64,000 bases of DNA. It comes from Gammaproteobacteria bacterium. GTDB taxonomy: Bacteria > Pseudomonadota > Gammaproteobacteria > Pseudomonadales > Azotimanducaceae. A program made the position numbers and the translations under genes. Location: NCBI GenBank assembly GCA_026705345.1, contig JAPPAV010000102.1:1-64000 (forward strand). Reading direction: 5' to 3'. Under the pieces are notes generated by a model. The model was given only the letters and a program-made list of their open reading frames with translations. It ran no database searches and was not told where the DNA came from. How positions within the stretch are numbered: the stretch's first letter is position 1; each line of letters opens with the position of its first letter. Positions 1 to 64,000 of the stretch are shown piece after piece.

Positions 1-112
1 CGGCCCCTTGAAGAATTGTCACGTTCGTGCCGTCGATCCGACCGGTGGGGCAAAGTACGACGGCATCGTCCTGTTCTATGCTCGGGACCGTCAGAGAGGA
101 TTGATTCGCCAT
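1..112 (-). CDS. STAS-domain anti-anti-sigma factor (partial, runs off the left edge)
   Basis: Only the first 37 codons are in the window. The product begins MANQSSLTVPSIEQDDAVVL and continues with CPTGRIDGTNV, the beta-strand/turn pattern of STAS domains of the SpoIIAA/RsbV type (a hydrophobic strand, then a G-R-[IL]-D-x-x-[NT] turn). The ATG lies 4 bp after the stop codon of the HATPase kinase gene, so the two are translationally linked. In known partner-switching systems such a protein is phosphorylated by the anti-sigma kinase and, when dephosphorylated, releases the kinase from its target. The phosphoacceptor Ser/Thr would lie outside the window. The call rests on the N-terminal pattern and on the neighbour. 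Confidence 0.6.
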   Translation of the reverse strand, partial: MANQSSLTVPSIEQDDAVVLCPTGRIDGTNVTILQGA

Positions 113-116
113 ATCT

Positions 117-587
117 CTAACTCTCCATTTTCATGTGCAAGATGATCCTATTCGTGTCGCCGTCGCGTTCGTAGTGGGCCGTTTCTGAGAGCTGCATCAC
201 CAGGAAGACGCCGAGTCCGCCTATCGGTCTCTCATCGAGGCCCTGCTCGACGTCCGGCTTCGGGGCTTCCTTGAAGGGGTCGAACGCGGCCCCGTTGTCC
301 TCGACCTCGGCAACGACCACGTCGCCATCACGTCGAAGTCGTAGCCTCAGTACCGGTTCGGCGACATCGGTCAGTGCGTAGCTGACGCTGTTGGTAATCA
401 GTTCGTCGAGTACCAGGTTCAGGTTGATCGGCAAGGCGCCGGCGAGCGACTCCTGTGCCGCAAACTCCTCGACCGCATCGGCCAAGGCGGTGAGCGCGGT
501 GTTCAACTCCGGCCGCAGGAGTACGTCAATCCCCCGTCCCTGCTCTGTTTCCGTACCACCCATACAACGATAGTACATCATCCCCAT
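117..587 (-). CDS. RsbW-like anti-sigma serine/threonine kinase (HATPase_c_2)
   Basis: A 156-residue GHKL-fold ATPase. The N box is visible as LNLVLDELITNSVSYAL (E-x-x-x-N), the G1 box as VEDNGAAFDP (D-x-G-x-x-F/D), and the G2-like box as GGLGVFLVMQL. The protein is a single domain of the usual length for anti-sigma or anti-anti-sigma kinases, and nothing suggests a membrane segment. It is followed after 4 bp by a STAS protein gene, which supports a partner-switching module controlling a sigma factor or another output. Several in-frame ATGs lie close together at the 5' end (residues 1, 3, 4 and 9), so the exact start is uncertain. No sigma factor gene is visible in the window, so the target is unknown. 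Confidence 0.8.
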   Translation of the reverse strand: MGMMYYRCMGGTETEQGRGIDVLLRPELNTALTALADAVEEFAAQESLAGALPINLNLVLDELITNSVSYALTDVAEPVLRLRLRRDGDVVVAEVEDNGAAFDPFKEAPKPDVEQGLDERPIGGLGVFLVMQLSETAHYERDGDTNRIILHMKMES

Positions 588-762
588 CGCAAAACATCGA
601 AAGCCGTTGTGCGTTCCAAGTGCGCAACGACCCGATTCCGGCCAGTCTTGCGATCGATGATCGCCGGGACAACGAACGCACCGTTCTTCAGGCGGTCAAC
701 GCTGTCTTCCACGGTGCCCGGTAGACAGGATCGACGGGGCCAACGCGAAGCGGCCGCCTCCC

Positions 763-792
763 TTGTACAAGGGAAGTACAACACCGTACAAT
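763..792 (+). promoter_or_regulatory. Three GTACAA repeats at 10-11 bp pitch overlapping a possible promoter (CarH-like operator)
   Basis: GTACAA occurs at 765-770, 776-781 and 786-791, that is at spacings of 11 and 10 bp on one face of the helix. A possible -10 (TACAAT, 787-792) is preceded at 18 bp by a weak TTGTAC -35, so bound repressor would cover the promoter. The array ends about 28 bp before the likely GTG start of the MerR-type gene. Tandem repeats at about 11 bp are known as operators for tetrameric CarH/LitR-type MerR regulators, so autoregulation is likely. A further GTACAA lies inside the coding region at 834-839. Confidence 0.5.
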
Positions 793-819
793 TGGCCGTC
801 CACTTCGATCGGATCGATC

Positions 820-1728
820 GTGGACGACGACCTGTACAAGATCGGCGCCGTGGCCAAGCGCACTGGAATAAGCTCCGAGTGCCTGCGGGCCTGGGAACGC
901 CGTTACGGCTTGGAGCCCGCCGAGCGTGCCGGCAAGACACGCTTCTACAGTGCTTCCCAAGTCGAGCGACTGACCGGCGTCAAGGCGCTACTCGATCAGG
1001 GCCACCCCATCAGCCAGCTGATCCATCTCAGCGACGACGAGCTACAGCGACGCCTTCGACCACCGCCGTACCGTGCCGCTACCCACCGTCGACGGACTGG
1101 TCTCGTGGGTGGGCAACTCGTCCTCGCCCATCGTGAAGCCCGCCGGAACCCAGAGGCCACTAACGCGGGCGCGGGAATGGAAGTGGTCGCCGAGTGGTCA
1201 TCCGCGGCAGACCTCAAAGCCGACCTAGGTGCGCTCCCGGAACTCGACTGTCTCGTCGTCTACGTTCCGACTCTCGACCCTCAACACCTTGAAGAAGTTG
1301 AAGAAATCTGCCCAGGCACCAGCCTTGTCGTGGCTTTCCGGTATGCCACTGCCACTGACCTCGAGGCCTGCCGTCAAGCAGGGCGAGCGATCTTGCGCTG
1401 GCCTGCGGAGTGGCAGACGCTGGTCCGCCGCGTCACGGCCGCGACGCCGGTGGCGGCGGGTACGCCACGACGGTACAGCGATGGCGAATTGGTTCACATC
1501 GCGATGATGGCATCCCAGGCAGGATGCGATTGCCCTCGCCACCTGGTGGAACTCATCGGCGAGATCAACGACTACGAGAGCCACGCCCGCCGATGCGGAA
1601 GCACCTACGGCACTGTCGACGAAGACCACCGGCTCGTGGCGGGGCACCTTGTCACCGTACGCGGCCAACTCGAAGCGTCATTGCACGTTCTCGTCGAGAA
1701 ACATGGCCTGTTGGCGGCGGCCAACTAG
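820..1728 (+). CDS. MerR-family (CarH/LitR-like) transcriptional regulator without an evident cobalamin site
   Basis: About 302 residues from GTG 820. The N-terminal winged helix is clear: LYKIGAVAKRTGISSECLRAW, then ERRYGL, R-FY, and VERL-GVKALLDQGH. The middle part (DCLVVYVPTLDP...SLVVAF...ILRWPAEW) has alternating beta/alpha character like a Rossmann-type sensor, but neither DxHxxG nor another cobalamin-ligand motif is visible. The C-terminal part has a CDCPRHL cysteine motif followed by helices, an arrangement I recall in other MerR proteins of this group. A TTG start at 763 is formally open, but it would place the operator repeats inside the gene. The gene is probably a repressor responding to light or stress; the signal is unknown. 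Confidence 0.7.
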   Translation: MDDDLYKIGAVAKRTGISSECLRAWERRYGLEPAERAGKTRFYSASQVERLTGVKALLDQGHPISQLIHLSDDELQRRLRPPPYRAATHRRRTGLVGGQLVLAHREARRNPEATNAGAGMEVVAEWSSAADLKADLGALPELDCLVVYVPTLDPQHLEEVEEICPGTSLVVAFRYATATDLEACRQAGRAILRWPAEWQTLVRRVTAATPVAAGTPRRYSDGELVHIAMMASQAGCDCPRHLVELIGEINDYESHARRCGSTYGTVDEDHRLVAGHLVTVRGQLEASLHVLVEKHGLLAAAN

Positions 1729-1796
1729 CGCCGGCAGGCCTCTTGTGCCCCAGTTACGGGTGTTTCAGCAGCGTGTGACCGAACGGAAAAAAAGTG

Positions 1797-1840
1797 TTGA
1801 CACCCCTGTTTTCGTGTGTACTATACAAAACTAGTACAAA
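1797..1840 (+). promoter_or_regulatory. Sigma70-type promoter with a second pair of 11-bp-spaced TACAA repeats
   Basis: TTGACA (1797-1802) is followed at 16 bp by TACTAT (1819-1824), or at 19 bp by TATACA (1822-1827). Overlapping and just downstream are ATACAA (1823-1828) and GTACAA (1834-1839), exactly 11 bp apart, matching the repeats upstream of the MerR-type gene. This is a plausible second operator for that regulator. The stretch 1729-2055 holds no convincing gene: the promoter points into it and then into the 3' end of an oppositely oriented gene. Its transcript could be a small RNA, an antisense RNA, or the remnant of a lost target gene. Confidence 0.5.
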
Positions 1841-1991
1841 TTGAGTTTAGGCGCGAACGGCAGCTTCGGTCCTCCCTGTAATGCTTGTGTCCTTCCCCCC
1901 TAGTTGAAGCTGCTTCCAGCGGCGCAGTCCGCCGCTGGCGCGCCCCTTCTTTTTTCTTTCCACACACCGCCTGCGGCACCGTTCCCAGGTA

Positions 1992-2013
1992 CGAGAATGC
2001 AGCTGCATTCTCG
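1992..2013. repeat. Perfect 22-bp intergenic palindrome (GAGAATGC...GCATTCTC family)
   Basis: The arms CGAGAATGCAG and CTGCATTCTCG are perfect reverse complements with no loop. A second copy with an interrupted centre lies at 11461-11480, also intergenic and also next to GC-rich inverted repeats. The surrounding sequence GCGTCCGCGGGG-tgcgCGGGGAC is likewise repeat-like. The element sits between the CarH-like promoter and the 3' end of the phosphotransferase gene. It may act as a terminator or a REP-like element; there is no U-tract. Confidence 0.6.
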
Positions 2014-2055
2014 ATCGCGTCCGCGGGGTGCGCGGGGACGTTACTCGCCGGTCCC

Positions 2056-3072
2056 CTACGTCGTCAGGAATCTCAACGCCGACTCGGCGCGTTGGTGGAT
2101 GCCGAGCTTGTACTTCTCCAGATCGAAGTCGCGGTTCTTGCCCATTGCCCCGACGAGGTACCGCTTGTAGACGCCCTGGGCAATCGCGCCGAGGCGCCAA
2201 TGGGAAAACGCCCGGTAGTAGTTGATACGGGCGAGATCGCGCCCTGTCCGCTCCTCGTACACGGCCAGCACATGGTCGCGTCCGGGAAAGCCACCGATGC
2301 CGGTCGGACTTTCCCCGGCGCCCCGGTCCTCCGGTTCCGTCCAGTTGTTGAGCAGGTATCCCACGTCGGCCAGTGGGTCGCCCAGCGTGCACAGTTCCCA
2401 GTCCAACAACGCCGCCATGCGGCCGTCGCGGATGATCATGTTGCCGATGCGATAGTCGCCGTGAACGATGGCTGAACCGATCTGTTCAGGCATGTCTTCG
2501 TGCAACAGGCGTTCGCTCTCTTCCATCTCGGGGATCTCGTGGGTCTTCGTCGCTTCCCACTGCTTGGTCCAGCGTTTGAGTTGGCGCTCGACATAGCCCT
2601 CCTTGCGGGCCAGGGTGCCAAGACCGACGTCGTCGGGGTCAATGAGGTGAAGGGTAGCGAGCACATCGACCACATGCTCGCCGGCTGATCGGCGTTCGCC
2701 TTCTGGAATACTCGCCGTCGCTTCGGCGTCGTGGGGAACGACGCCCTCCACGAACTTCATGAGGTAGAACGGCAAACCGTTGACATCCTTGTCCTCGCAC
2801 AACCCAAAGGTCTCGGGTACGGGCACGTCGGTGCCCCACAACGCCGAGACAATCCGGTGTTCCCGGCCCATGTCGTGGGCGCTCTCCAGGATATGACCCA
2901 ACGGCGGGCGGCGCAGCACGAAGGCTTCGCCCCGGCGATCCACGAACCTGTAGGTGAGGTTCGAGTGACCGCCTGCGATCAGCGTGAACTCGAGCGGCGG
3001 TTGCAGACCGTCGATCCGTTCCGCAACCCAGGCGGTGACGTTTTCAATGTCGATGCCTTCCACCGCTGCCAT
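2056..3072 (-). CDS. Phosphotransferase family protein (APH/ACAD10-11-like kinase fold)
   Basis: A 338-residue protein of the aminoglycoside phosphotransferase superfamily. The N-lobe loop ends AGGHSNLTYRF, the catalytic loop is IVHGDYRIGNMII (H-G-D-x-x-x-x-N), and the metal-binding segment is LLDWELCTLGDPLAD. This is the variant found next to acyl-CoA dehydrogenases rather than the antibiotic-resistance type, so the substrate is probably a small hydroxy compound or hydroxyacyl-CoA (inference). The start at 3072 is chosen because AGGGGG precedes that ATG by about 5 nt; an upstream in-frame start at 3102 lacks such a site. The gene is divergent from the FAD oxidoreductase gene, with 68 bp between them. 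Confidence 0.8.
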   Translation of the reverse strand: MAAVEGIDIENVTAWVAERIDGLQPPLEFTLIAGGHSNLTYRFVDRRGEAFVLRRPPLGHILESAHDMGREHRIVSALWGTDVPVPETFGLCEDKDVNGLPFYLMKFVEGVVPHDAEATASIPEGERRSAGEHVVDVLATLHLIDPDDVGLGTLARKEGYVERQLKRWTKQWEATKTHEIPEMEESERLLHEDMPEQIGSAIVHGDYRIGNMIIRDGRMAALLDWELCTLGDPLADVGYLLNNWTEPEDRGAGESPTGIGGFPGRDHVLAVYEERTGRDLARINYYRAFSHWRLGAIAQGVYKRYLVGAMGKNRDFDLEKYKLGIHQRAESALRFLTT

Positions 3073-3140
3073 AATGCCCCCTAAGCTCTGGCTCGCCGAC
3101 AATCCGTTCTCTTAACCGTTTCCATTGCGACCCGTCAACA

Positions 3141-4685
3141 ATGAATACAGCCGTGAAACCCAGGGCTAGCGCCTCTCGCGAGACCGCGAGCCGCTACGAC
3201 GTCGTGGTGGTCGGCGGCTCCATCGCGGGTCTCGCGGCGGCAATGGCGTTTTGCCAGCGAGGGTTGACCGTCGCCTGCGTCGAACGCGACGCGACGCCCA
3301 TGCCCGCCGATCACCTGCTGGCGTTCGAGCAATGGCGCCGCGACGGCGCCGGGCAAATTCGCCACAGCCACGTCCTCCTGGCACCGCTGGTGAACGCGAT
3401 ACGCCGCGATCTGCCCGGCTTCTTCGATGTCCTGATTGCCGCGGGCGCCGAGCTTCTCACCTTCAAGGACGTGGCACGGAACACGTTCGAAGACCCCGAG
3501 TTCGTGCCAAGCGACGACGCCATCGCCTTCCTGTCATGCCGTCGCGTCGTGTTCGAGTTCCTGCTGCGCCGCTACATGCTCGACACGCTCGGTCGCGATG
3601 CCTTCGCCTTCATACAGGGCGACGTGCGCGGACTACGCACCAAGGCCGACCGCGATGGACCGCGGGCGACGGGAGTCACGGTCAAGACCGCACTCGGCAG
3701 CCAGGACATCCATGCCGAGATCGTCGTCGACGCAAGCGGTCGCCACACGCGGGTCGCCCGGTGGCTCGCTGCGGCGGGCATCGAACCGCCATCCCTGGAG
3801 CAGCATCCCTGCGGCATCTTCTACACCTCCCGGTTCTATCGACTGAAAGACGGCGCCGACTATCCCCGGCTGGACGGCCGCGCATCGCTCGCCGGCGGCG
3901 TTGCCGGGGTCGACCTCGGCTATCTCAAGGCCGGCATCTTCCGCAGCGACAATCGAACCTTCTCCATCACGCTGGCCGCCGACCCGGAGGACGAGCCGTT
4001 GCGGGTGGTCGCCAGGGATCGCGAATTCGACCAGGCCACCCGCGCCATCGACGTCGCACGACCCTGGGTGGAGGCGTCCGTCGCGGTCCCCATCAGCAAG
4101 GTCTACCTGTACGGCAACCTCGCCAACACCCGCCGCCGGTACTTCCGCAACGGGCACCCGCTCGTGCGGGGACTCTTCGGAATCGGCGATGCCAGCGTCC
4201 ACACCAATCCCATTGCCGGACGGGGCTGCTCACTCGGTTGGGTTGGTGCGCTGGAACTCGCCAAGACGCTCGATGCGGAGTCCGATCCCGGGCATCGCGC
4301 AGCCGACTTCGAGGCGCGCGCCGAACGACTCGTCGTGCCCTGGTACGAACATCAGGTGCGACGCGACGCCGCGGAGTTGGCGATCAACAAGGCCCTGCAG
4401 CGCGGCGAGGATCCCTTCGACTTCGAACGTCCCGACGGCACGATCGACGAGGGTATCCGGCGCCGGGTGATCCTCCGCAAGGGGTTGCGCTACGCCACGA
4501 GACAGAGCGTCGACGTCATGCGCCTGCTATTCCGCCAGGTGAACCTGCTCGACCCGCCGGGAATGCGAGACGAACGACCGGACCTTGCCCGACTTCTCCT
4601 CCTGGGCTACCAGAAGACCGCCGACGAGGACGACGCCCCTCGTCCGGGCCGGGCGGAGTTTCTTGAGGCTTTGCAGGCGCCGTGA
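3141..4685 (+). CDS. FAD-dependent oxidoreductase
   Basis: A 514-residue flavoprotein. The Rossmann dinucleotide-binding motif is at residues 20-50 (YDVVVVGGSIAGLAAA, ending in an acidic residue after VACVERD). The second FAD contact is the GIGDASVHTNPIAGRGCSLGW segment, about two-thirds of the way along. This is the layout of PHBH/GMC-like group A flavoprotein monooxygenases and geranylgeranyl-reductase-like enzymes. There is no signal peptide. The stop codon overlaps the GTG start of the class III aminotransferase gene (GTGA), so the two enzymes probably act in one pathway on an amino or keto substrate. That pathway cannot be named from sequence. Confidence 0.75.
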   Translation: MNTAVKPRASASRETASRYDVVVVGGSIAGLAAAMAFCQRGLTVACVERDATPMPADHLLAFEQWRRDGAGQIRHSHVLLAPLVNAIRRDLPGFFDVLIAAGAELLTFKDVARNTFEDPEFVPSDDAIAFLSCRRVVFEFLLRRYMLDTLGRDAFAFIQGDVRGLRTKADRDGPRATGVTVKTALGSQDIHAEIVVDASGRHTRVARWLAAAGIEPPSLEQHPCGIFYTSRFYRLKDGADYPRLDGRASLAGGVAGVDLGYLKAGIFRSDNRTFSITLAADPEDEPLRVVARDREFDQATRAIDVARPWVEASVAVPISKVYLYGNLANTRRRYFRNGHPLVRGLFGIGDASVHTNPIAGRGCSLGWVGALELAKTLDAESDPGHRAADFEARAERLVVPWYEHQVRRDAAELAINKALQRGEDPFDFERPDGTIDEGIRRRVILRKGLRYATRQSVDVMRLLFRQVNLLDPPGMRDERPDLARLLLLGYQKTADEDDAPRPGRAEFLEALQAP

Positions 4686-5986
4686 CCGTAACCTGGCCAT
4701 TCGCAACCTTCGCGAGCATGCCGCCGGTGCGCATCGAACGCGCCAAGGGGGCCTATCTCTACGATGCGAGCGGACGGGAGATTCTCGATGCGGCCGGCGG
4801 CGCCATCGCGGTCAACATCGGCCACGGACGGCTGGAGGTGGCCGATGCGATGCGCGATGCCGCCGTTCAGTGCTCGTATGCCGTCCCACCCTGGTTGACG
4901 CCGCAGCGCGAGCGTCTGATCGAACGCCTGCTCGCTGGCTGGCTGCCGCCCCGGCTGACGCGGGTACACCTCACGGCGAGCGGTTCCGAGGGCGTCGAGA
5001 CCCTCGTCAAGATCGCCCTCGAGTACCACGCCGCATGCGGGCGAGAACAAAAGACCAAGATCATCGCCCGGGCGCCTTCCTACCACGGAACGACGTTGGG
5101 TGCCTTGGCGGTGAGCGGTCACGAATCCCGCCGGTTCGGGCTCGACCACGCCCTGCCGGCGATGCCCGACGTGCCGGCGCCGTACGCCTTGCGATGTCCC
5201 GACGCCGACGTCGGCGGTTACTGCCTCAGGGCATTGAAGGAAAGGATCCATCGGGAGGATCCGCAGACCGTGGCGGGAATACTCGCCGAACCCATCGTCG
5301 GGGCCAGCGGCGGCGCCCTGGTACCCCCCGATGGCTACTGGCAGGCGGTTCGGGCGCTCTGCGACGAACACGACATCCTGCTGCTCACCGACGAGGTGAT
5401 GTGCGGCTTCGGCCGCACCGGCACCCGATTCGCCCTGGATCGCTGGGGCGTCGAGCCCGATGTCATGGTCGCGGGCAAGGGCCTCGGCGGTGGCTACGCG
5501 CCAATCACCGGGGTATACGGCACCGAGGCAGTGGCCGAAGCGCTCCAACAGGCCGGAATGAACGTGATGTTCCACACCTTCGCGGCCCATCCCGCCGCCT
5601 GCGCCGCCGCCGACAAGGTCCTCGAGATCCTCGACCGGGAATGCCTGGTCGAACATGCCGCCAAGACGGGAGAGACGCTCAAGGCCCGACTGGCCGAGGC
5701 ATTGGCCGACCACCCCCACGTCGCCGAGGTGCGCGGCGCCGGGCTCCTGATCGGGGTGGAGGTCGTCGAGAACCGCGAGTCCCTCGCCCGCTACCGCGCC
5801 GATGAACGCGTGACGACCCGGATTACCTCAAGTGCCTACCGCCGGGGCGTGTCGTTCTACCCCGGGGGTACCGGTGCCCAACGCGACATCGTCATGATCG
5901 GGCCGCCGTTCAACATCGGCGAGCGGGAAGTCGGACGAATCGTCGAAACGCTCGTCGCCGCCGTGGACGACGTGACGGGGAGCTAG
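4682..5986 (+). CDS. Class III PLP-dependent aminotransferase
   Basis: A 434-residue fold-type I enzyme. It has the GSEGVETLVKIA phosphate-binding segment (residues 101-112), SYHGTT (133-138), the PLP-ring aspartate in LLTDEVMCGFGRTG (D237) and the Schiff-base lysine in VAGKGLGGGY (K266). This is the pattern of omega-amino acid, GABA or related aminotransferases. Translation starts at a GTG that overlaps the upstream stop codon. At the 3' end the TAG overlaps the stop codon of the convergent membrane-protein gene, leaving no room for a terminator between them. Substrate is unknown. Confidence 0.85.
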   Translation: MTVTWPFATFASMPPVRIERAKGAYLYDASGREILDAAGGAIAVNIGHGRLEVADAMRDAAVQCSYAVPPWLTPQRERLIERLLAGWLPPRLTRVHLTASGSEGVETLVKIALEYHAACGREQKTKIIARAPSYHGTTLGALAVSGHESRRFGLDHALPAMPDVPAPYALRCPDADVGGYCLRALKERIHREDPQTVAGILAEPIVGASGGALVPPDGYWQAVRALCDEHDILLLTDEVMCGFGRTGTRFALDRWGVEPDVMVAGKGLGGGYAPITGVYGTEAVAEALQQAGMNVMFHTFAAHPAACAAADKVLEILDRECLVEHAAKTGETLKARLAEALADHPHVAEVRGAGLLIGVEVVENRESLARYRADERVTTRITSSAYRRGVSFYPGGTGAQRDIVMIGPPFNIGEREVGRIVETLVAAVDDVTGS

Positions 5987-6435
5987 TGCGACGGGACATC
6001 CGGGGCGACATCGTAGGTGCCGTCGCCTAGCGCCCGCCAAGCGCAGGCAAGCGTGCTGACGACGCCCCAGGTCAATCCCAGGACCACCCCGATGTCGAGC
6101 GCGGCACGCCATGGTTGCGGCAACAGGTGGACGACCACGATCAGCACCACGATTCCTGCGGTCAGCGCGTAGATGCCGATCAAGCGCTCCCGGGTGGCCC
6201 CGAAGTAGCCCATCGCGAACAACGGCGCGAACACGACGCGGACCGTCGACGGATTCTCCCGCAGCCACTTCAACCGCGCGGCGAACCGAGGCGAGAACGA
6301 CCGCTGGAATCCGCGCCAACCTTCGGACCAGGCCATGAACACGGCGTTGATGCCCGCAACCGCGACGGGCTCCCAGCCCCACGGCCACTCGAGACCCGCC
6401 ACCACGACGCCGCCCAGACGGTATATCGCGAACAC
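5983..6435 (-). CDS. Hypothetical membrane protein, possibly frameshifted at its start
   Basis: About 150 residues with several hydrophobic segments: the first ends LLVFAIYRLGGVVVAG, then PVAVAGINAVFMAW, VVFAPLFAMGYFGA, LIGIYALTAGIVVLIVVVHLL and ALDIGVVLGLTWGVVSTL. No family is recognised. GTG 6435 lies inside the first hydrophobic helix. Upstream, the same frame reads KANVILGIIGAGWGLAGLIG, which clearly belongs to that helix, yet no start codon is in frame there. An ATG at 6505 sits immediately before this frame, out of phase by one base (ATGG-AAGGCG). A one-base insertion after the start, or a sequence error, would explain this. The 3' end overlaps the aminotransferase stop codon. Confidence 0.5.
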   Translation of the reverse strand: MFAIYRLGGVVVAGLEWPWGWEPVAVAGINAVFMAWSEGWRGFQRSFSPRFAARLKWLRENPSTVRVVFAPLFAMGYFGATRERLIGIYALTAGIVVLIVVVHLLPQPWRAALDIGVVLGLTWGVVSTLACAWRALGDGTYDVAPDVPSH

Positions 6436-6635
6436 CAGGAGCCCGATCAGGCCGGCAAGCCCCCAGCCCGCGCCGATGATTCCCAGGATTACGTTCGCCT
6501 TCCATGGAACGGACCAGACCGGGAGCGTAAGCGACCGGGCGGCAGTAGGTCTATGAGAGCGTGTTACGCAAGCCGGGGGGCGCGCGCCGAAGCTGGGGCA
6601 ATGCGCGGTGCCCTCCAGGCGCCGGGTTTGCGGCG

Positions 6636-7262
6636 CTACGAACCGGCGTATCGGCTTGCGAGTGCTGCGGCCAGATCCTCGGGAAACGAGTCCGCACCGG
6701 TGTCCAAGGCAGCGACGAGCTCACTCAGGTGCTCGTTGTCCTCGCGCCCGTCCCAGACCTTGCGGTAGTCGCCGGTCCCATAGCCATTGGCCTGCCGGAA
6801 TACGTTCAGGACGTTCTTCGCGACATAGGTCTCGTAGAGTTCGTCGAAGGTCAACGGCAAGGCGCGCATCACGCCGGCAAAAGCGTCGATGTCGAACCCG
6901 CGCGACGATAGGCTCGAACGGGCAAGCTCCTCCACCGCGAGACGAAAGTCCAGCCGCTCCGGCTCGGCGAGAGCTTCAAGCAGGCGCTTCGCGAATGCCC
7001 TGTTGATCTCCCCGGCACGGATGAGTTCCGACAGGCCGAAATGCCAGATGTCGACCACTTCCAAGACGACCTGATCGCGGTCCACTGCGTGACGCTTCCA
7101 CCACTTCCAGCCGAAGTGGTCCAGGAGTTCGGCGCATTCGACCCAGACCGCCCGATAGTATTCGTGGCCCTGCGTGTCCCATTCGGGGTGGATTTGTTCG
7201 TTGTGGCGGCACTGCATGGCGGCCATCGAGGCTATTCGCTTCCAGGTGTCCTCGAGAGACAT
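6636..7262 (-). CDS. Dimeric dUTPase-like (all-alpha NTP pyrophosphatase) protein
   Basis: About 208 residues, almost entirely helical. The metal-binding pattern of dimeric dUTPases and MazG-like hydrolases is visible: a first E-x-x-E-like helix (VWVECAELLDHFGWKWWK) and a second E-x-x-D helix (QVVLEVVDIWHFGLSEL). These bind Mg2+ ions that hydrolyse the nucleotide alpha-beta phosphate bond. Start chosen at ATG 7262 because GGAG lies a few bases upstream; the open frame extends further but those codons look non-coding. The gene is divergent from the hydroxyacid dehydrogenase gene. Likely role is dUTP or related dNTP sanitation (family inference). Confidence 0.7.
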   Translation of the reverse strand: MSLEDTWKRIASMAAMQCRHNEQIHPEWDTQGHEYYRAVWVECAELLDHFGWKWWKRHAVDRDQVVLEVVDIWHFGLSELIRAGEINRAFAKRLLEALAEPERLDFRLAVEELARSSLSSRGFDIDAFAGVMRALPLTFDELYETYVAKNVLNVFRQANGYGTGDYRKVWDGREDNEHLSELVAALDTGADSFPEDLAAALASRYAGS

Positions 7263-7378
7263 CCGCGCTCCGTCGTTCCGCTCGTTGCGCCCTATTGTGC
7301 GGGAACGCGCAGGAGTCTTTAACACGGAATTCCCATAGAATCGCGGGATATCCGGGCAAATCCGGGACAAGGCCCGAA

Positions 7379-8404
7379 GTGATACGACTCCCGAGAACCG
7401 CCATGGTCATGCATCCCGTGGTTCGGGAAGAGGTGTTGCGCGACGATCACTTCGAGCGAATTCGCACCGCGTGTTCACTTCTCAGGGACGTCCCCTATCG
7501 ATCCTACGAAGAGCTCGGGGTCGAAACCGCGGAGGTCGAAGTCCTGATCACCAGTTGGGGTTGTCCCCGCTTTCACGCCAAGGTCGTCGACCGCTTTCCG
7601 CGCCTCCGGCTGATCGCGCACCTCGCCGGCAGCGTCAAAGGCTTCATCGACGAGGAAATCTGGCGGCGCGGCATCCAGGTGACCAACGCCGTGGCCGCCC
7701 AGGCAGTCCCTGTGGCGGAGTTCACCCTGGCCGCCATACTCTTCGCCAACAAGCGCGTGTTCCAGCTTCGCGACGCCTACCGGCAACATCGGGTGCTTCG
7801 GGACGACAGTCCGCTGTGGAAGCCCTGGCGGGGACGCGGCGTCGAAATGGGCAACTATCGCAAGCACGTGGGCATCATCGGCGCATCCAACGTGGGTCGG
7901 AAAGTCATCGAGCTCGCCCGGCCACTCGATCTCACGTTGCTCGTCTACGACCCCTACCTCACCGAGACCGAAGTCGCAGAGCTCGGCGCCGTCAAAGCCG
8001 GCCTCGCCGAACTGTTGAGCCAGTCCGATGTCGTTTCTCTGCACGCGCCGCTCCTAACGCAGACCCGGGGGATGATTGGTGCCGGCGAATTGGCGCTGAT
8101 GAAAGACGGTGCGACGTTGATCAACACGGCGCGCGGCCCGCTCGTCGACCAGGGAGCCCTGACGTTGGAACTCGCGAACCAACGACTGTTCGCCCTGCTC
8201 GACACCACCGAGCCCAACGACCTGCCCCGCGATTCACCGCTCTTCGAATTGGACAACGTCATCCTCACCCCGCACATCGCCGGAGCGCAGGGGCGGGAGG
8301 GCGAACGGCTCGCGGACCTCGTCGCGGACGAACTCGAACGCTTCCGACGTGGAGACGCCTTGCGCCATGCGGTTCGTCTCGAGCACCTGCCTCGGTTGGC
8401 CTGA
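7379..8404 (+). CDS. D-isomer-specific 2-hydroxyacid dehydrogenase
   Basis: About 341 residues from GTG 7379 (ATG 7403 is the alternative). The NAD-binding motif is VGIIGASNVGRKVIEL, and the catalytic triad is present as Arg in LINTARGPLVDQ, Glu in LDTTEPND and His in LTPHIAGAQG. The N-terminal catalytic-domain strand starts RTAMVMHPVV, which favours the GTG start because this strand normally follows a short leader. It oxidises or reduces a 2-hydroxyacid or 2-ketoacid; the substrate cannot be read from sequence. A hairpin followed by T's lies immediately downstream. Confidence 0.85.
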   Translation: MIRLPRTAMVMHPVVREEVLRDDHFERIRTACSLLRDVPYRSYEELGVETAEVEVLITSWGCPRFHAKVVDRFPRLRLIAHLAGSVKGFIDEEIWRRGIQVTNAVAAQAVPVAEFTLAAILFANKRVFQLRDAYRQHRVLRDDSPLWKPWRGRGVEMGNYRKHVGIIGASNVGRKVIELARPLDLTLLVYDPYLTETEVAELGAVKAGLAELLSQSDVVSLHAPLLTQTRGMIGAGELALMKDGATLINTARGPLVDQGALTLELANQRLFALLDTTEPNDLPRDSPLFELDNVILTPHIAGAQGREGERLADLVADELERFRRGDALRHAVRLEHLPRLA

Positions 8405-8405
8405 T

Positions 8406-8440
8406 TGAGACGTTAGGAACCCTATTCCCGTCTCAAGCGG
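8406..8440 (+). terminator. Probable intrinsic terminator of the hydroxyacid dehydrogenase gene
   Basis: A short stem, GAGACG pairing with CGTCTC across a 16-nt loop, is followed by AAGCGG and a run of six T's. It lies 2 bp after the stop codon. The stem is weak, hence moderate confidence. Confidence 0.5.
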
Positions 8441-8573
8441 TTTTTTGAGAAAATACGGGCCAGTTGGCCGCGATACACCATTTGGCACAGCCGTCCTGAG
8501 AGCGTATCGTCGGCACTCACGCATCGGTGGAGGATCTGCCAACGGGATCCGCCGACGTACCAGGAGACAACAT

Positions 8574-8867
8574 TTGAAGATCTATGTCGGCAATATGCCC
8601 TACGCCGTGACCTCGGACGAACTCTCGGAACTGTTCGCCGAACATGGGCACGTGGCGGAAGCCAACGTCATCATGGACAGAGAGACAGGCCGTTCCAAGG
8701 GATTCGGTTTCGTCGACATGCCCAATGACGCCGAAGCCAAAGATGCGATCAACGCCTTGAACTCCTCGCAGATGAGCGGCCGGACGTTGCGGGTCAGCGA
8801 AGCACGACCTCGGTCAGACCGCGGCGATCGCGGCGACCGCGGCGATCGCGGTGGCTGGCGTCGCTGA
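8574..8867 (+). CDS. RRM-family RNA-binding protein with RGD-rich tail
   Basis: A 97-residue glycine-rich RNA-binding protein. RNP2 is IYVGNM at residues 2-7 and RNP1 is KGFGFVDM in the middle. The tail is an SDRGDRGDRGDRGGWRR arginine/glycine repeat, encoded by near-identical nonamers (cgcggcgat). The start is a TTG at 8574, decided by a strong GGAG Shine-Dalgarno 7 nt upstream; the open frame extends further 5' but without a comparable site. Such stand-alone RRM proteins are often cold-induced RNA chaperones in bacteria (family knowledge). It is the first gene of a rightward pair with lon, 149 bp away. Confidence 0.85.
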   Translation: MKIYVGNMPYAVTSDELSELFAEHGHVAEANVIMDRETGRSKGFGFVDMPNDAEAKDAINALNSSQMSGRTLRVSEARPRSDRGDRGDRGDRGGWRR

Positions 8868-8930
8868 CGCCCGCGTCGCTTTCGCGACACAAGACCGTAC
8901 CGGGGCGCGATAGACCGTCCCCGGCGGGCC

Positions 8931-8961
8931 GTTGAAATTCGGCTGCCGTGGACGCACATTA
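8931..8961 (+). promoter_or_regulatory. Possible sigma32-like promoter upstream of lon
   Basis: GTTGAAA (8931-8937) is followed after 15 bp by CGCACATTA, loosely resembling the heat-shock pattern CTTGAAA / CCCCATNTA. lon is a classical sigma32 target. The -10 half matches poorly, so this is only a candidate. Confidence 0.25.
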
Positions 8962-9016
8962 GCCACGAGTACACAACGCGAACCCGATGTGTCGTCCGCG
9001 TCGGAGGCCCACGACC

Positions 9017-11398
9017 ATGGAAAAGCTGCCGCTTCTGCCTCTCAAGAACGTCGCCGTATTCCCGGAGTTGATCCATGCGCTCATCGTCGGGCGGCCGGCG
9101 TCGCTCGCGGCCGTCAAGGCAGCGGTGGAAGACAACCGGGAAGTACTGACCGTCCTGCAGAAGGATCCCAACAACGAGCGACCGAAGCGCGACGGACTCT
9201 ACGACATCGGTACCGTCGCAACCGTGACCCGGATCGAACAGCGGGACGGCGGTGCCCAGGTGATCGTCCGCGGTCTCCGCCGGGTTCGCCTGCACGGCAT
9301 GGCGCAAGCGAACGACAGCGACGAGGAAACCGCGTCCCACATCGAGGTTGAAGTCGAGGATCTATCCATTCCGACGCTTCCCGAAGCCACCGAGGAGCGG
9401 GCGAAGGCGTCTGCGTTGATTCGCGACAACCTGGAGACCGCACGGCGCATTGCCCACATGGCATCCCCGCAGAACGCCCAGAACGCCGACCAGATCTTCC
9501 AGCAGATGGTCGCCACCATCGACGACCCCGTGACCCAGATGTACCGCATCGTCGTCCTCGCCGACAACGTCGACCAGACCGAGAAGCAGAAGATCCTTGA
9601 AATCGACGACATCCAGGCGTTCCTGGAGGCCATCCACCATCTTCTGCGCCAAGAGATCGCCATCGTGGAAATGCGCCGGGATCTCGAGTCCCAGGCCCGG
9701 GAAGGCATCGAGCAACAACAGCGCGAACACGTGCTGCGGCATCAGAAGCGTGCGATCGAACAAGCGCTCGGTGAAGATGACGACGACGAGGACATCGCCG
9801 AACTCCGCAAGCAGCTGCGCAATGTCAACCTGCCGGACGACGTCCGCAAGGAAGTGGACCGGGAGCTCAAGCGGTTGTCGAAGATGTCCACCAACGCGGC
9901 CGACTACCAAGTGGCGCGGAGCTACCTCGAGCTGATCGCCGAACTCCCCTGGAATGTCATCACCGAGGACACCCTGGACCTCGACCACGCCCAGACCGTC
10001 CTCGACGAAGACCACTACGGCCTCGACGATGTCAAGGAGCGCATTCTTGAATCGCTTGCCGTATTGACACTGAACCCCGAAGCCAAGGCTTCCATTCTCT
10101 GTTTCGTCGGTCCGCCGGGTGTCGGCAAGACCTCGCTCGGGCAATCCATCGCCCGCGCCATGGGTCGGAAATTCGAACGGATGAGTCTGGGCGGGCTGCA
10201 CGACGAGTCGGAATTGCGTGGCCACCGCCGGACCTACATCGGCGCCATGCCCGGCCGAATTCTCCAAGCCGTCCGCCGTGCCGGCGTTCGCAACCCGGTG
10301 CTCATGCTCGACGAAGTCGACAAGCTCGGCCGGGACTTCCGCGGCGATCCCTCGGCGGCCCTAATGGAGATTCTCGATCCGGCCCAGAACAAGGAATTCC
10401 GGGACAACTACCTGAACCTGCCCTTCGACCTGTCCAAGGTGTTTTTCATCACGACCTGCAACCACCTCGACGGCGTGCCCGGGCCGCTCCTCGACCGCAT
10501 GGAGGTGCTCGAACTAACCGGCTACAGCGAACTCGAGAAACTCGAGATCGCCCGCCGCTACCTGATTCCCCGCCAACAGGAGAACGCCGGACTCGAAAAG
10601 GAGCAGCTCGACCTCTCCGATGACGCCCTGTCCTGGGCGATCCGTCGGCACACGAGGGAGGCGGGCGTGCGCGAACTCGATCGAGCGATCGGACGCGTCG
10701 CGAGCAAGCGCGCCCGGCAGATTCTGCAATCCGAAGCGACCATCGAACCGATCACCGTGGACGACCTCCCCACCCTGCTCGGCCCCGAGAAGTTCAAGAC
10801 GGATAGACAGCGCGAGAACCTCGTCGCCGGCGTGGCACCCGGTCTCGCCTACACGGAGACGGGTGGCGACGTCCTGTACGTGGAGGCGACGCTCACCCAC
10901 CGAGACGACAAGACCATCATCACGGGACACCTCGGCCAGGTCATGCAGGAATCGGTCAAGGCGGCGCGATCCTACATCTGGTCCGTGGCAGACGAACTCA
11001 ACATCGACCGTTCCACCATCGAGGAAAACGGCATCCACGTCCACGTCCCCGCCGGCGCCGTTCCCAAGGACGGTCCATCCGCGGGTATCACCATGGCCAC
11101 CGCCCTGGCATCGCTCTACAGCAACAAGCGCGTGCGCGACGACATCGCGATGACCGGCGAATTGACGCTATCCGGTCTGATCCTTCCCGTGGGAGGCATC
11201 CGCGAGAAGGTGCTGGCCGCGCATCGGACTGGCATCCGGCACGTGATACTGCCCCGGGACAACGAGGCCGAACTCGCCAAGCTACCGACGCCGGTGCGCG
11301 ACGAAATGACCGTAACGCTGGTCGACAGACTGGAAGACGCCGTCAAGGTGGCAATTCCCGACTTGGCGTCCCTGCCGGCATCGAGCGAGGCACACTGA
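9017..11398 (+). CDS. lon: ATP-dependent protease Lon
   Basis: A 793-residue LonA. The N-terminal substrate-binding domain starts LPLLPLKNVAVFPELIHAL, followed by a long helical region (QQREHVLRHQKRAIEQAL). The AAA+ module has Walker A GPPGVGKTS and Walker B PVLMLDEVDKL. The peptidase domain has the KDGPSAGI motif with catalytic Ser688 and Lys731 (43 residues apart, as in other Lon proteases). It degrades misfolded and regulatory proteins in the cytoplasm as a hexamer. Start taken at ATG 9017, preceded by GGAGG, rather than the open frame's earlier 8987 codon. The gene follows the RRM gene in the same direction. No terminator is evident; dispersed repeats follow. Confidence 0.97.
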   Translation: MEKLPLLPLKNVAVFPELIHALIVGRPASLAAVKAAVEDNREVLTVLQKDPNNERPKRDGLYDIGTVATVTRIEQRDGGAQVIVRGLRRVRLHGMAQANDSDEETASHIEVEVEDLSIPTLPEATEERAKASALIRDNLETARRIAHMASPQNAQNADQIFQQMVATIDDPVTQMYRIVVLADNVDQTEKQKILEIDDIQAFLEAIHHLLRQEIAIVEMRRDLESQAREGIEQQQREHVLRHQKRAIEQALGEDDDDEDIAELRKQLRNVNLPDDVRKEVDRELKRLSKMSTNAADYQVARSYLELIAELPWNVITEDTLDLDHAQTVLDEDHYGLDDVKERILESLAVLTLNPEAKASILCFVGPPGVGKTSLGQSIARAMGRKFERMSLGGLHDESELRGHRRTYIGAMPGRILQAVRRAGVRNPVLMLDEVDKLGRDFRGDPSAALMEILDPAQNKEFRDNYLNLPFDLSKVFFITTCNHLDGVPGPLLDRMEVLELTGYSELEKLEIARRYLIPRQQENAGLEKEQLDLSDDALSWAIRRHTREAGVRELDRAIGRVASKRARQILQSEATIEPITVDDLPTLLGPEKFKTDRQRENLVAGVAPGLAYTETGGDVLYVEATLTHRDDKTIITGHLGQVMQESVKAARSYIWSVADELNIDRSTIEENGIHVHVPAGAVPKDGPSAGITMATALASLYSNKRVRDDIAMTGELTLSGLILPVGGIREKVLAAHRTGIRHVILPRDNEAELAKLPTPVRDEMTVTLVDRLEDAVKVAIPDLASLPASSEAH

Positions 11399-11413
11399 GA
11401 CGACGTTCGCACT

Positions 11414-11536
11414 GTAGGGGACGGGCCTGTCCCGTCCCGGCGCGCCCTTCGGGCGCGATCGAGAATGCTGCCGCATTCTCGTACCACAACCCCGACGATG
11501 CGGGTTCGGCGGGCGACCGCAAGGGTCGCCCCTACG
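11414..11536. repeat. Composite of three dispersed GC-rich inverted repeats between lon and the SUMF1-like gene
   Basis: Three modules lie in tandem. The first is GTAGGGGACGGGCCTGTC plus CCGTCCCG (11414-11439), repeated near 43454 and, inverted, near 44124. The second is GAGAATGC-TGCC-GCATTCTC (11461-11480), related to the palindrome at 1992-2013. The third is GGGCGACC-GCAA-GGGTCGCCC followed by CTACG (11511-11536), repeated with variation near 43395 and 57668. Because the lon and SUMF1-like genes converge here, these hairpins could end both transcripts. The gap holds no coding sequence that I can support. Confidence 0.75.
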
Positions 11537-11574
11537 GGTTTGAGCCATGCAAACGCAACCGCTTGCAGTCGTCC

Positions 11575-13332
11575 CTACAACTCTCGAACGACGCGCACAC
11601 CCCGGGCATTGCTGCCGCGATTGCTCAACGAACGGTAGCTCACCGTCACCTCATGGGGCGACGAGTCCCATGCCCCGCCCCTCAGGACATGGGTCGCGCA
11701 GTCACCGGTTCGGGCGCGTTGGTCCCTCGGTGCGTTGCGGTAGTTGTCGCGCCAACAATCCGCGACCCATTCCTCGACATTGCCGAGGATGTCGTGCACG
11801 CCAAACGGATTGGGCGGGAAACTCCCAACGCGGGCCCAACGCACGCTCCCATCCGTACAGTCGGCAACATCCGCTTTGCGAAAGTGCCTCGCATACGCCC
11901 CGTCGGCGATGTTGGCGTGGGCGCAGAGATTCCTCGGATCGGCGCCGAAATAGTAAACTCCGGTCGATCCACCCCGCGCCACGTATTCCCACTCTGCTTC
12001 GCTCGGGAGGCGATAGCGATAGCCCGTCTCTTCGCTCAGCCACTGGACGTAGTCTCTGCCGTCTTCCCAAGCAAGACGAGCCATGGGAAGCCTGCCCATG
12101 GATTCCGGCGCAATGGCGTCATGGGGTTCAAGGGGCTTGGATACCGTCCCAAGCATTCCGCGGGCGGCTCGGTACCGATCGTAGTCGTCTCGCGTCGTTT
12201 CGAATACCCCGATGGCAAACGGTTCCTTGATGACGACGGTTCGTACCGGGCGCTCGTCCGCCGGACCCGAATCCGAGCCCATGCGGAAACGCCCCGTGCC
12301 GACAATCACCAGAAGCGGTCCCTCCCCGCCCGATTCGAGTTTGTCCCGAAACTGCCGACCCGTCCGAATGTCGTACGCTTCCATTCGAATGACGTGCTTC
12401 AGCGTTGTCGGTCCCACCGCTAGCTGGCGTTCGTAGGGGCGGTGGCCCAATGCGGTGGCTTGTACCACCACCGGTCCCGTTGGAATGACCATCCCCTCCC
12501 GGTAAGGCAACCTGCGCCACCCGTCGGCATCCGGGTAGGACACCTCCACCTCCGCCCGTTCAGGCATCACGACCAGGGAGAGGCTGCCCTTGAGGCGTTC
12601 AAGAATGATCGAGCGATCGTTGCGGCCGCGCGTGAACTCGATGGTCCGGTCCACCGGCGCGTAACCGGACCGACTTGCCGTCAGCCTGTAGGTGCCGATC
12701 GGCAGCGTCATGCCGGGCTCGTAGGGTCTACGATCGATCTCGAGTTCGGCGTCGCGGGGAATTCGGGACACGTAGATCTCGCTCATCGGCACGCGTTCCA
12801 GTTCGAAAGCGACTTCCGTGTTCTGGCGGGGCAGTATCTCGACCGCCTCGGTCTTGCGCTCGCGGCCGTGAATCCACGTCGTGACCTCGAATGATCCCGT
12901 GGGGTGGGGGGCCAACGCGACCGGTGTCAGATCGTCGATGACATGGCCGTCCACGGCGACCCGGGCACCTCGGGGATTGGTTACGACTTCCAGGCGCCCC
13001 GACGACGGCGGGAACTCGATGTGGAGGTCGACCACCTCGCCACGCTCGGTTCCGACCCGGCGGGCGATGGCGTCGTGGAACCGGTGCTCCATCCGAATGA
13101 CGAGCTCGCCGGGCAGCACGCGTTGGTTGCGAAGCGGTGTGTGTCCAACCGGTTTGCCACCGAGGAATACGTTGGCCTCGTCCGGAGCCGACGTGAGGTT
13201 CAATGTCGCCGTCCCCAGAACGAGTTGCGGGACAACGCCGCCCGCGTACCAGTCGGTCGCTGCGACGACGACCACAAGGGTCCCGATCAAGCCCCAACGC
13301 AGCAAGGTGCTATGGGCTTTCCTGGTTCGCAT
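11575..13332 (-). CDS. Membrane-anchored PEGA-repeat protein with C-terminal formylglycine-generating-enzyme-like (SUMF1) domain
   Basis: A 585-residue protein. One hydrophobic helix at residues 13-26 (GLIGTLVVVVAATDWYAG) anchors it. Then come about four PEGA-type beta modules, recognisable as L-x-x-x-P-x-x-A-x-V-x-[IVL]-x-[GN] (for example LNLTSAPDEANVFLGGKPVG and LEVVTNPRGARVAVDGHVI). The C-terminal third is a SUMF1/FGE-like fold: FRMGS, ETT-DDYDRY, RLPSEAEWEYVARGG, NVEEWVADCW and VLRGGAWD. Many bacterial members of this family are not sulfatase activators, and no sulfatase is nearby. It starts 6 bp after the SulP transporter stop codon, so it is probably co-transcribed with it. Role unknown. 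Confidence 0.8.
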   Translation of the reverse strand: MRTRKAHSTLLRWGLIGTLVVVVAATDWYAGGVVPQLVLGTATLNLTSAPDEANVFLGGKPVGHTPLRNQRVLPGELVIRMEHRFHDAIARRVGTERGEVVDLHIEFPPSSGRLEVVTNPRGARVAVDGHVIDDLTPVALAPHPTGSFEVTTWIHGRERKTEAVEILPRQNTEVAFELERVPMSEIYVSRIPRDAELEIDRRPYEPGMTLPIGTYRLTASRSGYAPVDRTIEFTRGRNDRSIILERLKGSLSLVVMPERAEVEVSYPDADGWRRLPYREGMVIPTGPVVVQATALGHRPYERQLAVGPTTLKHVIRMEAYDIRTGRQFRDKLESGGEGPLLVIVGTGRFRMGSDSGPADERPVRTVVIKEPFAIGVFETTRDDYDRYRAARGMLGTVSKPLEPHDAIAPESMGRLPMARLAWEDGRDYVQWLSEETGYRYRLPSEAEWEYVARGGSTGVYYFGADPRNLCAHANIADGAYARHFRKADVADCTDGSVRWARVGSFPPNPFGVHDILGNVEEWVADCWRDNYRNAPRDQRARTGDCATHVLRGGAWDSSPHEVTVSYRSLSNRGSNARGVRVVREL

Positions 13333-13338
13333 TTCCCA

Positions 13339-14982
13339 TCACGTGGCCTGGACGTTGGCCATCGACAGTAGCCCGTACGACACCTCGCGGGCCTCCTCCA
13401 ACGTTTCGACAATCTGCCCGTCCGGAACCTGTCGAAGTATGTTGAGGGCGTGAAGCGTGTGGGAGACGGCACCGGATAGCCCCATGAGGATGTAGGACGT
13501 GTGTTCCCTGTTCGCCACCTCCAAGAGCTGTTCGATCACCATCGCCGCGCTGTCGTCGAGGTAAGCCGTCCCGGTGAAGTCGAATATCACGACCTCGTGG
13601 TCCTTGATGTCCTCGGCAATCACCGCGACGAGTTTGTGTGACGAGGCTACCGTGATGCTGCCCTTTAGCGCGACTAGGCCCACCCGTGCCGAGTAGGGAT
13701 CCGATGAGTCCGTCCTGCGGCCCAGGAATTCCCGGTCCAGGAACGGCACGGAGACGACGCTGTCGAGCTCCAGGCGCTCGAGTTGACGAGCGTGTGCCAT
13801 TCCCGCGGCGATCAGCCCGACCGCCACCGCCGTGACCAGATCCACGAACACGGTCAAGGCCAGCGTCGTCAACATGACCACGAGGTGCTCACGCTGCAAT
13901 CGATGCACCCGGGACAGCAGCCGCCAATCGATGATGTCCCAGCCGATCTTGACCAGGATGCCAGCCAGAGCCGCATGTGGAATGGGCTCGACGAATCGAC
14001 CGAGGCCGAGCACCAAACCGAGCATCAGCAAGGCATAGCACATGCCGGATACCGGGGTTCGCCCTCCGGCTCGGATGTTCGTCACCGTCAGGATCGGCGA
14101 TCCCGCGCCGGGTACGCCCCCGATCAACCCGGCGGCTATGTTGCCGACTCCCTGGCCGACCAGTTCCCTATTGGGGCTGTGCTGTGTTCGCGTCAACGAG
14201 TCGGCGACCAGGGACACGAGAAGGCTGTCCACCGATCCCAGCAACGCGAGAATGAGCGCGGGTTCCACCGCGCGTGCCAGGAAACTCCACTCGGGCGACT
14301 CGAACCGAAACTCCGGCAATCCCAAGGGCACGGTTCCGATGACCGGCGCGTCCGTCAGCCAAAGCACACCCAGCAACGTGCCGGCCAAGAGAGCGACCAG
14401 CGGGGCCGGGAGGTATTTCGCGAACCGCCGCGGCCAAAGGACGGCGATGGCAAGCGTCGTGGCAGCGATCGCGAACGCACTGACGTTTAGATCCGCCACC
14501 GCCCCCGGGAGCGCGCCGAGCGCACCGAGGGCACCACCTGCCACCGACACGCCGCCAACGAAAGGCAGCAGCTGGATCACGACGACGATGATGCCGATCC
14601 CCGACATGAAGCCCGAGATCACGACGTGCGGCGTATAGGCGACGAACCGGCCGATCCTCGATAGGCCGAGCAAAACCTGGAGACAGCCGGCCATGACGAC
14701 GACGGTGAGCGCCTCGGCGATATCGGTGGCGTAGCCCGTCACGATCACCGCCATCGCGACGGTCATGGGCGCCGTCGGACCGGAAACCTGCGACTTCGTC
14801 CCGCCGAAAAGCGCCGCGAAGAACCCCGCCGCGATGGCGCCGTACAGTCCAGCAGCGGCCCCGAGGCCCGACGCCACCCCGAAACCGAGTGCAACGGGGA
14901 GGGCCACGACCATGGCCGTAACGCCGCCGAAGAGGTCGCCCCGGAGCGCTTGGAAACTGTATGTGCCGACGAGCCCCCGCAT
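13339..14982 (-). CDS. SulP-family anion transporter with C-terminal STAS domain
   Basis: A 547-residue secondary transporter. The N-terminal membrane domain has roughly 10-14 hydrophobic helices; SulP signature parts include LVGTYSFQALRGDLFGGVTAMVVALPVALGFGVASGLG and GLIGGVPGAGSPILTVTNIRAGGRTPVSG. The last ~120 residues form a cytoplasmic STAS domain (VEFDFTGTAYLDDSAA-like, here VIFDFTGTAYLDDSAAMVIEQLL). Substrate could be sulfate, bicarbonate or another anion. Its 5' end and upstream region exist again as a diverged tandem copy just upstream. It is followed at 6 bp by the PEGA/SUMF1 gene. Confidence 0.88.
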   Translation of the reverse strand: MRGLVGTYSFQALRGDLFGGVTAMVVALPVALGFGVASGLGAAAGLYGAIAAGFFAALFGGTKSQVSGPTAPMTVAMAVIVTGYATDIAEALTVVVMAGCLQVLLGLSRIGRFVAYTPHVVISGFMSGIGIIVVVIQLLPFVGGVSVAGGALGALGALPGAVADLNVSAFAIAATTLAIAVLWPRRFAKYLPAPLVALLAGTLLGVLWLTDAPVIGTVPLGLPEFRFESPEWSFLARAVEPALILALLGSVDSLLVSLVADSLTRTQHSPNRELVGQGVGNIAAGLIGGVPGAGSPILTVTNIRAGGRTPVSGMCYALLMLGLVLGLGRFVEPIPHAALAGILVKIGWDIIDWRLLSRVHRLQREHLVVMLTTLALTVFVDLVTAVAVGLIAAGMAHARQLERLELDSVVSVPFLDREFLGRRTDSSDPYSARVGLVALKGSITVASSHKLVAVIAEDIKDHEVVIFDFTGTAYLDDSAAMVIEQLLEVANREHTSYILMGLSGAVSHTLHALNILRQVPDGQIVETLEEAREVSYGLLSMANVQAT

Positions 14983-15790
14983 CCCGGTCCGGTTGGATTC
15001 CTTGAGCGTGGCCCATGTTAACAGCGGGTTGTACTTGGGCGGCGAGGACTTTGCCTTTATCCAAACTTGCCGTAAGCGACTGCGTCAGCGGAGCCATGCC
15101 GTCGCCAACATCGAAGTCGCAGGGTGTCGTTGACCGCAGTCTGGATGCACGCACCGGGCGGCCGACGGGCCGAACGGATGCGGAGCCCGCGCCAGCCACA
15201 CGGCAAGGGTCTACGTTTCGCCCGCGTCCGGTGATGTCATTTCGATATGGCTTGGGGACAACGTCCTACGCCGTGTGAGACCGAAATCGCGTGTGTCCCA
15301 GACTCCTTAGCGATGGCGCCGTACAGTCCAGCAGCCGCCCCGAGGCCCGATGCCACCCCGAAACCGAGTGCGACGGGGAGCGCGACGACCATGGCCGTAA
15401 CGCCGCCGAAGAGATCACCCCGAAGCGATTCGAAACTGTAAGTGCCGACGAGGCGCCGCATTCCGGGTCCGGTTGGATTCCTTGAGCGGGGCCAATGTTA
15501 ACAGTCGGGTTGTATTCGGGCAGCGAGAACTTGGCCTATTTCAAAGGTGCCTTCCACGACTGCGGCACTGGAGCCCAGCCGCCCGCCGACATAGAGGTCG
15601 CATTGTCGTTGACCCACGGTTTCGACGCACGCGCCGCAGTCGGCGGTGCCCTACCGATGCGCACCCGGGGCCGCGGCAGTGGACCCGCCTATCCGAACCT
15701 GCAACGCCCGAGCGTGCAATGTCACTTCGATATGGCCTGGGGAGGACGTCCTACGCCGTGTGAGACCGAAATCGGGTGTGTCCGAGTCTT
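14834..15790. repeat. Diverged tandem duplication (period about 480 bp) of the sulP 5' end and upstream region
   Basis: The sequence from about 14834 (codon ~50 of sulP) through its start and about 330 bp of upstream DNA recurs from about 15312 to 15790. Anchors with their spacing: GATGGCGCCGTACAG at 14833 and 15312; ATGTTAACAG at 15015 and 15495; CCTACGCCGTGTGAGACCG at 15265 and 15750. The copies differ by many substitutions and small indels, so the duplication is not recent. The stretch 14983-16060 contains no intact gene that I can support; it holds this duplication, a truncated sulP fragment, and short repeats. Confidence 0.85.
15312..15461 (-). pseudogene. Truncated second copy of the sulP N-terminus
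   Basis: Reads MRRLVGTYSFESLRGDLFGG, then the same residues as the intact SulP up to LYGAIA, where homology stops abruptly and the frame runs into unrelated sequence (AKESGTHAI...). About 50 codons are preserved with only a few changes from the functional gene (QA to ES, G to R). Because the reading frame is preserved, a short peptide could still be translated, but it would contain only the first transmembrane segment. I read it as a by-product of the tandem duplication. Confidence 0.75.
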
Positions 15791-15831
15791 CCCTTTTTGA
15801 TGGTCCGATGATGTCGCTAGCGGGCGGATCT

Positions 15832-16037
15832 CCTACAGCCTCGTAGGACGGAATCGCGTGTGTCCGCGGATCCCGTGTCTGACTCCTTCCTCGCCGTCCT
15901 GCAGCCGCGTGCGATCGCCAACGCAGGATGTTCCCATCTCCTGCAGCCTGGCCGTGCCCCTACGGCCGGCCTCGTGTAGGACGGATTCGCGTGTGTCCGC
16001 GAGTCCTATTATGAGTCCTATTCGCGCGAGTCCTATT
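15832..16037. repeat. Short repeats downstream of the sulP duplication
   Basis: The core GGA-N-TCGCGTGTGTCCGCG-RR-TCC occurs at about 15847-15873 and 15979-16006, and resembles the ATCGNGTGTGTCC parts at about 15287 and 15772. GAGTCCTATT then occurs three times in 37 bp (16001-16010, 16013-16022, 16028-16037). The region is intergenic and of unknown function. Confidence 0.6.
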
Positions 16038-16060
16038 CGGACTGCGGCACCAGCCGAGAG

Positions 16061-16900
16061 TCATCTATCGAGCGCCGGAATGGAGGTCGCACCCAATCTA
16101 CGGGCAATCTCGAGGAGCTCGGGCGCCTGGGTAGGCACGGGAGCGAAGGGGCGTCGTTCCGGGTTCACCTCAGGCACCGGCAGCACGTCTATCCAATCAA
16201 GGATGCCGGGCGGGACCTGTGCGCACAGGTAGCGCTCCCACAGCCTGAATGCGACTCGCCGGCTGGTGAGTTCGATCCGGCGGTAGTATTCCTCCTGATT
16301 GCGGGGCGGCCCGAGGATCTGCCCCGTTTCCTTATCAAGCTGCGCCGTGCGCGCACGCTTCTCCCAGCTGTCCCAATCCCTTGCCAGAACGTTGACGCAG
16401 CCATGCTGCATCTCGGCCAATCGGATCAGCGCCTCCGCTTCGCAAGCCTCGTAGAGGGTCGGGCGTATTTCACCGGGCGGAACGCGGCACTGTGCGTCGT
16501 CCAGTGCCGCGACTGCCGCCCGACGCGTTTCAACCGCGTCGCGAAGCGACGAACGCCAGACCGGATAGTGGCTCAACTCCATCATCGCCGCATCGCATTC
16601 GCCGCTGATTTCCGTCCATGAGTCCGGGGTAGTGGGTGGCCACGGACAATGCCGCTCGACTCGTTCCCATTCCGAAACGAACGGAACGGTGGCCATTACG
16701 GAGGGCACCGTCGGCTTGGTGCGCGGGGATTCCGGCTCGCGCCGGAAGGATGCCGCCTCGGCATGCGATGGTTCGGGGGCGTGCGCCGGGATCTGGTTCG
16801 AACCGGGCTGACCACCGACCGCGGAGGGGCCGGCCCCCGCTGAGAAATACACCGCCGCCGCGAGCAACCCTAGCACCGCGACAGCGGAAAGCCACCTCAT
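16061..16900 (-). CDS. Hypothetical secreted or membrane-anchored protein
   Basis: About 279 residues from ATG 16900, which overlaps the upstream stop codon (ATGA). The N-terminus MRWLSAVAVLGLLAAAVYFSAG is a signal anchor or signal peptide, followed by a low-complexity Pro/Glu/Ser linker and then a mainly helical domain with paired cysteines (RHCPWPP, GECDAAM, DAQCRVPP, YEACEAEAL, HGCVNVL, RYLCAQVPPG). I recognise no family. The tight overlap with the HExxH protein gene means the two are made together and probably act together outside the cytoplasm, as a secreted enzyme and an accessory or inhibitory partner (inference). Confidence 0.6.
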   Translation of the reverse strand: MRWLSAVAVLGLLAAAVYFSAGAGPSAVGGQPGSNQIPAHAPEPSHAEAASFRREPESPRTKPTVPSVMATVPFVSEWERVERHCPWPPTTPDSWTEISGECDAAMMELSHYPVWRSSLRDAVETRRAAVAALDDAQCRVPPGEIRPTLYEACEAEALIRLAEMQHGCVNVLARDWDSWEKRARTAQLDKETGQILGPPRNQEEYYRRIELTSRRVAFRLWERYLCAQVPPGILDWIDVLPVPEVNPERRPFAPVPTQAPELLEIARRLGATSIPALDR

Positions 16901-17841
16901 TTCCATTCGGCCAGACACGCGACGTCGGGCTTCAAGCCACGATTCACAATGGCGTCGGTTGTTCGCCAAACCGTAAAGTCCTCGTACTCCTCCAGGTTGA
17001 AGGGAGGGTCCCCGTAGCCCGCAAGCTCCATTTGATTTTCGACGCCCCGTTCTCTCCACAGTCGCGGTCCGTGCACTACGGCGTCAACGACGTGTAACAT
17101 CTCGTGGATCAACGCTACGTTGCCAGCTTCCCACTCCGTCAGCTCGGACCCTGGGGCTTGGGCTTGCGCGACGATTTCGCGGTAGTTGAACTCGATGATG
17201 ATCGGCCCTCCGTCCTCCGGGACATAGGTCGCTCCCGGGACGGGTTCCCCATCCGAGTTGACCAGATTGTTGTTCCACGAGATGCGCGGACTCACGTGCC
17301 CCCAGTAGTTGGCTGGAAAGGTGCCCGGTGGCAGGCAGTCCTTGATCTTGCCCATGACATCGAGAGCGGAGTTGTCCTGGCAATCCCAAACGTCTAAGGC
17401 GAAGTTGAAGGTCTGGCCCCACTTCGGGCAACCGGCCACCGGGGGTTCGGGCTTGCAGTGGAAGGTGTCGTTGCCATCGTCGTACGCCTTCACCTTGCCG
17501 CCCCCGCACACGCAGCTGGCGTCCACCTTCGTCGCCCCGCACGTCGGCGCATTCTCAACGGTATCCCTGATCACATGGGTGACGGGGTCCCACACCAACT
17601 TGTTGATTCTGTTCAGCCACGACTGTATGAACCCGGGACACTGGTTGATCCTGTTGACCTTTCTGCCGCCCGGGCACCGGATTTTATTGCCGATCACGAT
17701 GATCGTTTCGATTTCCTCCCCGCCGTCGTACCCCGGTGCTTCCTCACCGGGCGGTACGGGTGCGCCCTGCGCGAACGCGCCGACTGCCGAAGCAAGCCCG
17801 ACCGCCAACACGGCCCTCCGCAGTAGTTGTCTGTGTTCCAT
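16897..17841 (-). CDS. Secreted HExxH metalloprotein (putative peptidase)
   Basis: A 314-residue exported protein. A signal peptide is visible (RRAVLAVGLASAVGAFAQGA). Just after it comes EEIETIIVIGNKIRCPGG, which resembles the TonB-box-like ETIVVTG motif of outer-membrane receptors. The middle is cysteine-rich (ASCVCGGG, FHCKPEPP, GCPKWG, WDCQDN, DCLPPG). A zinc-protease-like HEMLHVVD motif occurs near residue 245, with further acidic residues downstream. A Shine-Dalgarno (GGGGGA) precedes the ATG. It shares a 4-bp overlap with the next gene. The right-hand boundary of its promoter region is only about 72 bp from the inverted repeat of the recombinase cassette. Peptidase activity is an inference from HExxH. 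Confidence 0.65.
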   Translation of the reverse strand: MEHRQLLRRAVLAVGLASAVGAFAQGAPVPPGEEAPGYDGGEEIETIIVIGNKIRCPGGRKVNRINQCPGFIQSWLNRINKLVWDPVTHVIRDTVENAPTCGATKVDASCVCGGGKVKAYDDGNDTFHCKPEPPVAGCPKWGQTFNFALDVWDCQDNSALDVMGKIKDCLPPGTFPANYWGHVSPRISWNNNLVNSDGEPVPGATYVPEDGGPIIIEFNYREIVAQAQAPGSELTEWEAGNVALIHEMLHVVDAVVHGPRLWRERGVENQMELAGYGDPPFNLEEYEDFTVWRTTDAIVNRGLKPDVACLAEWK

Positions 17842-17913
17842 GATATATCCCCCAAAGCGACAGAGAGTGCAAACGAAACCCGGCCCCCTCGCCCGGTGCC
17901 GGGCTGCTGTTGC

Positions 17914-17927
17914 TTAACTCGCGTTAA
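17914..17927 (+). repeat. Left recombination-site-like palindrome
   Basis: TTAACTCGCGTTAA, arms TTAAC/GTTAA with TCGC centre. It is 21 bp upstream of the recombinase ATG and the exact inverse of the right-hand site. Confidence 0.75.
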
Positions 17928-17948
17928 CCGAACCGGAGAGCTGTAGAC

Positions 17949-19007
17949 ATGACCCTTGGAACCACACGCCTGGCCCACGAAGACAACGCCGAACCCCAAG
18001 CCGACGGGCCGTTCGTCGTCCTCGTCGTACTTCGCCCGACGGCCGCGCAGCCGGAAAGCAAGCCGACGTCCGCCGCAAACGGACCCCACCTGGACATCGA
18101 ACTGGCGATCCGCCTGCTCGACGACGCGGCGCTCGCCGAGAGCACCCGCAGGACGTACGCGGGCGCCCTCCGTCGCTACCGGGAGTGGCTGGCCGGACGG
18201 TCTCCGACCGACCGGCTGCTGGCGGCCTACCTCGGCGTGCTGTTCGACAGGGGCCTAGCGCCACCCAGCGCCGAACTGGCGGTCGCCGCCGTGCGGCGCG
18301 CCGTCCGGGATTTCGCCCGCGCCGGACACGACTGCGCCGAGCCGCCCGCGGGACACCTGACGGCCGAACGGCTCGAGCGGTTCCGCCGCGACGGCGCGGG
18401 GCGGGGACGCGGCCAGGCCGGCGCCCTGCGCTGGGAAGACGCCGACAGCATGAGCGAATGCGCCGAGGCCGAGGATGATCCGAGGGGGATCCGCGACGCG
18501 GCGCTGATCGGCGTCACCTCCGACGCGCTGCTCCGCGTTTCCGAGACGTCCGCGCTGGACGCCGCGGACGTGTCGTTCCGGGACGACGGCTCGGCGCACC
18601 TGACGATCCCCCGGAGCAAGACCGACCAGCACGGGGACGGCGCGGTTCTCCACGTGGCGCCTGCCGCCGCCGGACGAATCCGGAACTGGATGGACACCGC
18701 GGGAATCGAATCCGGCCCGCTGTTCCGCCCGGTGGCCGGTCGCCGCATGGTGGTGGAGAAGAGACTGGGATCGGCAGCCGTCCGGGCGGCCATCAAGCGC
18801 CGCGCCGTCCTGGCCGGCATCTTCCGCCGCGTCTCCGGGCACTCGCTGCGCGTCGGCGCCGCGCAGTCGCTGGCGGAGGGGGGCGCGTCGCTGGTGGAGC
18901 TGCAGGTTGCCGGCCGCTGGACCTCTACCGCGATGCCGGCGCGCTACGTGCGCGGACAGGACGCCTGCCGCGGTGCGGTGGCACGGCTGCGGGGCGGCAA
19001 GAAATAA
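17949..19007 (+). CDS. Tyrosine recombinase / phage-type integrase
   Basis: A 352-residue recombinase with a complete catalytic set: Arg196 (ALLRVSETSAL), Lys224 (PRSKTDQHGDG), the H-x-x-R pair His298/Arg301 (GHSLRVGAAQSL), Trp324 (VAGRWTST) and the nucleophile Tyr333 (PARYVRGQD). Residues ~50-125 form a SAM-like core-binding domain (LAESTRRTYAGALRRYREWL). The family is the single-gene integrase type seen in proteobacteria, not an integron integrase (no additional IntI-type motif seen). The N-terminal 45 residues are poorly conserved in appearance, so the true start may be a little downstream. Codon use is strongly GC3-rich like its neighbours, so there is no sign of recent foreign origin. 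Confidence 0.88.
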   Translation: MTLGTTRLAHEDNAEPQADGPFVVLVVLRPTAAQPESKPTSAANGPHLDIELAIRLLDDAALAESTRRTYAGALRRYREWLAGRSPTDRLLAAYLGVLFDRGLAPPSAELAVAAVRRAVRDFARAGHDCAEPPAGHLTAERLERFRRDGAGRGRGQAGALRWEDADSMSECAEAEDDPRGIRDAALIGVTSDALLRVSETSALDAADVSFRDDGSAHLTIPRSKTDQHGDGAVLHVAPAAAGRIRNWMDTAGIESGPLFRPVAGRRMVVEKRLGSAAVRAAIKRRAVLAGIFRRVSGHSLRVGAAQSLAEGGASLVELQVAGRWTSTAMPARYVRGQDACRGAVARLRGGKK

Positions 19008-19055
19008 TGTTGCAGAAAGCGCTTGCAACCCGCGAAACGGTAGTGATAGGGTTCA

Positions 19056-19069
19056 TTAACGCGAGTTAA
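19056..19069 (-). repeat. Right recombination-site-like palindrome
   Basis: TTAACGCGAGTTAA, the exact reverse complement of the left site, 49 bp after the recombinase stop codon. Between it and the end of rpoC (about 19070-19332) I see no gene, only a terminator-like hairpin. Confidence 0.75.
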
Positions 19070-19298
19070 TCGACTAGCATTGCGCTTCGAAACGATAAAG
19101 CCGCCTGTAACGCCTGTCCCTGAGTTCTTCCCTACGAGACGCCCGATCTTCCCTTTGATTTGTGCGTGAGGGAGGCCGAGAGCCGCGGCTACCCGCGAGC
19201 CTCTGCGTGTACTCGCAAGCCGAGCTCGGCGGAGTCGGAACCGCTATCCGGCGGCGTCCGCCCTGGTCGGTCCTATCGAAGCTCATTGATCGCAACGC

Positions 19299-19324
19299 CG
19301 GCACGACGGCGAACCGTCGTGCCG
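19299..19324 (-). terminator. Hairpin immediately downstream of rpoC
   Basis: A perfect 11-bp stem (CGGCACGACGG / CCGTCGTGCCG) around a CGAA tetraloop, 9 bp after the rpoC stop codon. CGAA-type (GNRA-like in the complementary strand: UUCG) loops make very stable hairpins, and on the minus strand the loop reads TTCG. There is no strong U-tract, so it may also protect the 3' end of the mRNA. Confidence 0.6.
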
Positions 19325-19332
19325 CCGCGCAC

Positions 19333-22300
19333 TCAACTCGAGCTCAATGCCTCCGACAGCGCCTGCTCGATCTCGTCGGCCGTGGCGCCCTGTTCGCGGG
19401 CCAACCGGGCCTGGGCTTCCTCTTCCCGGCGTTGCTTGCGGTCCTGGTGGTAGTTCAGACCCGTCCCCGCCGGGATCAGCCGCCCGACGACGACGTTCTC
19501 CTTCAATCCGCGCAGGAAGTCCCGTTTCCCGGTCACGGCAGCCTCGGTCAGCACACGCGTCGTCTCCTGGAACGACGCCGCCGAAATGAACGACTCCGTC
19601 GCCAAGGAGGCCTTGGTGATGCCGAGCAGTACGCGCTCGTATTTCACGGGATTGAGACCGTGGCCCTCGAGGCGCTCGTTCTCAAGCAGCACGTTGACGA
19701 ACTCGGCCTGCTCGCCCCGGATGTAGTCCGAGTCGCCCGGGTCGACGATCTCGACCTTGCGGAGCATCTGGCGGACGATGGTCTCGATGTGCTTGTCGTT
19801 GATCGTCACGCCCTGAAGCCGGTACACCTCCTGGATTTCGTAGATGATGTACTTCGCGAGTTCGGCAACTCCCTTCAACCGGAGAATGTCGTGGGGACTC
19901 TCCGGACCTTCCGAGATGACCTCGCCGCGTTCGACGTGCTCACCCTCGAAAACCGAGATCTGCCGCCACTTGGGAATCAAGGTCTCCACCACCTCGTGGG
20001 TGATGATGTCGCCCCGCTCGACCGTGGCGCCCGCGGCCGGCACGATGCGGTGGGAGTCCGGGATCGTCACGGACAGCTCCTCGCCATCCTCCGGCGTGAT
20101 CACAACGGTCCTCTCCTTCTCTAGGACCGCGAGCTGGCCCGTGACCTCGGCCCGCAATCCCTCGCCCGTGACGACCAGCCGTCTCTTGCCCTTGGTTTCC
20201 TTGCCGAAGCTCACCGTTCCGGTGGCTTCCGCGAGGATCCCCGGCTCTTTCGGCCGGCGCGCCTCGAAGAGGTCGGCGACGCGTGGCAAACCGCCGGTGA
20301 TGTCGCGCGTCTTTGAGCCCTCCTGAGGAATTCGGGCAATCACGTCGCCCACACCCACAGCCGCGTTGTCCTCCACGTTTAGGATCGCGTTGTCCGGCAA
20401 CGAATAGTGGGCCGGCACATCCGTATTAGCGTGGTTTACCGCTTCGCCCGAGACATCGACCAACCTGACCCCGGGACGCATGTCCTTGCCCGCCGTGGGG
20501 CGGTCTTTCGGATCCAGAACCGTGATGCTAGACAGGCCGGTCAGTTCGTCGATCTGTCGATTTACCGACAGACCCTGTTCCATGTCCTCGAACACGACGC
20601 GACCAGCCACCTCAGTAATGATTGGGTGAGTATGCGGATCCCAGTTCGCGATGACTTGACCGGCACCGATGATCTCGTCCGGCCGCGCAGTGATGACTGC
20701 GCCGTATGGCAGCTTGTAGCGTTCCCGCTCGCGGCCGTACTCGTCGACGATCGCGATTTCCCCGGAGCGCGACACCGCCACCAAACCGCCGGAGTCCCGT
20801 TCCACCAGCTTCAGATTGTGCACTCGTACTGCGCCGCCGAAACGCACCTGGACGCTGTCGTTTGCCGTTGCCCGGGACGCCGCGCCGCCGATGTGGAACG
20901 TCCGCATGGTCAGCTGGGTGCCCGGCTCGCCAATGGACTGGGCCGCGATCACGCCCACCGCTTCGCCGACATTGACCCGGTGGCCCCGGGCTAGGTCGCG
21001 CCCGTAGCATTCCGCGCAGACGCCATACCGGGTTTGGCAGGTAATGGGCGAACGCACCTCGATCTCGTCGACGCCCATGTGCTCCAGGCGTTCCACCCAG
21101 GCCTCATCGAGCATTGTGCCCCTGGGGATGAGTTCGTTCTCGCCGTCGACGTCGACCACGGGCCGGGCGAGCACGCGACCGAGCACCCGGGCCGAGAGCG
21201 GCTCGACCACATCGCCGCCCTCGATCAGGGCGGTCATCACCAGACCCTTTTCGGTGCCGCAGTCGGCTTCGGTGACGACGAGATCCTGCGCCACGTCGAC
21301 GAGACGGCGCGTCAGGTATCCCGAGTTCGCCGTCTTCAGCGCGGTGTCCGCCAGTCCCTTGCGGGCGCCGTGCGTCGAAATGAAGTACTCGTTCACCGAC
21401 AGGCCTTCGCGGAAGTTCGCGATGATCGGGGTCTCGATGATGCTGCCATCCGGCCGCGTCATCAGACCGCGCATCCCGGCCAGTTGCCTGATCTGGGCCT
21501 GCGAGCCACGAGCCCCTGAATCCGAATACATGTGCACGGAGTTGAACATTGCGCCGTGGGCCCAATTGTCCGGGATTGTCGTTTCCGCCGTCCCTGCCGA
21601 AATCCCCTTCATCATGGACGCCGACACCAAGTCCTCCGCCCGGGACCAGATGTCCACCGCCTTGTTGTATTTCTCGCCCTGGGTCACGAGACCGGAGGCA
21701 TATTGCGACTCAATCTCGGCGACTTCCTTCCGTGCACCGGCGATGATCGCGGCCTTGTCATCCGGTATGACAAAATCTTCGATCCCGATGGACGCGCCGG
21801 AAGACGTCGAATAGCCGAATCCCGCGTACATCAATTGGTCAGCGAAGACCACGGTCTCCTTGAGGCCGACGTTGCGATAGCATGAATTGATCAGCGCCGA
21901 GATCGCACGCCGGTCGAGTTTCTTGTTGACCAGCGAGAAAGGCAGTTCCTGCGGCAGGAGTTCGTAGAGCAATGCCCGACCCACAGTGGTCTCGACTAAG
22001 GACTCGACGACGCCCTCGTCATTCCGTTCCGGGATGCGCACCTTGACGATGGCGTGGAGATCAACGCTCCCAGTGTCGAAGGCACGTCTGACCTCGGCTA
22101 TGTCGCTGAACTTCCTGCCTTCGCCTGCGACACCCGATTTTTCTCGTGTCATGTAGTAGAGGCCGAGGACGACGTCGTGGGTCGGCACGATGATCGGCTC
22201 GCCACTGGCCGGCGACAGCACGTTGTTGGTCGACATCATCAGCGCCCGGGCTTCGAGTTGCGCTTCGAGCGTCAACGGTACGTGCACGGACATCGTGTCG

Positions 22301-23883
22301 CCGTCAAAGTCGGCGTTGAAGGCGGCACAAACCAACGGGTGCAGCTGAATCGCGTTGCCTTCGATGAGCAGCGGTTCGAAGGCCTGGATGCCCAACCTGT
22401 GCAGGGTCGGCGCCCGGTTTAGCAGCACCGGATGCTCGCGGATGACCTCCGCGAGAATGTCCCAGACCTCAGCGGTCTCCCGCTCCACCATGCGCTTGGC
22501 CGACTTGATGGTGGTGGCCAGTCCCCGTGTTTCGAGCTTTCCGAAGATGAACGGCTTGAACAGCTCCAGCGCCATCTTCTTCGGGAGCCCGCACTGGTGC
22601 AGCTTCAAGGTCGGGCCAACGACGATGACCGTCCGCCCGGAGTAGTCGACGCGCTTGCCCAGGAGGTTCTGCCGGAACCGTCCCTGCTTGCCCTTGATCA
22701 TGTCCGCGAGCGACTTCAGCGGTCGCCGGTTGGATCCCGTGATGGCCCGACCGCGACGACCGTTGTCGAGCAGCGCGTCCACGGCTTCCTGCAGCATCCG
22801 CTTCTCGTTGCGTACGATGATGTCCGGCGCATTGAGATCGAGCAGTCTTTTCAGGCGGTTGTTGCGGTTGATCACCCGACGGTAGAGATCGTTCAGGTCC
22901 GATGTCGCGAACCGCCCGCCGTCCAACGGTACCAGCGGACGCAGGTCCGGCGGCAACACCGGCAGCACGGTGAGGATCATCCACTCGGGCTTGTTGGCTT
23001 TCCCGTGGGTACTCGACTGGAACGCCTCCATGAGCTTCAAGCTCTTCGAGAGCTTCTTGCGTTTGGTCTCCGAAGTCGACGTGCGGACCTGTTCCGCGAT
23101 CTGTTCGACCCGGCTTTCGAGATCCAGGGCAATCAGGAGTTCGCGAACGGCTTCGCCACCCATCATCGCCGTGAACTCGTCGCCGTGGCGTTCGATTTCC
23201 TCGTAGTACTCCTCGTCCGTCAGCAGCATGCCCGCCTCGATGCCCGGCACGGTGCCCGGGTCGGTGACGACATGGTTCTCGAAATAGAGCACGCTCTCCA
23301 CCGAGCGCAGCGTGCCGATGTAGCGCCGCTCCACCCACAGATTCGGTGCCAGCCCCGGACGGGTTTCCTGGGATGCCTCGTGGTCTTCGCGGCAGGTGTA
23401 GCGTTTCGACAGGTTCGACACCATGTCACCGGGCGCATAGTGCTGACCCGCCTTCCAGCTCGTCAGCTTGCCGTGGCTGTCCTCGCCGTAGCCCGCGTCG
23501 AGCAGCAGTCCGATCCGCGAGGGCAACGACTTGAGGAACCAGATGTGGGCGACGGGACTCGCCAGTTCGATGCGTCCCATGCGTTCGCGGCGAACCTTCG
23601 AAAGGGTCACCTCCACCCCGCACTTCTCGCACATGACGCCGCGGTGCTTGAGCCGCTTGTACTTGCCGCACAGACATTCGTAGTCCTTGGTGGGACCGAA
23701 GATCCGGGCGCAGAACAAGCCGTCCCGCTCCGGCTTCAAGGTGCGGTAGTTGATGGTCTCGGGCTTCTTGACTTCGCCGTAGGACCACGAGCGGATCATC
23801 TCCGGTGACGCCAGTCCGATGCGCAGGCTGTCGAACTCGTCCGGTGCGCTCTGGCCCCTAAACAGATTGATGAGATCTTTCAT
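19333..23883 (-). CDS. rpoC: DNA-directed RNA polymerase subunit beta' (with two extra segments)
   Basis: A 1516-residue beta' subunit, about 110 residues longer than the E. coli protein. The zinc ribbon cysteines are at residues 70, 72, 85 and 88 (CLCGKYK...VMCEKC). The catalytic Mg-binding motif is NADFDGD, and the second zinc site includes [11 protein letters not shown]. The SI3-type insertion of gammaproteobacteria is present. Two further insertions set it apart: about 60 residues after the clamp sequence [10 protein letters not shown] (residues 130-191), and about 50 residues before IPKWRQ near the C-terminus (residues 1240-1302). Both keep the reading frame and sit between well-conserved blocks. 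The gene follows rpoB after 48 bp in the classical operon. Confidence 0.98.
19978..20166 (-). other. Internally duplicated beta-barrel segment in RpoC C-terminal region
   Basis: RpoC residues 1240-1302. The inserted part contains [19 protein letters not shown], which repeats at 29-residue spacing the native [19 protein letters not shown] (identical or similar at I-P, I, G, V-E-R-G and [DE]-[IV]-I). The segment before it ([13 protein letters not shown]) matches the E. coli ITPVDGSDPYEEM that normally precedes IPKWRQ. This looks like a tandem duplication of one sandwich-barrel element of beta'. Confidence 0.6.
23311..23496 (-). other. Extra beta'-clamp domain in RpoC resembling a CBM5/12-like module
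   Basis: This encodes RpoC residues 130-191, absent from E. coli beta', where [10 protein letters not shown] is followed directly by the equivalent of [11 protein letters not shown]. The insert has the spacing W-x-x-G-x-x-Y-x-x-G-D-x-V ... Y-x-C ... D-H-x-A-S ... P-x-x-x-P-x-L-W, which matches the small beta-sheet carbohydrate-binding fold found in chitinases and phage tail proteins. In Thermus the same clamp position carries a large unrelated insertion, so the site tolerates extra domains. The relationship is by pattern only. Confidence 0.6.
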
Positions 23884-23931
23884 GTTCTCTTGGTCCTTGT
23901 TCTTTCAGCAACGTTGAGGCTGGTCACGCAC

Positions 23932-26900
23932 TTAGTCCCGATGCAGGTCGATGTCGATCCCGAGGGATCGGATCTCCTTCACGAGAACATTGAAGGATTC
24001 CGGCATCCCCGGGTCCATCTCGAAGTCGCCGTCGACGATGTTCTTGTACATCTTCGTACGGCCCGTCACGTCGTCGGACTTGACCGTCAGTACTTCCTGC
24101 AAGGTATAGGCCGCGCCGTAGGCTTCGAGTGCCCATACCTCCATTTCGCCGAACCGCTGACCGCCGAACTGCGCCTTGCCCTGCAACGGCTGCTGCGTGA
24201 CAAGACTGTAGGATCCGGTGGAACGGCAGTGCATCTTGTCGTCCACCAGGTGATCCAGTTTCAGCATGTACATGTACCCGACGGTCACCGGACGGTCGAA
24301 GGAGTCCCCGGTGCGACCGTCGTAGAGCACGGTCTGGCCGCTGCTCGGCAAGCCAGCGAGCTCAAGCAGGTTGCGGATGTCGTCCTCCTTGGCACCGTCG
24401 AACACCGGCGTCGCGATGGGTACCCCGTCGCGAAGGTTCTCCGCGAGTTCCAGAATCTCCGGGTCGGTCAAGGTGCCCAGATCCTCGCCTTGGCCGTTGA
24501 CCGATCCGTCGCCGTTGTAGACCTTGTCCAAGTAGCTGCGCATCGTTGCCGCGCGTTCGGCAATGCTCGGCCCCGAGTCTGCCTCGAGCAGCTGGCCGAT
24601 CTTTTCGCCGACCCCTTTCGCCGCCCAACCAAGGTGTGTCTCGAGTACCTGGCCGACGTTCATTCGGGATGGCACACCCAGTGGATTCAGTACGATGTCC
24701 ACGGGCTCGCCGTGTTCGTCGAACGGCATGTCCTCCACCGGCATGATGACCGATACCACGCCCTTGTTGCCGTGGCGTCCCGCCATCTTGTCGCCGGGCT
24801 GGATGCGCCGCTTGATGGCGAGGTAGACCTTGACGAATTTGAGCTCTCCCGGCCGGAGGTCGTCGCCGCCTTCGATCTTGGTCTTCTTGTCCACGAAAAC
24901 CGCATCCAGTTCGCGCCGTCTCGCCTTGAGCTGCCGCTCCGCCTTGTCGAGCTGGCTGTTCAGGGCATCGTCTGCCATCCGCACCCGGAACCACTGGTCG
25001 GAACTCAGTTCGTCGAGATAGGCGTCGGTGATTTCAGCCCCGCTGTCGAGCTCGGGCGCGCTGGCGGCTTCGTTGCCGCAGAGGGCCTCGCGCAGCCGCT
25101 CGAACGTGGCGCCCTCGACGATGCGGTACTCGTCGTCGAGATCCTTCTTGATCTCCTCGAGTTCCATACGCTCGATGTCCAACGCGCGCTTGTCCTTCTC
25201 CAGCCCGTCCCGGGTGAAGATGCGAACGTCGATGACGGTGCCGCGGACGCCCGTGGGAACCCTGAGCGAGGTGTCCTTAACGTCCGACGCCTTCTCGCCG
25301 AAGATCGCGCGCAGGAGCTTTTCCTCCGGTGTCAGCTGGGTTTCGCCCTTGGGCGTGACCTTGCCGACCAGGATGTCCCCCGGTGCGACTTCGGCACCCA
25401 CGTAGACGATTCCCGACTCGTCGAGCTTCGCCAAGGCGGACTCGCCGACATTGGGGATGTCGCAGGTGATCTCCTCCGGGCCTAGCTTCGTGTCCCGTGC
25501 GCTGCAGGTAAGCTCCTGGATGTGCACGCTGGTGAAGCGGTCCTCCTGCACGACGCGTTCGGAGATCAGTATCGAGTCCTCGAAGTTGTAGCCGTTCCAG
25601 GGCATGAAGGCGATGCGCATGTTCTGGCCCAGCGCCAGCTCGCCGGTATCCACCGACGGACCGTCGGCGAGAATATCCCGCGCCGATATCCGGTCGCCTT
25701 CCTTCACGAGTGGCCGCTGATTGATGCAGGTGTTCTGGTTCGAGCGCGTGAACTTGGTCAGGTTGTAGATGTCGACGCCGGCCTCGCCCGCGGTCATCTC
25801 GTCGTCGTCCACCCGCACGACGATTCGTGCGGCATCCACGGAGTCCACCACGCCGCCCCGTTCCGCGATCATGCAAACGCCCGAGTCGCGTGCGACATGG
25901 CGTTCAATCCCGGTACCCACGAGTGGCGTCTCGGTGCGGATGGTCGGGACCGCCTGGCGCTGCATGTTCGAACCCATGAGCGCACGGTTGGCATCGTCGT
26001 GCTCCAGGAAGGGGATCAGCGCCGCCGCCACCGACACGAGCTGCTTCGGCGACACGTCCATGTAGTCGACCTTCTCCGGCGCCATCTTCGTGAATTCGTT
26101 CAGGTGGCGAACATCGACGAAATCCTCGACGAAACGCCCCGAGTCGTCGAGCACCGAGTTGGCCTGGGCAATCACATGTTCGGCTTCGTCGATCGCCGAC
26201 AGGTAGTGGCAGTGGGCCTCGTATCGAGCCGGTGCCGCCCCTTTCCCGAGCTTCCGGTTCGCCGCCTCGGCATCCTGGCGACTCATCACCTCGCCGGTGC
26301 GAAACCCCGAGTCGCCCCCTGCCGTGATGCGTACTTCGTCGACGACGCAACCGTCCTCCACCCGGCGGTAGGGAGTCTCCAGGAATCCGTATCGGTTGGT
26401 ACGCGCGTAAGCCGCCAGCGAGTTGATCAGTCCGATGTTCGGGCCTTCCGGCGTCTCGATGGGGCAGATTCGCCCGTAGTGGGTCGGATGCACGTCGCGG
26501 ACCTCGAAACCAGCACGCTCCCGGGTCAGTCCGCCCGGACCGAGGGCGGACACGCGTCGCTTGTTCGTCACCTCCGAGAGCGGGTTGGTCTGGTCCATGA
26601 ACTGCGAGAGTTGGCTCGAACCGAAGAACTCCTTGATGGCCGCCGCCACCGGTTTCGCGTTGATCATGTCCTGGGGCATCAGCCCCTCGGACTCCGCCAT
26701 GGACAGGCGTTCCTTGACCGCCCGCTCGACCCTGATGAGACCGACGCGGAACTGGTTCTCCGCCATCTCCCCGACGGATTTGACCCGTCGATTGCCGAGG
26801 TGGTCGATGTCGTCCACCGATCCCTTGCCGTTCTTGATCTCGATCAGGGTCTTCAAGACATCGATGATGTCCTGATTGGTCAGAATCCCGGGGCCGGTGA

Positions 26901-28155
26901 TCCGGTCCCTGCCCAGCCGCCGGTTGAATTTCATGCGTCCGACGGCCGACAGGTCGTAGCGCTCGGGCGCGAAGAACAGGTTGTTGAACAGGTTTTCCGC
27001 CGCCTCCTTGGTCGGCGGTTCTCCCGGCCGCATCATGCGGTAGATCTCGACGAGCGCCTCGAGCTTGGTCTTGGTCACATCGATCGCGAGCGTGTCCGAG
27101 ATGAACGGTCCGCAGTCGAGGTCGTTGGTGTAGATCGTGTCGATGCGCTTGACCCCGGCCTCGATGAGCTGGTCGAGGACTTCGTCGGTGACCGCGGTGT
27201 TGCAGGAGACGATGATCTCCCCGGTTTCCTTGTCGACAATATCCTTGGCGATGACGCGGCCGAGCAGATACTCGCGCGGAACATCCAAGCGGCGCAGGCC
27301 GGACTGCTCCAGGAGCCGGACATGCCGGGCCGTAATCCGTCGACCCACTTCCACGAGCACGTCGCCCGACGCTCCCTTGATCTCGAACGTCGCCACGTCG
27401 CCGCGCAGACGTTCCGCGATGAGATCCATCGAGAAGCCGCCCTTCTTGACGTGGAAGACGTTGTTGTCGAAGAACATCCCGAGGATCTGCTCGGAGGAAT
27501 AGTCGAGGGCGCGCAGGATGATCGTCGCGGGCAGCTTGCGCTTGCGATCGATGCGGACGTAGACCGCATCCTTGGGATCGAACTCGAAGTCGAGCCACGA
27601 TCCGCGGTACGGGATGATCCGCGCGTTGTAGAGGAACTTGCCCGAGGAGTGCGTCTTGCCCTTGTCGTGGTCGAAGAACACGCCCGGCGAGCGATGCAGT
27701 TGCGACACGACGACGCGTTCCGTGCCGTTGATGATGAACGTCCCGTTCTCGGTCATGAGCGGAATCTCGCCCATGTACACTTCCTGCTCCTTGACGTCCT
27801 TGACGGATTTGTTGGAGGAGTCGCGGTCGTAGATGATGAGCCGCACCCGGACCCGCAGCGGCGCAGCGTAGGTAAGCGTACGCAGAACGCACTCGCGCAC
27901 ATCGAAAGGCGGTTCGCCGAGTCGGTAGTCGACGTATTCGAGGGCGGCGTTGCCCGAATAGCTCACGATGGGGAACACGGAGCGGAAGGCGGCGTGGAGC
28001 CCGACGTCCTGGAGCCTCGACGCCCTGACGCCTCGTTGCAGGAACTTGCCGTAGGAATCCACCTGGATCGACAACAGGTAGGGGATTTCCATGGCTTCGG
28101 GCAGCTTGCCGAAGTCTTTGCGGATGCGCTTTTTCTCAGTGAAACTGTACGCCAT
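23932..28155 (-). CDS. rpoB: DNA-directed RNA polymerase subunit beta
   Basis: A 1407-residue beta subunit that begins [20 protein letters not shown], typical of gammaproteobacteria. Rifampicin-region residues appear normal: [31 protein letters not shown]. The SI1-like and beta flap regions align by eye with E. coli. The extra ~65 residues include a clear ~40-residue insertion at residues 610-649, before [18 protein letters not shown]. The C-terminus [22 protein letters not shown] is canonical. Translation starts at ATG 28155 preceded by ACGGGGAA. The gene lies downstream of the rplL attenuator. Confidence 0.98.
26209..26328 (-). other. Forty-residue insertion in RpoB
   Basis: RpoB residues 610-649. 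In E. coli and pseudomonads the sequence around V-V-T-D-[ED]-I goes straight to [HE]YLSAIEE. Here about 40 residues intervene, rich in Gly, Arg and Ala, including [20 protein letters not shown]. It is hydrophilic and probably surface exposed. Function unknown. Confidence 0.6.
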
Positions 28156-28336
28156 TAGATTCCCCGTGGTTCGCGTGTTAGAAAATTGCGTGAGTGTGTC
28201 TTGCCCTTGCCAGCAGCGCGTTTCGATGGTTAGCTAACGGTAAGCGGGCAACGACCCAAACGCGTGACGAAACCGTCGGCGATTGGGAGGCTCGAGACGC
28301 GCGCCGTCGCGCACCGCGCCAGCCGGCTAAAGACGC

Positions 28337-28371
28337 AAAAACCCCATGCGCACGAACCCCGTGCGCATGGG
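28337..28371 (-). terminator. Attenuator between rplL and rpoB
   Basis: On the minus strand CCCATGCGCAC pairs with GTGCGCATGGGG around a GGGGTTC loop, followed by TTTTT. It lies about 100 bp after the rplL stop and about 180 bp before rpoB. This position matches the partial terminator that lowers rpoBC expression relative to the ribosomal proteins in enterics. The rest of the 28156-28472 gap shows further inverted GC-rich repeats but no gene. Confidence 0.85.
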
Positions 28372-28472
28372 CGATATCCCATACGTTCCTCGTCCGGTCG
28401 CGCCGGACGATCTCGACCCGCGCCTCAAGGGCGCGGGCGTTGCAGATCCGATTCAAATCGCGCGGCCGTAAT

Positions 28473-28862
28473 CTACTTGATTTCCACGGACGCGCCCGCG
28501 TCTTCCAACTGTTTCCTTATCTCCTCCGATTCATCTTTGGGGACGCCTTCCTTGAGTGGCGAAGGCGCCTCGTCAACCAGGGCCTTGGCTTCCTTGAGCC
28601 CCAGACCCGTAATGGCCCGGACCGCCTTGATCACGTTGACCTTCTTGTCGCCAACGCCCGCAAGCACGACCGTGAATTCCGTCTGCTCTTCGCCGCCGGC
28701 AGCGGACTCGTCGGAACCGCCGGCGTCCGCCGGTGCAACGGCGAGGGGTGCTGCGGCCGCGGATACGCCGAACTTTTCCTCCATGGAGCGGACGAGTTCC
28801 ACGACTTCCATGACGCTCATATCCGCGATGGCGTTTAAGATATCGTCTTTTGACAAAGCCAT
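28473..28862 (-). CDS. rplL: 50S ribosomal protein L7/L12
   Basis: A 129-residue stalk protein. The N-terminal dimerisation helix hairpin starts [31 protein letters not shown], followed by an Ala/Pro/Gly-rich hinge and the C-terminal domain with [40 protein letters not shown], the factor-binding surface. It forms the stalk with L10, encoded 54 bp upstream. Confidence 0.97.
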
Positions 28863-28916
28863 AAAGGTTGACTCCTCAATAAGTTTGTTGATTGATCTGG
28901 TGATTCACCTGCCCGA

Positions 28917-29450
28917 CTAGCCCGTCTGGGCTTCCTTCGAGTCGCTAACCGCGGCCAAGGTCCTGGTCAACTTGGCGGGGACTTCCATGAGCGTTCGGAC
29001 GAACTTGGCGATCGGCGCCTGCATCACCGACATGAGCATGGCGATCGCTTCATCCCGGGTAGGCAGGGTGGCCACGCGGTCGATGTCGTCCGCGGCCAAT
29101 AGCTGACCACCGATCGACAGAGCCTTGACATCGAGCGCCTCGATGTCAACGACGGCCTCCTTGAACAGCCGCGCCGCGGATCCCGGATCGTCGTTGGAGA
29201 AGGCGAGCATCGTGGGGCCCGTCGCGACGTCGGCCAGGCACTCGTAGTCGGTACCCACGACCGCCCGTTTCAGCAACGTGTTGCGGACCACCCGCAGGGT
29301 CACGCCGGACTCGCGTGCGCGGCGACGCAGATCCGTCATGTCGGCGACGCTGACGCCGCGATGATCGGCGACCACGGCCGACAGGGCGTTGCCCGCCGCC
29401 GCGTTCACCTCGGCGACGATCTCTTGTTTCTGTTCGAGCTGCAGTGCCAT
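28917..29450 (-). CDS. rplJ: 50S ribosomal protein L10
   Basis: A 177-residue protein anchoring L7/L12 to the ribosome. Conserved parts: [47 protein letters not shown], and the C-terminal helix that binds L12 dimers ([25 protein letters not shown]). In enterics L10 represses its own translation by binding the leader; the 90-bp leader here (29451-29540) was not analysed for structure in detail. Confidence 0.96.
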
Positions 29451-29540
29451 CTCTAACTCTCTTGTCCGCGGCCAAAGACTGCCACTCGAACCGAGGTTTG
29501 CCGTATCGTCATCATCATTCGCCGGAACGCAGTGCCGCCG

Positions 29541-30236
29541 CTAGACCTCGAGCGAAGCCTCGTCGATGCGGAGTCCCGGTCCCATCGTGGTCGACAGCGT
29601 GATCTTCTTCAGGTAGTGCCCCTTCGAGGAGGCGGGCCTGGCCCGGCGCAGGTCAACGATCAGCGCCTCGATGTTCTCCTTGACCTGGGTGGGCTCGAAA
29701 CCCACCGTTCCGACCCGGCCGTGCACGATGCCACCGCGGTCGGCGCGGAATTGCACCTGACCCGATTTGGCATTCTTCACCGCCGTCTCCACGTCGGACG
29801 TGACGGTGCCGGTCTTGGGGTTCGGCATCAGTCCGCGGGGTCCGAGCACCCGGCCGAGCGAACCCACCACGCGCATGGCATCCGGGCTCGCGATGACCAC
29901 GTCGAAGTCGATGTCGCCGCCGTTGATGCGTTCCGCCAAGTCGTCCAGTCCCACAACATCGGCGCCGGCGGCCTGCGCCTTGTCGGCATTGTCGCCTTGG
30001 GCGAACACGGCAACCCGGACCTCTTTGCCCGAACCATGCGGCAGGGTGGTCGCGCCGCGAACGGACTGTTCGGATTTCCTGGGATCCACGGCCAGGTTCA
30101 CGGCGACATCGATCGACTCGGCGAAACCCGTCTTCGCGAGGTCGTTGAGCAAGGCCACCGCCTCTTCGATGGGATAGACCTTGGTTCGGTCCACCCTCTC
30201 GTTGACGGTGCGCATCCTTTTCCCCAGCTTGGCCAT
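29541..30236 (-). CDS. rplA: 50S ribosomal protein L1
   Basis: A 231-residue protein starting MAKLGKRM at ATG 30236, 4 bp downstream of the rplK stop codon. Conserved parts include [76 protein letters not shown] and the C-terminal [15 protein letters not shown]. The open frame continues upstream, but these codons overlap rplK. L1 binds 23S rRNA and, in many bacteria, its own operon mRNA as a repressor. Confidence 0.97.
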
Positions 30237-30240
30237 CTCG

Positions 30241-30696
30241 CTAGCCTCCGGCACTAGGCCGCAATGCGGCGTCGTCCACTTCGATACCCGCACTGCGCGC
30301 GCTGCCGGCGATGGTGCGCACGGCCGCGTCGAGGTCGGCGGCGGTGAGATCCGGCATCTTGATCCGGGCGATTTCCTCGAGCTGGGACCGGGTGACCTTG
30401 CCCTTCTTGTCCGTATTGGGCGTTCCGGAGCCCTTGTCGATATTCGCCGCCTTGCGCAACAAGACCGAGGCGGGCGAGGTCTTCGTGATGAAGGTGAACG
30501 ACCGGTCGCTGTACACGGTGATGACCACCGGTACCGGCAGCCCGGCTTCCTGACGTTGCGTCTCTGCGTTGAACGCCTTGCAGAACTCCATGATGTTTAC
30601 GCCGTGCTGTCCAAGCGCAGGGCCCACGGGCGGTGCCGGGTTGGCCTGCCCGGCCGGAACCTGGAGCTTGATATAGGCTTCGACTTTCTTCGCCAT
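30241..30696 (-). CDS. rplK: 50S ribosomal protein L11
   Basis: A 151-residue protein with the N-terminal [39 protein letters not shown] and the rRNA-binding C-terminal domain ([40 protein letters not shown]). The C-terminus is extended by about eight residues (ALRPSAGG) beyond the usual end. It lies between nusG and rplA, as in enterics. Confidence 0.97.
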
Positions 30697-30754
30697 CGTA
30701 CCTACCCGATGCCTACCCGACGCCTGCGCGGCAATACCTCTGGACCCTGTGCCA

Positions 30755-31282
30755 TCAGCCTTTCTCCACCTGCGAGAAGTCCAACTCCACCGGCGTCGAA
30801 CGACCGAATATCGTCACCGCGACGACCATACGGCTCTTCTCGTAGTTGACTTCCTCAACGACGCCATTGAAATCGTTGAACGGGCCGTCGATGACCCGCA
30901 CCAGTTCGCCGGGCTCGAACATCGTCTTGGGCGTTGCCTTCTCGCTTCCCTCCTGGACCCGGGCAAGGATCGCCTGGGCTTCGGCATCCGATAGCGGCGC
31001 CGGTTCGTCGGCCCGACCCCCGATGAAACCCATCACCCGGGGGGTCTCCTTGACCAGGTGCCAAGTGTCGTTGTTGAGATCCATGTGCACGAGTACGTAG
31101 CCGGGGAAGAACTTCCGCTCGCTGCGCCGCTTCTGTCCGGCTCGCATCTCCACGACTTCCTCGGTCGGCACCAGCACGTCGTCGAAGTGTTCCTTCAGCG
31201 AGGACAATTCGATCCGCTCCTTGAGCGATCGCGCCACGGCCTTCTCGAAACCCGAGTAGGCATGAACCACGTACCAGCGCAT
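30755..31282 (-). CDS. nusG: Transcription termination/antitermination factor NusG
   Basis: A 175-residue NusG. The NGN domain starts [24 protein letters not shown] and has [23 protein letters not shown]; the KOW domain is [28 protein letters not shown] 31282 is preferred to the adjacent in-frame GTG at 31285. It follows secE by 16 bp. It binds RNA polymerase and links it to Rho or to ribosomal S10. Confidence 0.97.
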
Positions 31283-31298
31283 CACCGATTGTCCCGCA

Positions 31299-31676
31299 CT
31301 AGCCGATCACCTGTTTCACGAGGAAACTCAAACCCGAGTCGAGCCCCCAGAGAATCAGCGCGAAGAGCAAAATCAGAATCAACACGATCAGGGTCGTCTG
31401 GGTGGTTTCTTGCCGGTTCGGCCAAACCACGCGCCGCAGTTCCGTCCTGGCTTCCCGCGCCAGATTCCATACCCGCTGGCCCCGTTCGGTCTGCAACGCT
31501 GCAAAGCCAGCGACCAGGGCCAGGCCGACCAGCGCGAGGGCTCGATACAGGAACGGCTGGTCGCCGAAGTACCAATTGCCCACGACGCCTACGGCGACGA
31601 GCACCATCACGACGATCCATTTAAGCCAATCGACGATGACTCCGCTCTCCTTTCTCGCTACGCCCGTTGCCGCCAC
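31299..31676 (-). CDS. secE: Preprotein translocase subunit SecE
   Basis: About 125 residues with three hydrophobic helices ([53 protein letters not shown]) and the conserved cytoplasmic amphipathic stretch [21 protein letters not shown]. Start choice: no ATG lies near the expected N-terminus. GTG 31676, with GGAAG 6 nt upstream, gives a short leader and a length close to E. coli SecE (127 residues). A second strong Shine-Dalgarno (AAAGGAG, 31647-31653) inside the gene faces only GTC/ATC codons. It stabilises SecY in the inner membrane. Confidence 0.9.
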
Positions 31677-31710
31677 TGCTGTCTTCCGCTGCGTCCGCTT
31701 GTCCGGTAAG

Positions 31711-31786
31711 TGGCAGGCCAGGAGGGACTCGAACCCCCAACCTGCGGTTTTGGAGACCGCTGCTCTACCAATTGAGCTACTGGCCT
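31711..31786 (-). tRNA. tRNA-Trp (CCA)
   Basis: 76 nt including an encoded CCA end. The acceptor stem pairs AGGCCAG with CTGGCCT, the anticodon loop reads CTCCAAA (anticodon CCA) and the T loop contains GGTTCGAGTCC. It sits between tuf and secE, as in many gammaproteobacteria. Confidence 0.97.
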
Positions 31787-31821
31787 TCCGGCACTCGGTC
31801 CAGCCCTTCCGGCTCCCTCGT

Positions 31822-33018
31822 TCAGGCGATGATCTTGGTGACGACCCCGGCACCGACCGTACGGCCACCCTCGCGGATGGCGAATCTCAAGCCCTCGTCC
31901 ATGGCGATGGGGCTGATCAGGGTCCCTTCCAGGTTGACGTTGTCGCCCGGCATCACCATCTCGACCCCGTCGGGCAGGTTCACGGAGCCCGTGACGTCCG
32001 TCGTCCGGAAGTAGAACTGCGGGCGATAGCCTTCGAAGAACGGCGTGTGGCGGCCGCCTTCGTCCTTGGACAGAACGTAGACCTCCGCCTCGAACTGGGT
32101 ATGCGGGGTGATGCTGCCCGGCACCGCCAACACCTGGCCGCGTTCGACGTCCTCGCGTTTGGTGCCCCGAAGCAGGACACCGATGTTCTCGCCGGCACGA
32201 CCTTCGTCGAGCAGCTTGCGGAACATCTCGACGCCCGTACAGGTCGTCCGCTGCGCCTCGCGAATGCCGATGATCTCGATTTCGTCGCCGACCTTGACGA
32301 TGCCCCGGTCAACCCGGCCCGTCACCACCGTACCGCGTCCCTGGATCGTGAAGACGTCCTCGATGGGCATTAGGAACGGCTGGTCCACGGGCCGTTCCGG
32401 CTCGGGGACGTAGTCGTCGAGGGTCTGGATAAGTTCCAACACGCTGCCCTCGCCGATCTCGGACGTATCGCCCTCAAGTGCCTGCAATGCGCTACCGACC
32501 ACGATGGGCGTGTCTTCGGGAAACTCGTTCTGCTCGAGTATCTCCTGGATGTCGAGCGTCACGAGTTCGACGAACTCCTCGCGCTCGTCCTCCTCGAGTT
32601 GATCCACCTTGTTCATGTAGACCACGATGCGCGGCACGCCGACTTGGCGCGCCAGCAGGATGTGCTCCCGGGTTTGGGGCATGGGGCCGTCGACGGCCGA
32701 CACGACGAGGATTGCGCCATCCATCTGGGCAGCGCCAGTGATCATGTTCTTGACGTAGTCCGCATGGCCCGGGCAGTCGACGTGGGCGTAGTGCCGATTC
32801 GCGCTCTCGTACTCCACATGCGTCGTGGCGATGGTGATACCGCGTTCGCGTTCCTCGGGCGCGTTGTCGATCTCGTCGAACTCCTTGATCTCGCCGCCCT
32901 GGCGTGCCGCGCAGATCTTGGTCATCGCCGCGGTCAGCGTGGTCTTGCCGTGATCCACGTGCCCGATCGTGCCGACATTGATGTGCGGCTTGGTTCGTTC
33001 GAATCTCTCTTTGGCCAT
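31822..33018 (-). CDS. tuf: Elongation factor Tu
   Basis: A 398-residue GTPase with G1 GHVDHGKTT, switch [17 protein letters not shown]3 DCPGHADY and G4 NKVD. Domains 2 and 3 ([38 protein letters not shown]) are intact. It delivers aminoacyl-tRNA to the ribosome. The upstream tRNA-Thr is on the same strand with about 110 bp between, so co-transcription with the tRNAs is likely, as in the enteric thrU-tufB operon. Confidence 0.98.
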
Positions 33019-33127
33019 GTCGAGGCGGTCTCCTTATGCTCCTCTCAACGCGTATCTCGCGCGGTTTTAGCTGCTGCCGGCGTCCCCAACCCGTTGGCCA
33101 ACGACGCCGCGTAAGTCAAATGTCAAC

Positions 33128-33203
33128 TGGTGCTCACAATCGGATTCGAACCGATGACCTCGTCCTTACCAAGGACGTGCTCTACCAACTGAGCTATGTG
33201 AGC
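33128..33203 (-). tRNA. tRNA-Thr (GGU)
   Basis: 76 nt with encoded CCA. The anticodon loop is TTGGTAA between CGTCC/GGACG stems (anticodon GGT), and the T arm is GGTTCGAATCC. It corresponds to enteric thrT by position next to tuf. Confidence 0.97.
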
Positions 33204-33263
33204 GATCATCGGGATCCACAATCGGCTTAACCGGTCAGACCAATCGGCGCGGGATTGGCTGCT

Positions 33264-33337
33264 TGGAGCGGGTAGCGGGAATCGAACCCGCGCCATCAGC
33301 TTGGAAGGCTGAGGTTCTACCACTGAACCATACCCGC
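33264..33337 (-). tRNA. tRNA-Gly (UCC)
   Basis: 74 nt with encoded CCA. Acceptor stem GCGGGTA/TACCCGC, anticodon loop CTTCCAA (anticodon TCC). It corresponds to enteric glyT. Confidence 0.97.
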
Positions 33338-33400
33338 TGCAGCAGGTGCCTCGCCTCAACACCGTAAGCTCGCAACCCTGCCGACTCGCCACCGCGCCAC

Positions 33401-33485
33401 TGGTGGAGGGGGTAGGATTCGAACCTACGAAGGCTAAGCCGTCAGATTTACAGTCTGATCCCTTTGGCCGCTCGGGAACCCCTCC
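33401..33485 (-). tRNA. tRNA-Tyr (GUA)
   Basis: 85 nt with the long variable arm of class II tRNAs. Acceptor GGAGGGG/CCCCTCC, anticodon loop CTGTAAA (anticodon GTA), encoded CCA. It corresponds to enteric tyrU; in E. coli the next tRNA upstream is thrU, here displaced by 6.7 kb. Confidence 0.97.
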
Positions 33486-33540
33486 GGGACTCGCAAGTAA
33501 AAAGACGCGAAAGTGTGCCTATGGGAGCGGTTGGTGTCAA

Positions 33541-33555
33541 CGCCGATTTGCCGCC
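33541..33555 (+). repeat. 15-bp direct repeat, left of the IS
   Basis: CGCCGATTTGCCGCC, identical to 35154-35168 on the other side of the insertion sequence, 18 bp outside the left terminal repeat. It is too far from the IS ends to be a simple target duplication. Confidence 0.75.
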
Positions 33556-33570
33556 TGTCAAAGCAATTTA

Positions 33571-35137
33571 GAGATGTCCCCTCTTCTCCAATTTAGAAAT
33601 GTCCCCTTCCGGTGAGAGGTCTATTCGTGGCTCCACGATGGCGGTCCGGGGTGGCGCCGGACGGGTCTGTCCGGTCGGTGCCGGCGAGGTCGCAGGGGTG
33701 CCGAAGGTCTGCCGCTCCGCCGCTTGGGCTGAGGGAGCGTAGCGACCGAAGACCAAGCGGCGGAGCGGCGCGGCGTCAGCCGGCGGCCACCCCGTCCGCC
33801 TCCGGCTTGAACGGACGGCGCCAGGGGTGGTCCGGGGGCGGCTTCGAGGCCGACCGCGAGCGCTGCTCCGCCTTCGCGCGCTCCACCCGCTGCCGAACGC
33901 TCTTGCCGTCCTCCACCGGCGACGGTTCCTCGCCCTCGCCGAGCAGCCGCACCGCAAGCTCCCTGCCGCCGCGCAGCACCGTCACCGCGCCGTCGAATCC
34001 CTTGCACACCGTCACCGCCGCGCCGCGCATCCGGTAGCCCTTGCCCTGGCCGGTCACCTGGTAGGTGCGCCCCTCGAAGCTGATCGACAGGTTCCGCGTG
34101 ATCTTGCGGGCGTGCTGCTCGCACAGGATGAGGTCCAGCTCGCGTCCGTCGTGCAGCACCGCCCGGTGCGCGTCCGCCGGGTTGCGCGGCGCCACGCCGA
34201 AACGCCGGTTGTAGTCCGCCACGAACGCCGGCAGGTAGGCGTTGCCCGCCGCCATGCCGCAGATCCCGCGCAGCCGCATCTCCTTCACCAGCCGGTCCTG
34301 CAGCGTCCGGTTCGCCCGCTCCACGCGGCCCTTGGCCTGCGGGCTGCCGGCGTGGATCGACTCGACGTCCAGCGTCCGCAGCGCCCGCGCGAACTGCGTC
34401 GCCTCGCCCTCGCGGTCCCGCCGGTTGACGCGGAACACGCTGTAGCGGTCCGAGTAGTACGCCACCGGCCGGCCGTGCGACTCGAGGTGCGCGCGCGTCG
34501 TGCGCATGTACGCCTCCGTCGTCTCCGCGGCGAAGAACCCCGTCGCCAGCAGCCGCGACGTCGCGTCGTCCACGTACACGATCAGCGTGCACGACGGCCC
34601 CCGGCCCTCGAACCAGTCGTGCGGCGAGCCGTCGATCTGCACCACGTCCCCCAGGCAATCCCGCCGCGGCCGGCTCGGATGTTCGCGCACCTCGCGGCGC
34701 GCCTTCGGCTCCCACAGCCCGTCCTCGATCATCCAGCCGCGCAGCGTCTCCGCCGACAGCCGGTGGCCGTGCTCGTCGGCCAGCTTCTCGCACGCGAACG
34801 TGGGACCGAAGTCCCGGTACCGCTCGCGCACCAGATCCAGCACCGCCCGGCGGAACGCCTCGTCGAATGCGCGGTTCGACCGCCTGCCGCGCCGGCCCGA
34901 CGCCAGACCCGCCGCCCCGCGTTCCCGGTAGCGGCGCACCAGCCGCTTGACCTGCCGTACCCCCATACCCAGACGCCGCGCCGCCTCGGACTGCGGCAGC
35001 CGGCTCTCGACCACCTCGCGGATCACCGCCACGCGATCCGCCTCCCGCGTGCTCAGAAACACCTCCCCGTCGCCCATCCCCACAGCCTCCATGCCGCCGA
35101 AAAGGGGACATCTTAAAATTGGACAAAGGGGACATTA
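33571..35137. mobile_element. Insertion sequence (ISNCY/IS1202-like), about 1.57 kb
   Basis: Both ends carry the same two-part inverted repeat: an outer ATGTCCCCT, about 6-7 bp, then TCCAATTT, then an inner ATGTCCCC (left 33574-33606; right 35107-35135 as GGGGACATCTTAAAATTGGA followed by caaAGGGGACAT). A single transposase gene fills the interior. Immediate target duplications are not obvious, but a 15-bp direct repeat (33541-33555 and 35154-35168) brackets the element. The element lies between tRNA-Tyr and the dioxygenase gene. Confidence 0.85.
33776..35092 (-). CDS. DDE transposase of the ISNCY/IS1202-like group
   Basis: A 438-residue transposase. The N-terminal helix-turn-helix domain reads AARRLGMGVRQVKRLVRRYRERGAAGL, and a second DNA-binding part follows. 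The DDE catalytic core is visible as VVQIDGSPHDWF (first Asp), YYSDRYSVFRVN (second Asp) and SPQAKGRVERANRTLQDRLVKEM (Glu). The gene is intact with no frameshift, so the element may be active. The C-terminal ~60 residues are basic and low in complexity. Confidence 0.9.
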   Translation of the reverse strand: MEAVGMGDGEVFLSTREADRVAVIREVVESRLPQSEAARRLGMGVRQVKRLVRRYRERGAAGLASGRRGRRSNRAFDEAFRRAVLDLVRERYRDFGPTFACEKLADEHGHRLSAETLRGWMIEDGLWEPKARREVREHPSRPRRDCLGDVVQIDGSPHDWFEGRGPSCTLIVYVDDATSRLLATGFFAAETTEAYMRTTRAHLESHGRPVAYYSDRYSVFRVNRRDREGEATQFARALRTLDVESIHAGSPQAKGRVERANRTLQDRLVKEMRLRGICGMAAGNAYLPAFVADYNRRFGVAPRNPADAHRAVLHDGRELDLILCEQHARKITRNLSISFEGRTYQVTGQGKGYRMRGAAVTVCKGFDGAVTVLRGGRELAVRLLGEGEEPSPVEDGKSVRQRVERAKAEQRSRSASKPPPDHPWRRPFKPEADGVAAG

Positions 35138-35153
35138 CTGTCTTGGGCTAACA

Positions 35154-35168
35154 CGCCGATTTGCCGCC
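35154..35168 (+). repeat. 15-bp direct repeat, right of the IS
   Basis: CGCCGATTTGCCGCC, identical to 33541-33555. It lies 18 bp outside the right terminal repeat. Confidence 0.75.
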
Positions 35169-35319
35169 GGGAACCCTTGGTCCCACACGGCCAAACCACC
35201 GTGGAACAGGGATCACCAACAGCGCCCGAGCCCGGCATCGGCGTGTCCGACGTGGGCGTGGTTGTACCAAGTCCGCAAGCGCTGTAAGAAGACCATGTCA
35301 AAGCAACGGTCCCTGACGC

Positions 35320-36519
35320 ATGGTCGAGGCCATCGACGAACGATTGCGGCGGGCATTCGGCGCACACGTGCGATGCGAAGGTCCGCTGGCGGCTGGCGGC
35401 GCGGGGTTGCGGGTAACCGGGATCGATCTCCGAAACAGGCTCGGACCCGACGAGGTGAACGCCCTTCTGGACGCCCTTGGCCACTACCGCATCGTGACGT
35501 TGGCGGAACAGCGCCTGGAGTCATTCTCGGTAGCCCATTTCGAGCGATTCGCCAATCATTGGGGCGCGCCGCTTCCGCATCCGAGCAATTTCAAGCGCCC
35601 GGCACTCGAACGCTTCATGGACAACCCCGAACTTCTGCCGCCCGAAGAGCGCCCTTCCTCCCGGGTCGACGCGGCCTTTCCGGGGCAACTGCGCTGCCTG
35701 CCGGGCGCCGAGTCGCCCGCCGTGCTCGTCGTCGCCAACATGCATCGGCTCAGCGACGAGGAGCGTGAAGCCGGGCCGAGAGTGACCCGCGGGACGACCT
35801 GGCACACCGACATCGAGCATCATCCGATCCCGCTTCATGTGTCCATGTTCCTCGTCCACAAGGTGCCCGTGTCGCGCAACGCCCCGGGCGGTACGTGGGT
35901 TGCCGACCCCCAGTCGGAGATGCCGCCAAACGACCCATACTTCGAAGACGCCGAGCCCGGGTTGATGCGTCTTCGCCGGGCGCTGCCCCTCAACGGCGAG
36001 ACGTCGTTCGCCGATACCGCCGCGGCATTCGCGGCACTCTCCAGCGCCGAGCGGATACGCCTCGCCAACATACACCTACGCAGGCATTCGTATACCAGGA
36101 ACGAAGCGGATCCCGTTCCACTGGTTCATACGAATCCCCGCTCGGGGATCCAATCGCTGCACAGCCCACTCTGGTGCCCACGACCTCCTCGCCAGATCCC
36201 GGTCGAAGTCGACGGCATGTCGGTGGAAGCATCGCGGGCTTTCCTCGACGAGATCGAGGCCCATGTCTTGCAGGGAGAGTTTCGCTATGACCACGTCCAC
36301 ACGCCCGGCGACGTGACGATCTGGGATCTGTTCATGACCATCCATGTCGCCCCACCGATCAAGGAGAACATTCAATCCATCGACGACGCCCGCCTCTTCT
36401 ACCGCATCAGCTGCAAGGGCGAACCGGCATTGACCCTGCCGAGACGCGATCCGCCGGAGTGGATCGAGGAGCACATCTTCCTGGGGTACACGACGCCGCG
36501 GGAAGTGATCCAAGTCTGA
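35320..36519 (+). CDS. TauD/TfdA-family Fe(II)/2-oxoglutarate-dependent dioxygenase
   Basis: A 399-residue enzyme. The facial triad is seen as H162-x-D164 in TTWHTDIEHH and the distal His in DLFMTIHVAPP; the 2-oxoglutarate-binding Arg is in ARLFYRISCKG. It is longer than typical TauD (about 280-300 residues) because of an insertion between the HxD and the distal His. Possible substrates are sulfonates, alkyl compounds or aromatic ethers; none can be chosen. It lies between the IS and the tRNA-Thr island, and a 15-bp tRNA-Thr-like repeat starts 2 bp after its stop codon. Confidence 0.75.
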   Translation: MVEAIDERLRRAFGAHVRCEGPLAAGGAGLRVTGIDLRNRLGPDEVNALLDALGHYRIVTLAEQRLESFSVAHFERFANHWGAPLPHPSNFKRPALERFMDNPELLPPEERPSSRVDAAFPGQLRCLPGAESPAVLVVANMHRLSDEEREAGPRVTRGTTWHTDIEHHPIPLHVSMFLVHKVPVSRNAPGGTWVADPQSEMPPNDPYFEDAEPGLMRLRRALPLNGETSFADTAAAFAALSSAERIRLANIHLRRHSYTRNEADPVPLVHTNPRSGIQSLHSPLWCPRPPRQIPVEVDGMSVEASRAFLDEIEAHVLQGEFRYDHVHTPGDVTIWDLFMTIHVAPPIKENIQSIDDARLFYRISCKGEPALTLPRRDPPEWIEEHIFLGYTTPREVIQV

Positions 36520-36520
36520 C

Positions 36521-36535
36521 GGTACCGCCACGAGG
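36521..36535 (+). repeat. Distal attachment-site-like copy of the tRNA-Thr 3' end
   Basis: GGTACCGCCACGAGG differs by one base from GGTGCCGCCACGAGG, the 3' end of tRNA-Thr(UGU) at 40160-40174. Similarity continues loosely (ttCGAAgcC against aatCGAAcCC). The orientation matches what a tRNA-targeting integration leaves behind. The stretch 36536-36901 between here and the next gene shows no other coding sequence that I can support. Confidence 0.7.
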
Positions 36536-36901
36536 TTCGAAGCCTAAACGGTAAGCCTATGTATATGGGCCGGAAAAGTGGTCCTACTACTTCGTTTGCG
36601 CCACGCTCTTTGCCCTACAGGGCTATTCGTCCCGGAAGGGGAGCACACATGCCCGAGTGCCCGCACCGCCAATCGAGGTGACGAGTGGCGTCATCGGACG
36701 GCCGGGTCACCCGCCCATCCCCCGCTCGCCGTCCGGCATCCTGCATTTGAAAGCCCAGCAGGGGTCTCGTCGCTTCATGCGTCCCGCCGGGCAAAGGCCA
36801 ACTGTCGGGACGTGACGACTCGTTCAGACTTCATTCAGGTTTCCTGCATTACTATCCGCCGCGATTCGTGATCGATGATCCACAGGGCGAGGAGGTGTCC
36901 C

Positions 36902-37573
36902 ATGAGATCTCAAAGTCGCGTCGTTACGCACCCGGCCGCCGCTGACCACAACCCGGCAAGCCCGGGGCGTGTGTCCGCAACAGCCATGCCTGTCCCGGCG
37001 AGGAAAAGCCGACGTCACGTAACGGTCGTCATCGCGTCGGCGGCGCTGCTAGTGATCCAGTTCGCACCGGCGTCGGAGGAGGCGGACCGGGTCACAGCGG
37101 CCCACGGGATGGTGGTCGCCGATGGCCGCGAGCTGATCGTCCTGCACCCCCGGAGGTCCGAGGCGAATCCCGGGCGCCCGTTGACGGCGGCGAGGGAGTT
37201 GCCCGGTTTCGCGGCGCAGTCGCATGAGGTCGACCGGCAACGGGTCCATGTCGTCGAGTTGGACGGCGAGACCTACCGCGCCGCCACGCCCATCGACGGA
37301 CCCCGGTCGAGGATCGTGTTCGACCCGGCGCGCCGCAAGTTCGCCTCGCTGCTGCCGAGCATACGCGTCGAACTCGACGGCGACGTGAATACCGACGCCG
37401 TGTCGGCGGAGCTGGACGCGACCCGGGTCACCGTGTTCGAGTCGCTGGGCTTCGCGATCCTGGAGCTGCCCGACGATGTGCACCCCGTGGACGCGGTGCG
37501 GCGGGTGCGGAACCTGTCCGGCGGTCCCACGGCCACCGTGCGGCTGCGCTCTCATCGGCTCGAGTGGAAATGA
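36902..37573 (+). CDS. Putative detached propeptide (I9-like) of the adjacent S8 protease
   Basis: A 223-residue exported protein. The start is ATG 36902, with GGAGG about 5 nt upstream. An N-terminal hydrophobic segment (HVTVVIASAALLVIQFAPA) follows a basic leader, so it is exported or membrane-anchored. The C-terminal ~60 residues, ATRVTVFESLGFAILELPDD then VHPVDAVRRVRNLSG, match the pattern of S8 protease N-terminal domains: a strand, then V-[FA]-x-x-L-x-[FG]-A-[IV]-[LV], then a D-x-x-x-A-V-x-x-[LV]-R helix. In other subtilases this domain is fused to the catalytic part and acts as intramolecular chaperone and inhibitor. Here it is in a separate overlapping gene. Confidence 0.55.
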   Translation: MRSQSRVVTHPAAADHNPASPGRVSATAMPVPARKSRRHVTVVIASAALLVIQFAPASEEADRVTAAHGMVVADGRELIVLHPRRSEANPGRPLTAARELPGFAAQSHEVDRQRVHVVELDGETYRAATPIDGPRSRIVFDPARRKFASLLPSIRVELDGDVNTDAVSAELDATRVTVFESLGFAILELPDDVHPVDAVRRVRNLSGGPTATVRLRSHRLEWK

Positions 37574-40110
37574 TGCCCGCGCGGCGTCTTGCCGGGGGCG
37601 CATGCACCGTCCTCGCGCTCGGATGGCTCGCGGGGTGTGGTGGCGACGCGTCCCACGAGAATCCCCTCCCCTCGCGCCCCGGGATACTGTCGCTGACCGT
37701 CGTCGGCGATTCCGAACTGGACGAGTCGGCGAACCCGAGGGTGACCATCCGGGTGGAGCACGACCGCTTCGCCGCCGCGGCCGTGACCGTCGCGCTGGAG
37801 TTGGCGGGAACGGCGAGTCTCGGCCGCGACTACATCCTCGACGACCAAACCGTCACGATCCCGGCAAGCGGCTCGTATGCCACCGCAGTGGTCGACGTGT
37901 ATCGGGACTTCGTCGAGGAGGCGGACGAGACCATCGAGATCGGTCTCGGAGCGATCACGGGCAACGCGCTAGCGAGCGATGCGTCCCAAGTCTCCCTGAC
38001 GATCCTGGACGGCGGACCGGGGGTGATCGAGGAGCCCGACCGGGATGCCAATCAGTCGGGACTCAACCTGCTTCCGCTCAGCTACACCGTGGTACCCGAT
38101 GGCGTCGTGTTGACGGTTGTCGCCCTGAACTCGCTTCCCACAGGCGAAACGGTGCCGCTGGTAGCGGAGTGGTCGACGGATTTCCGTTTCCGCGGCGATG
38201 TCCGGCGTATCGGAGAAATCGACGTGAAGGCCGACGACGACCCGTTGTCGTTTTACTTCAACGTGCACTCGTTCGTCGTTCCGGCCCCAGCGCTGGCACC
38301 TGAAGAGGTCTACTACGTGCGGGCATACCTGGGCGAGGAGCCGTCGGCGTCCGGGGCGTTCGGCCCGGCCGCCCCGAACGTGTTCATCGACGGCTTCGCG
38401 ACGGATGACCGAGGCCGGGTGCTCGTGCGGTGCGAGACGCCGGCGCGGACAGCGTCCGAAGACGGCGACCCGCTCTTCGGCGAGCAGTGGCATCTCGTCA
38501 ACGTTGGCCAGACCGCGTTCTCCGACCGGGGTGGCGTGGCCGGTGCCGACCTGCGCATGGCGGGTGCGATTGCGACCGACCTGTCCGGCGCCGGCGTGAA
38601 GCTGGGCGTGGTTGATACGGGCCTTGAGACCTGCCACCCGGACCTCGCCGCTAACGCGGCGGGGGGCGGTTCGTTCAATTTCGCCTACGAACGCCTAGCC
38701 CCGCTCGGCGCTTCTCCCGACGATCCATTCAATTTCGCGATTCTCGGCGACCACGGCACCAGTGTCGCAGGCATTGCAGCGTCGGTGGGGAACAACGGCG
38801 TCGGCGGGCGGGGCGTGGCACCGGACGTCACCGTGGTGGGGTTCAATCCGGTCGAGGCCGCGAGCGTGGACCCCAGTGAGTTCGGAGCGGGTTTCGAGAC
38901 CGCGCTGCTGAGTAGTCTCGGCGGCAGCGACGCCGCCCCCGATTCCGCCAGCGTCGACGTCTTCAACATGAGCTTCGGTGTCGAGGCGCCGTCGGAGAAC
39001 TCGCGCGAGGAATTCGTCCGTCTCTTCGAGATGGGCACCACGGCGCTGCGATCGGGCCGGGGTGCACTGTACGTGAAGGCGGCGGGCAACGAGTTCGAGC
39101 AGTGCCGCCGGATGCATCCCTTCAACCACGAGACGGGCTGCATCGCCGCGAACGCGGATCCCGACCACAATCTGCCGTGGCTGGTCGTCGTAGGCGGATT
39201 CAACGCGGACGACGTCAAGTCGTCGTATTCCAACGCCGGGTCGAGCCTTTGGATCGTGGGTCCGTCCGGCGAGGACGGCGTCGCGGCGCCCGCGATGATC
39301 ACCACGGACCAGGCGGGCTCGCACGGGGGCTACAGCGAGTCACCGAGGAACCGGCTGACGAGTGCACATCCGCTGAACCGCGACGGCGACTATGTCAGCG
39401 CCTTCGGCGGCACGTCGTCGGCAACGCCGGCAGTGGCCGGCTCGATCGCGGTTCTGCTGGGCGTCAACCCGGCGCTGACGTGGCGCGACGTGAAACACAT
39501 CCTGGCGAGCACGGCACGGAAGATCGACCCGGAGATCGCGGAAGTCCGCGCGGCTTTCGACGGCGCCCCCCACGTCGCGCAGCACGCCTGGCTGACCAAT
39601 GCCGCTGGGTACGACTTCCACAACTGGTACGGGTTCGGCGCGGTCGACCTCGACGCCGCGGTCGCGATGGCGGGAAGCCATACGCCCGACAGCCTTGGAC
39701 CCTTCGTGGAATCGTCCTGGTTCGATTCGGGCGTGACGGCGTCGTCACCGCTGGCCATCCGCGATGCCGACGGTTCGGGAGCGACGGCGACGGTAGCGGT
39801 GGCGGGACTCCCGGATGCGGCCGACATCGAGGCGGTGGTGGTCGAGATTTCCGCCGACCACCCCGACGCCTTCGATCTCGGCGTGACGCTACGCTCGCCA
39901 GCGGGCACGACGAGCGTCATCAATCCGCCCTTCAACGCCACGCTCGACGGGATTCGGGGACTCCGGGAATGGCGTCTTCTAAGCAACGCGTTCTACGGCG
40001 AGAGCACCGGCGGCAACTGGACCATCCAGATTGCGGACCTTGCCCCGGGCGACACCGGCACCGTGACCGGTCTGCGGCTGAGGCTCTACTACGGCGAGCA
40101 CGGTGATTGA
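37570..40110 (+). CDS. S8 (subtilisin/kexin-type) serine protease lipoprotein
   Basis: About 846 residues from ATG 37570, overlapping the upstream stop codon (ATGA). A lipoprotein signal peptide ends in LAGC (Cys23). Residues ~38-150 are a Calx-beta-like domain with acidic loops. The catalytic domain has the triad in VVDTGLETCHPD (Asp349), GDHGTSVAGIAA (His395) and GGTSSATPAVAG (Ser616), with the oxyanion Asn likely in KAAGNEFEQC. The last ~130 residues resemble the P domain of kexin-like proteases (DLGVTLRSPAGTTSVI, GNWTIQIADLAPGDTGTVTGLRLRLYY). It probably acts on the outer membrane or cell surface. It belongs to the tRNA-Thr island. Confidence 0.88.
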   Translation: MMPARRLAGGACTVLALGWLAGCGGDASHENPLPSRPGILSLTVVGDSELDESANPRVTIRVEHDRFAAAAVTVALELAGTASLGRDYILDDQTVTIPASGSYATAVVDVYRDFVEEADETIEIGLGAITGNALASDASQVSLTILDGGPGVIEEPDRDANQSGLNLLPLSYTVVPDGVVLTVVALNSLPTGETVPLVAEWSTDFRFRGDVRRIGEIDVKADDDPLSFYFNVHSFVVPAPALAPEEVYYVRAYLGEEPSASGAFGPAAPNVFIDGFATDDRGRVLVRCETPARTASEDGDPLFGEQWHLVNVGQTAFSDRGGVAGADLRMAGAIATDLSGAGVKLGVVDTGLETCHPDLAANAAGGGSFNFAYERLAPLGASPDDPFNFAILGDHGTSVAGIAASVGNNGVGGRGVAPDVTVVGFNPVEAASVDPSEFGAGFETALLSSLGGSDAAPDSASVDVFNMSFGVEAPSENSREEFVRLFEMGTTALRSGRGALYVKAAGNEFEQCRRMHPFNHETGCIAANADPDHNLPWLVVVGGFNADDVKSSYSNAGSSLWIVGPSGEDGVAAPAMITTDQAGSHGGYSESPRNRLTSAHPLNRDGDYVSAFGGTSSATPAVAGSIAVLLGVNPALTWRDVKHILASTARKIDPEIAEVRAAFDGAPHVAQHAWLTNAAGYDFHNWYGFGAVDLDAAVAMAGSHTPDSLGPFVESSWFDSGVTASSPLAIRDADGSGATATVAVAGLPDAADIEAVVVEISADHPDAFDLGVTLRSPAGTTSVINPPFNATLDGIRGLREWRLLSNAFYGESTGGNWTIQIADLAPGDTGTVTGLRLRLYYGEHGD

Positions 40111-40158
40111 AGGTCGCCGCGACAAGAACGGCATGGAACGCCTTCCGGTGGGAGCCCT

Positions 40159-40234
40159 TGGTGCCGCCACGAGGAATCGAACCCCGGACCTTCTCATTAC
40201 AAGTGAGCTGCTCTACCGGCTGAGCTATGGCGGC
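40159..40234 (-). tRNA. tRNA-Thr (UGU)
   Basis: 76 nt with encoded CCA. Acceptor GCCGCCA/TGGCGGC, anticodon loop CTTGTAA (anticodon TGT), T arm GGTTCGATTCC. It corresponds to enteric thrU by order (after birA and the pantothenate kinase). Its last 15 bases before the CCA-adjacent end are duplicated at 36521-36535. Confidence 0.97.
40160..40174 (+). repeat. Proximal attachment-site-like sequence within tRNA-Thr(UGU)
   Basis: GGTGCCGCCACGAGG on the plus strand, the tRNA 3' segment. It pairs with the 14/15 match at 36521-36535 and would be the intact-tRNA side of an integrated element. Confidence 0.7.
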
Positions 40235-40308
40235 TGATCAAACGGACGTCGGGCGTTCCGACCGGCGGCGATGTTAGGTAAGGGGCACCTTTGCGGCAAG
40301 CGAATCCG

Positions 40309-41115
40309 TCAGCCAGCCTCGTCGTCCGGGCAGGGCTGGTAGTCGGGGTCGCCCAGCGCGCCGGTGGACACGTCACGGGCACGCAACCGATGGCGCTCGC
40401 GTACTTTGACCTCAAAGCCGAGCGCGGCGATTCGGTCGCGCCGCGCCTCGGCCAGGTTGCGGTTGCGATGGACGCCGACCGACACGGCATGCTCGTAGGT
40501 GCCGCTCAGTATGATGTCGGTATCCTCGATCGATTGGGCTTCCAGTTGCTTTTCGACTGCCAAGGCGGCCTCCCATGAAGCGGACGGCTCGACATAGACG
40601 TGGTAGTCCAGCGCTGGGACACCAGAGTCTTCCGGCGAATCGACGAGCGCGCCCGTCAAACGGAGTCGCGTTGCCACGGCTTCAAGCGCTTCGCGGCTTT
40701 CGACGGGGCCGACGATGACGCAATCCAGCAAAGCCGACGACGGCGGTACCCCATTCACGGACGGTTGGCCGGCGACTTCCGGCTTTTCAGGAAAGGCCGA
40801 CGGGTGTTCATCGGGGGAACGAGTCGGGGCATCGCTTTCGGTCGTCTCGCCGGCGGGCTCACCACTGGCGTGCGACTCGAACGGTTGGACCGTCACGGAT
40901 GATGGCTCGCCGCGTTCGACGATGGGGGGCAATTCCCGGGGACCGAAATCCACCCGCTCAATCGGTGGTGGTGCGACGACACCCAGCGCCACGAGCTTGT
41001 CGCGAAAGGGCCAAGCCGTCCACACGGCGATGTTCGCGACCACGAGAAGAACCAGGATCCACATCAACGGCGAACGGAACGCCGTGCCGGTGTTCGCTGC
41101 CGTATCGGTTTTCAT
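40309..41115 (-). CDS. SPOR-like domain protein with one membrane helix
   Basis: About 268 residues starting at ATG 41115, which overlaps the coaX stop codon. One transmembrane segment (SPLMWILVLLVVANIAVWTAW) is followed by a Pro/Glu/Ser-rich periplasmic linker and a C-terminal part with SPOR character: ALDYHVYVEPSASWEAALAVEKQL and SVGVHRNRNLAEARRDRIAALGFEVKVRERHR. SPOR domains bind denuded peptidoglycan at division sites. Downstream of coaX this position often carries such a protein in related bacteria. The tRNA-Thr(UGU) gene follows. Confidence 0.7.
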   Translation of the reverse strand: MKTDTAANTGTAFRSPLMWILVLLVVANIAVWTAWPFRDKLVALGVVAPPPIERVDFGPRELPPIVERGEPSSVTVQPFESHASGEPAGETTESDAPTRSPDEHPSAFPEKPEVAGQPSVNGVPPSSALLDCVIVGPVESREALEAVATRLRLTGALVDSPEDSGVPALDYHVYVEPSASWEAALAVEKQLEAQSIEDTDIILSGTYEHAVSVGVHRNRNLAEARRDRIAALGFEVKVRERHRLRARDVSTGALGDPDYQPCPDDEAG

Positions 41116-41804
41116 GGCAATGCGATCTCCAAGCCGTCCAGTACCAGGTGCGGTTCGCATCGGACGGGCATCGACAGGCTGTCGGCGAGCAAATCCGCGT
41201 CACCACCGGTGACGAACACCTCGGCATCCTGGCCGTGGCGGGCCGCAAACCGCTTTGCCACGGCCTCGGCAAACGCGGTGAACATCAGGAACGTCCCTGA
41301 GGACACCGCGGTTTCGGTATCCGTACCCGGTGCGGCGCACAACTCGACCGATCCCTGGGGCCGAACGTCCGCAGTCTTCCGGTCGAGTACATCCTGCAAC
41401 AACCGCAATCCCGGCGCGATGTGGCCACCTTCATGACGACCGTTGGCGTCGACGAAGTCGACCGTGGCCGCGGTGCCCGCGCTGATCACGACGACCGGAC
41501 CGCGGCTGCGGTGCCAGGCCGCGACCACGCCCAACCACCGATCGACGCCGAGCCGCGCGGGGTTCGGGTAGCCGCACCGCACCCCGCCAAGCTCGGCTGC
41601 CGTCGCCGCGAACTCCGCAACGACGCCGTAGCGATCGGCGATCACGCGTGCCAATACGTCGCGATTGCGGAGAACCGTCGCCACCCGAACGCGGCTCGGC
41701 TCGATGTTCAAATCCGGCACTTCGGGCGACCGCAAGGCACCCACCGATCCGCCGAAACGCCACTTGGTGCGGGTATTGCCCATGTCGATGTCGAGCGAGG
41801 TCAT
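41112..41804 (-). CDS. coaX: Type III pantothenate kinase
   Basis: A 230-residue ASKHA-fold kinase. The phosphate-1 motif is LDIDMGNTRTKWRF, the pantothenate/phosphate region is VVVISAGTAATVDFVDANGRHEGGHIAPGL, and the phosphate-2-type segment VFVTGGDADLLADSL is C-terminal. It phosphorylates pantothenate in the first step of CoA synthesis. Start at ATG 41804, 16 bp after the birA stop codon; the longer open frame overlaps birA. In enterics the equivalent place is held by the unrelated type I kinase gene coaA. Confidence 0.95.
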   Translation of the reverse strand: MTSLDIDMGNTRTKWRFGGSVGALRSPEVPDLNIEPSRVRVATVLRNRDVLARVIADRYGVVAEFAATAAELGGVRCGYPNPARLGVDRWLGVVAAWHRSRGPVVVISAGTAATVDFVDANGRHEGGHIAPGLRLLQDVLDRKTADVRPQGSVELCAAPGTDTETAVSSGTFLMFTAFAEAVAKRFAARHGQDAEVFVTGGDADLLADSLSMPVRCEPHLVLDGLEIALP

Positions 41805-41820
41805 GCTTCGAGACCCGCCA

Positions 41821-42798
41821 TCAATCGGTTGCGTTGCGCATTGTGACTTCGCCCCCCGTGAAGGTGCGGACACCATCCGCGGTCTCGATCCGCAAGGCAC
41901 CCTCGGCACCGACATCGAGCACCTTCCCCGCCAACGATACCGGCTTCCTGCCGGCCTGCGGATTGCCGACATCGGCGGGCGTCACCATCACCTGGGCACC
42001 CCGATAGTAGTGCCCGTCGTTCCACTCGTCGCGGAAGCGCTCGAATCCCGCCGCGTCGAATTCGTGGCACGCCGCGACGACGCGGTCGAGAATCCGCGCC
42101 AGAAGCGCGTTGCGGATTGGACCGTCGATCTGTTCCGCGACGTCGGCAATCGACTGATCGATGCGCTCGGCCACGCGGGCTGCGCAACCGACGTTTACCC
42201 CGATGCCGATGACGACCTCGACCGGCGCCACGGCCCGGACCAATTCGATCAGGATTCCGGCCACCTTGCGGCCGTCGAGCAAGATGTCGTTCGGCCACTT
42301 GAGCGCGACGCCCGACAGACCGCGTTCCACCAGCGCCCGTCGTACCGCGACCCCCACGACGAGGCTCAGTGCCCCGATCTCCGCGACGGGCCGCGCGATG
42401 GCGACGCCAATGGAGACGGCCAGATTGCGCCCGAACGGGCTCAACCAGTCTCGTCCGCGCCGGCCGCGGCCGGCGGTCTGCACTTCCGCGGCTAGAACGC
42501 GACCGGCGATTTCGCCATGGGTCGCCTGCGCCAGTAGCGACGTGTTGGTGCTGTCGATGTGGGCACGTACTTCAAGGTCACGGAGCCAAGCCAGGGTTGC
42601 CGGCGCAAGTCCGTCGCGGACGGCGGCGGCCGACAGCAGTTCGATGTCTGACTCGAGGCAGGCGCGGTCGCCTGCAACGCGGACACCCAGTTGGACGAGG
42701 GCACCCAACTCGTCGGCATCGAGTCCGGACAGGCCAGTTGTACGACGGCGGGCCAGCCCGTCGAAGATTCGACCAAGCGGGTCAGGGCGCTCGCTCAT
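41821..42798 (-). CDS. birA: Biotin-[acetyl-CoA-carboxylase] ligase (BirA-type)
   Basis: A 325-residue biotin protein ligase. The catalytic loop is TAGRGRRGRDW and the biotin/ATP-binding parts are VALKWPNDILLDGRKVAGILIE and IGIGVNV; the C-terminal SH3-like domain is present (VMVTPADVGN...GEVTMRNATD). The N-terminal region keeps the VAGDRACLESDIELLSAAAV segment that links DNA-binding and catalytic domains in bifunctional BirA. The usual S-R-x-A-V-W-K helix-turn-helix is not recognisable, so it may no longer repress biotin synthesis genes. Confidence 0.92.
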   Translation of the reverse strand: MSERPDPLGRIFDGLARRRTTGLSGLDADELGALVQLGVRVAGDRACLESDIELLSAAAVRDGLAPATLAWLRDLEVRAHIDSTNTSLLAQATHGEIAGRVLAAEVQTAGRGRRGRDWLSPFGRNLAVSIGVAIARPVAEIGALSLVVGVAVRRALVERGLSGVALKWPNDILLDGRKVAGILIELVRAVAPVEVVIGIGVNVGCAARVAERIDQSIADVAEQIDGPIRNALLARILDRVVAACHEFDAAGFERFRDEWNDGHYYRGAQVMVTPADVGNPQAGRKPVSLAGKVLDVGAEGALRIETADGVRTFTGGEVTMRNATD

Positions 42799-42868
42799 CG
42801 ACTCGCCAGCAGTTCAAGGGGTGGCCACAGCACTGGATTTGAGGCATATCGTTCCGGGGCAAAGTCCG

Positions 42869-42897
42869 TTGACGTGTTGGAGACCGAGGGCTAGTGT
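42869..42897 (+). promoter_or_regulatory. Possible fur promoter
   Basis: TTGACG (42869-42874), a 17-bp spacer and TAGTGT (42892-42897), 30 bp before the fur start codon. The -10 is weak. Confidence 0.35.
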
Positions 42898-42927
42898 GAG
42901 TACCACACGCGACGTAGCCTCTCAACC

Positions 42928-43344
42928 GTGCCGAACGATCCGCAACAGACCGAACTCCGACGCGCCGGGCTCAAGGTCACGATGCCGCGGCTGAAGGTGC
43001 TCGAGGTTCTCGAACGCGCCGAGCCGCACCACCTGTCGGCGGAAGACGTCTACAAGCAGCTTCTCCGCGTGGACGAATCGATCAGTATCACGACGATCTA
43101 TCGAGTGCTGACCCAGTTCGAGCAGTCGGGCATCGTCGAGCGGCACAACTTCGATGACGGACACGCGGTCTACGAGTTGGCGAGCGAAACGCACCACGAC
43201 CACATGGTGGACGTCGACACGGGTGCCGTGACCGAGTTCGTCAATGAACGCATCGAGGATCTGCAGCGCGAAATCGCCGCCGAACACGGCTACGAGCTCG
43301 TTCACCACGAAATGGTGCTGTACGTCCGCAAGCTAAAGACCTAA
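42928..43344 (+). CDS. fur: Ferric uptake regulator Fur
   Basis: A 138-residue Fur starting at GTG 42928. The winged helix reads ELRRAGLKVTMPRLKVLEVLE...SITTIYRVLTQFEQSGIVERHNF and the dimerisation domain has the metal-binding ETHHDHM and H-G-Y-E-L-V-H-H. The first Cys of the usual H-H-D-H-[LM]-x-C motif is replaced by Asp (HHDHMVDVDTG), so the structural Cys-zinc site seen in E. coli is absent. It represses iron-uptake genes when loaded with Fe(II). A Fur box lies 0.7 kb away in front of bfr. Confidence 0.95.
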   Translation: MPNDPQQTELRRAGLKVTMPRLKVLEVLERAEPHHLSAEDVYKQLLRVDESISITTIYRVLTQFEQSGIVERHNFDDGHAVYELASETHHDHMVDVDTGAVTEFVNERIEDLQREIAAEHGYELVHHEMVLYVRKLKT

Positions 43345-43394
43345 CCGAGGTTTCTCCTTCCTGGAACAGACCCCGATAGCAGCGTAGCGGCGGC

Positions 43395-43479
43395 GGGCGA
43401 CGACAAGCGTCGCCCCTACGGCTTGTCCCCACTTTGGCGCTGGCCTCGCCGACGTAGGGGACGGGCTTGTCCCGTCCCG
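43395..43479. repeat. Two dispersed inverted repeats between fur and bfr
   Basis: GGGCGACGACAAGCGTCGCC followed by CCTACG (43395-43420) and GTAGGGGACGGGCTTGTC followed by CCGTCCCG (43454-43479). These are the same two families as near 11414-11536. They lie between the convergent ends of fur and bfr and may act as a bidirectional terminator. Confidence 0.75.
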
Positions 43480-43495
43480 TTGTGCGGAAACGACC

Positions 43496-43966
43496 TCAAC
43501 TCATCTGCGACTGCAGGTAGTTCGGCATTCCGATCTTGTCGATCAGTTCAAGCTGTGTTTCCAGCCAATCCACGTGCTCTTCTTCCGAGGTCAGGATGTC
43601 CTCGAACAATTCGCGGCTGACGTAGTCGCTTAACGACTCCGCGTAGGCCACGCACTCCCGCAAGAGCGGCATCGCGTCGTTCTCCAACTTGAGGTCACAG
43701 CGCAGCATTTCGGCGACGTCCTCGCCGATCATCAATTTGCCGAGATCCTGCAGGTTGGGCAATCCGTCCAGGAACAGGATGCGCTCGATCAACGCGTCGG
43801 CATGTTTCATCTCGTCGACGGACTCGTGGTACTCGTGCTCGCCGAGTTCCTTCAATCCCCAGTCCTTCAACATCCGCGAGTGCAGGAAGTACTGGTTGAT
43901 CGCCGTGAGTTCGTTCTTGAGCACGCGGTTGAGGTACTCGATGATCTTGGGGTCTTGCGGCTTCAT
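43496..43966 (-). CDS. bfr: Bacterioferritin
   Basis: A 156-residue four-helix protein. The ferroxidase ligands are visible: Glu18 ([16 protein letters not shown]), Glu51 and His54 flanking Met52, the probable haem ligand ([11 protein letters not shown]), Glu94 (DLKLENDAM), and Glu127/His130 ([12 protein letters not shown]). It stores iron as a 24-mer shell with haem at the dimer interfaces. Its promoter contains a Fur box, and fur lies divergently across the promoterless side, so iron control is direct. Confidence 0.95.
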
Positions 43967-44040
43967 GGCGCTCTCCCTAGTCCAACCTGGGCCCGTGATT
44001 GTCCACGCTTACCGCTGCAAAATCAACGTAACTTACTGAT

Positions 44041-44067
44041 ATTATAAGTGAAAATCATTTTCATCAA
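44041..44067 (-). promoter_or_regulatory. bfr promoter with an overlapping perfect Fur box
   Basis: On the minus strand, -10 TATAAT (44041-44046, perfect) lies 15-17 bp from a TTGATG/GCTTGA -35 (44062-44069). The plus-strand palindrome TGAAAATCATTTTCA (44049-44063) is a perfect 7-1-7 Fur box filling the spacer. Binding of Fe-Fur would block the polymerase. Confidence 0.8.
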
Positions 44068-44123
44068 GCTTCGCAGAAGCAGAAATTCTTACTCGGCAAA
44101 TCTGCACTTGGTTGTCCCGGCAA

Positions 44124-44148
44124 CGGGACGGGACAAGCCCGCCCCTAC
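44124..44148. repeat. Inverted copy of the GTAGGGGACGGG repeat
   Basis: CGGGACGGGACAAGCCCGCC followed by CCTAC, the reverse complement of the family at 11414 and 43454, followed by TGGGCGGTCGCCCT. It lies between the bfr promoter and the MerR-TPR gene. Confidence 0.7.
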
Positions 44149-44178
44149 GGTGGGCGGTCGCCCTCCGTATTGTCGCCG

Positions 44179-45057
44179 TCACTCGTCGGGCTGTGGGACC
44201 CCCGCTAGCGATTGATACCGGCGCATGTGCCGAAGGTAGCTGAGCTCGTCGCCCTTCACTTCGAATATGCGGGCCAGGTTGTAGTGTGCATCCGGAATCG
44301 ACGCCGCTTGCCGGTAGTAGTCAACAGCAGTATCCAGCTCGTCGAGTTCATCGAAAACCGTACCGAGGTTGTAGAGCGCAAGCTGGTGCTCCGGCACCGC
44401 GTCCAGGGCAAACCGGTAGTGTCGCTTGGCGTGCTTGAGGTCGCCCCGGACCTGGTACAGACGACCGAGGTTGACGTGGGCATCCGCGTTGTCAGGATTC
44501 AGGTTGATCGAACGGGTGTACGCCTCGGGAGCCTTTTCCGGCGCCACCTCCTCGAGGTCAAGACCGAAGTTGTACCAGTCGTCGCTGTCGAGATCGTCGC
44601 TCGCCCGTGCTATGGCGAGATTGCGCGTGGCGATTTTGCGCACGTCGCCGGCCAGGTGCTCCACTTCGAAAGCAAAATGACCCTGTCCGGTTTCCACGTC
44701 CCAAAGCGCGTCCTCCTCTCGAACCACGACCGTGTTCCCATCCGCGAAGATGCGCATCGCCGACAGGGGCCGCTGGGCACCCTCTTCCTTCAGCCGGTCG
44801 CGAAGTTTGAGCAGGGCTGCCAGCGTCCGGCGCGGCGACACGTCCGCATCGAGCAGGCCCTTGGCGGTTCGCAGGAGAACCATGTCCTGGAACGAGAAGT
44901 GGAACTCCCCGGCCCTCCCCCGGGTCGGTTCGATCAGACCATGCTGAACGAAACGGCGGATCAAGCTCGGCTTGAGTCCGGTCAGCTCGGAAACTTCACG
45001 CGTTCGATATCCGCCCGCGTCCGTACCGTCCCGGGCACTCGATTGAATCGGCCGCAT
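44179..45057 (-). CDS. MerR-type regulator with TPR domain
   Basis: A 292-residue protein starting ATG 45057 (MRPIQSSARDG). Residues ~15-80 are a MerR-type HTH (YRTREVSELTGLKPSLIRRFVQHGLIEPTRG). The C-terminal half has three or four TPR units (YTRSINLNPDNADAHVNLGRLYQVRGDLKHAKRHYRFALDAVPEHQLALYNLGTVFDELDELDTAVDYYRQA). It lies 22 bp downstream of ku on the same strand, so the two are probably co-transcribed; a regulator of the DNA-repair locus is the simple reading. I recognise this architecture as occurring next to Ku genes in some proteobacteria, but cannot confirm it here. Confidence 0.7.
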   Translation of the reverse strand: MRPIQSSARDGTDAGGYRTREVSELTGLKPSLIRRFVQHGLIEPTRGRAGEFHFSFQDMVLLRTAKGLLDADVSPRRTLAALLKLRDRLKEEGAQRPLSAMRIFADGNTVVVREEDALWDVETGQGHFAFEVEHLAGDVRKIATRNLAIARASDDLDSDDWYNFGLDLEEVAPEKAPEAYTRSINLNPDNADAHVNLGRLYQVRGDLKHAKRHYRFALDAVPEHQLALYNLGTVFDELDELDTAVDYYRQAASIPDAHYNLARIFEVKGDELSYLRHMRRYQSLAGVPQPDE

Positions 45058-45079
45058 GGGCGTGGTCCCAACTCGATCG

Positions 45080-45985
45080 TCAGCCCTCGCGGCGACCCGC
45101 CGACGCCGCCACCTTCTCGTCTTCGCCTTCGGCCCGGGACTCGCCACTTGACCGCTTCCCTGCAACGCGCTTGCCCGAGGCGCGTTTCGCTGGCTTGGAT
45201 TCCTTGCCAGCACCACCTTGGTCCGCGACGGATTGGCGAAGCGCCTCCATGAGGTCGATGATTTTCGCTTCCGGCTTCTCCTCCGGGGCCACGGCAATGT
45301 CCTGACCGTCGATCTTTTGCTGGATCAACTCGAGAACGCGCGACTTGACCTCGTCCTCGTAGTTCTCCGGTTCGAACTTGTCGTTGGTCCGCTGGCCGAT
45401 GATCTGCACGGCGAGATCGAGCTCGCCGTCGTTGACCTCGCAGACGTCGAGCGGTACCTCGTCGACCTTGCGCAGTTCGTCGGCATGCTTCAGCTGCTCC
45501 ATGACGAGGGCTTCGCCCATTGGCCGGATGAGCACGAGGTAGCTCTTGCCCCGGGCGGCGTAGCGCGCCAGCGCCGCACGACCGGTCTTGGTGAGCGCGG
45601 CACGCAACAGGTGGTAGGAACGGCCTGCGCCCTTGTCGGGGCCGAGGTAGTAGACCCGCTCGATGTAGAGGCGCTCGACATCGGCCAAGGGGATGAACTC
45701 GTCGATGTCGATGGCGTTGGTGGCGACGACGTTGAGCGCCTTCAACTCCTCGGCGGTGAAAGTGACGTACTGGCCCTTCGCGAACTGGTACCCCTGGACG
45801 CGGTCTTCCCGCTCAACTATCTCCCCGTCGGAGGCCCGGATATACTGCTGACGCAGCCGCGAGCCGTCCTTGCTCAGGTAGTTGAAGCGAACAGCGTTGG
45901 TATTGTCGACCGTGGGGAACAGCTTGCAGGGAATCGACACCAAGCCGAAAGAGATCGTGGCGGTTGCCATGGGACGAGCGGCCAT
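45080..45985 (-). CDS. ku: Ku-family DNA end-binding protein (NHEJ)
   Basis: A 301-residue bacterial Ku. The core starts TATISFGLVSIPCKLFPTVDN and has RFNYLSKDGSRLRQQYIRASDGEIV, the bridge region VYYLGPDKGAGRSYHLL and the conserved YLVLIRPMGEALVMEQLKHADE. The C-terminal tail is basic and Ala/Lys-rich (KPAKRASGKRVAGKRSSGES), like tails that thread onto DNA. It encircles double-strand ends and recruits LigD, encoded divergently 150 bp away. Confidence 0.95.
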   Translation of the reverse strand: MAARPMATATISFGLVSIPCKLFPTVDNTNAVRFNYLSKDGSRLRQQYIRASDGEIVEREDRVQGYQFAKGQYVTFTAEELKALNVVATNAIDIDEFIPLADVERLYIERVYYLGPDKGAGRSYHLLRAALTKTGRAALARYAARGKSYLVLIRPMGEALVMEQLKHADELRKVDEVPLDVCEVNDGELDLAVQIIGQRTNDKFEPENYEDEVKSRVLELIQQKIDGQDIAVAPEEKPEAKIIDLMEALRQSVADQGGAGKESKPAKRASGKRVAGKRSSGESRAEGEDEKVAASAGRREG

Positions 45986-46138
45986 GCGACATCTCCCTTG
46001 TTCTAAAGGCCGGGCGGGAATATAGCCCGTATCGGTTATGCCCTCAAGAAGCGGCGATAGCCCAGGACCTCGTCCGATTCTGTGCGCAAGCAGCGAATCC
46101 GACGCAGTGTTGGGGCGGCGCGGGTGGGGGCGAAACGC

Positions 46139-48613
46139 ATGGCGCTAGAGTCGTACCGTTCCAAGCGGCGCGCCTCGGTCACGCCCGAGCCCTTCGCCGC
46201 GGTCCAGCGACAAGGCGCCACCAGCTCGAAACGCCTGTTCGTCGTCCAGCAGCATGCCGCGACGAGGCTGCATTGGGACTTCCGGCTGGAGGTCGACAAC
46301 GTCCTCCGCTCTTGGGCCGTACCCAAGGGTCCATCGATGGACCCGGATGACAAGCGCTTTGCCGCGTTGGTCGAGGATCACCCCCTCGACTACGCCGACT
46401 TCGAGGGCAGCATCCCGGAAGGCAACTACGGCGCCGGCAACGTCATCGTCTGGGATCAGGGCACATACGTCGAACTGGAGGACTTCGCGACCGGATTCTC
46501 CGACGGAAAGCTCTTGTTCGACTTGGACGGCCACAAGCTGCGCGGGCGGTTCACGCTCATCAAGCTGAAAGGCAACGCAAACACCGGCAAGGAGTGGTTG
46601 CTCATCAAGGAGCGCGACCAATGGGCGCGAACCGGCACGCTCTCCGACGACTCCGTGCTGTCGGGGCTCACCGTCGGAAGCCTCGACCGAGCCGACGAGG
46701 TCGAGTCTGCGCTCGCCGCAGACATCCGATCCCTCGACCCGACCCCGTCACCCGCCTGCCCGGCGCCGGACGAGCCCATGCTCGCCACGCCGTCGGAGCC
46801 TTTCCATCGCGAGGGCTGGGTGTTCGAGATCAAATACGACGGCTATCGGCTGATGATCGAACGACGCGGCGACGAGGTAACGCTGCGTTCGCGCCGCGGT
46901 CTCGACCTGACCGCGCTGTTTCCCGAGATCGCAAAGTGCGCGCGCAGGCTTCCGTATCGCGAATTCACCATCGACAGCGAGGTCGTGGTACTCGACGGAC
47001 TCGGCATCCCGAGCTTCGCCCGACTTCAGCAACGCGCCGCCTTGCGCGGCGCACCCGTGTTGGCTCGTGCCTCAATGCACGACCCGGTCACTTGTTTCGC
47101 GTTCGATCTACTTGATGCTTGCGGCTACGACCTGAAGAGTCAACCCTTGCTCCAACGCAAACGCGTTCTCGAGCGGATGCTCCCGGCGGTGGGACCGATC
47201 CGCTACTCGGCGCACGTCGAGGGCAACGGCATCGAGACATTCGAGAGAATGACCGGCCTGGGGCTCGAAGGCGTTGTCGGCAAGCGGGCGGACTCGACCT
47301 ACCGGAGCGGGCGCAGCGACGCCTGGCGCAAGGTCCGGGCCCGACGGTCGGCGGACTTCGTCGTTGCGGGCTGGACGCCGACGAAATCGAACGCCGAGGA
47401 CATCGGCGCCCTGGTGCTCGCCGAGTATCGTGGAGGGGAGCTCGTGTATTGCGGGCGCGCCGGGTCGGGTTTGAGCGAGTCGAAACGCCGGGAGGCCAAG
47501 TCGCGGCTTGCGGAACTTGGAGAAGGCGACCCCTTGTCCGACGACGCCACGCACCGGTGGGTCGAGCCTGTCCTGGTTTGCGAAGTGGAGTTCCGGGAAT
47601 ACTCCGCGGACGGCCATCTGCGCCACCCCATCTTCGTCCGGTTCCGCGACGACAAGGCACCCAGGGAATGCTTGAGCGCCTACGACGAGCCCGCGGAGGT
47701 CGACTTCGACCCGGAACCCGTGCGCGAGGTGATTGTCACCAACCGGGACAAGATCTTCTTTCCGGAGCAAGGCCTCACCAAGGGCGATCTCATCGACTAC
47801 TACGAGAACGTGGCACCCTGGATGCTGCGCTATCTCGTCGACCGCCCGCTGGTGCTCACCCGGTTTCCCGACGGCATCCACGGCAAGTCCTTCTACCAAC
47901 GCGACGCGCCTGCCTTCGTTCCCGAATGGCTCACGCGCAAGACCCTGTGGAGCGAGAGCGCCGAACGCGAGGTCAACTATTTCGTCGTACAGAACGTCGA
48001 GTCGCTGCGCTACCTCGCCAACATGGGTGCGATTCCCATCCATGCGTGGCACAGCCGGATCACCGACCTGGAACACCCCGACTGGTGCGTGCTGGATCTA
48101 GACCCCAAGGACGCGCCATTCGCCCACGTGGTCGACATCGCCCGGGTCATCGAGGAGCTCCTGGACGAGATCGACCTGCCCGGTTTCCCGAAGACCAGCG
48201 GCGCGAGCGGCCTGCACATACTGCTGCCCCTAGCCCGCCAACTCACCCACGGCCAGGCGCGAACACTCGGCGAACTGTTCGCCCGGGTCGTGGTCGTACG
48301 ACGGGGCGACATCGCCACCATCACGCGCGTGGTCCGCCAGCGCGAGAACAAGGTCTATGTCGACTTCATGCAAAACGGCCACGGCCAGCTGCTGGTGGCA
48401 CCGTTTTCCGCGCGCGCGGAGGCGGCGGCGTCCGTCTCGATGCCGATCGAATGGTCCGAACTCGACGACGACCTGCACAACTCGAACCACACCTTGCAGA
48501 ACGCCGTCGGGCGCCTCGAGCGCCTCGGCGATCCCATGGCCCCGCTGCTCGACACGACGCCGGACCTGCACCGTGCCCTCGGATTGCTCGGCGAACGCTT
48601 GGCAGAATCGTAG
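46139..48613 (+). CDS. ligD: Multifunctional ATP-dependent DNA ligase LigD (phosphoesterase-ligase-polymerase)
   Basis: An 824-residue enzyme with all three NHEJ domains in the order PE-Lig-Pol. The 3'-phosphoesterase reads FVVQQHAATRLHWDFRLE at the start. The nucleotidyltransferase lysine is in EIKYDGYRLM (K-x-D-G) and motif IV-V parts follow (EGVVGKRADSTYRSGRSDAWRKVR). The polymerase/primase domain begins KIFFPEQGLTKGDLIDYYENVAPWML and has the DLDPKDAPF catalytic acidic pair and SGASGLHILLPL. Start taken at ATG 46139, preceded by GGGGG. Divergent from ku. Confidence 0.95.
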   Translation: MALESYRSKRRASVTPEPFAAVQRQGATSSKRLFVVQQHAATRLHWDFRLEVDNVLRSWAVPKGPSMDPDDKRFAALVEDHPLDYADFEGSIPEGNYGAGNVIVWDQGTYVELEDFATGFSDGKLLFDLDGHKLRGRFTLIKLKGNANTGKEWLLIKERDQWARTGTLSDDSVLSGLTVGSLDRADEVESALAADIRSLDPTPSPACPAPDEPMLATPSEPFHREGWVFEIKYDGYRLMIERRGDEVTLRSRRGLDLTALFPEIAKCARRLPYREFTIDSEVVVLDGLGIPSFARLQQRAALRGAPVLARASMHDPVTCFAFDLLDACGYDLKSQPLLQRKRVLERMLPAVGPIRYSAHVEGNGIETFERMTGLGLEGVVGKRADSTYRSGRSDAWRKVRARRSADFVVAGWTPTKSNAEDIGALVLAEYRGGELVYCGRAGSGLSESKRREAKSRLAELGEGDPLSDDATHRWVEPVLVCEVEFREYSADGHLRHPIFVRFRDDKAPRECLSAYDEPAEVDFDPEPVREVIVTNRDKIFFPEQGLTKGDLIDYYENVAPWMLRYLVDRPLVLTRFPDGIHGKSFYQRDAPAFVPEWLTRKTLWSESAEREVNYFVVQNVESLRYLANMGAIPIHAWHSRITDLEHPDWCVLDLDPKDAPFAHVVDIARVIEELLDEIDLPGFPKTSGASGLHILLPLARQLTHGQARTLGELFARVVVVRRGDIATITRVVRQRENKVYVDFMQNGHGQLLVAPFSARAEAAASVSMPIEWSELDDDLHNSNHTLQNAVGRLERLGDPMAPLLDTTPDLHRALGLLGERLAES

Positions 48614-48620
48614 GGCCGAG

Positions 48621-48672
48621 GGCGCGCCCTGACGGGCGCGTTGGGAGGCGCGCCCCGACGGGCGCGTTGGGA
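48621..48672. repeat. Two tandem 26-bp units downstream of ligD
   Basis: GGCGCGCCC[T/C]GACGGGCGCG plus TTGGGA repeats twice with a single base difference. Each unit holds a GCGCGCC/GGCGCG inverted core. It lies between ligD and the convergent small secreted-protein gene. Confidence 0.7.
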
Positions 48673-48691
48673 GTTTCGCCAACGCGAACTC

Positions 48692-49249
48692 CTACGGCGC
48701 GAGATTCGGGCCGTTGCCGCTTGACTCCGGCTTGTCGCCGCCTTCGGTTTCGCGTCCCGCGGAGCGAACCGTCCGGTCGACCGTGGTGGTCTTTTGGCCC
48801 GCCTCCAGGGCGTCGCGAATCGCGGAGACGTTTTCCCGGCGCGTGGGGTGGAACTCGCCCAGCGTGCAGGGCATCGAGGGCGCATCGGGACGGAAACGCG
48901 GGACACCCCTGAACTGGTCGCGCGCGCAAAGCCGCATGCCCCGTTTTTCGATGGACAGGATCATGTCCGGCTGCAGGCCCATGCAACGGTTGGGGAGAAT
49001 GTTGAGCCACATTTCGTCGCCCCGGCCATGAAACACCAGAACCTGGTGGGTCATGATCTCGACGCGGCGGTACTTCCCCGTGGAGAGACACCGGGAGGAT
49101 TGTTCGTAGGCTTCCTCGCCTAGGGGGTTGGCCAGGATCTCTTCCGCCGTGATCGGTGGTTCGTCATCCTGGGCCGGTTCCTGCTTCTCGGCCGTTGCCG
49201 CAGCCAAGCAGGCACCAGCCAGCAGCATCGTCATTAGACCCCGCGTCAT
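48692..49249 (-). CDS. Small secreted protein (DUF6491-like)
   Basis: About 185 residues from ATG 49249. A signal peptide is present (MTMLLAGACLAAATAE). The mature part has cysteines in SRCLSTGKYRRVEIM, NRCMGLQPD and LCARDQF, with an H-Q-V-L-V-F strand; this pattern resembles proteins of DUF6491, of unknown function. The C-terminal ~60 residues are charged and probably disordered. No operon partners. Confidence 0.6.
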   Translation of the reverse strand: MTRGLMTMLLAGACLAAATAEKQEPAQDDEPPITAEEILANPLGEEAYEQSSRCLSTGKYRRVEIMTHQVLVFHGRGDEMWLNILPNRCMGLQPDMILSIEKRGMRLCARDQFRGVPRFRPDAPSMPCTLGEFHPTRRENVSAIRDALEAGQKTTTVDRTVRSAGRETEGGDKPESSGNGPNLAP

Positions 49250-49322
49250 ACCAGTGAACCCGGACGACATTCGACCCTAGTTTACGCGAAAAAACCCGAG
49301 CATCGCCGCCAACGTACTCGTG

Positions 49323-50810
49323 CTAGCCGAGACCGTAACGTGTCCTCAAGTGCCCTAGGAAGGCATCGGTTCCAAGCCGGGCACCGGTCACGTCGGCAAC
49401 CAGTTCCAGGCTGGGCTTGACGCTTCCCCGACCATGCACACGCTCGCGCAGCCAGTCGAACAGGAGGGGGAAGCGCCCTTCGCGAACGGCCTCGTCGAGA
49501 CCCTCAATGCCATCCCGCGCGGCACGGAAGATCTGCGCGGCCATGAGGGCACCCAGCGTGTAGCTCGGGAAGTACCCGATCAGTCCGGCGAACCAGTGCA
49601 CGTCCTGCATGCAGCCGTCGGCGAAGTTGCCGACGGTCGACAACCCGAGCGATGCGGACATGCCCTCGTTCCACGCATCGGGAATCTCAGCGACGGCGAG
49701 GTCCCCGTCCAGCAGCGCCGTCTCCAGTCGATAGCGCAGGATGACGTGCAGCGGATAGGTGATTTCGTCGGCATCGACCCGGATGAAGCCGCGTTCGACC
49801 TTGGCGGCAAGCTTGACGAGGTTGTCCGGCTGCCACTCCGGGGCATCGGTCTCGGCCCCGAGCAACGTGCGCTGGATGATCGGTGCCGCGAACTCGATGA
49901 ACGGCGCGCCCCGGCAGACCTGCATCTCCATGAGCAGTGACTGGCTCTCGTGCAGCGCCATGCCGCCGGCATGACCCACCGGTTGGTTGCGCCACCCCTT
50001 CGGCAGGCCCTGCTCGTACATTGCGTGACCGGTCTCGTGAAGCACGGCGAACATCGACTCGAGGAAGTCGTGCTCGTTGTAGCGGGTGGTGATGCGGGTG
50101 TCGTCCGGGTCGCCGCCGCAGAAGGGATGATGGCTCACATCGAGCCGCCCGCGTTCGAAGTCGAATCCCACCTCGGCCATAAGCGCCCGCCCCAGGGCTT
50201 CTTGACGTTCGATGGGGAACGGTCCCCGCGGCAAGGCGCACATCGGCTGGCGAGCCATCGCATCGTCCACCATGTCGGGGAGTACGGCGCCCAACTCGTC
50301 GAACACCGGATCGATGGCCGTGCGGGTCAACGCGGGTTCGTAGTTGTCGAGCAGCGCGTCGTAGGGCTCGCAGCCGCGCGCGGCTGCCAACGCCTGCGCT
50401 CTCTCGCGGGTAAGGTCCACGACGGTGTGCAGACCGTCCACGACCGCACTCCAGTCGTTCTCGCCCCGCGCACCCCGCCAGGTCTGCTCGCAGGCCGACG
50501 TGGCAAGCGACAGGGCTCTCACGAGGTCGGCGGGCACCGCCCGCGCCGTCACCCAGTCGTGGCGGATCTTCTCCACGTTGACGGCTTGCCAGGGGTCGAG
50601 GTCCTCCGCCGCCGCGGCATCGACGAGTTCGCCGGTCTCCGGCGCCGCGGTGAGTTCGTGGACCATTCCCGTCAGCGTCGCCAACGCTTCGCCGCGCACC
50701 GTGCCGCTGCCGGTCGGCATCATCACGGCCTCGTCCCAGGACAACATGGCCAAGGCGTGATTGAGATCGCCGATCCGGGCGAACCGTTCGTGCAAGGCGT
50801 CGTAGCCCAT
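49323..50810 (-). CDS. M32-family carboxypeptidase (Taq-like)
   Basis: A 495-residue cytoplasmic metallopeptidase. The zinc motif is VLHETGHAMYEQG (H-E-x-x-H) and the downstream zinc Glu is in the helix following GGMALHESQS. The N-terminal helical part MGYDALHERFARIGDLNHALAMLSWDEAVMMP and the GRLDVSHHPFC segment match M32 enzymes, which remove C-terminal residues. Start at ATG 50810 rather than the upstream frame start. Divergent from the molybdenum hydroxylase gene. Confidence 0.92.
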   Translation of the reverse strand: MGYDALHERFARIGDLNHALAMLSWDEAVMMPTGSGTVRGEALATLTGMVHELTAAPETGELVDAAAAEDLDPWQAVNVEKIRHDWVTARAVPADLVRALSLATSACEQTWRGARGENDWSAVVDGLHTVVDLTRERAQALAAARGCEPYDALLDNYEPALTRTAIDPVFDELGAVLPDMVDDAMARQPMCALPRGPFPIERQEALGRALMAEVGFDFERGRLDVSHHPFCGGDPDDTRITTRYNEHDFLESMFAVLHETGHAMYEQGLPKGWRNQPVGHAGGMALHESQSLLMEMQVCRGAPFIEFAAPIIQRTLLGAETDAPEWQPDNLVKLAAKVERGFIRVDADEITYPLHVILRYRLETALLDGDLAVAEIPDAWNEGMSASLGLSTVGNFADGCMQDVHWFAGLIGYFPSYTLGALMAAQIFRAARDGIEGLDEAVREGRFPLLFDWLRERVHGRGSVKPSLELVADVTGARLGTDAFLGHLRTRYGLG

Positions 50811-50937
50811 CGCTTGTCTCCAAAGTCCTCCGCGGCAGTCTGTGTGACTCGCCGCACCCAAGGCAAGTTCCACCGCACCGAGACACTCGCCACGTTTTCC
50901 ATCGTATAGTTAAACGGTCGCGGAACGAGGAGGAGGC

Positions 50938-53223
50938 ATGAGTCTCGCACAAGGTCTGAAATACATCGGCACACGGCCGGTTCGCCCAGACGGGTTGGAG
51001 AAAGTGACAGGGCGCGCCAATTTCGGCGCCGACCACGCCCTGCCGGGAATGCTCCACGGCAAGGTCGTTCGAAGCCCCCACGCCCACGCCCGCATCCGCT
51101 CCATCGACACGTCTGCCGCCGAAGCCATGCCGGGCGTGCTTGCGGTCGTCACCGCCGCCGACTTCCCGGACCGGACCAACTTCAGCTTCGGCCGCAAGGG
51201 GTTCAACAACAACCTGCTCGCCAGCGACAAGGTGCTGTATCACGGCCACGCCGTCGCTGCCGTGGCGGCGACCACCCAGGCAGTCGCCCAAGCAGCCGCG
51301 GACGCCGTGGCCGTCGACTACGAAGTGCTCGAATCGGTCACCGACGCGCTCAGGGCACTCGAACCCGACGCGCCCATCCTCCACGACGACCTCGTCACCC
51401 AGGGATTGGCCGAGCCGTCGGAGCCCTCAGCCGGGGAGCGCGAGGGGCTTGCCCCTCGCAAGAGAAAGCCCACCAACCTTGTCAAGAAGCAGGTCATCGG
51501 GAAGGGCGACGTGGAGGCGGCCTTCGCCAGCGCCGACGAGATCGTCGAACGGACCTTCGTGACGCCGATGGTCCACCAGGGCTACATCGAGCCCCACGCC
51601 TGCGTCGGCAGCTTCAACGAGGACGGCCAAGCCACCGTCTGGTGCAGCACCCAGGGTCACTTCGGCGTGCGCAGCATGACCGCGATGGCGCTGGGCATGG
51701 ACGAGGGCGATATCCGGGTCATCGCCAGCGAAATCGGCGGCGGATTCGGCGGCAAGACCACGATCTACCTGGAGCCGCTGGCGGTGAAGCTCTCCGAGAA
51801 GAGCGGCAGGCCCGTGAAGATGGTGATGACCCGGGAGGACGTGTTCCGCGCCACGGGGCCGGCATCCGGCACCGTCAACACGATCAAGATCGGCTGCAAG
51901 CGCGACGGCACCATCGTCGGCATGTACGCCAAGCTCATCTACGAGGCGGGTGCGTTTCCGGGCAGTCCGCTCGGTGCCGGCGCCATGTGCATCTTCGCGC
52001 CGTACGACGTGGAGGACGTGCTGATCGAGGGCTTCGAGGTGGTAGTGAACCGACCTCGAGTCGCTGCCTACCGGGCACCCGGCGCCCCGCAGTCCATGTT
52101 CGCGGGCGAGTCGGTGATCGACGAGCTTGCCCAGATCGTCGGTATGGATCCCATCGATTTCCGGTTGAAGAATGCCGCACGCGAAGGCACCCACGCGGCC
52201 TACGGACCGACGTTCGGCCCGGTGGGCTTACGGGAGTGCCTAGAAGCCGCGAAGGCCCATCCGAACTACGCGAAACCGCTCGGCGAGGACGAGGGGCGCG
52301 GCGTCGCGGCGGGTTTCTGGTTCAACGGCGGCAACCAGTCCAGCGCCGAGGTCCACATCACCGACAGCGGCATGGTAAAGATCGTCGAGGGCAGCCCGGA
52401 CATCGGCGGCAGCCGGGCGTCCATGGCCCTGATGGCGGCGGAGACCCTGGGCGTACCCTACGAACGCATGCGCATTCGCGTCGCCGACACCGACTCGACC
52501 GGCTACTGCGCGACCACGGGCGGCAGCCGCACGACCTTCGCCACGGGGCTTGCGGTGATCCGTGCCTGCGAGGACGTCATTGGCCAGCTCAAATCCCGGG
52601 CGGCGGCGACCTGGGGCATCGAGCCCGACCAGGTGGAATGGTCCGACGGCGAGGCGCGTCCCGTGGCCGGCGTCAACGTCGAAGCGGAGCCGCTAACGCT
52701 GACCGAACTGGCGAGAACCGCCGCTCGCACCGGCGGCCCCATTTCCGGGCGGGCTTCGTTGACCGCCCAGGGTCCGGGACCGGCCTTCTCCGTCAACATG
52801 GCAGACGTCCACGTCGATCGGGAGACGGGCCGCGCCACCGTAACGAGCTTCACGGCCATTCAGGATGCCGGCACCGCGATCCACCCCGACTACGTCGAGG
52901 GGCAGATGCAGGGAGGCGCCGCCCAGGGCATCGGTTGGGCTTTGAACGAGGAGTACATCTACGACGACAACGGCGTCTTGGACAATCCGGGCTTTCTGGA
53001 CTACCGGGTGCCGGTTGCATCGGACCTGCCGATGATCGACACCGAGATCGTCGAGGTGCCCAACCCGAACCACCCATACGGGGTTCGGGGCTGCGGTGAA
53101 ACGCCCATCGTCGCGCCCCTGGCCGCAGTCGGCAATGCCGTCAGTCACGCGGTCGGCATCCGCATGACCGAACTACCCCTGTCGCCGCCGAAGGTGCTGG
53201 AGGCAATAACCAACGGGTCCTGA
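50938..53223 (+). CDS. Xanthine dehydrogenase-family molybdenum hydroxylase, large subunit
   Basis: A 761-residue molybdopterin-binding subunit. The start RPVRPDGLEKVTGRANFGADHALPGMLHGKVVRSPHAHARI is typical. Cofactor-binding parts are IGGGFGGKT and RAPGAPQS; the catalytic Glu is in RGCGETPIVAPLAAVGNAV. It lacks the VAYRCSFR loop of form I CO dehydrogenases, so another substrate is expected (an aldehyde, purine or heteroaromatic). Neither the FAD (medium) nor the 2Fe-2S (small) subunit gene is adjacent, although such enzymes normally need them. A Shine-Dalgarno GAGGAGG precedes the ATG. Confidence 0.88.
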   Translation: MSLAQGLKYIGTRPVRPDGLEKVTGRANFGADHALPGMLHGKVVRSPHAHARIRSIDTSAAEAMPGVLAVVTAADFPDRTNFSFGRKGFNNNLLASDKVLYHGHAVAAVAATTQAVAQAAADAVAVDYEVLESVTDALRALEPDAPILHDDLVTQGLAEPSEPSAGEREGLAPRKRKPTNLVKKQVIGKGDVEAAFASADEIVERTFVTPMVHQGYIEPHACVGSFNEDGQATVWCSTQGHFGVRSMTAMALGMDEGDIRVIASEIGGGFGGKTTIYLEPLAVKLSEKSGRPVKMVMTREDVFRATGPASGTVNTIKIGCKRDGTIVGMYAKLIYEAGAFPGSPLGAGAMCIFAPYDVEDVLIEGFEVVVNRPRVAAYRAPGAPQSMFAGESVIDELAQIVGMDPIDFRLKNAAREGTHAAYGPTFGPVGLRECLEAAKAHPNYAKPLGEDEGRGVAAGFWFNGGNQSSAEVHITDSGMVKIVEGSPDIGGSRASMALMAAETLGVPYERMRIRVADTDSTGYCATTGGSRTTFATGLAVIRACEDVIGQLKSRAAATWGIEPDQVEWSDGEARPVAGVNVEAEPLTLTELARTAARTGGPISGRASLTAQGPGPAFSVNMADVHVDRETGRATVTSFTAIQDAGTAIHPDYVEGQMQGGAAQGIGWALNEEYIYDDNGVLDNPGFLDYRVPVASDLPMIDTEIVEVPNPNHPYGVRGCGETPIVAPLAAVGNAVSHAVGIRMTELPLSPPKVLEAITNGS

Positions 53224-53248
53224 CCGGACTGCGTATCGGGGAGCGAAC

Positions 53249-54256
53249 ATGCGGTCTTTCCGGTGTAGCTGCGGCAACCGCGTCTACTTCGAGAACGATC
53301 GCTGCCTGTCGTGCGGGCGGGGACTGGCATTCGACCCCGCAACCATGATGGTGCGGGTCGTCGGACCATCGGACCAACACTGTGCTCACCATGACTATCC
53401 GGGCACCTGCAACTGGCTCGTCGGGACCGGTCGCGACCGCTTCTGTGCGGCTTGCACCCTGAACGACGTCATCCCCGACCTCTCCGACCCACGACGCGTA
53501 CATCTCTACCACGAGGTGGAGAAAGCCAAGCGACGGCTCCTATTCACGCTGATGGACCTCGGCTTGCCCGTGGAGGGCCGCACGGTGCGGATGGATGGGC
53601 TGGTCTTTCGCATTCTCGCCGACGCGCGGCTGGACCAAGCGCATCCAACCCTCGATGTAGGCGACGAAGTCACTACTGGACATGCCCAAGGCGAGATAAC
53701 CATCAACCTGCTCGAGGCGGACCCTCTGCTTCGCGAAGAGATGCGTCTTGCGATGAACGAGTCCTACCGAACCCTGCTCGGTCACTTCCGGCACGAGTCC
53801 GGACACTACTACTGGCAGCGACTGGTCGCTCACGGCGACGCGCTCGACGATTTCCGAGGCCGATTCGGCGATGAACGCCGGCACTACCAGGACAGCCTGG
53901 ATGCGTACTACCGGGACGGGCCGCCGCCGGGGTGGCAGGACGACTACGTGGTCGCCTACGCTTCGAGTCACCCGCTGGAGGACTTCGCGGAGTGCTGGGG
54001 GCACTATCTGCACATGGTCGATACCCTGCAAACCGCGGCCGACGACGGACTCGCCATTCGCGGTGTGCCATTGGCCGACCCGACCGACGCCCCGTTGCCA
54101 TTTGACGAGATACTCGAGCAATGGCGTGCCCTCGCGCCGACCATGAATGACCTGAACCGCAGCATGGGTCTTGGCGACGCCTACCCGTTCTCGTTGAACG
54201 AGGCCGTGGTGGAGAAGCTCCGTTTCGTACACGAACTCGTTTCGGCCGCGACATGA
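53249..54256 (+). CDS. Zinc-ribbon metallopeptidase (Peptidase_Mx/DUF2248-like)
   Basis: A 335-residue protein. The N-terminal zinc ribbon is RCSCGN then RCLSCGRGL, and a second cysteine group is HCAHHDYPGTCNW...FCAACTLN. The catalytic motif is HFRHESGHYYW (H-E-S-G-H) with HPLEDFAECWGHYLHMVDTL further on as likely third-ligand helix. It is the first gene of a three-gene overlapping operon with the ATP-grasp and alpha-E proteins. In known neighbourhoods these occur with peptide-ligating and peptide-cleaving enzymes. Confidence 0.8.
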   Translation: MRSFRCSCGNRVYFENDRCLSCGRGLAFDPATMMVRVVGPSDQHCAHHDYPGTCNWLVGTGRDRFCAACTLNDVIPDLSDPRRVHLYHEVEKAKRRLLFTLMDLGLPVEGRTVRMDGLVFRILADARLDQAHPTLDVGDEVTTGHAQGEITINLLEADPLLREEMRLAMNESYRTLLGHFRHESGHYYWQRLVAHGDALDDFRGRFGDERRHYQDSLDAYYRDGPPPGWQDDYVVAYASSHPLEDFAECWGHYLHMVDTLQTAADDGLAIRGVPLADPTDAPLPFDEILEQWRALAPTMNDLNRSMGLGDAYPFSLNEAVVEKLRFVHELVSAAT

Positions 54257-55716
54257 CGATCGACTGGCACGCCTACCAATCGGCGGGCTTCCACGACGAA
54301 CTGGTACTACCCAGCGGTCGTGCCCGCGCCGGGGCCGGCGAGCTCGTGCAAGCGTTGGCCAAGCTCTCCGACGACGAACTGGTGGAACGCAAGACCGCTG
54401 CGGACCTGGCCATCCGGTCGATGGGCATCACCTTCTCGGTCTACCACGACGGCACGAACATCGACCGCGAGTGGCCGTTCGACATCGTTCCCCGCCTGAT
54501 TCTCAAGCGCGAGTGGGACGAAATCGCCCGCGGGCTCAAACAACGCGTCCGAGCGCTGAACGCCTTCATCGACGACGTCTATCACCACCGCCGTTCGCTA
54601 CGCGACGGCGTGGTGCCGGAAGACTACGTCCTTAAATCCCGGGAGTACCGATCCCGGTGCGCCGGCATCGACCCGCCCTACGGCGTCTGGTCCAACGTCT
54701 GCGGTTCCGACCTGGTGCGCGACGCCGACGGTTCGCTCTATGTGCTGGAGGACAACCTGCGCGTGCCGAGCGGCGTGTCCTACATGCTGGAGAACCGCGC
54801 GGTGATGAAACGGATCTTCCCCGAACTCTTCGAGCACTACGCGATTCATCCGGTTGACGACTACCCGACCGAGCTTGCCGCCTGCCTGCGCTCGCTGTCG
54901 CCCCGGGACGTGCGCACGCCGCGGATCGTCGTGCTCACGCCGGGCATCTACAACTCGGCGTACTTCGAGCACGCCTATCTCGCCCTCGAGATGGCGGCGG
55001 AACTGGTCGAGGGCCCCGATCTCGTGGTCGCCGACGACGACTGCGTCTACATGCGGACCATCAGCGGCCTAGAGCGCGTCGACGTCATCTACCGACGCAT
55101 CGACGACCTGTTTCTCGATCCTCGCGCGTTCCGCAAGGACTCCATGCTGGGCGTCCCCGGTTTGATGCGTGCGTGGCAGGCGGGAAACGTCGCACTTGCC
55201 AACGCCCCCGGCTGCGGTGTCGCCGACGACAAGGTCATCTACACCTACGTACCGGACATGATTCGCTACTTCCTGGGCGAAGAACCGATCCTTGCCAACG
55301 TGCCCTCCTACCGGTGCGCGGAGAAGGACCATCGCGACTACGTCCTGGACAACCTCCAGGACCTCGTGGTCAAGCCTGCCAACGAGTCGGGTGGCTACGG
55401 GATGCTGATCGGCCCCCAATCCACGCGGCGCCAGCGCGACGAGTTCGTCCGGGTGATCCGCGCCAATCCCCGGAACTACATCGGCCAGCCGACGCTCACC
55501 TTGTCGACCGCGCCGACATTGGCGGGGGCAGCGGTCGAACCCCGTCATCTCGACCTGCGGCCGTTCATCCTGTCCGGCGAGGACATCTACGTCACCACGG
55601 GGGGCCTGACGCGCGTGGCCATGCGCAAGGGCTCCATCGTGGTCAATTCGTCCCAGGGCGGCGGCAGCAAGGACACCTGGGTCGTGGAGCGCGCCACAAA
55701 GGAACGCGTGGCGTGA
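54253..55716 (+). CDS. Circularly permuted ATP-grasp protein
   Basis: A 487-residue protein of the DUF404/DUF407 circularly permuted ATP-grasp family. Recognisable parts: GITFSVYHDGTNIDREWPFDIVPRLI, YVLEDNLRVPSGVSYMLENRAVMKRIFPELF, VYMRTISGLERVDVIYRRIDDLFLDP, DLVVKPANESGGYGMLIG and VNSSQGGGSKDTWVV near the end. The family is predicted to form amide bonds with ATP, substrates unknown. It overlaps both neighbours by 4 bp (ATGA and GTGA). I see no acceptor peptide gene nearby. Confidence 0.85.
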   Translation: MTIDWHAYQSAGFHDELVLPSGRARAGAGELVQALAKLSDDELVERKTAADLAIRSMGITFSVYHDGTNIDREWPFDIVPRLILKREWDEIARGLKQRVRALNAFIDDVYHHRRSLRDGVVPEDYVLKSREYRSRCAGIDPPYGVWSNVCGSDLVRDADGSLYVLEDNLRVPSGVSYMLENRAVMKRIFPELFEHYAIHPVDDYPTELAACLRSLSPRDVRTPRIVVLTPGIYNSAYFEHAYLALEMAAELVEGPDLVVADDDCVYMRTISGLERVDVIYRRIDDLFLDPRAFRKDSMLGVPGLMRAWQAGNVALANAPGCGVADDKVIYTYVPDMIRYFLGEEPILANVPSYRCAEKDHRDYVLDNLQDLVVKPANESGGYGMLIGPQSTRRQRDEFVRVIRANPRNYIGQPTLTLSTAPTLAGAAVEPRHLDLRPFILSGEDIYVTTGGLTRVAMRKGSIVVNSSQGGGSKDTWVVERATKERVA

Positions 55717-56663
55717 CCGTCAACGTGCTGTCACGCGTCGCCGAGCGCGTGTATTGGCTCGGGCGGTACCTGGAGCGCGCGGAGTCCACGGCACGCCTCA
55801 TCACCGTCAATACCAACCTCATCATGGATCTACCGGTGCGGCTGCCGCTGGGTTGGCGGCCGCTGATCGACATCACCGGTTCCGGCGAACTGTTCGAGTC
55901 CCTGTACGGCAAGCGGAACGCCACCGAACGCAACGTGTGCCGGTTTCTCGCCACGGACACGCGCAATCCCGGATCGATCATCAACTCCATAGTCGGCGTC
56001 CGCGAAAATGCCCGTACGGTTCGCGAGAACATGCCGCGAATCACCTTCGAGTACATCAACGAGCTCTACCTGTTCGCCCGCTCGGCACTGGTTCCGGGCC
56101 AGCCCCGCAGCCGCCGCGGCGAGGCACTGATCCAGATCAGCCGCCTCGCCCAGCAGCTTGAGGGATTCCTGTCCCAGAACATGCTCCACGACGCGCACTG
56201 GGAACTGCTGCGGCTCGGCAATTACATCGAGCGTGCCGATATGACCACGCGCATCATCGATGTGCGCACCGTGGACCTGATTGCCGGCCATCACGAACTC
56301 GAGCCATTCCAGGACATCCAGTGGCGTAGCGTCCTGCGCTCCTTCTATGCCATGCAGGCCTACCACGCCTCGGTGCGCGAGCCGGTCGACCCGCCGCTGG
56401 TGCTCGAGTTCCTGTTCAACGACGAACGCCTGCCCCGCTCGTACCTGCGCTGCCTGAACTCCGTCCGCCGCAGCCTGCGCGGACTGCCCCGCAACGGCGC
56501 AGCCGTCCACACCTGCGACCGCGCGCTCAAGGCGCTGCAGGACACCGATGTCGCACGGTTGGGTGGAATGGCGCACAGCGTCGAACTGCACCAGTTTATC
56601 AACGACTGCCAAGTGCACCTGATCGAGCTCCACGACGCCATAGTGAACACTTACTTCGGTTAA
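55713..56663 (+). CDS. Alpha-E domain protein
   Basis: A 316-residue all-helical protein starting at GTG 55713. It reads VLSRVAERVYWLGRYLERAESTARLI at the N-terminus, with similar E-R-A-[ED] helices later (NYIERADMTTRIIDV, FEYINELYLFARSALV). These repeated helical pairs with glutamates define the alpha-E family (DUF403), which accompanies circularly permuted ATP-grasp proteins in many proteobacteria. The partner role is structural or substrate-binding by inference. Confidence 0.85.
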   Translation: MTVNVLSRVAERVYWLGRYLERAESTARLITVNTNLIMDLPVRLPLGWRPLIDITGSGELFESLYGKRNATERNVCRFLATDTRNPGSIINSIVGVRENARTVRENMPRITFEYINELYLFARSALVPGQPRSRRGEALIQISRLAQQLEGFLSQNMLHDAHWELLRLGNYIERADMTTRIIDVRTVDLIAGHHELEPFQDIQWRSVLRSFYAMQAYHASVREPVDPPLVLEFLFNDERLPRSYLRCLNSVRRSLRGLPRNGAAVHTCDRALKALQDTDVARLGGMAHSVELHQFINDCQVHLIELHDAIVNTYFG

Positions 56664-56758
56664 CGGTCCCTCGGTCCTGACGGGGGGGCGCGGTTGGACG
56701 CCCGTCCTTTCCCCACTAACATTTGCTTCAACGACGTGCGTGGATTCCAACCGCCACC

Positions 56759-57532
56759 ATGCTCCCGCCGGACCAACACGACCGCTTTCGCCGTTACGGA
56801 CTCGTCCATCTCGACCGTTTTCTACCCGCAGATGAAGTGGAGGCCGCCTGTGCGGTGACGAGGCAAGTCTTCGACGAGGCTGAGACCAAGGACTCGGAGC
56901 AGCCCGTGGTTCCGCCCAAAGGGAAGTTGCGCCGCGCAAGCGAATCGGGACCGGTCCGCGGACTGTTCACCGCGGCACTCATGAGTGCAATTGTCGAGCT
57001 GGCCGGAGGTCGTCCGGTGCGCTCCATGGGCAATCGACCGCAATTCCTCATAACAATGCCGAACGCCGAGGAGTGGACGGTGCCGCCGACCATCTGGCAC
57101 GTCGATCTACCGCGTCTACCGAGCAACTCCCTGGTCGGCATCCAGGTCTTCACGTTCCTAAGCGACGTCGTACCCAAGGGCGGCGGTACGCTCGTGGTCG
57201 CTGGTTCGCATCGCCTCCTGAACAACGGTTCCCGCGTGCGCTCGAAGAACATCAAGAAACAGCTGCGGCGGCTCCCCTACTTCCAGGACCTGATGTCCAG
57301 GCAGTCCGGCGACCGAAAACGCTTTCTAGCCGCGTCGGGGTCGGCACAAGACCCCGATGCGGGCGACGTCTCGCTGCGCGTCGTCGAACTAAGCGGGCAA
57401 CCCGGCGACGTCTACCTCACGGACATGCGCCTCCTGCACACCCTCGCGCCCAACGCGACCGACAAGCCGCGTGTGATGTTGACGCACCGCTTCGTGATCG
57501 AAGAATTCGCGGACGCGTTGTGGGACGAGTGA
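56759..57532 (+). CDS. PhyH-like Fe(II)/2-oxoglutarate dioxygenase
   Basis: A 257-residue enzyme starting MLPPDQHDRFRRYGLVHLDRFLPADEV, the usual phytanoyl-CoA dioxygenase-type N-terminus. The metal triad is H-x-D in TIWHVDLPRL and the distal His in LLHTLAPNAT; the 2-oxoglutarate Arg is in DKPRVMLTHRF. Between them is GGGTLVVAGSHRLL, a PhyH hallmark. Substrate unknown. Start at ATG 56759. It stands alone. Confidence 0.8.
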   Translation: MLPPDQHDRFRRYGLVHLDRFLPADEVEAACAVTRQVFDEAETKDSEQPVVPPKGKLRRASESGPVRGLFTAALMSAIVELAGGRPVRSMGNRPQFLITMPNAEEWTVPPTIWHVDLPRLPSNSLVGIQVFTFLSDVVPKGGGTLVVAGSHRLLNNGSRVRSKNIKKQLRRLPYFQDLMSRQSGDRKRFLAASGSAQDPDAGDVSLRVVELSGQPGDVYLTDMRLLHTLAPNATDKPRVMLTHRFVIEEFADALWDE

Positions 57533-57587
57533 AGGCGTCGCCGCCCGGCGTTCTTGAGCAGTTCCTCTCGACACTTGCACAGAGGCT

Positions 57588-57693
57588 CGTAGGAGCGACC
57601 CTAACGTGCCCGTCTAGGGGCGCGGTCGCCGGCGCCGGGTCCACCGAAAAGCGTCTGGGCCAGGCACGGGCCGCCACAAGGGCGGCCCCTACG
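57588..57693. repeat. Dispersed inverted repeats, one overlapping a stop codon
   Basis: Contains GTAGGAGCGACCC (57588-57600), CTAGGGGCGCGGTCGCC (57614-57630) and GGGCCGCCACAAGGGCGGCC followed by CCTACG (57668-57693). The last belongs to the family near 11511 and 43395. Its CTA (57689-57691) forms the stop codon of the CoA-transferase gene on the minus strand, so the repeat helps to end that reading frame. Confidence 0.7.
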
Positions 57694-58876
57694 CGCTCAC
57701 GACCCCGTTCGCGAGCAACGCTTCCCGTTGATCCTCCCCGTAGCCAAGATCCTCAAGAATGGCCAGCGTGTGCTCACCCAAGTGGGGTGCGCCATGGCGG
57801 ATCTCGGGAACTGTAACCGCGAAACGCGCGGCGTTGCGGGCCTGGCGGAGGCGTCCGGCGTGGGGGTGGTCGGTCTCGATCACGACGCCGCTGGCTTCGA
57901 CCTGGGCGTGACGGACCATCTCGGCCCGGGTGAGGACCGGCGCACAGGGTACGCCTGCCGCTTCCAGGAGTTCGAGCCATTCTTCCGCCGTCTTCCCGAG
58001 AAGCGCATCCTGGGTCAGTTCCAAGCGCTCGTTGGCATGGCGGTCCCGCCCGGCAGGTGTCTTGAAGCGTTCGTCGTCGAGCCATTCCGGGTGACCGACC
58101 GCGCGGCATAGGCCATGCCACTGATCGTTGGCCATGACCGACACGCTGATGTAGCCGCTCGCGGTCTCGTAGATGAGGTCGATAAAGGTGGCCGCGTGGG
58201 CGACGTCGACTTCCTTGCCGACGAAGGTCTGGCTGCCCATGTCGGTCGACCAGAGGAAGGCGACGACGGAGTCCAGCATGGACAGCCGGATGTGCTGACC
58301 GACGCCCGTACGCTCGCGGCTGAACAGCGCCGCCGAGACCGCCTGGGCCGCAGTGACACCGGTGAGCTTGTCGGGCAGGACGGTTCGGATCAGCCGGGGT
58401 CGATCATGGTCCGAACCCGCCTGGACGCTCGCCAAGCCCGACAGCGCCTGGATGATCGGATCGTAGACCGGCTTGTGGGCGTAAGGGCCGCTCTCGCCCC
58501 AGCCGCTCATGGACACATAGATCAGATCCGGCTGGACGGCCCTCAGATCGTCGTAGTCGAGACCAAGCCTCGCCATCACCCCGGGACGGTAGTTCTGGAC
58601 GAAGACGTCGGCGGTGCGGGCGAGATCCAGTACGACCTGGCGACCCTCCGGGGACTTGGCGTCGACGGAAATTGAGCGCTTGTTCCGGTTGTTGTTGACG
58701 AACGCCGCCGTGAAATGACGCTGGCCATAGCCCGCGCGTCGTGCGTGGTCGCTACGCGCCGGAGCCTCGACCTTGATGACATCGGCACCCTGGTCGGCGA
58801 GGATCATCGTGCCGTAGGGACCGGCGATCATGGTCGTGAAATCGATGATCCTGACACCGTCGAGAGGTCCGGGCAT
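57689..58876 (-). CDS. Family III CoA-transferase
   Basis: A 395-residue CaiB/BaiF/Frc-type enzyme starting MPGPLDGVRIIDFTTMIAGPYGTMILADQGADVIKVE at ATG 58876. The catalytic Asp is expected in the HKPVYDPIIQALSGL segment, and the later AGVPCAPVL helix and YKAFA-like C-terminal parts fit the family. It moves CoA between carboxylic acids. The ATG overlaps the stop codon of the DUF4276 gene (TAATG), so it shares that operon. Whether this is functional or accidental is unclear. Confidence 0.88.
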   Translation of the reverse strand: MPGPLDGVRIIDFTTMIAGPYGTMILADQGADVIKVEAPARSDHARRAGYGQRHFTAAFVNNNRNKRSISVDAKSPEGRQVVLDLARTADVFVQNYRPGVMARLGLDYDDLRAVQPDLIYVSMSGWGESGPYAHKPVYDPIIQALSGLASVQAGSDHDRPRLIRTVLPDKLTGVTAAQAVSAALFSRERTGVGQHIRLSMLDSVVAFLWSTDMGSQTFVGKEVDVAHAATFIDLIYETASGYISVSVMANDQWHGLCRAVGHPEWLDDERFKTPAGRDRHANERLELTQDALLGKTAEEWLELLEAAGVPCAPVLTRAEMVRHAQVEASGVVIETDHPHAGRLRQARNAARFAVTVPEIRHGAPHLGEHTLAILEDLGYGEDQREALLANGVVSA

Positions 58877-59586
58877 TAGGTTCCTTCCGAGTTCGTTGAG
58901 GCTCGTTGCTCGAGGCGTGCCAGCCATTCGTCGAAGTGGCGGCATTCGCTTCGAATCGTCGCGAGTCCGATTTCCAAGATCGCAAGATTACCCATGAACG
59001 GCTTGTCGTAACCCGGAACGATCTCCTTGATGCGCTTCGACGGCGCCGTTTCGGGTGAGTCGTCTATCTCCTCCGGAGTTGCGAACTGGGCACGGACGGC
59101 TTGCAGAATGTCGGCTACATCGCCCTGACCGATCGCGTTCGCGAATCGGTCGCAATCGCTGAACAGTAGCGCTTCGAACTCGTGCATCAGAACGAATGGC
59201 ACAAACCGTTGCGAGTCGAAGCCGCCTCCCATCGCGTCTCGTACGTCCTCAAGCAACGCCTGTTCGACCGTTGCTGCCTGCAGTTCGGTTCTCCGCCTTG
59301 GCGCGTCGGCTCTTCCAGGCCAAGCTCCGTCCCCATCTCGCGGGAGACCGTAGTAGTCCACCATCATCGTTGCGATGCTGGCCGTGTCCTCCCTGAGATG
59401 ACCAATGATGTCTCGTCGAACGGTTGGCCAGGAACGTATCCCTCCACGTCGCGCCCTCGCACGCGCATTGCCGAGCAGCCGGGCCGCGACTTGGGCATAG
59501 CCGTAGGCTGCCAGATGACCTGCCAGGACCTCATTGACAAAGGACTCCTCCGTCTCGCCCTCGACATGAACCAAAAGCCGCGTCAC
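58876..59586 (-). CDS. DUF4276-family (TOPRIM-like) protein, partner of the AAA ATPase
   Basis: A 236-residue protein starting at GTG 59586 with RLLVHVEGETEESFVNEVLA, the acidic start of the TOPRIM-like fold (E-G-x-T-E-x-x-F). Further family parts are TMMVDYYGLPRDGDGAW (D-Y-Y-G-L) and FVPFVLMHEFEALLFSDCD. Such proteins pair with SMC/OLD-like ATPases and are predicted nucleases. Its start overlaps the ATPase stop codon (GTGA). Confidence 0.82.
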   Translation of the reverse strand: MTRLLVHVEGETEESFVNEVLAGHLAAYGYAQVAARLLGNARARARRGGIRSWPTVRRDIIGHLREDTASIATMMVDYYGLPRDGDGAWPGRADAPRRRTELQAATVEQALLEDVRDAMGGGFDSQRFVPFVLMHEFEALLFSDCDRFANAIGQGDVADILQAVRAQFATPEEIDDSPETAPSKRIKEIVPGYDKPFMGNLAILEIGLATIRSECRHFDEWLARLEQRASTNSEGT

Positions 59587-60713
59587 TTGGCATCCCGGTT
59601 CTCTGCGTTCGGTCTACCGCCAAGTTCATTCTTCTCCCAAAGTTGCCCGAGACTGTAGCGACCCAGCCAAGTCTCGAGCCGTTGTGTGTCCAACCGCTCA
59701 AGCCGTGTACTACCGCCGACTCGTTCAGCCACAAGTACGTCGTTCGGCTCGAACTGGTCGAGCAATGTCGACGACTGAGTGGCGAGCAACACCTGGGTTT
59801 CCGCCGAGACACTCTTGATGATCGACGACAGGATCGCAATGGCGTAGGGATGCAAACCGAGCTCGGGCTCATCGAGAAGCACTATGGAGGGGCGCAAGTC
59901 GCGTGGCTGAAGAAACAGGGTCGCTAGGGCGACAAAGCGCAGGGTTCCATCGGACAAGGCCGCTGCATCGAAGTACGCGTCGGATCCTTGATGCCGCCAT
60001 TGCATGCGGATCTTGTTTTCGTTGAGCGCGTCCGGCTCCAAGACAAAGGCGTCGAAGAAGGGCGCGACGAGGCGAACGGTTCTTTGAATGACGTCAAGCG
60101 AGTCCCCGTGCTTCTCCTTCAACAGGTACAGGAACGCGGCCAGATTCGATCCGTCGGTTCGCAAGCGCCGGTTGTCGTGGACATCAGCGGTCAGGCGGAT
60201 TGGCGATTTTCTCGTGGTGTCGTCGAACTGGTACTTCACCCAGCTGTCCAGACATCCCCGAACTACCTGCGCAACCAGCGGTCGAAGATGCTCGTTCCCG
60301 ATCTCCGCTTCCGCGCCTCCAGAGGTCAAGTCTTCTTCATACGGCCTCGGGTGTTGTTCCTTGTCCGGCCAGTAATATGCAATCTCGGAGATCGGACGTA
60401 GTCCATCGGTGTCCGTGGCAATCAGAACGATCTCGTATTGGTCTTTCTCGTCGTTGAGAGAAAGCCGCAGCGTCATTTCGCTCGTCTGCGAGGCACCGAA
60501 GTGGAGCAATCGGCTGGAGCCCCCGGCCTGGGCCACGTAGCGTTGCAGGTTTTCCTGACGTATTGCCCTTAGGAATGCAAATGACTCGACGAAGTTGGAC
60601 TTCCCGGACCCATTCGCGCCGATCAGGACATTCACGTCGTTGAGCTGGAGCTTTTCGACTTCCGCCAAGCTCCTGAATCCCTTGATGGTGATGTGGTCGA
60701 GTTTGTCGTTCAT
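59583..60713 (-). CDS. AAA_21/OLD-like ATPase
   Basis: A 376-residue ABC/SMC-type ATPase starting MNDKLDHITIKGFRSLAEVEKLQL. Walker A is LIGANGSGKSN (residues 30-40), the signature region is DAAALSDGTLRFVALATLFLQ, and Walker B is SIVLLDEPELGLHP with a following LLATQSSTLLDQF H-loop-like segment where Gln replaces the usual His. No nuclease domain is fused; that role falls to the adjacent DUF4276 protein. The two-gene arrangement resembles PARIS, Septu-like and other ATPase-effector defence pairs. ATG 60719 is an alternative start. Confidence 0.85.
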   Translation of the reverse strand: MNDKLDHITIKGFRSLAEVEKLQLNDVNVLIGANGSGKSNFVESFAFLRAIRQENLQRYVAQAGGSSRLLHFGASQTSEMTLRLSLNDEKDQYEIVLIATDTDGLRPISEIAYYWPDKEQHPRPYEEDLTSGGAEAEIGNEHLRPLVAQVVRGCLDSWVKYQFDDTTRKSPIRLTADVHDNRRLRTDGSNLAAFLYLLKEKHGDSLDVIQRTVRLVAPFFDAFVLEPDALNENKIRMQWRHQGSDAYFDAAALSDGTLRFVALATLFLQPRDLRPSIVLLDEPELGLHPYAIAILSSIIKSVSAETQVLLATQSSTLLDQFEPNDVLVAERVGGSTRLERLDTQRLETWLGRYSLGQLWEKNELGGRPNAENRDAK

Positions 60714-60845
60714 CGGCATTGTTGTCGGCGCTTCGGCAATCGCGTCGAGCGCAGCGGACCGAAGCCTACGCTGCATGATTGGGCGACGCCAGCACACCGG
60801 GCTGACGCTGGCAGGGCCGTCGCCCAGACCGCGGCCATGCGGAAC

Positions 60846-62297
60846 CTATTCCTTGAACAGTCCCTGGACCTCGTGGTCGGGCACGGGGTCACTTCGAGCC
60901 GCGATGACCACGTACGCCAACGTGGATGCGGTCAATGCTGGAAAGACCTCGTGCACAAGGTCGCCCAGCCCGACCACCAACCAACCCAAGAGCACCGCGA
61001 TTCCCAAGCCGAACGCCGTCAGCGCAGCCGTCTCGTTGCCACGCCGCCAATGCAGTCCAAGCAGAATAGTAGGCACGAAACAGACCGCGAAAAGGCTTCC
61101 CGAGAAGATCGTGATCTCGACGATGCCGCCCGGCGGGTTGAGAGCAACGACTGCCGCCACCACGGCAAAGCCCGCGACGCCGACTCGGGCACCCCGAACA
61201 ACCCCGCCGCCCTGGCGGGACCATCGGCCCCAAAGGTCTCGCGAGGCTACCGATGCAGCGACCAGCAGCACGCTGTCGAGGGAAGACATCGCCGCAGCGA
61301 GGATCGCGATCACCAGGAAGTCGCCGACAAGGGGCGGGATCACGCTCGAGTCGTTGACCAGCGTCGGCACCACCAGGTCGGTGTCCGTCACGCCGTCCAG
61401 CAGGAAGTGTGCGTAGAGCCCCAGTGGAAACAGGCAGAACTGGATCACCAGGATGCCAACCACCGCGACCCAGATCCCGACGCGCACGCTGTGCTCGTCC
61501 TTCAGGCCGTAGAAGCGCGTCACCTGGCGGGGATCGACCAGCAGTTTCAGCGAGCCGGCAAGCGCGATGCCGATCAGGACGACGAAGGGTATGGCGCCGT
61601 TCAATTCGACGAGGTGGGCGCGCGACGGCTCGTCCGGCAACTCGGCGATGACCCCGACGCCGCCGGCCGCCGAGGTGATGAAGTAGAACAACAGGATGGA
61701 CCCGACGACCATCAGGGCGCCTTGCAGCACGTCGGTGCGCACTACGGACACGAACCCGCCGAGCATCGTGTACATGACGATGAGGCCGAGCGTCACGATC
61801 ACCGCGAGTTGGTAGGGGATGCCGAGGAAGACCTGGAGGAGGTTGCCCGCGCCCTTGAAGACCGCGATCAGGTACAACAGGCACGAGAACACGATGACCG
61901 CCGCAGCGGCGACGCGTACCCGGTCGCTGCCGAACCGGACAGCGAGGAAGTCCGGCACCGTCAGCGATCCCCACGCCGCCGCGAATCGCCGCATCCGCGG
62001 TGCCACGATGCGCCACGACAACCAGCAGAAGACCACCATCAACGCCGCCATGGTCAGCCACGGCAGCCCGTACTCGTAGCTCTTTCCGGCGAGCCCGACG
62101 TAGCTGTTCGTGCTCGCGAACGTGGCGTAGAAAGACACGCCGATCACCGCGCCGCCAAGTCCGCGGTTGCCGATGAAGAACCCCGCGGCGGTCTTGCCCG
62201 CGCGCAGGCCGAGCCTCGCGTGGGCCAAGAGGAACGACGTGTAGACGACTGCGAGCGCGACCGCGAACCAGTGCTGGCCGAGCCAGGATCCGATCAC
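60846..62297 (-). CDS. Sodium:solute symporter (SSS family)
   Basis: A 483-residue transporter with about 13 hydrophobic helices, starting at GTG 62297 (VIGSWLGQHWFAVALAVVYTSFLLAH), which overlaps the FmdB-gene stop codon (GTGA). Family features include GNRGLGGAVIGVSFYATFASTNSYVGLAG, YTMLGGFVSVVRTDVLQGALMVVG and ILAAAMSSLDSVLLVAASVASRDLW. It imports a small organic solute with Na+; the solute is unknown. It is the downstream gene of the operon entering from the right edge. Confidence 0.88.
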   Translation of the reverse strand: MIGSWLGQHWFAVALAVVYTSFLLAHARLGLRAGKTAAGFFIGNRGLGGAVIGVSFYATFASTNSYVGLAGKSYEYGLPWLTMAALMVVFCWLSWRIVAPRMRRFAAAWGSLTVPDFLAVRFGSDRVRVAAAAVIVFSCLLYLIAVFKGAGNLLQVFLGIPYQLAVIVTLGLIVMYTMLGGFVSVVRTDVLQGALMVVGSILLFYFITSAAGGVGVIAELPDEPSRAHLVELNGAIPFVVLIGIALAGSLKLLVDPRQVTRFYGLKDEHSVRVGIWVAVVGILVIQFCLFPLGLYAHFLLDGVTDTDLVVPTLVNDSSVIPPLVGDFLVIAILAAAMSSLDSVLLVAASVASRDLWGRWSRQGGGVVRGARVGVAGFAVVAAVVALNPPGGIVEITIFSGSLFAVCFVPTILLGLHWRRGNETAALTAFGLGIAVLLGWLVVGLGDLVHEVFPALTASTLAYVVIAARSDPVPDHEVQGLFKE

Positions 62298-62575
62298 GGA
62301 TCGGGCCGTCCCTTGGCGATGTCCCCGCGTCGGTTGATGAGCCGATCCGGGTCGGCCGTCGGGGTGTCGCGCATCGCCTTGTCCACCATGGCGTCGTACT
62401 TCGGGTCGAGCCGTGCGACCTTGGATCCCTTCGAGAGATGCACGGAGGGTCTGGAGACGATACGCGACGCCGTGCCGCCGCAAGCACATGGGACCTCGCT
62501 CGGGATTGCCTTGACCGACGCGAGTTTGCCCGTCACCGCGCCGCATTCAGCGCATCGGTACTCGTAGAGTGGCAT
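62294..62575 (-). CDS. FmdB-type zinc-ribbon protein
   Basis: A 93-residue protein starting MPLYEYRCAECGAVTGKLASV at ATG 62575. The zinc-binding cysteines are CAEC and CACGG. Named after a putative regulator of the formamidase gene, but the general function is unknown. Its stop codon overlaps the symporter start. Confidence 0.8.
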   Translation of the reverse strand: MPLYEYRCAECGAVTGKLASVKAIPSEVPCACGGTASRIVSRPSVHLSKGSKVARLDPKYDAMVDKAMRDTPTADPDRLINRRGDIAKGRPDP

Positions 62576-62589
62576 GTCGGATCGGTCGG

Positions 62590-62997
62590 CTAGCGCCGCG
62601 CATTCGTGCGCGCTGCCTCGATGCGCGCGCCGGCGTCGCACAGCGCCTGTATCGACAGGTGGTATCGATCGAACTTCAGTCTGAGCATGGGATCGGGTGC
62701 CCGCACGATGCCGCGGTCTATGTCGAGACTAACCAAGGAGGGCGCGACCCCGCGAGCCCGACGCATGAGATAGTCCGTCCATTGCCGCGGCGTCATCTCG
62801 ATCACCAGTTCGCAGTCCCGGAGCGCCGCCTCGTCGGCCGTGCCGACCGACGCCACCTCGAATGCCTCGAAGGCGACGATCCGAACCGCTCTACCCGACT
62901 TGAGCCCAACGACGAGGTCCGCTGAGCCGAGTTTTCGGAAGCCGGGATCTTGGTTGACCGCCTCGCCAGCCGGGTCCACCCAGTCTAGTTGAGCCAT
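62590..62997 (-). CDS. SCP2-like sterol-carrier domain protein (second copy)
   Basis: A 135-residue protein starting MAQLDWVDPAGEAVNQDPGF. It has the beta-rich SCP2-like arrangement (SADLVVGLKSGRAVRIVAFEAFEV, then DCELVIEMTPRQWTDYL, a helix, and a final strand/helix LRLKFDRYHLSIQALCDAG). The E-M-[TP]-x-x-[QA]-W motif is shared with the preceding protein. Such domains bind lipids or acyl-CoAs. It follows that protein after 4 bp. Confidence 0.55.
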   Translation of the reverse strand: MAQLDWVDPAGEAVNQDPGFRKLGSADLVVGLKSGRAVRIVAFEAFEVASVGTADEAALRDCELVIEMTPRQWTDYLMRRARGVAPSLVSLDIDRGIVRAPDPMLRLKFDRYHLSIQALCDAGARIEAARTNARR

Positions 62998-63001
62998 CCC
63001 A

Positions 63002-63442
63002 TTACTCCTTGGGGAACTCCGTTTCGACCAGTGCCGAAGCGTCGAAGAAAAACTGCAACGTCTGGTTGTAGCGGAAGAACAGATCTTCGCGAACTTGGTC
63101 GCCGTGCTTGGACGTCGCCAATCCATCCTCGCGGTCGAGGTCCAGGGTGTTCAGCGTGTGGTGGAGATCCGCGGCACCGTTGGCCGCGATGTTGGCAACC
63201 ATGTCACGCCACGCCTTGGCCGGCATCTCGAGATAGAAGTCGACATCATCGAGGGTCCCGTCATCGCCCTCGGCGGCGGCACTGCACTCGAAGCCATCGA
63301 AGGTGAGAACGAAGACCTTCTCGGCGATCCTGAAGCCGGCCACGCAATTGCAGTAGCCGCCGCCCGCCCCGCGATAGCGCTCGTCGGCGTTGAACACGTT
63401 GCGGACTTCGTCGAACCAGTCGACGGACGGGAAGAGCGCCAC
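63002..63442 (-). CDS. SCP2-like sterol-carrier domain protein
   Basis: A 146-residue protein starting at GTG 63442 with ALFPSVDWFDEVRNVFNADERYRGAGGGYCNCVAGFRIAEKVFVLTFDGFEC. The pattern DVDFYLEMPAKAWRDMV matches the SCP2-like motif also present in the next protein, and the last part is DLFFRYNQTLQFFFDASALVETEF. Adjacent similar genes suggest an old tandem duplication with functional split, for lipid or acyl-CoA handling. Confidence 0.6.
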   Translation of the reverse strand: MALFPSVDWFDEVRNVFNADERYRGAGGGYCNCVAGFRIAEKVFVLTFDGFECSAAAEGDDGTLDDVDFYLEMPAKAWRDMVANIAANGAADLHHTLNTLDLDREDGLATSKHGDQVREDLFFRYNQTLQFFFDASALVETEFPKE

Positions 63443-63443
63443 T

Positions 63444-64000
63444 TCAGGCCCCGGTGTCCGTCGAATCCGCGTATTCGTTCAAGGGCGGCGGCAAACGGGC
63501 CGGATCCCGCGGCACGCCGAGCCACCGGCAGTAGCCGAGATAGGTTGCCACGTAGTCGCGCATCATGTCCCCGTAGACGGCCATGCCGCGCCCCGCCGCC
63601 TTGGCAACGCCCCCGGCGAATATCACGGCGAGCGCTTCGGCAAGCACGGGGTCGCGCAGATCGCGGGTCAGCCCGCCCTCGCCGATGGCGATCAGCGTAC
63701 GCACGACCTGGAGTACGTCGTCGGCATGGGCCATGGCGTACTTGAGATGGTCTAAGGCGTAGGTCACATGGCGCGCCTTGTCGGCCAGCGCATGCTCGTA
63801 GATGAAGCGCTCCGCGTCGTTGTGGGCGTGGCGGCCAAGGTACTTGTAGAGCGTCATCGTGAACGCCCCGCGCATGAGCAAGAGGTAGACGACGGCTTCG
63901 GTCCAGCCACCCCGGCTCTCCAGGATCATCCGGTTGACCATGCCCGGCCCTTCCAGTCCTAGGCCGCCGCCGTTGGCGAGCGCTCGTTTTCGGAAGCACT
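63444..64000 (-). CDS. Ferritin-like domain protein (partial, runs off the right edge)
   Basis: The last 185 codons or so are in the window; the open frame continues through the right edge (RALANGGGLGLEGPGMVNRM). It is all-helical, with FIYEHALADKARHVTYALDHLKYAMAHADD: an E-H-x-x-x-D-x-x-R-H helix typical of ferritin-like di-iron proteins. It ends 2 bp before the SCP2-like gene and so starts the series SCP2-like, SCP2-like, FmdB and symporter. Function unknown; an oxygenase or storage role is possible. Confidence 0.55.
   Translation of the reverse strand, partial: CFRKRALANGGGLGLEGPGMVNRMILESRGGWTEAVVYLLLMRGAFTMTLYKYLGRHAHNDAERFIYEHALADKARHVTYALDHLKYAMAHADDVLQVVRTLIAIGEGGLTRDLRDPVLAEALAVIFAGGVAKAAGRGMAVYGDMMRDYVATYLGYCRWLGVPRDPARLPPPLNEYADSTDTGA

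Follow-up and report, generated by a model that had tools for sequence, protein, structure and literature searches.

Lineage-specific insertions in the large subunits of RNA polymerase are known as a kind, and two of them occupy the same part of the β′ clamp as the insert described here. In mycobacteria, an insertion unrelated to ours, located at approximately β′ residue 140, projects from the tip of the clamp and spans the entrance of the cleft, and in Thermus another insertion at approximately residue 140 has a role in σ binding (PMC5511352). These elements, β′i1 of Actinobacteria and β′i2 of Deinococcus–Thermus, are phylum-wide and consist of a coiled coil or of sandwich-barrel hybrids. In the available portion of PMC11515920, β′-bD2 insertions form a described class, and the β′ insertion domains named are HABAS, BEAN, or sLC only, with no CBM5/12 type. 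In open complexes of Escherichia coli, downstream DNA is contacted by Arg133, Lys213, Lys216, Lys219, and Arg311 of the clamp and by Lys1151, Lys1167, Lys1170, Lys1172, and Arg1174 of the jaw (PMC7822876). The β′ insert of the present study is likewise lineage-specific and lies in the clamp, but it enters between residues 129 and 131, some ten residues ahead of β′i1 and β′i2, is of the CBM5/12 type, and occurs in one clade of one genus. The statement in the initial annotation that the clamp carries lineage insertions in other phyla thus holds for the neighborhood, with Thermus and Actinobacteria as examples, but not for the insertion point itself.

The stretch of DNA analyzed, called the window, is 64,000 nucleotides long. 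The rpoC gene (19,333–23,883, minus strand) encodes a β′ subunit of 1516 amino acids, as judged from its reading frame, a family match, and alignment to solved chains; it was the single copy found in this genome, and it carries the insert. Solved β′ chains align without gaps up to Asp129 (Asp129 in E. coli), and the alignment restarts behind the insert at Thr191 (residue 131 of the Pseudomonas-type chain) and Leu192 (E. coli residue 132), so that Arg193 (23,305–23,307, minus strand) is the equivalent of the DNA-contacting Arg133 of E. coli in the contact list of PMC7822876. The insert comprises residues 130–190 (23,314–23,496, minus strand), between LLLD129 and TLR193. Compared with relatives, the extra residues number 60 (131–190), and Ala130 takes the place of Met130. 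The gain of about 60 residues over E. coli RpoC noted in the initial annotation, which had been placed at 23,311–23,496 (RpoC residues 130–191), is therefore confirmed by the alignments to relatives and solved chains. A search of the window's own genome yielded a single place of this kind, besides a weak match unrelated to it.

The insert belongs to the CBM5/12-like modules by its sequence. The Pfam profile PF02839 (CBM_5_12) matches residues 143–183 (23,335–23,457, minus strand) with 27.8 bits; the insert on its own scored 27.7–27.9 bits, above the cut-off of 26.2, and a 65-residue piece gave an E-value of 2.3e-6 (27.9 bits), whereas the whole RpoC of the window scored 21.9 bits (E = 1.8e-4), under the cut-off. 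All of the six homologous inserts found matched the profile (best E = 3e-9), and in the genome search all of them exceeded the cut-off (27.8–37.3 bits). A profile built from the six inserts matched the CBM12 of a chitin oligosaccharide deacetylase (PDB ID: 3wx7; E = 5.3e-7 over 56 residues) and the chitin-binding domain of ChiA1 (PDB ID: 1ed7; E = 0.0091 over 42 residues). Trp143, Tyr149, Gly152–Asp153, Tyr162, Cys164, His168, Pro176, Pro180, and Trp183 are invariant in the six inserts, and the 3wx7 module and the ChiA1 domain share this core of W, GD, Y.C, H, P, and W. The core aromatics of such modules, a strand tyrosine and a tryptophan near the C-terminus, are thus present among the invariant Trp143, Tyr149, Tyr162, and Trp183; in CjCBM5, the core residues are Tyr265 and Trp299 (PMC8449059). 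Because the alignment with 3wx7 starts at AGY, the very start of the insert, the linker and the module may have arrived together. The aromatic, glycine, and cysteine spacing that had first suggested a CBM5/12-like mini-domain in the clamp hence exceeds chance, and both the sequence profiles and the alignment position support that assignment. The normal setting of CBM5/12 modules is a secreted enzyme, whereas this one sits inside RNA polymerase.

The canonical binding tryptophan has been lost. A tryptophan stands opposite residue 174 in the alignments of the five best PDB matches, 3wx7 being the first, and Trp687 of ChiA1 (index 33 of 1ed7), which we take to be a residue of the chitin-binding face, falls on residue 174 when placed by the equal length of the matched stretches. 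Whereas the 3wx7-type modules and ChiA1 have tryptophan at this binding position, the six inserts have Thr, Thr, Thr, Gly, Asp, and His. The chitin-binding pair of CBM5 modules is an adjacent Tyr–Trp or Trp–Trp (PMC8449059); the insert has no adjacent pair of Phe, Trp, or Tyr, and the exposed aromatics of a chitin-binding face were not found. Because of the substitutions at the Trp687 position and the absence of an adjacent aromatic pair, binding of a sugar by the insert is unlikely. AlphaFold models of the isolated insert (shallow alignment of six sequences) and of clamp residues 1–392 (15 sequences: that of the window plus 14 taken from the 29 exact-peptide relatives described below) had mean pLDDT values of 44.5 and 44.4, respectively, and are uninformative as to the small β-sandwich fold of CBM5/12 modules, since conserved parts of RpoC came out equally poor.

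Within the genus, the insert is borne by six of the 16 genomes sampled. In a search of 58 genomes, the same six were the bearers; of the other 52, five were without a match, and the remaining 47 had no match spanning the insert. No further bearer appeared among the matches listed for 200 genomes of the family (168 with a match). Ten weakly or doubly matching genomes of this survey were re-examined, of which G063, G188, and G196 look incomplete; G075, G185, G193, and G197 of genus g8 stood outside the re-examined set. One family genome, G160, has two different rpoC frames (L091 on contig C96, 97% identical to the query, and L101 on contig C130, 70% identical), for which contamination and a second polymerase gene are the candidate explanations. 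In a sample of 398 genomes of the phylum (366 matching), all matches listed other than that of the window's own genome leave out the module and start past it, with residue 62 or 63 of the query. A scan of 84,980 species genomes for exact 8-residue peptides, which is blind to distant CBM inserts in other RpoCs and may omit the window's own genome, returned 29 relatives. Five of these are contigs that contain the insert in full, and the other 24 match only behind it.

The six bearers form a single clade in the RpoC tree with a support of 100/100, as do the five with rpoB in the combined RpoC and RpoB tree (100/100), and their sister pair, G001 and G009, has no insert. The names of the metagenome-assembled genomes (MAGs) include RHO1, RHO3, COS4, and SB0670, which suggests marine sponge hosts. 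The sponges Rhopaloeides, Coscinoderma, and Ircinia are treated in PMC8163846, and an origin of these MAGs in that study is conjectural.

The insert is under clear purifying selection. Pooled over the 15 pairs of the six bearers, dN/dS was 0.13 for residues 130–190 and 0.15 for the CBM core, compared with 0.026 for RpoC residues 1–129, 0.063 for 191–320, and 0.079 for 320–1239. The insert therefore changes faster than the rest of RpoC yet is clearly constrained. An assembly artefact, which the initial annotation had named as a possible refutation, is unlikely because six genomes carry the insert in frame, five of them represented by separate named MAG contigs, and has this low dN/dS.

The neighboring clamp segment, RpoC residues 191–300 (approximately 131–235 in E. 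coli; 22,984–23,313, minus strand), changed in concert with the insert. Eight non-bearers of the genus share 74 invariant columns in this segment, and at 18 of these all six bearers differ, a change on the stem branch of the bearers; the count for the rest of RpoC is 12 of 938 (odds ratio 24.8, p = 2e-14), and the 12 include residue 130, which borders the insert itself. The other two of the ten non-bearers were left out of this count, G008 being truncated and G012 having a long branch and an insert of its own. A smaller count with five bearers and six non-bearers found 19 changed columns in residues 181–300 against 3 of 897 in RpoB, and the stem of the sister pair had none in 181–300. Identity in the segment is 93% among the bearers and 61% between the groups. 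The bearers also have one added residue at 211 and a clade-specific insertion of four residues (292–295; 22,999–23,010, minus strand). Import of the segment from another lineage was considered as well: the best identity outside the genus among the matches listed was 59%, the same as for the sister G009 (59%), and no donor was seen among the lineages sampled.

Two further insertions are specific to the clade. One, in RpoC, spans residues 1240–1296 (19,996–20,166, minus strand) with 53 extra residues. It has the likeness to the β′ hybrid domain expected of HABAS/SBHM domains, and it probably arose by tandem duplication of the hybrid domain of the jaw, because it shares 35–37% identity over 54 amino acids with the relatives' own hybrid domain in G001, G009, and G013 (E = 5e-6 to 4e-7, 30.0–33.1 bits). 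The best of 200 shuffled sequences, run against the RpoC of the window, reached 24.3 bits, and the window's own interrupted hybrid domain scored 19.2 bits, below that maximum. Set beside the described HABAS, BEAN, and sLC insertion domains, this insertion looks like an additional hybrid-type copy. It is fast-evolving (dN/dS 0.36). The other, of 41 residues, is in RpoB (1407 amino acids; 23,932–28,155, minus strand) at residues 609–649 (26,209–26,331, minus strand; approximately E. coli residue 602). All five bearers whose rpoB could be read have it, none of the 13 other relatives does, and no Pfam family matches it. Private insertions were also observed in the rpoB of two other genomes, both near residues 1194–1217: an Ala/Pro-rich repeat of approximately 66 amino acids in G013 (L045) and 34 amino acids in G004 (L036).

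No comparable clade-specific insertions were found in eight other conserved proteins. L10, L11, NusG, and EF-Tu have no gaps (the G011 stretch lacks EF-Tu, and that of G005 lacks nearly all of it), L7/L12 has gaps of 1–3 residues, L1 has a 27-residue gap in G004 alone, and SecE has small gaps in most genomes. The σ70 factor has no clade-specific indel in the comparison of four bearers with eight others. The genes past rpoB in the window are presumably rplL, rplJ, rplA, rplK, nusG, secE, and tuf, as named from their sequences, and the relatives of these small genes sit together in the genus. Immediately past rpoC on its 3′ side, at 17,949–19,007 on the plus strand, lies a tyrosine recombinase of the phage integrase family (PF00589, E = 3.4e-14); the gene that we would expect at this place is rpsL.

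The source of the module was sought in several collections. In each of the six bearer genomes, RpoC is the sole match to PF02839 at E ≤ 0.01, and a donor module other than RpoC itself was not found at this threshold; among the remaining ten genomes of the genus, matches occur in G015 alone, and all three of them fall under the cut-off. A tblastn search returned weak matches only. Those to phages comprised 35 records with a best E-value of 0.01, of which 24 belong to Streptococcus phages, and several carry a CBM5/12 annotation; those to plasmids comprised 19 records (best E = 0.001), and neither a phage nor a plasmid origin was adopted. The best match in PHROGs had an E-value of 0.084, and NCBIfam holds no family for the insert. 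The β′ insertion of Thermus aquaticus (PDB ID: 2auj) gave an E-value of 1.4, which was taken as chance. The clamp site itself has received other inserts. G012 (L044), from another branch than the bearers, has one of 26 amino acids that ends in [RK]R[YF]IGTLRS[VI]ES like the CBM-type insert; a group of G012 with the bearers was rejected (p-AU 0.0002; G012 has a long branch), and a common origin of the two was not adopted. Repeated loss of an ancestral insert, recombination, and convergence are the candidate explanations for the shared end. G028 (L048) and G080 have inserts of approximately 19 amino acids at this site, alike in the two genomes and unrelated to the CBM-type insert.

Here, we propose that exaptation turned a CBM5/12-type module into a structural part of the clamp, one that extends it and adjusts how tightly downstream DNA is gripped, a reading that could equally well prove right or wrong. 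On this reading, rpoC acquired the module a single time, in the common ancestor of one clade within the genus, in the loop between Asp129 and residue 131 of E. coli, two residues ahead of Arg133. Its core is kept and would fold in place, its chitin-binding face is lost, and the adjoining clamp segment has changed along with it. Together, the module, the apparently duplicated jaw domain, and the β insertion probably alter the hold of the cleft on the downstream duplex, as other lineage insertions at the mouth of the cleft may do, and clamp closure, the lifetime of the open complex, and the entry or exit of σ region 1.1 are candidate effects. We propose this mechanism because the insert, the clamp segment, and the second insertion adjoin the equivalents of DNA-contacting residues, and because the mycobacterial and Thermus insertions act at the entrance of the cleft or on σ. 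The insert ends two residues from Arg193, the changed segment includes Lys274, Lys277, and Lys280 (equivalents of Lys213, Lys216, and Lys219), and the second insertion begins four residues past Arg1235 (equivalent of Arg1174); these are distances in sequence, noticed after the fact, and such closeness is no proof that the module lies near DNA. Residue 174 and several other positions of the insert vary, and the high dN/dS of the second insertion also speaks against the proposal.

The same concerted changes would be left by neutral drift with compensation. The module would then be a tolerated, largely neutral insertion accommodated by constructive neutral evolution and devoid of a new function; the short, unrelated inserts of G012, G028, and G080 at the same site and the piling up of insertions in several places in RpoB as well as RpoC fit this account, but the constraint on the insert and its invariant core in six genomes make it rather unlikely. 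That constraint, together with strong conservation of the surface that lies between the positions that vary, is also what a docking platform for a lineage-specific σ, anti-σ, elongation, or phage factor would leave, as the suggestion in the initial annotation of a bound regulator implied. We know of no such partner. Thermus β′i2, which lies near this site, offers a precedent through its role in σ binding (PMC5511352). The σ70 of the clade, however, shows no indel of its own, and we regard docking as a doubtful explanation.

The burst of change around the downstream channel, which of the ten proteins in the comparison affects only RpoB and RpoC, could also reflect escape from a polymerase inhibitor or a phage protein acting at the clamp or cleft in a habitat rich in both. 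To our knowledge, however, no such inhibitor or phage factor has been reported here, and the sponge habitat is itself deduced from MAG names; we rate this account as very unlikely. A module that still binds a sugar polymer or a sugar nucleotide and makes the polymerase responsive to it would agree with the family membership, but the residues at the Trp687 position, the lack of two adjacent aromatics of the CBM5 kind, and the cytoplasmic setting leave this scarcely credible.

The structural clamp extension proposed above concerns proteins that are among the most conserved, the large subunits of RNA polymerase, and the β′ insertion domains described in the sources examined are of few recurrent types. 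A search of the open-licence literature found no CBM within RNA polymerase, and the RpoC insertions described in the accessible parts of the papers examined, which the initial annotation had allowed might already include this one, are not of the CBM5/12 type. Against these sources, the module type, the slightly different insertion point, and the unusually clear concerted change are new. The core RNA polymerase may even have been rebuilt around the captured module, which would now act as a switch of the clamp responding to a ligand or a protein, in an uncultured and probably sponge-dwelling group; we consider this a speculative and rather improbable step, and if true, it would be a kind of clamp control without a description in the literature found. 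The recent capture of a module from an extracellular enzyme, with an insert-free sister pair in the same genus, provides a natural before-and-after comparison that bears on how a new domain joins the transcription machine and on what the clamp beside the downstream DNA controls.
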